Source: a virus. Taken from it: a stretch of 29,365 nt of DNA. The notes beneath the pieces were generated by a model. It was not told where the DNA came from and ran no database searches. It saw nothing but the letters and a program-made list of their open reading frames with translations. The DNA lies in IMG/VR virus record IMGVR_UViG_3300030331_001224, positions 1 to 29,365 of that record. One strand, given 5' to 3'. A program made the translations under genes and the position numbers. This document shows positions 1-29,365 of the stretch, in pieces. The stretch's first letter is position 1; the number at the start of each line of letters is the position of its first letter.

Positions 1-254
1 CTATCACCAGCAACCTTCATCACACGTCCTCTAAAAGGAACTTCTAATACACCTACATTTGATGCAGGTAATTGAGCTGCTTTACATAAAAATCTAAATC
101 TATCTCCATCAAATTGACCATCACCATCACCCTGTATGGCTAGGTTTACTCCATCAGGAAAGTTAACTTGCACCTCAAACAGATTGGGGCGAGTACCACC
201 ACCAATCAGTTTGGATTTAAATTGAGAAATAGTTCTCTGTGGGATTGTTGCCAT
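1..254 (-). CDS. gp19: Tail tube protein gp19 (partial, C-terminus outside window)
   Basis: This is the 5' part (84 complete codons) of the tail tube subunit, which polymerises on the baseplate hub to form the inner tube through which DNA passes. The start is ATG at 254-252, with a good Shine-Dalgarno (AAGGAG) 10 bases upstream. The protein begins MATIPQRTISQFKSK. The following stretch carries the features I know from T4 gp19: RPNLFEVQV (T4 RPNLFQVEI), FLCKAAQLPAS (T4 FQCKATALPAG) and a final VAGDR (T4 VAGDRTF). Relative to T4 there are extra residues with a GDGDGQFDGDR segment between the first two motifs. It follows gp18 after 37 bp, the usual sheath-tube order. The reading frame is open to the window edge. 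Confidence 0.93.
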   Translation of the reverse strand, partial: MATIPQRTISQFKSKLIGGGTRPNLFEVQVNFPDGVNLAIQGDGDGQFDGDRFRFLCKAAQLPASNVGVLEVPFRGRVMKVAGD

Positions 255-264
255 TTTTTAGAAT

Positions 265-270
265 CTCCTT
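265..270 (-). promoter_or_regulatory. Strong ribosome binding site of gp19
   Basis: The minus strand reads AAGGAG ten bases before the gp19 ATG. It is one of only two strong Shine-Dalgarno sequences in the window (the other precedes gp17). This fits the very high copy number needed for the tube protein. Confidence 0.7.
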
Positions 271-274
271 TGGT

Positions 275-282
275 TATTTAGA
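275..282 (-). promoter_or_regulatory. Late-promoter-like octamer upstream of gp19
   Basis: The minus strand reads TCTAAATA, one mismatch from the T4 late promoter TATAAATA. It lies 20 bases before the gp19 ATG in the 37-bp gap after gp18. It is close enough to the ribosome binding site that the leader would be very short, so confidence is moderate. The same C variant (NCTAAATA) recurs in three other gaps of the window. Confidence 0.45.
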
Positions 283-291
283 TATGATGAT

Positions 292-2448
292 TTAAACTCT
301 ACCTGCTACTTCTTCAAAGCTAACACCAGTTCTGGTGGCAACAAATGTAAGAGTAACATAGTTGATTGATCTTGCAGGCTTCAAGAAGATGTCTGCTCTG
401 AACTCATTATTATCAATGATGTCAGGAGTGTTATTAGTTTCATCACAAATAACTAGGAAACCACTCAATCCTCTCTTTGCTTCCACATCCCTTAGGAATG
501 GTTCAACAATATTAACAAAGTTTGCTCTTGTGACTTGATCATTTAATTCAAAGAGTTGTGCTTCTGCTGCTTTCTGTAGTGATTGTTCAATTGTTAAGAA
601 TAGTCTTCTAACATTGATTCTATCAAATGCAGATGCAAATCCTAACCCAGTCTTATCACCAAACAACATGATGCCAATTCCAGGTTGATTAACTATGGAG
701 TTAATTCTTAGTGGATAAAGTTGATCTCTTTGTGCTTTATCAGGTGTGTATGCAAGTTTAATTGCATTGTTCAAGATTCCTCTCTGCTGTCCAGCAGGTG
801 AGAACCATGGGAATGAATTAACACTTGTTCTTACCATCAATCCAGCAACATCACCATTGGTTGGGATGAATCTGAATGTATTGTTGAATCTATCAAAGGT
901 ATACTTATATCCAGTATCAAATACTGCATATGAAGATGATGATAGAGAACTATAGAACTTGATTATATTATCAGTTTGAGTATCTGTATTTGTTATGTTT
1001 ACAACATCTGCTCTGTGTGGAGAAATGGTTGTCATACAATCCTTTCTTGCACCAGCAATAGAAATTAACCTATTTGCTTTTGCTTGTGATTGTTCTTTAC
1101 TTCCAAGGCCAGGACCCATTATCAAGTAGTCTACTTGTATCTCATCCTTATTCTTGAATAAGTTGTAAGATGTAATTAGATTACCAAGGGTTGCTGTGAA
1201 TCCACCAGTAGCAGAATAATCTGCACCAGCAGTCAATGTGTAAGTATTATTTCCAATAACATTGAAGGTAATACCCTGTGCATTTCTATTCCAACCACCA
1301 GAAGCAGTGGTTATTGGTGTATAACCAGAACTAAAGTCTGATGCAGCAACAAAACCATCTGAACCATCTGATGGATCATCACCTGCATAGATGTATTGAG
1401 AGTAGAGTGACAACCAATCCTTATAGAATGTCTTCTGAGGTGCATCTACAGATGAAACTGCATCAGTAGCCTTAGATAGATTTAAATTTTTCTCAAGAAT
1501 ATTACCCTGTATGCCTGTTACATCACCAAGGTCATCTACAACAACAATGTGCATTCCATCATTCTTAGATGATCTATCACTTGCCCACACAGTTGTATCT
1601 GGTCTAGGAGAAATTGATTTCCAGAACACTGTTGAGTTTGTCAGTCCTAGAGTTTGTTCATCATACCAGTCTTTGGCAAAATTACCTCCCTCTATCTTAG
1701 CAGTTGCAACTCCAACTTCAGATGAGTTAATTACACTAACATTATTTCCAGATAATATTGATCTTGCTTGATCACCCTGAGCATAGGTTATATTAGTTGA
1801 GACTCCAGCAGTAGTGACCCTTTGTGTTATCTTAACATCAATGGTAGTTGCACCTAGACCAGTAATGATACCTTTTAGATGTCCAGTGAAGTTTGAAGTA
1901 TCACCAGCACCAGCTATGACTTGATTAGTAAGTGAAACAGATACACCCATTCCAACACTGATGCCAGAAGTGGTTCCTATACCTAGTCTTTGGTCTGCAG
2001 CGTTGTCAATGAAACAAACTTTAAGATTGTTTGCCCATGTACCAGGTGTCTTAGCAGCATAACCAAATGTCTGACCTACACCAGCATAGTTTGCCACATA
2101 GTCATCATAGTTCTTGATCTTAAGATCAGTAACCACAGTTTGGTGTGACCTATTGCCATTAGCATTGACTAGATCGTCATCATCAGTTCTTACTACTTTA
2201 AGAACTCCACCATATGAAAGGAATGAAGATGCACTCATCCAATATTCATACTGAGCATCAGTAGAAATTGGTTTTCCAAATGTGTTGATTAATTGTTGCT
2301 CTGTAGTGATGTCAGTGGCTTCATCAATAGGACCAATTTCAAAAGGACCAGCAATGGCACCAATATTATCTAATACATTTTCTGCTCTCCCTACAGTCAG
2401 ATCCACCTCCCTTACTAATACTCCAGGAGATAATTGTGGAGTCGCCAT
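292..2448 (-). CDS. gp18: Contractile tail sheath protein gp18
   Basis: This is the 718-aa sheath subunit that surrounds the tube and contracts at infection (T4 gp18 is 659 aa). The N-terminus has the sheath signature LSPGVLVREVDLT and then NTFGKP (T4 NTFGQP). The C-terminal sheath domain, about residues 540-718, shows FDRINVRRLFL, NNTPDIIDNNEF and PARSINYVTLTFVATRTG, each nearly matching T4. The middle (about residues 110-330) is beta-rich and more divergent, as expected for the protruding domain. The start is ATG 2448, with a modest GAGG nine bases upstream and a late promoter octamer at 2481-2488. gp19 follows directly. The identification is secure. Confidence 0.97.
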   Translation of the reverse strand: MATPQLSPGVLVREVDLTVGRAENVLDNIGAIAGPFEIGPIDEATDITTEQQLINTFGKPISTDAQYEYWMSASSFLSYGGVLKVVRTDDDDLVNANGNRSHQTVVTDLKIKNYDDYVANYAGVGQTFGYAAKTPGTWANNLKVCFIDNAADQRLGIGTTSGISVGMGVSVSLTNQVIAGAGDTSNFTGHLKGIITGLGATTIDVKITQRVTTAGVSTNITYAQGDQARSILSGNNVSVINSSEVGVATAKIEGGNFAKDWYDEQTLGLTNSTVFWKSISPRPDTTVWASDRSSKNDGMHIVVVDDLGDVTGIQGNILEKNLNLSKATDAVSSVDAPQKTFYKDWLSLYSQYIYAGDDPSDGSDGFVAASDFSSGYTPITTASGGWNRNAQGITFNVIGNNTYTLTAGADYSATGGFTATLGNLITSYNLFKNKDEIQVDYLIMGPGLGSKEQSQAKANRLISIAGARKDCMTTISPHRADVVNITNTDTQTDNIIKFYSSLSSSSYAVFDTGYKYTFDRFNNTFRFIPTNGDVAGLMVRTSVNSFPWFSPAGQQRGILNNAIKLAYTPDKAQRDQLYPLRINSIVNQPGIGIMLFGDKTGLGFASAFDRINVRRLFLTIEQSLQKAAEAQLFELNDQVTRANFVNIVEPFLRDVEAKRGLSGFLVICDETNNTPDIIDNNEFRADIFLKPARSINYVTLTFVATRTGVSFEEVAGRV

Positions 2449-2480
2449 GTCGTCTAGCCTCGTCTCAGTTTATCTGAAAA

Positions 2481-2488
2481 TATTTATT
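2481..2488 (-). promoter_or_regulatory. T4-type late promoter upstream of gp18
   Basis: The minus strand reads AATAAATA, matching NATAAATA, 32 bases before the gp18 ATG. It sits in the longest intergenic gap of the window (78 bp, 2449-2526). Position and match both fit a gp55-dependent late promoter driving sheath and tube. No convincing terminator hairpin was seen in this gap. Confidence 0.65.
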
Positions 2489-2526
2489 GTTTTCTATGTT
2501 TTCATTGGGGAAACACTCCATGAACA

Positions 2527-2754
2527 TTACCAATCTGGATAATTCCAATCTGAATGTGAGTGTTTTTTTCTACTCTTTACAATTCTTCTTACAGTGCATA
2601 CCTTACATTCATAGGAATATGCTGATGCTAGTGTCCCTCTATCTTTACGAGTTAAATAGAATCCATCTATTAAATTTTTAGTCTCACCACATACCCTACA
2701 TTTTCTATCAGAAAGTAATAAGTGTCCTAACCTTATCTGATTATCAATTTCCAC
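2527..2754 (-). CDS. Small zinc-ribbon protein between gp17 and gp18
   Basis: This 75-aa protein has two CxxC pairs, CRVCGETKNL at about residues 19-28 and CKVC at about 50-53. They are separated by about 28 residues containing FYLTRKDRG, and the tail is basic (VRRIVKSRKKH). This is a classic four-cysteine zinc ribbon, seen in many small phage nucleic-acid-binding or HNH/endonuclease VII-like proteins. No catalytic HNH triad is visible, so nuclease activity is not supported. The start is GTG at 2754, whose G is the last base of the gp17 stop (TAGTG), implying translational coupling to the large terminase. There is no internal ATG to prefer. A role in packaging or late transcription is possible but unproven. 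Confidence 0.75.
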   Translation of the reverse strand: MEIDNQIRLGHLLLSDRKCRVCGETKNLIDGFYLTRKDRGTLASAYSYECKVCTVRRIVKSRKKHSHSDWNYPDW

Positions 2755-4457
2755 TACTTATAATCCCACATAAAAGATCTATCTCCATACTCATCAGTGT
2801 TCCAAGAACTAGGTGTTCCTGCTAATCTATCTAGTTCTAAAGTGCCATTATCTATTTTCCAAGTGTCTCCCTCTGAGTCTACAAAACTATCATCATCTAA
2901 ACCATCCATGATAAAACCAAATGGAGACATATCTTGTTCTATTTGATTCTTTTGTTCATCATATAATCTTTTCCTTACATCCTGATCAGTAAGTTCTTTA
3001 AAATAATCTTGTGCTACCAACCATGCATAGATGACAAGACACATGGCAAGATCATCATTGCATCCTTCTTCTGCCTCAAATGAATTATGTTTTTGAATAA
3101 AGGTGGTCAACTCACTCAATATCTCATAATCTTTAAATGTTACTTTATCCTCTTCTATCAAAGTTTTTAAATTTAAAGAACCAACCTTTTTAACTGTCTT
3201 TGACATCTTGACACCTAGTTGTGTCTTCTTACCAGAGAATCCTTGTCCTACAATTTGACCTGCTCTACCACGCATAGAACACATTAATAAATTTTCATAC
3301 TCTAAATCAAAGTTAAGAATAGAAGCAACCTGATCTCCAACATCATTTACTTCACATAAAATAAAAGCATTATTATAACTCTTTGCTACTTCCCATATGA
3401 GATTGGGAAATAGCATGGGTTTGATTTCATTATTCCTATACTTTGCCACAACTCTATGAGGAAACTCTGTGATATCAATAACAATAAAAGCAGAATAATC
3501 TCCACCCACTCCTCTTGCCACATCAACAGTAATTACATAATCACCACCTTTTTTACATGGTTCATATACATCCAGTCCAGCACTTCTGGTCTGTGGTTCA
3601 TCATATACTAGTACCCTTAATTTACTAGGAGATATGAGTGTATCAACAGATCCTAAGAACTCACACTCAAACTCAACCTTGAACTGTTGTTCTGATGTGT
3701 TGGCAATAGTTGATTTTCTCCACTTCTCATCCCTACCAGGCACCTCACTCCAATGCACATCTGTGGGAACATATTCATTCTTTCCTTTCTCTGCATCATG
3801 CCACAACCTATAGAAGTGATTCATACCATGAGGTGTAGAGACTATGATGACTTTAGTGCTCTTACCTGAGGTAATAGTAGGATAAACTGAACTGAAGAAT
3901 GAATCAGCTATATGATTAGGAACAAATGCAAATTCATCCAAGAATAGAATGTTGAATGACATACCCCTCACAGCAGATGCTGATGTTGAAGCAGCAAGAA
4001 TTTTAGATCCATTCTCCAGTTCTAAACTACCCCTGTTCCATGCTATGATACCTTGTTGCATCCACTTGGGTAAATTTTCATATGCAGTTTGCAATCTACC
4101 TAGCAGTTCTCTAGCAGTTGCTGCTTTGTTTGCTAGTATGCCTACATTGACACTATCATTGAAAACAACATAGTGTAGTAGGTATGCCACACAGGTGGTA
4201 GACTTACCAGTCTGTCTGGGCATCTTACAAATATTAAATCTATTCTCATGGAAGTTCTTAATTAACTTCTTCTGAAAATGATAAGGTTTAAATGCTGTCA
4301 GACCTTCATCAAGACTTACAATCTTGACATACTTCTCTGCAAAATAAATTGGATCATTCCTACAAGCATAAAACTCAAGTATTTGTTCTTGACTAAATTC
4401 TTGAGCAACGTTTGCTCTCTTCAAATTGGGATTACCCAAATAAATGTTGTCTGACAT
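2754..4457 (-). CDS. gp17: Large terminase subunit gp17 (ATPase/nuclease)
   Basis: This is the DNA-packaging motor: it cuts concatemeric DNA and pumps it into the prohead through the portal. It is 567 aa (T4 gp17 is 610). ATPase domain: Walker A RQTGKST at residues 81-87, Walker B NILFLDE at 169-175 with catalytic Glu175, and coupling motif STPHG at 207-211. RNase H-fold nuclease domain: acidic residues in VDVARG (Asp312), CEVNDVGD (Glu369) and CNDDLAM (Asp468/469), matching the T4 Asp401/Glu458/Asp542 triad. The C-terminal tail (500-567) is acidic. The start is ATG 4457, behind a strong AGGAGG. The small terminase gene lies 4.4 kb upstream instead of adjacent as in T4. Confidence 0.97.
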   Translation of the reverse strand: MSDNIYLGNPNLKRANVAQEFSQEQILEFYACRNDPIYFAEKYVKIVSLDEGLTAFKPYHFQKKLIKNFHENRFNICKMPRQTGKSTTCVAYLLHYVVFNDSVNVGILANKAATARELLGRLQTAYENLPKWMQQGIIAWNRGSLELENGSKILAASTSASAVRGMSFNILFLDEFAFVPNHIADSFFSSVYPTITSGKSTKVIIVSTPHGMNHFYRLWHDAEKGKNEYVPTDVHWSEVPGRDEKWRKSTIANTSEQQFKVEFECEFLGSVDTLISPSKLRVLVYDEPQTRSAGLDVYEPCKKGGDYVITVDVARGVGGDYSAFIVIDITEFPHRVVAKYRNNEIKPMLFPNLIWEVAKSYNNAFILCEVNDVGDQVASILNFDLEYENLLMCSMRGRAGQIVGQGFSGKKTQLGVKMSKTVKKVGSLNLKTLIEEDKVTFKDYEILSELTTFIQKHNSFEAEEGCNDDLAMCLVIYAWLVAQDYFKELTDQDVRKRLYDEQKNQIEQDMSPFGFIMDGLDDDSFVDSEGDTWKIDNGTLELDRLAGTPSSWNTDEYGDRSFMWDYK

Positions 4458-4462
4458 GATAA

Positions 4463-4468
4463 CCTCCT
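4463..4468 (-). promoter_or_regulatory. Strong ribosome binding site of gp17
   Basis: The minus strand reads TAGGAGGTTATCATG. AGGAGG ends five bases before the ATG and overlaps the TAG stop of the preceding 48-codon frame. The optimal spacing fixes the gp17 start. Confidence 0.75.
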
Positions 4469-4613
4469 ACATCATTTCATACTTGCCAAACTTTTGGTCA
4501 TGTTCTCTAGTCTTTATAGTCATATCTATAATCCTTTCCAAATCCTTAATTCTTTTTTTCAAATCTCTAGTATGTTGATCCTCCAATTTGGAGGAGTGGT
4601 TCTCCTGGTTCAT
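4467..4613 (-). CDS. Possible 48-aa coiled-coil protein overlapping the next gene upstream
   Basis: A short frame runs from ATG 4613-4611 to TAG 4469-4467. It encodes 48 residues beginning MNQENHSSKLEDQ and ending KFGKYEMM. The middle (residues 14-40) is highly charged with heptad-like spacing of hydrophobics (LKKRIKDLERIIDM), predicting a helix or coiled coil. Its first 47 bases lie in another frame inside the end of the 81-aa gene. It ends nine bases before the gp17 ATG, with the gp17 ribosome binding site overlapping its stop. I see no clear ribosome binding site of its own. It fills what would otherwise be an unexplained 109-bp gap in a tightly packed genome, which is the main reason to believe it. 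Function unknown. Confidence 0.5.
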   Translation of the reverse strand: MNQENHSSKLEDQHTRDLKKRIKDLERIIDMTIKTREHDQKFGKYEMM

Positions 4614-4812
4614 GTTTTGAAACTTGGTAATTCCAGAGTTTTGCGCCAGGATACACTTTTACCACTTGATCCTGAACTTCTCTGCGTGATGGTTTTTTGA
4701 TTGAAGGGAAAAACATTTTTATCATGTAGTTTTTACCTCTCCAAGACAAATAAACGTCAATTACATTTCCTACACCTGCTCTTAATTTTGTAGCCTCATG
4801 AAAGGAAATCAT
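4567..4812 (-). CDS. Conserved hypothetical small protein (81 aa)
   Basis: This 81-aa protein begins MISFHEATKLRAGVGN. It has a central basic segment (SWRGKNYMIKMFFPS, then KKPSRREVQDQ) and VYPGAKLWNY toward the C-terminus. I recall similar small proteins upstream of gp17 in T4-like cyanophages, but no function is established. It has no membrane segment and no metal motif. The start is ATG 4812, 37 bp after the preceding gene; an ACTAAATA octamer lies in that gap. Its 3' end overlaps the 48-aa frame by 47 bp. Confidence 0.8.
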   Translation of the reverse strand: MISFHEATKLRAGVGNVIDVYLSWRGKNYMIKMFFPSIKKPSRREVQDQVVKVYPGAKLWNYQVSKHEPGEPLLQIGGSTY

Positions 4813-4837
4813 TATGACATTACATCATTTACTTTAA

Positions 4838-4845
4838 TATTTAGT
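4838..4845 (-). promoter_or_regulatory. Late-promoter-like octamer upstream of the 81-aa gene and gp17
   Basis: The minus strand reads ACTAAATA, one mismatch from TATAAATA, 25 bases before ATG 4812 in a 37-bp gap. If active it would drive the 81-aa gene, the 48-aa frame, gp17 and the zinc-ribbon gene. Confidence 0.45.
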
Positions 4846-4849
4846 ATTT

Positions 4850-5194
4850 TTAAGTATTGATAGATGTTCTTATTACTTTGAAAGTAGTAGAACTGGTAGA
4901 TGCTGGTGTGACTAATAATCTTACATTGCCACCACTTATGTCACTATCAAAACTTGCTAAACTATTTCCAGTCTTAACAATAGCAAACTCAGTGTTGAAT
5001 GTAAGAGATCCATTATGCACAATAATAAATTCTGCAGTATGGTAATTACTTCCTTGTGTTACTTGTATTTGATACTTTACAGATCTAAAACTTGTTTTAG
5101 AAAATACATCCAATGCAACTTCAGATACACTAGTTGTGGTTAAACTAGCAACAGTTATGTTACTGAAATTTGCTTGACTTAATAATCTAGGCAT
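4850..5194 (-). CDS. Small beta-rich virion protein (114 aa), related to repeats in the giant baseplate protein
   Basis: This 114-aa protein is almost entirely alternating beta sequence, with no signal peptide or membrane segment. From about residue 40 it reads YQIQVTQG, then AEFIIVHNG, TEFAIVKTG, LASFDSDISGG, RLLVTP and FKVIRTSI. Small proteins like this are common in marine T4-like phages and are presumed structural. The same order of motifs recurs three times in the 1855-aa protein (about 27215-28207). One copy there reads SEILVVDNG, TEYGIVQTGG, LGDFSINING and VRVFQNAI. The gene overlaps the preceding one by 8 bp, implying coupled translation. Virion role is inferred; it may be a head or tail decoration protein or a fibre adaptor. 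Confidence 0.82.
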   Translation of the reverse strand: MPRLLSQANFSNITVASLTTTSVSEVALDVFSKTSFRSVKYQIQVTQGSNYHTAEFIIVHNGSLTFNTEFAIVKTGNSLASFDSDISGGNVRLLVTPASTSSTTFKVIRTSINT

Positions 5195-5519
5195 TTGCAG
5201 TTTCCAAGATACTGAGGATTAATTTCAAACTATCATTTGCACTCCCTTGAATTTTGATAGAGTCACTGGTTTCTAAAACTAGTTTTCCATCCAGAGGAAC
5301 ATATGCATCTGATGGTGGAACTGAAGCATCTTTAATAATTTCAGTGGTGGTTGAACTTCTCACATGAGTCATAGTAAATGTAGCTGCACTAGTGGTTACA
5401 TTAGTTACATGAGCATACAACACAATAGCAGTGTATCCTGTAGGAGCAGTATAGGCAGTCTGATTAGAAGAAGTGACCTCTAATGTTTCTGTTTGAAATC
5501 TGTTAAGTGCGAGTGCCAT
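5187..5519 (-). CDS. Small beta-rich virion protein (110 aa)
   Basis: This 110-aa protein begins MALALNRFQTETL and continues with beta strands: YTAPTGYTAIVLYAHV, FTMTHV, LDGKLVLETSDSIKI and a C-terminal LKLILSILETANA. The GKLVLE...D.L/I...ILSILE pattern recurs in small presumed virion proteins of cyanophages and pelagiphages. No enzymatic motif is visible. It follows the 1103-aa gene after a single base (TAATATG) and overlaps the 114-aa gene by 8 bp, so the three are probably made together and may form one appendage. A trimeric fibre-tip or decoration protein is a guess from size and composition only. Confidence 0.82.
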   Translation of the reverse strand: MALALNRFQTETLEVTSSNQTAYTAPTGYTAIVLYAHVTNVTTSAATFTMTHVRSSTTTEIIKDASVPPSDAYVPLDGKLVLETSDSIKIQGSANDSLKLILSILETANA

Positions 5520-5520
5520 A

Positions 5521-8500
5521 TTAACTTAATGCTAGGATAAAGGGTGTCACTTCTGTGAATAGACTCTTACTAAATGATCTTCCACTAATTGTACCAGTTT
5601 CTTGGTTGATTTGTAAATCATCACCAATTCTAAAGTTACCAGCTTGATCTGTACTTGTGTATATTACCTTTCCACCATCAGAAGTAACAACTTCATTTTC
5701 TTGAATTGTTACCCCACCACGTTTTGGTGTGGCAGTGGCAATGGTATTTCCAGATCCAACATACTCAAAGGTATGAGAACTGGCAATAATTTTACTTTGT
5801 TGGAAGAAAGATGCAGTTGAACCAACACCAACAGCATTAAGCAAATTAGTGCCAAGTGTTACTGTAGTAATTCCAGATACTACTGGTGTTGAACTATTTA
5901 TTGCATAATAAATGGGAGCCATGACAGCAGTTGCAGTAGCAGTATTGACTCCAACATTAGGAGCACCAATTGTTACATCAGGAGTTTCTGTATATTGACT
6001 TCCACCACTGATAATAGTGATGGATTTAACAGACTCATCTTCTAAAGTTGCAAATGCTGTGGCAGTTTCTCCATTAGGACCAGAGGGAGCATCTAAGGTA
6101 ACTGTAGGTGTTGAAGTATATCCTGTTCCACCAGAACCAACTGTTATAGTTTGCACCTGTTCAAATAAAGTATTGAAAAATACTTGCTGTCCATCATATG
6201 GTCTATCAATATCAATAGCTGCTGTTCCTCCAGAAACATAAGTATGTGCTACTGTTGATATACCCAAGTTAACTTGGAATGTGGTTGATGTGGGAATGGC
6301 ATCAACTTCAAATACAAATGGTTTTTTATTTGGATAAGTTTTTTGACCAAAGGGACAACTAAAAACAATGTTTGCTAAAGTCACTCCCATTCCAACTTGG
6401 AATCCATGAGCAGCATTAGTGGTAATGGTTGCTTGTCCAGTTGTATTAGTGTAAGCCACACCAGTGATGGTGCGTGTGGGAGTGTTTATATCAAGAACTA
6501 CTTTATCTTGAGAGACAGCAGCAGTGGATGTGACAATTCCTGTGAATTGAAGTGGTCCTACACCCCTTGCTACCAATCCCTTTGTTCCAAAACTACAATT
6601 ACTATTTGCTAGATCTGCTTGTCCCCCTGAATCACAAGTCACTGCCTCATCACAACATATAGTGAATAGAGAAACTAACTGAGCAAAACCACCATTAGTG
6701 ACAGCAACACCAACACCACCTTGATTATACTGAGTAAATGAATCTACATTCATTGTTTTTAAAAGTCTTGCTTGTTTCCCATCAATTCTAATTCCAGTCC
6801 CTGTTGTAGTGTCACTAGTGCAATTTTGAACATATGGACCTTTCCACTTACCACCACCTATATTTTCTGCTATCTCTCCAGTAGGAAATCCAACTGCAGC
6901 AGCAGGTGCAATATGGTTTTGAAAAGTCATATTAGCTAACTTGACACCCTTTCTAACTGAGAATATATCTTTCTCTGGTGTGCTACCTATTACATTAACA
7001 GACCTTTGATCATCTCCAACAACAGAAACATTAGCAGGTACTTCTATGGGATTAACTTCAACATATGTACCTGAAAAAACTTTAACAGTAGATCCTGAAG
7101 TTGCAATACCAACTGCACCCTTGATTGTTAACTTAGCATTATCAATTGATGTTCCATTATTACTATCATCTCCATCTTTAGCAACATAAAAAACATTGGG
7201 AGCAGAGTTGATACCAGTAGCAGAGGCATTAATTGTTACATTATCACCAAGCACAACTTGTGAATTTGTAATAGTAACAAGACCAACATTAACTGTATTA
7301 TTATCACCATCAATAGTAACTGACCCTTCACCAACAGTGAGAATACCAGTAACACGAGTGTTACCTTTAACTAAAAGAGTGGTGCCACCTGCAGCAACAT
7401 TAGAAGTGCCTATTGTAGTAATGCCCAATATAGTGGCATTTCTATTAATTTGTAAATCTTTTCTACCTGTAATAATACCAATAGAATCTAAATTCTTTAT
7501 ATTTTCTTGAGTTGTTATTCCACTTACTACAAGGTTATCTAATGTTAAATTTGTTCCTGTACAAAATTCTGCTAACTCATCAGGTGGTGTAGTATCTGCA
7601 GCAGTAAGAGATGTGCTTGCTATGCCAACCCAATTATTACCATCATAAATTAATAATTTATTTTCTCCTGTGCTCTCAGTAAAATCTACATCACCAAGAT
7701 CTTTTATAAATCCAGCACCACCTCCACCAATGGTGTATAACTGTTGCTCTACCCTGTTAACAAAGAGTCTGTAATTTGTTGCTAAATCTTGAAGTGTAGC
7801 AAACTTTTGATCTGTAGGAGTAAGAGGATCATCACCTTGTTTTGCTGAAGGATCATGAGATATAATTTCCTCACTTAATAATTGTTGCTTACTTTTTATA
7901 CTCTCAACAATTTCATAAAGTTCCCCTATGTTGACATTTTGTTTATCTGACTTTTCATTTAACTTCTCAATATCTTTATCATAATATTTTACTTCTGGAA
8001 GATTAGAAATTTCTTCTTTTAATCCATCAAAATAATTTTTAACTTCCTCACTAATCTCAATACTTTTATCATCTATCTTCTTCTCAATATTTTGTTTTGT
8101 TTCATTTAACTTACTTAGTACACTCTTCTTTAATTTTCTATCATCATCTTTAAATTGATTTCTATACTCATATATTCTAAGAGCAGTTTCTCTCAACTCC
8201 TCATATATTTTATCTTTAGTTTCTTGTAAATATTTTTTAGTTTCTTGTAAATTTTCTTTTGTTTCTTTAATCTCAACTCTCTTTTCAAAATCTTTAGTAT
8301 CAAAGTTTTCAGTTAAGTTATCAATATCTTGATTAAATGTATCCTTAAGAGTTCTAAGATTATCATTAACTTTTTCAAAATCATCATCTATGTTCCTAAA
8401 AGTTTTACCAATCCAAGAAAAATCAGGAACTATATCCTCTCTAACTTTTTGAATCTCCTGTCTTACAAGAATAAAATCATCTTCAACATTAGGAATACTT

Positions 8501-8832
8501 TCCTTAACTTGCTCTATATGATTAAGAAGTTCTTGTAATTCATTATCATATGATTTTATTTCAGGTATCTCAGGAATACTTTCTTTAAGATCATTAACCA
8601 GACGTAATAACTCAGGCCAAGGAGGAACTACATCTTTTACTTCTGCAAAAGTTTCTCCATTAGCATCCTCTATGGTTTGTGTAGATTCCTCTATCTCCTC
8701 TTCTTTCTCTATATAACTTTCTACTGATGGTAAATCTTTTTCTTCTACAAGATCAGCAAGTGAAGGTAATTCCTGATCACTCTTTTCAAAGTCGTCAATA
8801 GATGGCAAATTTTTATTCTTGTCGTCAGACAT
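5521..8832 (-). CDS. Large fibre-like structural protein: acidic coiled coil plus beta-helix
   Basis: This 1103-aa protein lies between the terminase genes. Residues 1-45 contain three short repeats starting LPS (LPSIDDFEK, LPSLADLVEEK, LPSVESYIEK). Residues about 75-325 are charged and helical, including LQETKKYLQETKDK and the repeated PEIKSYD/PEVKYYD. Residues 378-406 (DLGDVDF...LLIYDGNNWVGIAS) resemble a motif frequent in tail-fibre proteins. Residues about 545-765 look like a right-handed beta-helix, starting FYVAKDGDDSNNGTS, with STVKVFSGTYVE and a cysteine cluster ICCDEAVTCD. Residues 893-966 carry two GxGYT-type repeats. The C-terminus (GNFRIGDDLQI, SFSKSLF) matches my memory of cyanophage structural proteins. 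The design suggests an extended trimeric fibre or whisker; its attachment site is unknown. Confidence 0.88.
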   Translation of the reverse strand: MSDDKNKNLPSIDDFEKSDQELPSLADLVEEKDLPSVESYIEKEEEIEESTQTIEDANGETFAEVKDVVPPWPELLRLVNDLKESIPEIPEIKSYDNELQELLNHIEQVKESIPNVEDDFILVRQEIQKVREDIVPDFSWIGKTFRNIDDDFEKVNDNLRTLKDTFNQDIDNLTENFDTKDFEKRVEIKETKENLQETKKYLQETKDKIYEELRETALRIYEYRNQFKDDDRKLKKSVLSKLNETKQNIEKKIDDKSIEISEEVKNYFDGLKEEISNLPEVKYYDKDIEKLNEKSDKQNVNIGELYEIVESIKSKQQLLSEEIISHDPSAKQGDDPLTPTDQKFATLQDLATNYRLFVNRVEQQLYTIGGGGAGFIKDLGDVDFTESTGENKLLIYDGNNWVGIASTSLTAADTTPPDELAEFCTGTNLTLDNLVVSGITTQENIKNLDSIGIITGRKDLQINRNATILGITTIGTSNVAAGGTTLLVKGNTRVTGILTVGEGSVTIDGDNNTVNVGLVTITNSQVVLGDNVTINASATGINSAPNVFYVAKDGDDSNNGTSIDNAKLTIKGAVGIATSGSTVKVFSGTYVEVNPIEVPANVSVVGDDQRSVNVIGSTPEKDIFSVRKGVKLANMTFQNHIAPAAAVGFPTGEIAENIGGGKWKGPYVQNCTSDTTTGTGIRIDGKQARLLKTMNVDSFTQYNQGGVGVAVTNGGFAQLVSLFTICCDEAVTCDSGGQADLANSNCSFGTKGLVARGVGPLQFTGIVTSTAAVSQDKVVLDINTPTRTITGVAYTNTTGQATITTNAAHGFQVGMGVTLANIVFSCPFGQKTYPNKKPFVFEVDAIPTSTTFQVNLGISTVAHTYVSGGTAAIDIDRPYDGQQVFFNTLFEQVQTITVGSGGTGYTSTPTVTLDAPSGPNGETATAFATLEDESVKSITIISGGSQYTETPDVTIGAPNVGVNTATATAVMAPIYYAINSSTPVVSGITTVTLGTNLLNAVGVGSTASFFQQSKIIASSHTFEYVGSGNTIATATPKRGGVTIQENEVVTSDGGKVIYTSTDQAGNFRIGDDLQINQETGTISGRSFSKSLFTEVTPFILALS
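5935..6156 (-). repeat. GxGYT beta repeats in the 1103-aa protein (2 copies)
   Basis: Residues 893-966 contain TVGSGGTGYTSTPTVTLDAP and then ISGGSQYTETPDVTIGAP, two tandem units of about 37 residues. The same unit occurs in gp8, gp14 and both giant proteins. Confidence 0.75.
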
Positions 8833-8874
8833 GTTATGAGTATCTTAGTACTTTGGGATTTCTCTCCCTATGTT

Positions 8875-9300
8875 TTATTTATTATCTTCTAAATTGACAG
8901 ATTTTAACATCTTTGCCAACTCAGCAGTGGAACCAACAAACAATGAGTTGTTAACTGTATTAGGACCTTTAGATTGTTTCTCCTCCTCCACATCTTTTAA
9001 TTTCTTTTGCAGATCCATCAATTTATCAGTAGCATCAGAAACACTCTTAATTAATTGACCAGCAACTTCATATGCTCTGGGCATCTCACTGTCCTGTGCC
9101 AATTCAAGAATGCCATCAATAGCTTCTTGACCCTTCTCTATTATACTATAAAGATTCCCTCTTGTATATTCATAGTCTCTTTCAATATCAGTTCTCTCAT
9201 GCCTTTCAGGTTTAGTAATTCCAACTTCAGTTGCTTCTGTGGGGACTATATCTCCAGAAACATTAAATGCATCATTTAGTTTATCAAATTTTTTAGTCAT
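8875..9300 (-). CDS. gp16: Small terminase subunit gp16
   Basis: This 141-aa protein (T4 gp16 is 164 aa) recognises or regulates DNA for packaging and stimulates gp17 ATPase as a ring oligomer. The core matches T4 in layout. IERDYEYTRGNLYSI corresponds to T4 LEDDYGVVRRNMHFQ. SEMPRAYEVAGQLIKS corresponds to T4 SPRHMEVFATLMGQM. A helical stretch DKLMDLQKKLKDVEEE follows, and NNSLFVGSTAELAKML near the C-terminus corresponds to T4 NATVFMGSPTELMDEI. The central helices are the oligomerisation coiled coil. The ATG overlaps the gp15 stop (TAATG), indicating coupled translation. Unlike T4, it is not followed by gp17. Confidence 0.92.
   Translation of the reverse strand: MTKKFDKLNDAFNVSGDIVPTEATEVGITKPERHERTDIERDYEYTRGNLYSIIEKGQEAIDGILELAQDSEMPRAYEVAGQLIKSVSDATDKLMDLQKKLKDVEEEKQSKGPNTVNNSLFVGSTAELAKMLKSVNLEDNK
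8876..8883 (-). promoter_or_regulatory. T4-type late promoter upstream of the 1103-aa gene
   Basis: The minus strand reads AATAAATA (matching NATAAATA), 43 bases before ATG 8832 and overlapping the stop codon of gp16. The 42-bp gap 8833-8874 holds no other obvious signal. Confidence 0.55.
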
Positions 9301-10301
9301 TATGTTGTCCCATCAAAACCAAAGTCGTCTCCAAATTCTATAGCAGCATTGTCTGTAGATGTGATGACTTTAACTTCTGCACCATTCACATGATCTGTAG
9401 CAGTAGTGTTGTCTTGACCTCTTCTAACTGTCAGTGCTGTTCCAGAAATAGATTCAACATACATTTCCTCCTGATCTATGTATATGTAATTGGTTGCTTC
9501 AATACCACTAGCACTGGTCACATTGATAACTGCAATACTCTCATCTATATTTTCACTTAGATTGGTGGTTACTGTATCACCATATGATTTAGTTGCCCTT
9601 GGTACAACACTATAAGTAACCTCCCTAGTTGGAGTAGATGTTTTGCCACCAGCAACATAACCAACAGATGCCTTCTTGATGACATCCTTGGCAATATCTG
9701 TATTGACAGGACCAAACATGTAAGTCTTAGCAGTAAATCTCATAGTGTAGATGAGTGCTCTTCTGGTAGAGAAGTCACTTTCATAGTCATCACTAGTGGT
9801 GATAGAATTTAAGACTATGGGGATATCTCTTTTTTCTCCAATAGTATCAACTAGATCCACTGAGACAGTATAGGCAGGTTGAAAGTATGGGAGTATCTGC
9901 TCCACTATCTGAAGCATATCATCATTCAACTTAGTGAAAATACTAAGTTCAAAGTCTAGATTATATGGTACAGGAAGATATGTTTTTGCTAATGTTTTCT
10001 TATCTCCTTTTACTCCCTTTAAAAATGTTTGTGTAGTTGTTGATTTTCTTGCAGGATCATAATTAAGACCATTTAATTCAAATGACATTCTTGGCAATGT
10101 AATCTGAACTGGTCTGTTTAAATCAGGGACTTGTTCTAGTCTTGCTAAGAACTTTTGAGTAGGACCATATGCCAAAGGAACTTTAGTCGTACTAACAACT
10201 GAATCATCACTATTAGTATGATTAATATTAATATTATTAAAGATAGAACCAAAAGCAATAATGGTTCTTCTCATTATTTCGTGATAAAAATATTCAAACA
10301 T
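9300..10301 (-). CDS. gp15: Tail terminator / sheath stabiliser gp15
   Basis: gp15 caps the tail tube and sheath and joins the tail to the neck. It is 333 aa (T4 gp15 is 272). The N-terminus MFEYFYHEIMRR parallels T4 MFGYFYNSSFRR. The strongest match is ELSIFTKLNDDMLQIVEQ plus ILPYFQP at residues 118-141, almost identical to T4. KRDIPIVL (158-165) and the following STRRALIYTMRF (178-189) also fit. Residues about 248-312 are an added module absent from T4 gp15: YIYIDQEEMYV, then LTVRRGQDNTTATDHVNGA. Related segments occur in both giant proteins. The start is ATG 10301; an alternative at residue 10 would lose the conserved N-terminus. CCTAAATA lies 19 bases upstream. Confidence 0.95.
   Translation of the reverse strand: MFEYFYHEIMRRTIIAFGSIFNNININHTNSDDSVVSTTKVPLAYGPTQKFLARLEQVPDLNRPVQITLPRMSFELNGLNYDPARKSTTTQTFLKGVKGDKKTLAKTYLPVPYNLDFELSIFTKLNDDMLQIVEQILPYFQPAYTVSVDLVDTIGEKRDIPIVLNSITTSDDYESDFSTRRALIYTMRFTAKTYMFGPVNTDIAKDVIKKASVGYVAGGKTSTPTREVTYSVVPRATKSYGDTVTTNLSENIDESIAVINVTSASGIEATNYIYIDQEEMYVESISGTALTVRRGQDNTTATDHVNGAEVKVITSTDNAAIEFGDDFGFDGTT
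9366..9560 (-). repeat. R-G-Q/V-D...H...G module appended to gp15
   Basis: gp15 residues 248-312 read YIYIDQEEMYVESISG, then LTVRRGQDNTTATDHVNGAEV. The 2695-aa protein has a counterpart at 14190-14405 (VKVGSEILSYSG, TLTGVTRGVDSSQTLTHASG). A weaker one in the 1855-aa protein at 26445-26680 reads LKIGNEIVKVDS, LLVTRPWMGTG, YSSGDLV. Similar RGxxGTxAxxHxxG segments are known to me in assorted phage tail proteins. Confidence 0.65.
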
Positions 10302-10320
10302 TGTTATAGTCCTGACATAT

Positions 10321-10328
10321 TATTTAGG
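10321..10328 (-). promoter_or_regulatory. Late-promoter-like octamer upstream of gp15
   Basis: The minus strand reads CCTAAATA, two mismatches from TATAAATA but keeping the TAAATA core. It overlaps the gp14 stop, 19 bases before the gp15 ATG. It would drive gp15 and gp16. Confidence 0.4.
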
Positions 10329-11712
10329 GCATTCCAAATGGATTGGTTTCAGTGAAGTCAATGATATCATCTGCTTCACTTTCTATATTAGTATTATCAG
10401 CAAACCCACTATCAACATTAGTGTCTGAAGTCTTTTGGTATTCATATTGAGCACCAGATGTGCTACCTGTAATAACCTCACCATCAGTAAACTCTCCAGT
10501 AGTGATAGAAACCTTAAGTTCAAGTGTAGATGCATCCCATGATTTAACTCTACCAGTAGAACTACTTGCAGCACCAGTTATCACCTCATTGAATTCATAG
10601 TTACCTGATCCACCCATGAATGGTGCAGTGACTGTAATGCTAGGAGCAACAGTATATCCAGCACCAGAATTGGTGATACCAATTTGTGTAACAATACCTA
10701 CACTATTGATGTATGCCACTGCAGTTGCTGTTGTACCAGAGCCAGGTGCCCCTGTAAAGGTTATTACTGGAACTGTAGAGTATCCAGTACCTCCAGAGGT
10801 AATTGTTACTATTCCAATAGAACCATCAGATATAGAAGCAGTAGCAGCAAAACCTGCTCCACCTCCACCTACTACCTGAACTTCTGGTTCTTGACCTATG
10901 GTGTATCCAAAACCTGGATTGATTAAATCTATTCTTTCTATCTTTGATGTCTTGTCTCCAGTATAATCAACTAAATCATCTCTCATAGATGCTACACCTA
11001 CAGCAGTCAAACCTGCAGATGGAGCAGAAGAAATAGCAACTCTTGGAAGACTGGTAAAATCACTTCCCCTATTTAGAATAGTGACCTGTCTTATTGCACC
11101 ATCAACAATACCTGTGGTAAGAACTGCTGTGGTTCCTGAAGATACTAAGGTAAGTGTTTCAATATAACCTGCTTTTTCTAAGTTATCATCAATGTCACCC
11201 ACCCCAGTATCAATGACTTCATCCTCATATCTGTAAAGTTCACATCTAAGTTCATATACATAATTCTTTTTCAACTGGTAGAATGGTTTCTCATGTTCTA
11301 CAAACTTAATCTCAAATAATCTATCCCCTAGTGGGAAGTATATTAAATCTCCCTCTTTGGGTCTAGTTGCTAATTCTATGTTTGGTATGTTCTTAATAAG
11401 TGGTGTGATATAATTTTCAAATCTATCTCTTGATATTACCAATGTCAAATCATCAAGAGCTTGAACACCAAACTTAGATAGGAGAGAACCTTGTCCCTCA
11501 TACCCATCAAAAGTATCTACATAAGCCTCTAGTGGAATTGCTTCCTCAAACTTAGACTCTATGACTTCCTGTATGACAGTATTTTTGGTCATGTATCTTC
11601 TAGGGATGTAGAAAATCTCCACCCCATACATTTTAATCTGTTCATTAATTAAACTTTGAACTAGATTTTGTTCACCAGAAGACCCTTGTAAGAAGAAAGG
11701 ATTAAGTGCCAT
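10324..11712 (-). CDS. gp14: Neck protein gp14 with beta-repeat insertion
   Basis: gp14 forms the head-tail neck with gp13. It is 462 aa, against 256 in T4. Residues 20-165 match T4 gp14: GVEIFYIPRRY (T4 GVECYYVPREY), DTFDGYEGQGSLLSKFG (T4 NSFEGYEGAKSFFSNFG), KEGDLIYFPLGDRLFEI (T4 KEGDLIYFPMDNSLFEI) and PFYQL. Residues about 206-365 are four GxGYT-type repeats (NRGSDFTSLP, NPGFGYTIGQ, SGGTGYSTVP, NSGAGYTVAP). Residues 370-425 are a GEVITGSTSGAQYEY-type module. The C-terminus ends TETNPFGMP. The extra 200 residues explain the size difference from T4. The gene begins 4 bp after the gp13 stop, so the two are co-translated. Confidence 0.94.
   Translation of the reverse strand: MALNPFFLQGSSGEQNLVQSLINEQIKMYGVEIFYIPRRYMTKNTVIQEVIESKFEEAIPLEAYVDTFDGYEGQGSLLSKFGVQALDDLTLVISRDRFENYITPLIKNIPNIELATRPKEGDLIYFPLGDRLFEIKFVEHEKPFYQLKKNYVYELRCELYRYEDEVIDTGVGDIDDNLEKAGYIETLTLVSSGTTAVLTTGIVDGAIRQVTILNRGSDFTSLPRVAISSAPSAGLTAVGVASMRDDLVDYTGDKTSKIERIDLINPGFGYTIGQEPEVQVVGGGGAGFAATASISDGSIGIVTITSGGTGYSTVPVITFTGAPGSGTTATAVAYINSVGIVTQIGITNSGAGYTVAPSITVTAPFMGGSGNYEFNEVITGAASSSTGRVKSWDASTLELKVSITTGEFTDGEVITGSTSGAQYEYQKTSDTNVDSGFADNTNIESEADDIIDFTETNPFGMP
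10618..11097 (-). repeat. GxGYT beta repeats inserted in gp14 (4 copies)
   Basis: Residues 206-365 hold four units with cores GSDFT (degenerate), GFGYT, GTGYS and GAGYT. Each is preceded by a hydrophobic strand plus N/S-x-G and followed by a V-x-I/F strand. T4 gp14 has no such region. Confidence 0.8.
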
Positions 11713-11716
11713 ATTA

Positions 11717-12562
11717 TTAACCTATCATATCTAGTGGAGGAAGTTCATAAGTATTAGACATCATCTCCCTTATCTTATCTAAGTCTTTTTCACCATCCTC
11801 ATATATTTCCCTTCCATTCAATTCTACTCCACCTGGCAATTTAACACCTTGAAACTTCATGAGATTTTGTCCCCATTGTCTCTTGATAAGTGCAGTAGCA
11901 TATGGTTTTAAAAATGAATCATTATATACTTTTGGATAGTCATCTGGATTCATCAATCTAAAACAATCTATGACTAGAAAATCATCAACACTAACAGAAC
12001 CCCAATCAATATCTAAGTACATTCTGTCCTGTCTTTTATTAAATCTAATTTGCTTCTCTGTAGTCAATAGAAAATCAATATCTTCTAGGTATGTTTTCAC
12101 CATAGCATAAGAAAGAAGTTCAGTGGAACCCCAATAGTAAATATCATTTAAAAATAACTGATACTTAACACTAAACATATTGTTAGTGATAGTGTTAGTT
12201 CCATCAAAATGAAATACCTTTGTAACACCTATTACTTCATTTGGAATTACTAAGTAATTACTATTCTCCTCATAATCAAATTGAACTGAAGAACCAGCAA
12301 CATCTCCAGTGGCACTTGTTGTTGTTATTCCAACTCCATTACTTCCTGCTTTTGCTTTTCCTCTATCAATATCATCTTGAGTTATCTTATACTTCATATA
12401 AGTTTGATAGACTCCATCAAAATGTCTTTCTTGAAAGTATTGAAGGGCATCATCTATCAAATCATCTATCTGTTCATCAGCAACATTTATTTCTAAAACA
12501 GGCGCACCAAGTTTTCTCTTGCAGTAATCAATCAGTTCTGATCTAGTTGAAGGTTGCGCCAT
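11717..12562 (-). CDS. gp13: Neck protein gp13
   Basis: gp13 joins the portal vertex of the filled head and forms the neck with gp14. It is 281 aa (T4 gp13 is 309). N-terminal match: LIDYCKRKLGAPVLEINV then QIDDLIDDALQYFQERHFDG, parallel to T4 VILRRLGAPIINVEL then [20 protein letters not shown]. C-terminal match: LKPYATALIKRQWGQNL and VKLPGGVELNGREI, parallel to T4 VKDYATALAKELNGQIL and MMLPGGVTIDGQRL, ending LPPLDMIG. The start is ATG 12562. CATAAATA ends 24 bases upstream, and the ribosome binding site is weak. gp14 follows after 4 bp. Confidence 0.94.
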   Translation of the reverse strand: MAQPSTRSELIDYCKRKLGAPVLEINVADEQIDDLIDDALQYFQERHFDGVYQTYMKYKITQDDIDRGKAKAGSNGVGITTTSATGDVAGSSVQFDYEENSNYLVIPNEVIGVTKVFHFDGTNTITNNMFSVKYQLFLNDIYYWGSTELLSYAMVKTYLEDIDFLLTTEKQIRFNKRQDRMYLDIDWGSVSVDDFLVIDCFRLMNPDDYPKVYNDSFLKPYATALIKRQWGQNLMKFQGVKLPGGVELNGREIYEDGEKDLDKIREMMSNTYELPPLDMIG

Positions 12563-12586
12563 CTATCTACTTTACTAGTATAATGT

Positions 12587-12594
12587 TATTTATG
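12587..12594 (-). promoter_or_regulatory. T4-type late promoter upstream of gp13
   Basis: The minus strand reads CATAAATA (matching NATAAATA). It overlaps the stop of the 129-aa gene and lies 24 bases before the gp13 ATG. It would drive gp13 and gp14. Confidence 0.6.
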
Positions 12595-12979
12595 AAGGAG
12601 CAGAAGAGATACCAGGTATGACTAATACATCTCCTGACACTATTCTAAAAATTGATGATCCAGATCCAACTAAAACATCATATACATATCTTCCTTCTGT
12701 TAAATTTCTAGTAGCAGTAGACCCTAGTGATATTCTAAATTCTCCACCTTTTGCACTTGTGAATCCAACATTGAATGTTGCTTGAGCACCTAATGTTGCA
12801 CCAATGGCAACACTCTTTGCAAGTTGAGCAGAACCAGTATATCCAGTAAAATCAAAAGCAGTTCCAGATGTACCAACCACAGTGTAGTCAGCATCTAAGT
12901 CTGCCCCTGTATTGATGGTGAGATTTACACCATATGCAACACCTGAACTAGGATCAAAAGTAAAAGTGTTTTTAGCCAT
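12590..12979 (-). CDS. Small beta-rich virion protein upstream of gp13 (129 aa)
   Basis: This 129-aa protein begins MAKNTFTFDPSSGVAYGVN. Its middle shows FDFTGYTGSAQLAKSV, ATFNVGFTSAKGGEFRISL, TEGRYVYDVLVG and IVSGDVLVIPG. The order (FTGYT-x-AQL, then GRY-x-YDV, then an exposed V-x-PG) resembles the N-terminal beta domain of phage BppU-type baseplate proteins and of many small phage structural proteins. I offer that as a fold suggestion only. It overlaps the preceding 73-aa gene by 8 bp and lies in the slot where T4 has wac (fibritin), though it has no coiled coil and no resemblance to fibritin. A virion role is inferred from context. Confidence 0.82.
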   Translation of the reverse strand: MAKNTFTFDPSSGVAYGVNLTINTGADLDADYTVVGTSGTAFDFTGYTGSAQLAKSVAIGATLGAQATFNVGFTSAKGGEFRISLGSTATRNLTEGRYVYDVLVGSGSSIFRIVSGDVLVIPGISSAPS

Positions 12980-13193
12980 TAGATAGTGCTCTTAGTAAAT
13001 TTTTGATTTCATTTATATCATCCTTTAAATTTTTCAAATCACTCTCCATATTATCTATTCTATCTTCTCCTTGTTGCCTTTGGGCACGTCTTTTAAGATA
13101 GTTGTCATACTGAGATGAATCATTATTTAAAATAGCTCTGGTGCTATTATCACGAATCAAATCAGTATGTCCTTTTACATTTGAGTATTTCAT
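12972..13193 (-). CDS. Small coiled-coil protein (73 aa)
   Basis: I choose ATG 13193, giving 73 residues. It lies one base after the TAA of the giant gene (TAATATG); an in-frame TTG five codons earlier would overlap that gene without benefit. The protein begins MKYSNVKGHTDLIRD. It has NSTRAILNN in the first third and a strongly heptad C-terminal half (DNMESDLKNLKDDINEIKNLLRAL). I recall similar short proteins near gp13 in cyanophages, with no known function. An oligomeric connector or a fibre chaperone are both conceivable. It is coupled to the genes on both sides by the 1-bp gap and an 8-bp overlap. Confidence 0.8.
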   Translation of the reverse strand: MKYSNVKGHTDLIRDNSTRAILNNDSSQYDNYLKRRAQRQQGEDRIDNMESDLKNLKDDINEIKNLLRALSNG

Positions 13194-13194
13194 A

Positions 13195-16100
13195 TTATGC
13201 AAGTGCAAGAACTCTTAAATTTCTCATTCTAGGTGGTTGAGCTTGGTTAGTACCAGTTCCAACTAACTTAATACTAAAGTTTCTAAATGTTGGTAGATTA
13301 TCAATTGTAAATTCATAATCATTATAGACAACCTGATTAGATGTATATGCTATCACATCAGTTTTTGGAACTAATTTATCAGGCAAACCATTACTCTTAT
13401 ATGGATCTATCACCTGTCCAGTGTTGAACAAATTATTAAATCCAGGAAATGGTTGATAAACCAAATCACCATTAGGATCATCAGTTACAGCATAGAATGC
13501 TCTAATGTCACTAGTAACATTAACATGTGCTTCTAAGTGAATTTTGATAGAAGTTGCTCCATTCTCTAAAGTAATTGGTTTAGTAGCATATACAAAAGAG
13601 TTAGGATCATCTAGTAAATTATTAATCCTATTGTCAGTAATATAATTTGTAATTGGTTGATTCAATCTATTGGAAGTAAGGATAACAGCAACTCTATCCA
13701 AATCAATTATAGGTGATACAAAAGGAGATCCACTCTCAAGAGATAAATTCATTGTGAATGATCTATTATCTGGTAGATCAGATAATAAAGTTGTCTCATT
13801 AATTCTAGAAGATATGATTCTAGGACTAGACATATAATTGTTTGTTGTTAAACTGATATCCTCAAACCCTTGATCTACAAATGAAGCCTCTGATCCATTA
13901 ACACTAGATCCACTAACAGTTCTTATCTGAGAAGTCACATTGGTTGTGGTTGGTGTAATATTTTGAACAATAGGTCTTACAATTTCAAATGGCATGTTCT
14001 CACTGGATAGAGAATTTTCTCCTCCTGTTGATTTAGTGTCATTAAAGTGTAATATTGGAAGACTAGTTCCTACTGATCTATCTACACCATTAGTTGACAT
14101 ATCAACTTTAATATTATAGTGATCTAATCCTATTGGATCTGATATAGTAACATTTGATAAATTGTGATTTGTATTAATCCTTCTTAATGATACACCATTC
14201 AATTCATACTTATGAACTAAATCTCCACTAGCATGTGTGAGAGTTTGACTAGAATCCACTCCTCTAGTGACACCAGTTAATGTGTTACCAGATACACCAC
14301 TGTAAGAAAGAATTTCACTTCCAACTTTAACAAATCCAAGATTAGTAGATCCAACACCCACATTTTCAAACTGAGCAAAGTTTGTTCCATCATTCAGTAT
14401 AAGAGATCCAGTTGAGGTTGAATCATATGCTGCAGATAATTCAGTTGCAGGAACATCAGTCTTAATATTTTCAAGAGTCACTACATTTTGAGTAGAATGC
14501 ATTCCATGATTTTTTTGATTGACTTTAATATGAACACCATCAGTAACTGTTTCTGGTGTTGCTGATAGGAATACATTTCCACCAGCACTAAAGTTTAGAG
14601 TTGTTGTTACACCAGAACTATTAATATACTGGAATGTTTTTCCTACTCCAGTAGCAAATTCTCCCTGAACATTATCAAGAACAAATTCATTTGTTCCAGT
14701 CAATGTGGTTATTGAGAATTGAATACCACTTCCAAGAGAATTAATTCCAACAGATGATATTCCAACAACATCACCCAATGAATATCCAATACCACCACTT
14801 GCAATAGTTGCAGCCACTGCCACACCATTACTGATTGTTATGTTAGCAGTACCATTTTTACCTGTTCCAGTGACTGCATTGAGAGCAACATTAGAATATA
14901 CTTGACTTCCTGAGGAAGGTGTATATCCAAATCCAGCATTTGTAATTGTTAAATTGCCAGTTGCTGTGCCAGCAGATCCAACATAATTACCAGTGGCATT
15001 GCTACCTAATTGAAGAACTGTATTACCTAGATTTATTCCAGTATCAGATATTGTAGTATTAAATCCAATTCTTATTTTATTAGAAGAAATTTGTAAAGAG
15101 TCTTTACGTAATGGATGAATATCATCAGATGCTGGAAGTAAAGATGGATTATGGAAATTTATATTTCCAGTTTTCTTATTAAACTGTGCTCTCCAAAGAT
15201 TAAATTTCAAATCTTCAAACTGACTTGGATTCCATGTTTGTCCATTTTGAGACTTAAATAGAGAACCAAGAGTTGGTTGAGATGATACTAATACTTGCTC
15301 AGCCTCTGGATTGTTAACTGTTTGAATGTCAACCTCACCCATTCTTGATATCCAAGCATGATAATTAGGACTTACTGACATCAACACTATGCAATAAGTT
15401 TCACCTGGTGATAGATAAACTGGAGATGGGAATACAACACTTGTTGGTACACTTGCATTATCAGAAGTGTTTACATATCCAGGTTGAAGAACAACCTCAC
15501 CAAAAGGTATTACCTCTTCAGTAGGAATACCAAGTTTAACTGTTCTTAACTGGACTATCAAAGGTAGTGTTTCATCTTTAGAGGCAATGAATATGTCTGC
15601 TTGAGTAATGAATACTCCATGAGTATTTTCAACAAAGAATGATTGTGCTAGAGGATCAGTTTTGTTTTCACAAATCCAATAAGCATCTTGACCATAAGTA
15701 TCAAAAGTATTAGTATATGTGCCAGCAGCTTTGTCCTGACCCTCTTGAGAAACTCCAAATTGTTTTGCAAGATAATTTGTAATTGTATTAGCAGCAGATA
15801 TTCCAGCTAAATTACCTGCACCCTCACTATTTTCTACACTTCCTATAACAGCAAAAGCAGCTGCAGTTTCTGGGTTATTTTGAATATCTTCTTTCCAATA
15901 ATCATAACCAGGACCATCAGGTTGTCTACCTAAAAGATCTAGATAAGCTTGCTCAATGATATCAGGATCATCCTCTTCAGCAACAGCTCTCATAGTTCCA
16001 CTTGAGTGAACACTACCCTGTTCTTCAACCCATTCAGTATCTCTGAAGGTATTAAAATCACTAACTAATAAATTTTGTTCTTCAATAGTTTGTTCATTAA

Positions 16101-19100
16101 TTACAGTATCAGTTCCATATTCATTAGCAACAACATTACCTTTAATTTCTATAGCACCAGTGGTATCAGATACCTCATATAAACCAGTAATTACTGTGCC
16201 ATCAGGTTGTTGGACTACAGGAATATCATTATGCCATTGATCAGGGAATCCTATGACTTCATTCTCAGTTCCTATAATTTCTGTGCTAGACACTGTATAA
16301 CTATCACCACCAATAGTTTGAGTTTCTATTTGTTGTTGTGTATGAGTATTGATATTCCTTACACTAATAATAGTGGATTGAAGAGTATCAATATTACCAG
16401 TTGCTTCAAATGTACTTGAGCAATCTGTTTTGACATTACCAGGAGCTTGACTATTAGTAGGACTACTAGAGAGTCTAAAGATTTTTTTACCACACTCAAA
16501 TTTAGGTGTAGTTATATCATTAGGATCTGGTATGAAGAATGAACCTCTTACATATCCAATATTATCTGTTTTTAAATTAATTTCACTAACTGTTGCTTGA
16601 GCACTAGATGTTTGTCCAACCAATTTAAGATCTTTCTCTACATACCCAAAGAAGGTATTTTCAGATTTATCAGCTAAACTTAAAGTATCAATATTGATCA
16701 GTGTGCTTGTAGTAGAATATTCTGCAGGAACACTAAGTAGATTAGTATCAGTAGCCTCAATGTTAACTTCTTCTGCTCTTGAATTAAACAATCCAACTTC
16801 TGGAGTGATAGTATCAATTATCCTAGTTCTATTTCCTCCCAATTCTCCTATAGCCAAAGGAGTTTGAGTGAAGTATGGATTGGTATTGTATATCACAGCA
16901 GGATTATCAAAATCACCTAACTTATGATTTGATTTTGCTACTCTGAATCTAATTAATTCTGTTCCATCAGCAGTGGTTCCAATAACAGTCTCTCCAACTT
17001 GGAAAGTTCCTGTAACCATTGATATCTGTAGAAGTTTAGGAATTATAAATTTGTTAACATTTTCACCATCAAAGAATCCAAAAACATTAGTGGTTGGTTT
17101 TAAACTACTAGCAGAGAACTCAATATTTCTAGATCTCATGAAAGGAGCTAGATCTGTGTTGACTACTTTTGGACCTTCATTAATAGTGCTGAAAGTCTCT
17201 CTAACTATATTTCTAGTCCCAACTCTTTGCTGTGTTGAACTTTCAGATGTAAAGGTTTGAGTTGTAGTTCTAGTTTTTTCTCTTTGATTTGTATCTTGAT
17301 TGATAGAATGCCAAGAACTCCAAGACTCATCACTACTTTCACTAACTAATCCACCACCACCAGTCCAAGTAGTTTCCCATGCTCCCCATGTTACTGGACT
17401 ATAACCAGTGTCTGGGTCAAATCCCCCAGCTGCAACTTGCTCACTAGTTTCTGTATAAGTGGTGAGATCTTCTTTTTTAGCTTCTATAGTAACCTGATCT
17501 AACCACACATCTGATGATGGTGTTAAGTTCATAACACCTCCATAATAATTAATGAGGAAAGGTGTTACACTTTCAGTTCTGGTAGCAAATGGTTGATGAA
17601 CAAAAGGCACTGTATCATAATCTAAAGATAATACCCTACCAGTTTTTCTAATTCCATTACTACTGTTTAAATCTAACTTAAGATCTAATTCAGTGGTATA
17701 TGGAGCAGGTCTAAGTTCTCCTTTCTGATAATCAATACTATTCTTAACTATGGTTTTTTTGATTTGATTTTCTGTATCTGAAAAATCATCTACAAAGAAT
17801 CCTGATTTAAATCTATTCAAACCATCAGCATCTGTTACCTGCATATTTAAAGTATCTCTTTCCAAAAGTGAAAGAGAAGTATAAAATTCTAAACTCTCTA
17901 TTCTTTGCTCAAGTCTATTGATATCTCTCATCTGATATCTTTTATACTCAGCTAAATTAATACTTACATCTGTTACATTATATAAGAAAGCTGGTAAAGA
18001 TACAGATGCTACTTCTAAAGCACCATCAATAGCATTTGGAAGTTCTGGTGTCTCTGCAGGAATACCATTTACTAATTGAAATTCTCCCTTATCATTTAAA
18101 TAAATTCTATCTAGTCTAGCAAGATAGAATGCATAATCCAATAATATTGATTCATCTGATGCCAGTATATTTTTAGCAGAATTACCTGATGCAGTAAATG
18201 TTCTACCTAAAAATTCAAAAGGTGAATAAGAAGTTCCTGAAAACTCAGATACTCTAGGTCTTATGTCAATTATATCACTAACTCTAGAGTTATTAATCTG
18301 AGGTAGTTTTGCATAATTAAAGTTATCATAAGAGTTAGCAGTTGTGATATCTCCTGTATCAGATGCAGCAAAAAATGCAGATTCAAATACTATTAATAAT
18401 CTTCTAGATGGTGCATTGAAACCAGATTTTCTTGTTATTCTAGAATAATCATATATGGTATCTCTTTGACCATCATCATAATTAAATTCATCAGTGATGT
18501 TATTAGATCCTATAACTAAACTATCTGTGGTAGCAGAAATACCAGACTCTTTAAATGTTATATCTTCATTTTTCTGAAGAGTAAAATCATTTAAAGCAAT
18601 ATAATTTATAGTGCTATCATCAAATTTACTTACATATACTCCTTTAAAATTACTGGTGGCAGCTTGGAAAGTATCACCAATAAGTAAATCTCCAGTTTTA
18701 CCAGTAGCACTGTTGATAGAAGTTAATGATACTCTGGGTAGCACAGGAGCACTTGAATCAAATGATTCAAATACACCATAAACTAGAGTTGCATCAGGAA
18801 CTCCAAGAGAAATTTCTTCATCTTGAACCCTAGTTCCATAAACAGCAGAGAATGTTAAACCATCATTTAAAGTAGTAGCTCCAACACCAGAAGATGAATT
18901 GTTAGAATTGACCACAGATACTTGATTTATCTTTTGCTTTTGTTTAACTTTTTCTTTAACATTAACTTTTCTAAGAGTTGCAATTAATTTAGCAGCACTA
19001 TTGGCACCTAGTCCATTAACAGTAACTTCAGTAGATCCTGAATTAAATTCAAACTTATCTGAAGATAGTGATTCAGTTGTGCCATCAGTTCTAATTAATA

Positions 19101-21282
19101 CATACCTTTCTTCATCATATGGTAAGAATGTTTCACTAGCATCTCCACTAGAAACTGCTCCAGTAGAATTATTTGTAATATTTACATCATATTGTTTTCT
19201 GATTGTTATATGAGAATTAGTTAAATCTACACTAGCAACATTTCTTTTTGATAGAGGAGTGAATAGTGTATTATCAGTGGATGATTGGAACTGAGAAGTT
19301 AATACTTTAAAATCTGCTGGATTAATAGCAGTTGATGGTAGTCCACCCTCACATATACCAGTGACAGTTGTGACTCCTGAAATTGTTAATGATCTTTGAG
19401 ATACACTTTCTATTCTTGCATATGAAGTTGTATTCAAACCAGAGTTTGTATATTCTACAATGTTTCCTACTGTAGCGATACCAATAAAGAATTTATTTGG
19501 ATCTGTAAAAGTAACTGTGCTTATACCAGCAGAAGCTCCAGCAGTAGGTGGGTCTGTAATTTTAACTTGACCTATTGATACTAAATCTGACTGCTTTACA
19601 TCTGCATTAAAAGTGCTTGCAGTGCTTACAGTTCCATGAATAGATTTAATATCATTAGTTCTATATGCAGTTGTTGCTACAGAGATGACACCACTCTCTT
19701 CACCATTGAAAATAAATTGTTCACCTGCAACAAAATTACCTTTAGTATTGTATGCTGTGACTGCTGTTGAACTAGTAACACCATATCTTAAAAATCCAGT
19801 AGCACCACTAGACTTTCCTTTTATATGAGTGGGTACAGTTAAAGTTGTAGGATTATTTAAAGCTATCTCAGTGTATGGTTGAATATCATATAATGATATA
19901 TCCCACTCATTTAAATCTGTATTATCAACATTATATGATCCTGATTCCAAAGCAAAATCATATACACGTGCTAATCCTATCTCTTTACCTGAAGCAGTGG
20001 TAGCAGCAGCACCAACTCTTTCATCTCTCAAACTAACAGTATAGTCTGTTCCAATACCTATGGATGGAGATCCAGAAACTCTGTTTAAAGTAAATGTAGG
20101 TCCAGTAACATAATTGATACTTTGATCTTGCAATAACTTAGTTGTTCTTGGTTTTTTAAAATCTAAAAATCCAGGAACCACAGTCTCTACTTCATATCCT
20201 CTAATATATGCTTTTCCTGGTGAAATTCTATATGTTCCTAAATCATCAGATGGAGTGTTATTATTATATGTAACCTGATCTGAAGTGAATACACCATTAT
20301 TACCTTCAAAATTATTTAATGTATTTCTTGCAGTAATTGTATATGGTTTTACATAATAGTTACCAGATTCATCAAATGTTCTTCTAGCAAATTCAGTGGA
20401 TAAATCATTATATTGAACCTTATCAATTACAGAAGCAACTTTACCATTCCTAATCTCCATTATTTCTATGAAGTTTGGAGATTTATCTTCTGCTACAGGA
20501 ACTGCTTCCAATCTTAATTCAATACGTAATCTATCAGCACCTGGTGCAGTAAAGTTACTGAATCCAGCTGCATTATCATTCAATCTTGAATTAATATCAG
20601 AATTTATTATATCCTCATAAACCCTAAGACCCACTTTAACATTTACATCACTAGTATATGGGTTTATTATAAGTGTTTGTTTTTTTACATCTATGAAGAA
20701 TCCTCTAGCAAAATAGATACCAGAAGATAAAACAGCAGCACATCCAATATAGTTACATGAACCAGTATGTAACTGAGCTATTGGTTCTCCTACTTGAAAA
20801 GTTATACCATTTCTAGTAACAAAAGATTCTCCATCTAAAAGTAAACTCTCTCCAGATATGAATTGATCACTATTGTTTGCACCACTATTTAAATAATTTA
20901 CAAATAAAGTATAAGTTCCATCCTCTGATATATTAGGTAGATATCCAATTATTTTTGCTTTTATACCAGATTGACTTCCAATTACAGTTCTTGCTTTAAT
21001 ATTAAACAAATAAGACTTTACATCAAATCCTTCATTAGAAGATTGAATTAATATGGAAGTATATGCATTTGTAAACTTTACGCCACCACCAGTCACAGAA
21101 CTTCCTTCTTTGAAAGCATGACTTCCAAATTTTTCAATTTGATCTTGTAATATAGATTGTATACCTGTTAATTCTCTGGCTTGAACAGGGAATCCTGGTT
21201 TAAATAAAACCTTAAAATACTTATCACTTCTATCAAAATCATCAAAATAAGGAGCGACGTTTAAATTTGTTTCCTGTGGCAT
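13195..21282 (-). CDS. Giant DUF4815-type virion structural protein (2695 aa)
   Basis: The N-terminus (MPQETNLNVAPYFDDFD, then VLFKPGFPVQARELTGIQSI and FGSHAFKEGS) is the signature of DUF4815 proteins of marine and other T4-like phages. Later hallmarks are RDINRLEQRIESLEFYTSL near residue 1115, DLAPFMRSRNIEF and FFDGENV near 1375, and TDPLAQSFFVENTHGVF near 1873. The last is followed by YLSPGETYCIVLMS and WISRMGEVDIQ. A DUF4214-like segment (about 1770-1845) sits just before TDPLAQSF. Residues about 2107-2192 carry two GxGYT repeats and about 2292-2364 an RGVD...H module. The gene starts 6 bp after gp8, in the place of T4 genes 9-12 and wac. A baseplate or tail-fibre role is likely but unproven. 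Confidence 0.9.
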   Translation of the reverse strand: MPQETNLNVAPYFDDFDRSDKYFKVLFKPGFPVQARELTGIQSILQDQIEKFGSHAFKEGSSVTGGGVKFTNAYTSILIQSSNEGFDVKSYLFNIKARTVIGSQSGIKAKIIGYLPNISEDGTYTLFVNYLNSGANNSDQFISGESLLLDGESFVTRNGITFQVGEPIAQLHTGSCNYIGCAAVLSSGIYFARGFFIDVKKQTLIINPYTSDVNVKVGLRVYEDIINSDINSRLNDNAAGFSNFTAPGADRLRIELRLEAVPVAEDKSPNFIEIMEIRNGKVASVIDKVQYNDLSTEFARRTFDESGNYYVKPYTITARNTLNNFEGNNGVFTSDQVTYNNNTPSDDLGTYRISPGKAYIRGYEVETVVPGFLDFKKPRTTKLLQDQSINYVTGPTFTLNRVSGSPSIGIGTDYTVSLRDERVGAAATTASGKEIGLARVYDFALESGSYNVDNTDLNEWDISLYDIQPYTEIALNNPTTLTVPTHIKGKSSGATGFLRYGVTSSTAVTAYNTKGNFVAGEQFIFNGEESGVISVATTAYRTNDIKSIHGTVSTASTFNADVKQSDLVSIGQVKITDPPTAGASAGISTVTFTDPNKFFIGIATVGNIVEYTNSGLNTTSYARIESVSQRSLTISGVTTVTGICEGGLPSTAINPADFKVLTSQFQSSTDNTLFTPLSKRNVASVDLTNSHITIRKQYDVNITNNSTGAVSSGDASETFLPYDEERYVLIRTDGTTESLSSDKFEFNSGSTEVTVNGLGANSAAKLIATLRKVNVKEKVKQKQKINQVSVVNSNNSSSGVGATTLNDGLTFSAVYGTRVQDEEISLGVPDATLVYGVFESFDSSAPVLPRVSLTSINSATGKTGDLLIGDTFQAATSNFKGVYVSKFDDSTINYIALNDFTLQKNEDITFKESGISATTDSLVIGSNNITDEFNYDDGQRDTIYDYSRITRKSGFNAPSRRLLIVFESAFFAASDTGDITTANSYDNFNYAKLPQINNSRVSDIIDIRPRVSEFSGTSYSPFEFLGRTFTASGNSAKNILASDESILLDYAFYLARLDRIYLNDKGEFQLVNGIPAETPELPNAIDGALEVASVSLPAFLYNVTDVSINLAEYKRYQMRDINRLEQRIESLEFYTSLSLLERDTLNMQVTDADGLNRFKSGFFVDDFSDTENQIKKTIVKNSIDYQKGELRPAPYTTELDLKLDLNSSNGIRKTGRVLSLDYDTVPFVHQPFATRTESVTPFLINYYGGVMNLTPSSDVWLDQVTIEAKKEDLTTYTETSEQVAAGGFDPDTGYSPVTWGAWETTWTGGGGLVSESSDESWSSWHSINQDTNQREKTRTTTQTFTSESSTQQRVGTRNIVRETFSTINEGPKVVNTDLAPFMRSRNIEFSASSLKPTTNVFGFFDGENVNKFIIPKLLQISMVTGTFQVGETVIGTTADGTELIRFRVAKSNHKLGDFDNPAVIYNTNPYFTQTPLAIGELGGNRTRIIDTITPEVGLFNSRAEEVNIEATDTNLLSVPAEYSTTSTLINIDTLSLADKSENTFFGYVEKDLKLVGQTSSAQATVSEINLKTDNIGYVRGSFFIPDPNDITTPKFECGKKIFRLSSSPTNSQAPGNVKTDCSSTFEATGNIDTLQSTIISVRNINTHTQQQIETQTIGGDSYTVSSTEIIGTENEVIGFPDQWHNDIPVVQQPDGTVITGLYEVSDTTGAIEIKGNVVANEYGTDTVINEQTIEEQNLLVSDFNTFRDTEWVEEQGSVHSSGTMRAVAEEDDPDIIEQAYLDLLGRQPDGPGYDYWKEDIQNNPETAAAFAVIGSVENSEGAGNLAGISAANTITNYLAKQFGVSQEGQDKAAGTYTNTFDTYGQDAYWICENKTDPLAQSFFVENTHGVFITQADIFIASKDETLPLIVQLRTVKLGIPTEEVIPFGEVVLQPGYVNTSDNASVPTSVVFPSPVYLSPGETYCIVLMSVSPNYHAWISRMGEVDIQTVNNPEAEQVLVSSQPTLGSLFKSQNGQTWNPSQFEDLKFNLWRAQFNKKTGNINFHNPSLLPASDDIHPLRKDSLQISSNKIRIGFNTTISDTGINLGNTVLQLGSNATGNYVGSAGTATGNLTITNAGFGYTPSSGSQVYSNVALNAVTGTGKNGTANITISNGVAVAATIASGGIGYSLGDVVGISSVGINSLGSGIQFSITTLTGTNEFVLDNVQGEFATGVGKTFQYINSSGVTTTLNFSAGGNVFLSATPETVTDGVHIKVNQKNHGMHSTQNVVTLENIKTDVPATELSAAYDSTSTGSLILNDGTNFAQFENVGVGSTNLGFVKVGSEILSYSGVSGNTLTGVTRGVDSSQTLTHASGDLVHKYELNGVSLRRINTNHNLSNVTISDPIGLDHYNIKVDMSTNGVDRSVGTSLPILHFNDTKSTGGENSLSSENMPFEIVRPIVQNITPTTTNVTSQIRTVSGSSVNGSEASFVDQGFEDISLTTNNYMSSPRIISSRINETTLLSDLPDNRSFTMNLSLESGSPFVSPIIDLDRVAVILTSNRLNQPITNYITDNRINNLLDDPNSFVYATKPITLENGATSIKIHLEAHVNVTSDIRAFYAVTDDPNGDLVYQPFPGFNNLFNTGQVIDPYKSNGLPDKLVPKTDVIAYTSNQVVYNDYEFTIDNLPTFRNFSIKLVGTGTNQAQPPRMRNLRVLALA
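14190..14405 (-). repeat. R-G-V-D...H...G module in the 2695-aa protein
   Basis: The segment reads FVKVGSEILSYSG, TLTGVTRGVDSSQ, TLTHASGDLVHKYELNGV. It resembles the C-terminal module of gp15. Confidence 0.6.
14705..14960 (-). repeat. GxGYT beta repeats in the 2695-aa protein (2 copies)
   Basis: Cores are TITNAGFGYTPSSG and ATIASGGIGYSLGDVVGIS, in tandem with about 45 residues between the GYT/GYS cores. Confidence 0.7.
15660..16250 (-). other. DUF4214-containing insert within the giant structural protein
   Basis: The segment lies between EVIGFP (about residue 1678) and DPLAQSF (about 1874). It contains DIIEQAYLDLLGRQPDGPGY and DYWKEDIQ, followed by AVIGSVENSEG, the pattern of the DUF4214 helical domain (AYxxLLGRxPDxxGxxYW). 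As I recall, homologous cyanophage proteins pass from EVIGW-type residues almost directly to DPLAQSF, so these roughly 190 residues look inserted. The boundaries are approximate. Confidence 0.6.
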
Positions 21283-21288
21283 GATTCT

Positions 21289-22857
21289 TTAGAATTGCAA
21301 AATGACTTTGATATCTTCTCTTTGGTTAGCAGACCTAGTGATAGAAGGTCTATTATCCACATAGATTATGGTTCCAGAGTATTTTTCTACTTCAGGATTT
21401 GCAACCCCTTGAACAAAACTCTGTCCCAGAAAATATTTTCTATTATTTATTACAGTACTTACACCAGGACTACCTGATGATCCAAAACTAGTATCTATTC
21501 CTAAAGTCCCCTCATTACTAGCTATATTCACATTTCCCCCTGTAGAAGGATTTGCTGTAAATCTATGTAGAGCAAATCCAAATGTAGGATCTGTTTTCAA
21601 AGATCCATCACTATTAAATCCAACTAAACTCTTATCTTGCCAGTATTTTAAAACTCCAGTTGTTTGGTCATAAGAGACCACTCTACCAATAGCAGTGGAA
21701 CCAACTCCAATAGTTTGTGTGACATTGCTATCAGCATTAAATGTTGCTGTTGTATGTCCAGCTCCAGTTAACTTTAATGCATAGAGAGCACTAGCTTTGG
21801 TTAAAGATAAGTTTGAGGTAGACTGATATGCTAGAGGATTTTCTACAACTCCTATTCTAGCAATTTGGTTTCCAGTTATGAAATCTGGATTTTCTGGATC
21901 ATTTTCAATTTTAGAATATATTAAAACATTACTAGCACCTAACTCCCTATAGATATCTGCACCATGACCATCTTGAGGTGGTATAATAACATTAAATACA
22001 GGATTAGTGGTTCCCACTGGAACTCCACCTGCAACTAAATCTAAAGTTCCATAAGTGTATCCTGAACCACCTTTAGAGATATCTACTGATTCTACTTTTG
22101 CATCATTGTTGATAACAACAGTTGCCTCTGCTCCAGAACCATCCCCATTGATAGGAACATTTGTGTAAGTTCTATTAGCAGTTCCTATACCAGATCCTCT
22201 ATTGACAATGGTGACAATTTTTAATTGACCACTGCTTGAAGCATTATCTCTTACTGGAGCATTATCTGTTCCATTCTCCCAATCATCAGGAACAGGTATA
22301 AAATTAGTAGAATTAAATTTTATGATATCATTAGGTTTTATGGTATAAAGATATTTCCAAATATATCCATCTCCACTATCACCTGCTGCTTTTGGTTCAA
22401 GGTCTGTAAAGGTTGGTTCATCTAGAGAAGGTCTACCTGAAACATTTTCTGGATTTGTTCCATTTTGAAGACAAATATAAACCTTAAAGTCCTCATTTAC
22501 TACAAAATACTTTGATGAATATAGACTAGTTGCACCTGATGGCTTTGCTGTATTTGTTCTACTAATATCTCCCCTATACATGTCATATGTAACACCTGAT
22601 GTCCAAGTGTACCTATTCACCATTCTACGCACATCAGAAGCAGTGATCTTCTTCAATGCCACCATAGTATCCCAATAATCATTTTCTTGCTCAAAACTAT
22701 CTTTTGGAGCAGGTGGATTTGTATCCCAAGTAGAGGAATAATTAGTGGCATTAGGTAAACCAACAAAAGAATAATAAGAATTAACTGAAGAAGTTGCTGT
22801 GGAAACAAAATTCTTCGCGTTCAATATTCTAAGTTGATCAGTTATAATGGCAGACAT
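21289..22857 (-). CDS. gp8: Baseplate wedge protein gp8 with beta-repeat insertion
   Basis: This is a baseplate wedge subunit of 522 aa (T4 gp8 is 334). The C-terminus is diagnostic: EKYSGTIIYVDNRPSI and EDIKVILQF against T4 HSGEMIYMENRPPI and EEINILFTF. GDSGDGYIWKYLYTIKP at 159-175 parallels T4 EPGDGYVWEYLFEIPP, and IPVPDDWE follows (T4 VVPWPEEL). The N-terminal FVGLPNATNYSSTWD plus PPAPKDSF corresponds to T4 FITFGRSEPW and PPYPTDSV. Residues about 211-290 are GxGYT-type repeats absent from T4. Residues 370-412 (IGVGSTAIGRVVSYD, LKYWQDKSLVGF) are another extra. The start is ATG 22857; AATAAATA ends 17 bases upstream, and no Shine-Dalgarno is visible. Confidence 0.92.
   Translation of the reverse strand: MSAIITDQLRILNAKNFVSTATSSVNSYYSFVGLPNATNYSSTWDTNPPAPKDSFEQENDYWDTMVALKKITASDVRRMVNRYTWTSGVTYDMYRGDISRTNTAKPSGATSLYSSKYFVVNEDFKVYICLQNGTNPENVSGRPSLDEPTFTDLEPKAAGDSGDGYIWKYLYTIKPNDIIKFNSTNFIPVPDDWENGTDNAPVRDNASSSGQLKIVTIVNRGSGIGTANRTYTNVPINGDGSGAEATVVINNDAKVESVDISKGGSGYTYGTLDLVAGGVPVGTTNPVFNVIIPPQDGHGADIYRELGASNVLIYSKIENDPENPDFITGNQIARIGVVENPLAYQSTSNLSLTKASALYALKLTGAGHTTATFNADSNVTQTIGVGSTAIGRVVSYDQTTGVLKYWQDKSLVGFNSDGSLKTDPTFGFALHRFTANPSTGGNVNIASNEGTLGIDTSFGSSGSPGVSTVINNRKYFLGQSFVQGVANPEVEKYSGTIIYVDNRPSITRSANQREDIKVILQF
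21988..22227 (-). repeat. GxGYT beta repeats inserted in gp8 (2 copies)
   Basis: Residues 211-290 contain IVNRGSGIGTANRTYTNVPI (degenerate) and ISKGGSGYTYGTLDLVAGG. The region lies between the conserved IPVPDDWE segment and the C-terminal part of gp8 and has no T4 counterpart. Confidence 0.7.
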
Positions 22858-22874
22858 TTGACAATTTTTTTAGT

Positions 22875-22882
22875 TATTTATT
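22875..22882 (-). promoter_or_regulatory. T4-type late promoter upstream of gp8
   Basis: The minus strand reads AATAAATA (matching NATAAATA), 17 bases before the gp8 ATG in a 35-bp gap. The leader would be very short. Confidence 0.55.
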
Positions 22883-22892
22883 ACATTAAATG

Positions 22893-23774
22893 CTAACTGA
22901 CATTGACAGTCTTCAAGCTTCCATCATTTTCAACTAATAATCTATATTGAGTTCCATTTGGAGAAGTTAATACAACTCCAGCAGCAGTGCTAACTCCAAT
23001 GAAAGCATCATTTACTGCATTTATTCCAGTAGTGCTAATAGTAACACCATATCCAATGACTGCTTCTCTAATTGAGGCAATACCAGTCATTCTCATACCA
23101 CCTTCTTTATTGAAGGTATTGCCAGTTCCAACAGTGGATATTCCAACTATGGATAAATTACCAGCAACACTTACATCACTAGCAAAAGTTCCTACACCTG
23201 CTGCATTGACACCTCTAGTATTAACATCATCCCCAAGTGTGGTGCTATTACCAACACTTACTAATGAACTAAATGTAGATGCTCCAGATACATTGACCTG
23301 AACAGCATTAAGAGCAACAGATGTAAATGAGGTTATACCAGTCACTTTTAAACCACCTGTCAATGTGGTTTCTCCAGTAACATTACTACCACCAGTAACA
23401 ACTAATCCACTACTTACAGTTAATCCACCTCCAATATTTCCACCACCAACAACAGTTAATTTGGAGGTAACTGTTGTGGTTCCTATACCAACTCCTCTTG
23501 ATACAGTGGTAATACCTGTAGTATTTTCATTCCAATAAGATGATATACCAGTTGTTTCTAAAGCAGTGACAGTGACTTGTCCAAATGCAGTGCTAATACT
23601 TATATTATCTCCCGCAGCAATTGCTGTTACAATTCCTGGTGCTAGATTAGTTCCATCACCACAAAGAGTATAGACCTCAGTGAAATTTGCATTTACTTTT
23701 TCAGCACCAGACAGTAAGGTATCACCTGTTCCATCATTTGGCTGTGATCCAGTGCTTATGCCCAGTTTTGCCAT
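22893..23774 (-). CDS. Short tail fibre with gp9/gp10-type baseplate attachment domain
   Basis: This 293-aa protein begins MAKLGISTGSQPNDGTGDTL, followed by KVNANFTEVYTLCGDG. This aligns closely with the N-terminus of T4 gp10 (DDGTGDYLRKGG, KINENFDELYYELGDG) and more loosely with T4 gp9 (ASTGDILFDGG, KINSDFNAIY). In T4 these domains fix the fibres to the baseplate periphery. After the first 60 residues the sequence becomes a glycine/threonine/valine shaft, GVGIGTTTVTSKLTVVGG then GGLTVSSGLVVTGG and GETTLTGGLKVTG. This is typical of a trimeric beta-fibre. The end (SPNGTQYRLLVENDGSL) looks like a small cap. It lies directly before gp8. A baseplate-bound fibre or spacer is likely; receptor binding is not shown. 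Confidence 0.87.
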   Translation of the reverse strand: MAKLGISTGSQPNDGTGDTLLSGAEKVNANFTEVYTLCGDGTNLAPGIVTAIAAGDNISISTAFGQVTVTALETTGISSYWNENTTGITTVSRGVGIGTTTVTSKLTVVGGGNIGGGLTVSSGLVVTGGSNVTGETTLTGGLKVTGITSFTSVALNAVQVNVSGASTFSSLVSVGNSTTLGDDVNTRGVNAAGVGTFASDVSVAGNLSIVGISTVGTGNTFNKEGGMRMTGIASIREAVIGYGVTISTTGINAVNDAFIGVSTAAGVVLTSPNGTQYRLLVENDGSLKTVNVS

Positions 23775-23794
23775 TTTGCGTTATCTATTTTAGT

Positions 23795-23802
23795 TATTTA
23801 GA
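23795..23802 (-). promoter_or_regulatory. Late-promoter-like octamer upstream of the 293-aa fibre gene
   Basis: The minus strand reads TCTAAATA, overlapping the stop of the giant gene and 20 bases before ATG 23774. It is the same octamer, with the same spacing, as upstream of gp19. Confidence 0.45.
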
Positions 23803-26800
23803 GATATTCCTTATCTCTTAAAGGGTTGAATCTTTGAATAAATCCTGAGGTAGATATACCTGCAAGACCATCTTGACCATAGAATTTAAAGTCTCTAGCT
23901 TGAGTTCTTGAACCTAGTTCTAGATAACCCCAACTATAAGTACCAAAGAATGGAGCATTATGTACACTACCAGTAAAGGTAACACCTATTCCATTAGAAT
24001 CAAATTTAGTATTGGTTGAATCAAACTTCAATATAGAAGAATCAAATGAGTCTGTAGTAAATAAATCAATATTCACAAACACTCTAGTTATAAATGTTGT
24101 TGCTGTTCCTACAGTGGATATGCCAATTGCAGTATTAGCAACACTGACAATATTAACATCTGACACTTGATAAACATTATCTATAAATTGAGTTCCCACA
24201 CCAATAGTGGTTGCTCCCCCAACATTAAATGATCTCAGTGTGGTAGATGCTGATCCAACATTACTTTCATCTACTAGGAAGAAATCACCTACACTTAAGG
24301 AACTTAAAGTCACTGCAGTACCAACATAAGTGCTATCTCTTAAGAAAGAATCTTCAGGGATATACAAGTCAAATATAAATTTATTTTGACTTCCAGAGGT
24401 AGTTGTTCCAAAACCAACTATTGTACCATAATCACCAGAATAAGTTACTGAAGTTACTTTTTCAACTCTGTTAGCCATCTTTGGTTCTTCAATAAGAACT
24501 GCAGGAGGACTAGAGACAGTGTATCCACTACCAATATTAGTGATGGTAACAGAATTTACACTATCACCATCCATAACAGCAACTGCTTTTGCTACTTGAG
24601 TGGTTCCCATTCCAACAGGTTGTTCAATAGACACTGTGGGAGTAAAGGTATAACCAATTCCTACCTCAGATAGAACAATAGATGTAATAGATCCAGCAGT
24701 AGAAACTAAAGCTGTACCAGCAGCTCCAGATGCATCCTCTTGAGAAACTATATTGATAGAATTTTGTGATCCAAAGTTTTCTTTGGTGCTATCAAAGAAT
24801 ATTCTAATATTTTCAACATATGCCTCTGTAGAAGCTATACCCACTGGTTGTATCAAACTAGTGGTTGGATAAATCAATGGTTCATAATGAGATCTATCTT
24901 TGGTAATTGATTGACCATCAATGACCTTATCTACAATTTGTTTGTGCCAATTAATTGGTCTATCAAAAGTTTCATTAGTAGTAATGCCAGGACCAGGATA
25001 TGGATTAGTATTGACATTATCAGCAGCATTGATACTGGTTACTGTTCTAAGATCTTCTTCTAGTGCTAGATCTTGATTATGCAATCTTACTTCATCACCT
25101 GTTTGAATTGTTTCTAAAATATCAACAGTAGCAGTATCAACTGATGCAGTTCCTTTATAGAATAAAATCTTAGAAGTATCACCTTTCTTAGGTGCTTCTT
25201 TAAAGGTAATAAAACTACCACCTTTAAACTCATATCCATTGCCAGGAACCTGCAAGATATCATTTATGAATACTAGAATAGTAAGTTCAACATCAACATT
25301 AGATCCTGGTTGTGATTGAATTGTTTGTTGAGTTCCATTTAATTTTAATGGGAAGGATGTGTCTTGACCATCAAATAAATTATCTAAGGGATCTAATACC
25401 TCTAGATCTCCAATAGTCCAAGCAGCAAAACTATCACTTCCAACTTCCCTTACAGTAACTTCAAATTGTCTGGATGGACTAAAGTTACTATCAGTTGGTA
25501 TACCCACTGTTCCACCAACACCAATTGTTAAAACTTGATCCTCACCATAACCAAATCCCTCATTAATAATTTCAAAATCAATAACACTAGATCCTTGTCC
25601 TACAACTATATTTGCCCTTGCCTCAGATCCAATTCCACTAGATGATGGAGCATAGAATAAAGGCATATTGGTATATGATAGTGGTTCATCAATAACCACC
25701 AATGGAGGATTAGTTGTTGTATATCCAGTGCCAGGATTAGTGATTGCAACACTTACAATATTACCATTGCTAATTGCAGCAGTACCAATAAACTCAATAG
25801 CTGGAGTTCCAGTGCTTAATGTCTGAACACCAACATTAACCACAGTTTGAATACCAGACCTATATCCAGAACCACTATTACCAATACTAATAGAGGTGAT
25901 AGTTCCTAAACCAGATACAACAGCAGTACCACCTGCAGCTACTAATGGTTGATATCCAAATCCCTCTGTAGATCCAACAGATACAACCACACCACCTAAA
26001 GGAACATTAGCAGTGTTTGGATCATATGATACTGAAGCAATGGTTCCTGTATATTGAATACTAGTAATACCAACACTTTCTCTTAAAGTAAAGTCTCCAT
26101 TAACAGTAACTCTCCTAGATTCAAGACCAGTCATTCTTTGTGGTCCTTGTGCCACTTGATTAACTAAAACAATCGCATTACTTGTAGAGAATCCTGTTAC
26201 ATTACTTCCTTCAACCTGTAAAGTAAATTCAGTGGTGAGTCCAGAGAATCCATGAGAAATATCATCAAAGATATAATTTAAACTGTATGGTTCAGCAGAA
26301 CTACCAGTAATACCAGATCTCATGAAGGATCTACCATTAAATGTAGAGTGTGTTGCAACACCTACAAAATCTCTAGAATCAGGTTCATTAGTTGTGGAAG
26401 ATAAAGGAGTTAATCCAACTGGAGCAGTAAAGAAGTGAACTTCATTATCCACTATATTATAGTTACCATCAATTTTTGTAACCAAATCACCAGAACTATA
26501 ATTAGAAACTCCTGTTCCCATCCAAGGTCTAGTAACCAACAATCTATTAGTTGCACCAAGTCCAACAGAATCAACTTTAACAATTTCATTGCCAATCTTT
26601 AACATATCTCCACCAGTTATGGATGTGATACCTGAAATTGTTATTGTGTCTGCAGTAGTTGATACATCAGCAACAAGGTGAGTAGTAACAGAAGTAGCTA
26701 CAATAGGTTGCTGAATTACATTATCAATACTGATTATACATCTTGAATTTTGTTTTTTAGATGTAAATGAATGAGAAGTACCTACACCAACAGCAGTGAT

Positions 26801-29365
26801 GTCTATGAAGGTAGGGTTAGTTTTAAGAGCATTCTCAGCACTTGTTGCTAGTTGTAATGTTTTATCGTCTTTTTTGATAGCAAAGACTGTGGAGGGTAGT
26901 TTATCTGTAACTCCAACACCTGGAATAGATTGAGATGCAATCTCAATAGCAGATGTAGTTCCAGCTCCAGTAAATCTATACTCTAATTCTTCACCAGTCA
27001 CAAAGAAGTGATTTGGAATTATCACACTATCTGTGATAGTGCTGACAACAGTAGAAGCTCCTCCTACAAAGTCTCTTTTAAATATGGGTTTCTGTTTATG
27101 CTTAAGTTCAAATTCTCTTTTAACATCAGTTTCAGTTGCAGTGTAAGCACCTGATCCTGTATTAACACTAGCATTAGTAAATCCTATTTCTTGATTAGCA
27201 TTAGAATCATCAACTAATCTTATAGCATTTTGGAATACTCTAACTTGCACATCTGCACTTGCTAAAGGTTTAAATCCTAAGTGTGTAAAATCACCATTGA
27301 TATTGATAGAGAAATCACCAAGATTTCCTCCAGTCTGAACAATACCATATTCAGTTAAGTTTCCAGTTGTTCCATTATCTACCACTAATATTTCAGATAC
27401 TTGATATTGACTATTGCTTAGATCTTCCAGACTCACAATATAATATGCAGCAGCAAAGGTTTCAGTTTCATATTTTGCTACAGTGGTGATACCAGGAGAA
27501 CCACTAGATGAAATACTAGTGACACTACTATCTAATGTTGCAGTGTTTAGTGAATCAGTTCCTACACCTGCAGATAATGAATTACCAATACTGACTTTTA
27601 TACTATTAGCAATGAAAGTAGTGGCTGTACCTACTGTAGGATGAAGATCAATATTAATATAAGAACCTGAATAGTAAGCACTATAAGTTCCTAAACCAGG
27701 AGTTCCTGAAGGACTTCCTAATTCATCAGTGTTTAATTGACCATACTCTAATAATTCAATATCAGTTCCATCATGAACCATAGTCAATTCTTCAGTTTCA
27801 TAATAAGATGTATCACTAGAAGCATAAGAAACTAAGATCTTAGAAGATCTATAAGTTGATGCAATACCAACAATGGTAGCAGAAGTGCTAATACCTGCTT
27901 CTATCAATTGACTATCACTACCAACATTTACTATGCTACCAAAATCAGTAGATCCTATTCCAGCAGTAGAATCTCCTACATTATAAGCAAGCACAGATAC
28001 ATCATAATTATTGAATGAGAATTTTTTAGGGAAGAATAGAAGTTGACCATTATCACCAGATTGTGACATATCAAATGAACCCAATTCATTCTCAGTCCAA
28101 ACTGAACCATACTGGTTTAAGAAAAAGTTTCCTGACTCATCATGAAGTGCATTGACAATCATGACTTGTCTTTCACCAGTAAATCTTTTATCTCTTACAT
28201 AGATAATTGATTTCCTATCTCTTGATCCAGCTAATGCAAATGTATCAACAGCCATGAATGGATCTGTTCTAGCATTATTATTAAAATCTTGACTGATATC
28301 ATCAATTGATAATACTCTGTTACCAACAGATTCTGTATAATCTTTGAGATCTCTAGAACTAAAAACTATTTCATCTGATAATATAGAATCATCAATACTT
28401 TCAGTTTTTTCTCTTGCCAAATCAAAATCAAATACAGTGTTAATGCTAATTGGTTCTACTAAATCAGTTTGAACATCAAAACTACTTCCATCCTGAACAG
28501 TTGATAATCCTGCAGAAGTTTCACTTTTCAATATTAAATCACTAAACTTTTTAAATCCTGCAGTGTGATTTAATGAAGCTACTACCTCTTTCCACTTTTC
28601 AAATTCACACTCTGATTTCAATGAATATGAGAAGTATTGATAATAATCACTATCAAATAATCTTTGTTCATTATTATTTAAGAATCCAAAATTATCTTTC
28701 CAACCCTCAATCTTTATTGAGGATGATTCTATGTTATAAAGAGATTTGTATGAAATATGCTCAATTATTGTGGCTTTAGTTCCTGAGGATTGTCCAACAA
28801 CAGTATCTCCTACCTTAAAATCTGCAGGTGATGAAACTTTTAAGAATCCATTAAAATCATTTCTTGATTGTAAGATACCAACTGCTGTATCAGATTCTAA
28901 AGTTTCTCCAATATCAAATTCATTACCTTTTAAAGTAGTGCTAAATGTAGGGAAATCTTCTTCTTTAATGATCCTACCAATAGAAGATTCATTAAAAGTT
29001 CCAGCTATGTCTCCATCAGGAATAACACCAGCTAAACTATAGGTTATACTTCCTAAAGTTCCACCAATGTTAGGATCAGTGGCTAATATTTCAAACAACT
29101 TATATTCATAGTTTGCAGAGTTATATCCTTTACCAGTGCTTCCCACTCCTACACTGATACCCTCAATCATCACCTTCTTACCAACCTCAAATGGATACTC
29201 ATCTAAGGAACTGTAACTAACACCAATTGATATTGTTACTCTTTGATTAGATTCATTAAAATCTGCAGAGGCAATCTTAACTCCATTAGAGTTTCCAGTA
29301 GGGAGAATGGTGGGTTCAACTTGATTTAAATTTCTACTATTTTTTAAGATAGTAACATTCTCATC
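23798..29365 (-). CDS. Giant virion structural protein, N-terminus outside window (at least 1855 aa)
   Basis: The frame is open from the stop at 23798 to the window edge, so codons upstream of the GTG at 29173 belong to it. They read GVSYSSLDEYPFEVGKK immediately before VMIEGISVG. Near the visible start are a VGDTVVGQSSGTKATI module and a block YYQYFSYSLKS / FEKWKEVVASLNHTAGFKKF, as in other marine phage giants. About residues 387-717 hold three tandem beta domains related to the 114-aa protein. Further on are an RP-x-MG module, an RDFVGVATH segment, six GxGYT repeats in two blocks, FINDILQVPGNGYEF, and a C-terminus GTYSWGYLELGSR then FNPLRDKEYL. It lies two genes before gp8, roughly the slot of T4 gene 7, but I see no gp7 similarity. 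A baseplate or long-fibre role is inferred. Confidence 0.88.
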   Translation of the reverse strand, partial: DENVTILKNSRNLNQVEPTILPTGNSNGVKIASADFNESNQRVTISIGVSYSSLDEYPFEVGKKVMIEGISVGVGSTGKGYNSANYEYKLFEILATDPNIGGTLGSITYSLAGVIPDGDIAGTFNESSIGRIIKEEDFPTFSTTLKGNEFDIGETLESDTAVGILQSRNDFNGFLKVSSPADFKVGDTVVGQSSGTKATIIEHISYKSLYNIESSSIKIEGWKDNFGFLNNNEQRLFDSDYYQYFSYSLKSECEFEKWKEVVASLNHTAGFKKFSDLILKSETSAGLSTVQDGSSFDVQTDLVEPISINTVFDFDLAREKTESIDDSILSDEIVFSSRDLKDYTESVGNRVLSIDDISQDFNNNARTDPFMAVDTFALAGSRDRKSIIYVRDKRFTGERQVMIVNALHDESGNFFLNQYGSVWTENELGSFDMSQSGDNGQLLFFPKKFSFNNYDVSVLAYNVGDSTAGIGSTDFGSIVNVGSDSQLIEAGISTSATIVGIASTYRSSKILVSYASSDTSYYETEELTMVHDGTDIELLEYGQLNTDELGSPSGTPGLGTYSAYYSGSYINIDLHPTVGTATTFIANSIKVSIGNSLSAGVGTDSLNTATLDSSVTSISSSGSPGITTVAKYETETFAAAYYIVSLEDLSNSQYQVSEILVVDNGTTGNLTEYGIVQTGGNLGDFSININGDFTHLGFKPLASADVQVRVFQNAIRLVDDSNANQEIGFTNASVNTGSGAYTATETDVKREFELKHKQKPIFKRDFVGGASTVVSTITDSVIIPNHFFVTGEELEYRFTGAGTTSAIEIASQSIPGVGVTDKLPSTVFAIKKDDKTLQLATSAENALKTNPTFIDITAVGVGTSHSFTSKKQNSRCIISIDNVIQQPIVATSVTTHLVADVSTTADTITISGITSITGGDMLKIGNEIVKVDSVGLGATNRLLVTRPWMGTGVSNYSSGDLVTKIDGNYNIVDNEVHFFTAPVGLTPLSSTTNEPDSRDFVGVATHSTFNGRSFMRSGITGSSAEPYSLNYIFDDISHGFSGLTTEFTLQVEGSNVTGFSTSNAIVLVNQVAQGPQRMTGLESRRVTVNGDFTLRESVGITSIQYTGTIASVSYDPNTANVPLGGVVVSVGSTEGFGYQPLVAAGGTAVVSGLGTITSISIGNSGSGYRSGIQTVVNVGVQTLSTGTPAIEFIGTAAISNGNIVSVAITNPGTGYTTTNPPLVVIDEPLSYTNMPLFYAPSSSGIGSEARANIVVGQGSSVIDFEIINEGFGYGEDQVLTIGVGGTVGIPTDSNFSPSRQFEVTVREVGSDSFAAWTIGDLEVLDPLDNLFDGQDTSFPLKLNGTQQTIQSQPGSNVDVELTILVFINDILQVPGNGYEFKGGSFITFKEAPKKGDTSKILFYKGTASVDTATVDILETIQTGDEVRLHNQDLALEEDLRTVTSINAADNVNTNPYPGPGITTNETFDRPINWHKQIVDKVIDGQSITKDRSHYEPLIYPTTSLIQPVGIASTEAYVENIRIFFDSTKENFGSQNSINIVSQEDASGAAGTALVSTAGSITSIVLSEVGIGYTFTPTVSIEQPVGMGTTQVAKAVAVMDGDSVNSVTITNIGSGYTVSSPPAVLIEEPKMANRVEKVTSVTYSGDYGTIVGFGTTTSGSQNKFIFDLYIPEDSFLRDSTYVGTAVTLSSLSVGDFFLVDESNVGSASTTLRSFNVGGATTIGVGTQFIDNVYQVSDVNIVSVANTAIGISTVGTATTFITRVFVNIDLFTTDSFDSSILKFDSTNTKFDSNGIGVTFTGSVHNAPFFGTYSWGYLELGSRTQARDFKFYGQDGLAGISTSGFIQRFNPLRDKEYL
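24481..24720 (-). repeat. GxGYT beta repeats in the 1855-aa protein, C-terminal block (2 copies)
   Basis: Cores are LSEVGIGYTFTPTVSIEQP and TNIGSGYTVSSPPAVLIEEP, about 40 residues apart. Confidence 0.8.
25505..25990 (-). repeat. GxGYT beta repeats in the 1855-aa protein, central block (4 copies)
   Basis: Cores are STEGFGYQPLV, GNSGSGYRSGIQ, TNPGTGYTTTNPPLVVI and INEGFGYGEDQVLTIGV. This is the densest such block in the window together with gp14. Confidence 0.75.
26445..26680 (-). repeat. R-P-x-M-G...G module in the 1855-aa protein
   Basis: The segment reads GGDMLKIGNEIVKVDSVG, LLVTRPWMGTG, YSSGDLVTKIDG. It resembles the modules in gp15 and the 2695-aa protein, but the His is not conserved. 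Confidence 0.5.
27215..28207 (-). repeat. Three tandem beta domains related to the 114-aa protein
   Basis: Copy 1 (about 27980-28207) has VMIVNALHDESG, NQYGSVWTEN and LGSFDMSQSGD. Copy 2 (about 27590-27865) has ELTMVHDGTD and LEYGQLNTDE. Copy 3 (about 27215-27470) has EILVVDNGTTG, TEYGIVQTGG and LGDFSINING. The shared order is a hydrophobic strand ending V-x-H/D-x-G, then E/Q-Y-G-x-V/L, then L-G-x-F and a long strand pair. The free 114-aa protein shows the same order. Confidence 0.6.

Follow-up and report, generated by a model that had tools for sequence, protein, structure and literature searches.

The locus studied here raises the question of how a protein of 114 residues is related to a giant protein encoded in the same viral genome, and of what the domain they share could do in the virion. 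The window, i.e. the whole stretch of DNA that was analysed, is a linear virus record of 29,365 bases whose minus strand is a block of virion genes of a T4-like cyanophage (Kyanoviridae). Named by BLAST against S-SM2 and annotated relatives, the genes follow each other on that strand in the order gp18, gp17, an 81-aa ORF, the 114-aa protein, a 110-aa protein, a 1103-aa fibre-like protein, gp16, gp15, gp14, gp13, proteins of 129 and 78 aa, a 2695-aa VrlC-like protein, gp8, a 293-aa protein and a 5'-truncated gp7. The small ORF was found on the minus strand exactly where the original prediction had placed it. The two proteins compared are encoded at:

4850..5194, minus strand: 114-aa stand-alone gp9-C-type domain (from ORF, fold and profiles)
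23798..29365, minus strand: gp7 (baseplate wedge initiator), of which 1855 aa are present, the 5' part being cut off by the window edge

The giant protein is assigned to cyanophage gp7, a label that comes from annotation and gene order. Its profile match to phrog_2885 ('baseplate wedge subunit') reaches 1336 bits, its tblastn matches to annotated Kyanoviridae gp7 proteins stand at 27-44 %, and the window has the order gp7-293 aa-gp8, to be set beside gp6-gp7-gp8 in S-SM2 and Bellamy. The 1855 residues present align with positions 2235-4065 of Bellamy gp7 (4067 aa), the full length of gp7 being about 4100 residues in Bellamy and S-SM2, and the three domain copies lie at about residues 2582-2967 in the gp7 proteins of Bellamy, S-SM2 and P-TIM68. 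A GTG at 29173 was considered as the start of the giant and rejected, as the frame continues without a stop as far as the window edge and the apparent start is a truncation artefact. T4 gp7 and Bellamy gp7 share one 34-aa BLAST segment of marginal significance (E 7e-4), and a sequence search of the PDB with the gp7 segment and with Bellamy gp7 returned no solved relative of gp7.

The original prediction regarded the small protein as a free, single-domain form of what the giant carries in triplicate, and this is borne out both by profile similarity and by a shared predicted fold. In the two comparisons that it had suggested, profile-profile alignment (hhalign) of the 114-aa protein with copies 1, 2 and 3 gave probabilities of 97.7, 97.7 and 98.8 %, and the 114-aa protein and copy 3 were both found to match the C-terminal domain of T4 gp9. 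A search of the record with the 114-aa protein returned the protein itself, followed by 27221-27490 (E 1.7e-8) and 27998-28147 (E 5.5e-4), both in the frame of the giant. Furthermore, with a profile of 62 relatives, the significant copies in the giant numbered exactly three (i-E 2.4e-5, 8.1e-7 and 3.6e-15), and 14 other proteins of the window gave no significant match. The upstream limit of the segment that had been named, 28207, has to be moved, copy 1 starting at about 28267. The copies are delimited as follows:

about 27968..28267, minus strand: gp9-C-type domain copy 1 in gp7 (from profiles)
about 27578..27937, minus strand: gp9-C-type domain copy 2 in gp7 (from profiles)
about 27209..27556, minus strand: gp9-C-type domain copy 3 in gp7 (from profiles and fold match)

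Sequence divergence between the gp7 copies is strong. Scored as a single sequence, copy 3 (42.7 bits) exceeds all 2000 shuffles, the maximum of which is 30.8 bits; copies 1 and 2 (29.6 and 27.3 bits) do not pass this maximum and thus rest on profiles. With copy profiles made of 38 viral rows plus Bellamy, S-SM2, B23 and P-TIM68, copies 1-3 match each other at 91-98 %, all reversed controls being at 11.9 % or less, and the reversed profiles of the three copies give 0.1-4.7 % against the 114-aa profile (hhalign). Since the profile alignments score high and the reversed controls low, the triplication and the free copy are both real.

At the structural level, the AlphaFold2 model of the 114-aa protein, computed from the 62-row alignment, contains eight beta strands (pLDDT 91.7, pTM 0.83). 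Fold searches with Foldseek and VIA-align gave residues 161-284 of T4 gp9 as its best PDB match (Z 14.3, 113 aligned residues, rmsd 2.6), and a baseplate chain of Klebsiella phage KP1 as the second (Z 12.2). Next come the C-termini of Acinetobacter tailspikes and of a Klebsiella fibre, with Z between 7.0 and 10.9, a range that also takes in one bacterial tailspike-like enzyme (Z 7.6); the remaining, unrelated rows have a Z of 5.9 or less. The gp9+10 connector of Aeromonas phage 65 is among the matches to viral models. Copy 3 of gp7 superimposes on residues 169-286 of T4 gp9 (Z 14.0, rmsd 2.0). The model of the segment with all three copies (pLDDT 72.7, pTM 0.77) displays about seven strands repeated three times, joined by low-confidence linkers, and its matches to antibody-like and jelly-roll folds are at background level (Z about 5-6).

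The relationship with gp9 extends to sequence profiles. The C-terminal part of a gp9 family profile built from ten phages aligns with the 114-aa family at 95.6 % (E 1.1e-8) over gp9 residues 179-266, and the controls, i.e. the gp9 N-terminal domain, reversed profiles, gp10, gp11, gp8 and gp7, remain at 0.6 % or less. Moreover, the C-terminal domain of T4 gp9 scores above all 2951 scored shuffles against the 114-aa profile. Homology between the 114-aa family and the gp9 C-terminal domain is established. Copies 1, 2 and 3 alone reach 1, 22 and 32 % against the same gp9 profile; as these direct scores are weak, gp7 and gp9 are linked by way of the 114-aa family, to which the fold adds a second line in the case of copy 3. 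The similarity to T4 gp9 is weak and visible only in targeted comparison. Searches of PDB sequences with the 114-aa protein and its profile gave no credible match, Pfam returned nothing for the 114-aa protein (E up to 1) or for the gp7 segment, and the profile search of genomes found no match in Syn9 and T4.

Reading frames were traced at 79 viral loci. At these listed loci the domain is either a separate gene of 114-116 aa or the extreme C-terminus of a longer protein, with 1-4 residues remaining after the match in all the relatives that are not stand-alone. The longer carriers are mostly fibre-like, and some start with a tail-fibre N-terminus (MPTQVQFRRGTT). Besides the gp7 triple, S-SCSM1 has two more copies, and the lengths of their frames agree with proteins of 557 and 1054 aa named 'Virion protein'. 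In a tree of 44 domains, nine gp7s being represented, copies 1, 2 and 3 form one clade each across the nine (100/99, 96/88 and 98/94), and all gp7 copies fall in one clade with moderate support (93/87). The stand-alone copies form one group, also with moderate support (91/85), close to the fibre-terminal ones and outside the gp7 clade. Exactly three copies were found in each of the nine gp7s. Judging from these sequences, the triplication is old, predates the divergence of these gp7s and has kept each position distinct. The stand-alone group being outside the gp7 clade, the possibility that the 114-aa gene is a recently excised gp7 copy was rejected. No description of the domain in cyanophages was found in the open-licence literature searched. 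At a separate locus (L109, 5037-7131), the domain is present in each of three successive genes (275, 136 and 246 aa), which is a triplication at the gene level in a setting other than gp7.

T4 gp9 is a trimeric baseplate socket, whose C-terminal domain is joined coaxially by the long tail fibre. In the T4 tail, gp7 is a monomer present in 6 copies and gp9 a trimer amounting to 18 copies; the N-domain of gp9 binds gp7 and the fibre attaches to the C-terminal domain (PMC3004832). T4-like cyanophages have no recognisable gp10, gp11, gp12, gp34, gp35 and gp37 genes, and how their fibres are joined to the baseplate is an open question (PMC2984593). Considering the homology of the four copies, their fold, the relationship with gp9, the gene order, the C-terminal placement and the ancient, position-specific triplication, we propose, with a probability of about 0.55, that the domain is a gp9-type cap or socket for fibres, present once per trimeric fibre chain and three times on gp7, and that the 114-aa protein is the detached module capping a fibre.

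According to this proposal, the domain would be the cyanophage form of the T4 gp9 C-terminal domain and would act as a terminal three-fold cap or socket. Fibre chains, presumably trimeric, would each bear one copy at the C-terminus. With its three tandem copies, gp7, which is a monomer in T4, would form from one chain a pseudo-trimeric fibre-holding site adjoining the conserved gp7 core. The 114-aa protein would be the same module detached from the fibre; made together with the 1103-aa fibre-like and 110-aa proteins, it would trimerise and dock through its N-terminal tail onto the 1103-aa fibre as a cap, joint or socket. The fibre socket, normally made of three chains, may thus be built here into one; if true, this would plainly illustrate how a viral connector made of three identical chains can become a pseudo-trimer within a single chain. 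A gp9 fibre-holding fold that occurs three times in gp7, and singly on fibres and as a small protein, offers concrete residues and proteins to test.

In a more specific form of the proposal, gp7 would contain a single-chain pseudo-trimeric gp9 socket that does the work of three gp9 chains in T4, and three chains of the 114-aa protein would come together as a genuine homotrimer at a joint of a fibre in that virion; we hold it tentatively, at somewhat less than even odds. The pTM of 0.77 suggests a defined mutual arrangement of the three modelled copies, and a monomeric chain with three gp9-C domains supplies the right count for one three-fold site; both favour a pseudo-trimeric gp7 socket made of one chain. 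Alternatively, the gp7 copies could be independent spacers or docking beads that form no pseudo-trimer, only the single copies on fibres being able to trimerise. The low-confidence linkers of the model and the strong divergence of the copies would agree with such beads, but the pTM value for the three-domain segment and the constant number of exactly three copies in each of nine gp7s, with a clade of its own for each position, argue against them, and we consider this arrangement doubtful.

The surroundings of the 114-aa gene, which is located between the gp16-side fibre cassette and gp17, bear on its own function. Its immediate neighbours are:

5187..5519, minus strand: 110-aa protein, ORF overlapping the 114-aa gene by 8 nt
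5521..8832, minus strand: 1103-aa fibre-like virion protein

In the stand-alone genes, the order fibre-110 aa-114 aa-gp17 side is kept wherever the contig is long enough. In nearly all relatives the 110-aa and 114-aa ORFs share between one and eight bases (eight in the window), and a homologue of the 1103-aa protein precedes the pair wherever the contigs of the relatives reach so far. In S-SCSM1 and P-SSM2 the homologues of the 110-aa protein sit between two fibre genes, the one in S-SCSM1 being annotated as 'virion protein', and the 110-aa protein is a possible fibre joint. It was also considered as a further copy of the domain, which was rejected, as it has no sequence similarity to the 114-aa protein. 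Its family is present in 89 phage records, mostly of cyanophages.

Residues 1-13 of the 114-aa protein (MPRLLSQANFSNI) form a conserved N-terminal tail, in which L4, S6, Q7, N9, F10 and N12 are conserved at 95-100 % throughout the stand-alone family, and which the fused versions of the domain lack. AlphaFold2 confidence is lowest in this tail, which is probably flexible. A tail that is conserved yet flexible would resemble a docking peptide.

The small size of the gene, its place just after a fibre cassette and the overlap of the ORFs bring to mind that the 114-aa protein could instead be a non-virion assembly factor or a fibre chaperone. However, its homologues are parts of fibre-like and baseplate proteins, and in S-SCSM1, for which the virion proteome has been determined (PMC9602691), the carriers of the domain are named virion proteins, which makes such a function improbable. 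The original prediction had also put forward 'a decoration protein and its fused relative', and this suggestion is not retained: the tandem is in the baseplate protein gp7, the single copies are on fibre ends or in the fibre cassette, and the fold is that of gp9. The 114-aa protein is indeed small, all-beta and encoded among virion genes, as might be expected for capsid decoration, but its gene order, fold and relatives all indicate fibres and the baseplate, and the one decoration-type fold match (7dou, Z 5.0) is weak and at background level, so that we give this role hardly any credence.

For the 114-aa protein, the strongest competing reading is a glycan-binding adhesin tip; the bead, chaperone and decoration readings are less likely. 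As such a tip, the small protein would be the receptor-binding knob at the distal end of the neighbouring fibre, and the copies in gp7 would be a further set of knobs in contact with the host. The domain is C-terminal on fibres, its fold matches the C-terminal domains of Acinetobacter phage tailspikes and of the Klebsiella Kp9 fibre, and synteny with S-SCSM1 and P-SSM2 puts the 114-aa protein, after the 110-aa gene, in the place of the distal fibre gene. Conservation of the stand-alone protein is nevertheless similar to that of gp15, gp16 and gp18 and higher than that of the adjacent fibre (at locus L079, 45 % for the fibre, 57 % for the 114-aa protein, 54 % for gp15 and 63 % for gp16), which argues against a typical, variable receptor tip. 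Moreover, the top fold match, T4 gp9, is a connector. We regard the adhesin tip as unlikely and favour the gp9-type cap or socket.

Whether the triple simply takes the place of gp9 is a separate matter, as a third gene of the window is involved:

22893..23774, minus strand: 293-aa protein encoded between gp7 and gp8, bearing PF07880, the gp9/gp10 N-terminal domain of T4

PF07880 was detected in it at 23451-23759 with 25.4 bits (cut-off 25), followed by fibre-like sequence, and the protein is 60 % identical to the P-TIM68 connector over 75 aa. No gp9-C domain was detected in the 293-aa protein. With PF07880 on this separate protein, the two halves of the T4 socket are on different chains. S-B05, S-SCSM1 and P-TIM68, like the window, encode both the triple and a PF07880 protein, and the triple as an outright substitute for gp9 was therefore rejected. 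No PF07880 protein was detected in S-SM2 or Bellamy.

The domain described here resembles several known systems and differs from each. The C-terminal domain of T4 gp9 (1QEX/1S2E) shares with the 114-aa protein both the fold and, in the same region, profile similarity, but the 114-aa protein lacks the N-terminal gp7-binding domain of gp9 (PF07880), having its own short tail instead, and is encoded beside the fibre cassette whereas the gp9 gene comes after gp8; in cyanophage gp7, the domain occurs three times in one chain. In gp9+10 of Aeromonas phage 65, a gp9-type domain is likewise fused to another baseplate part, the partner being gp10, without a tandem triplication in gp7. The S-SM2 554-aa 'phage tail fiber-like protein' is 52 % identical to the 114-aa protein over its C-terminal domain, and its gene has the same neighbourhood, between gp16 and gp17; there, however, the domain is fused to the fibre and no 110-aa homologue stands alongside. 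Acinetobacter tailspikes (6E1R, 6C72) and the Klebsiella Kp9 fibre (7XY1), which are trimeric receptor-binding proteins, possess a similar C-terminal domain (Z 9.0-10.9) on depolymerase or fibre bodies, with no similarity in sequence by profile search of PDB sequences. A link at the level of the domain between a small cyanophage protein, three gp7 copies and the T4 fibre socket is more informative than the original reading.

Some relatives differ in how gp7 is organised. In phage B23 (L199, 1909-13688), gp7 is split into two ORFs directly after the triple, which occupies residues 2480-2838 at the end of the first ORF (2845 aa); the next gene, the second ORF (1081 aa), is homologous to all of gp7 that follows the triple. 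There is thus at least one phage in which the triple, too, is a C-terminal module. Syn9 (NC_008296, 60762-84404; L194) encodes a 6076-aa fibre-like protein whose alignment with cyanophage gp7 (residues 3137-3581 on Bellamy 2144-2598) stops where the triple begins, and no triple is recognisable at that place; a separate 406-aa connector of the gp9/gp10-N type comes after it.

Two further observations concern the gp17 side of the block. The 81-aa ORF (window 4567-4812) has a 47 % match to one segment of a 708-aa S-SM2 protein and is, at the same place in relatives, part of larger ORFs of up to 746 aa; it may be a reduced remnant or a minimal form. At two of the related loci (L057, 5163-7822, and L079, 8538-11173), about 590 bases interrupt the terminase gene gp17 at residue ~261-265, and are a candidate intron or other insertion.
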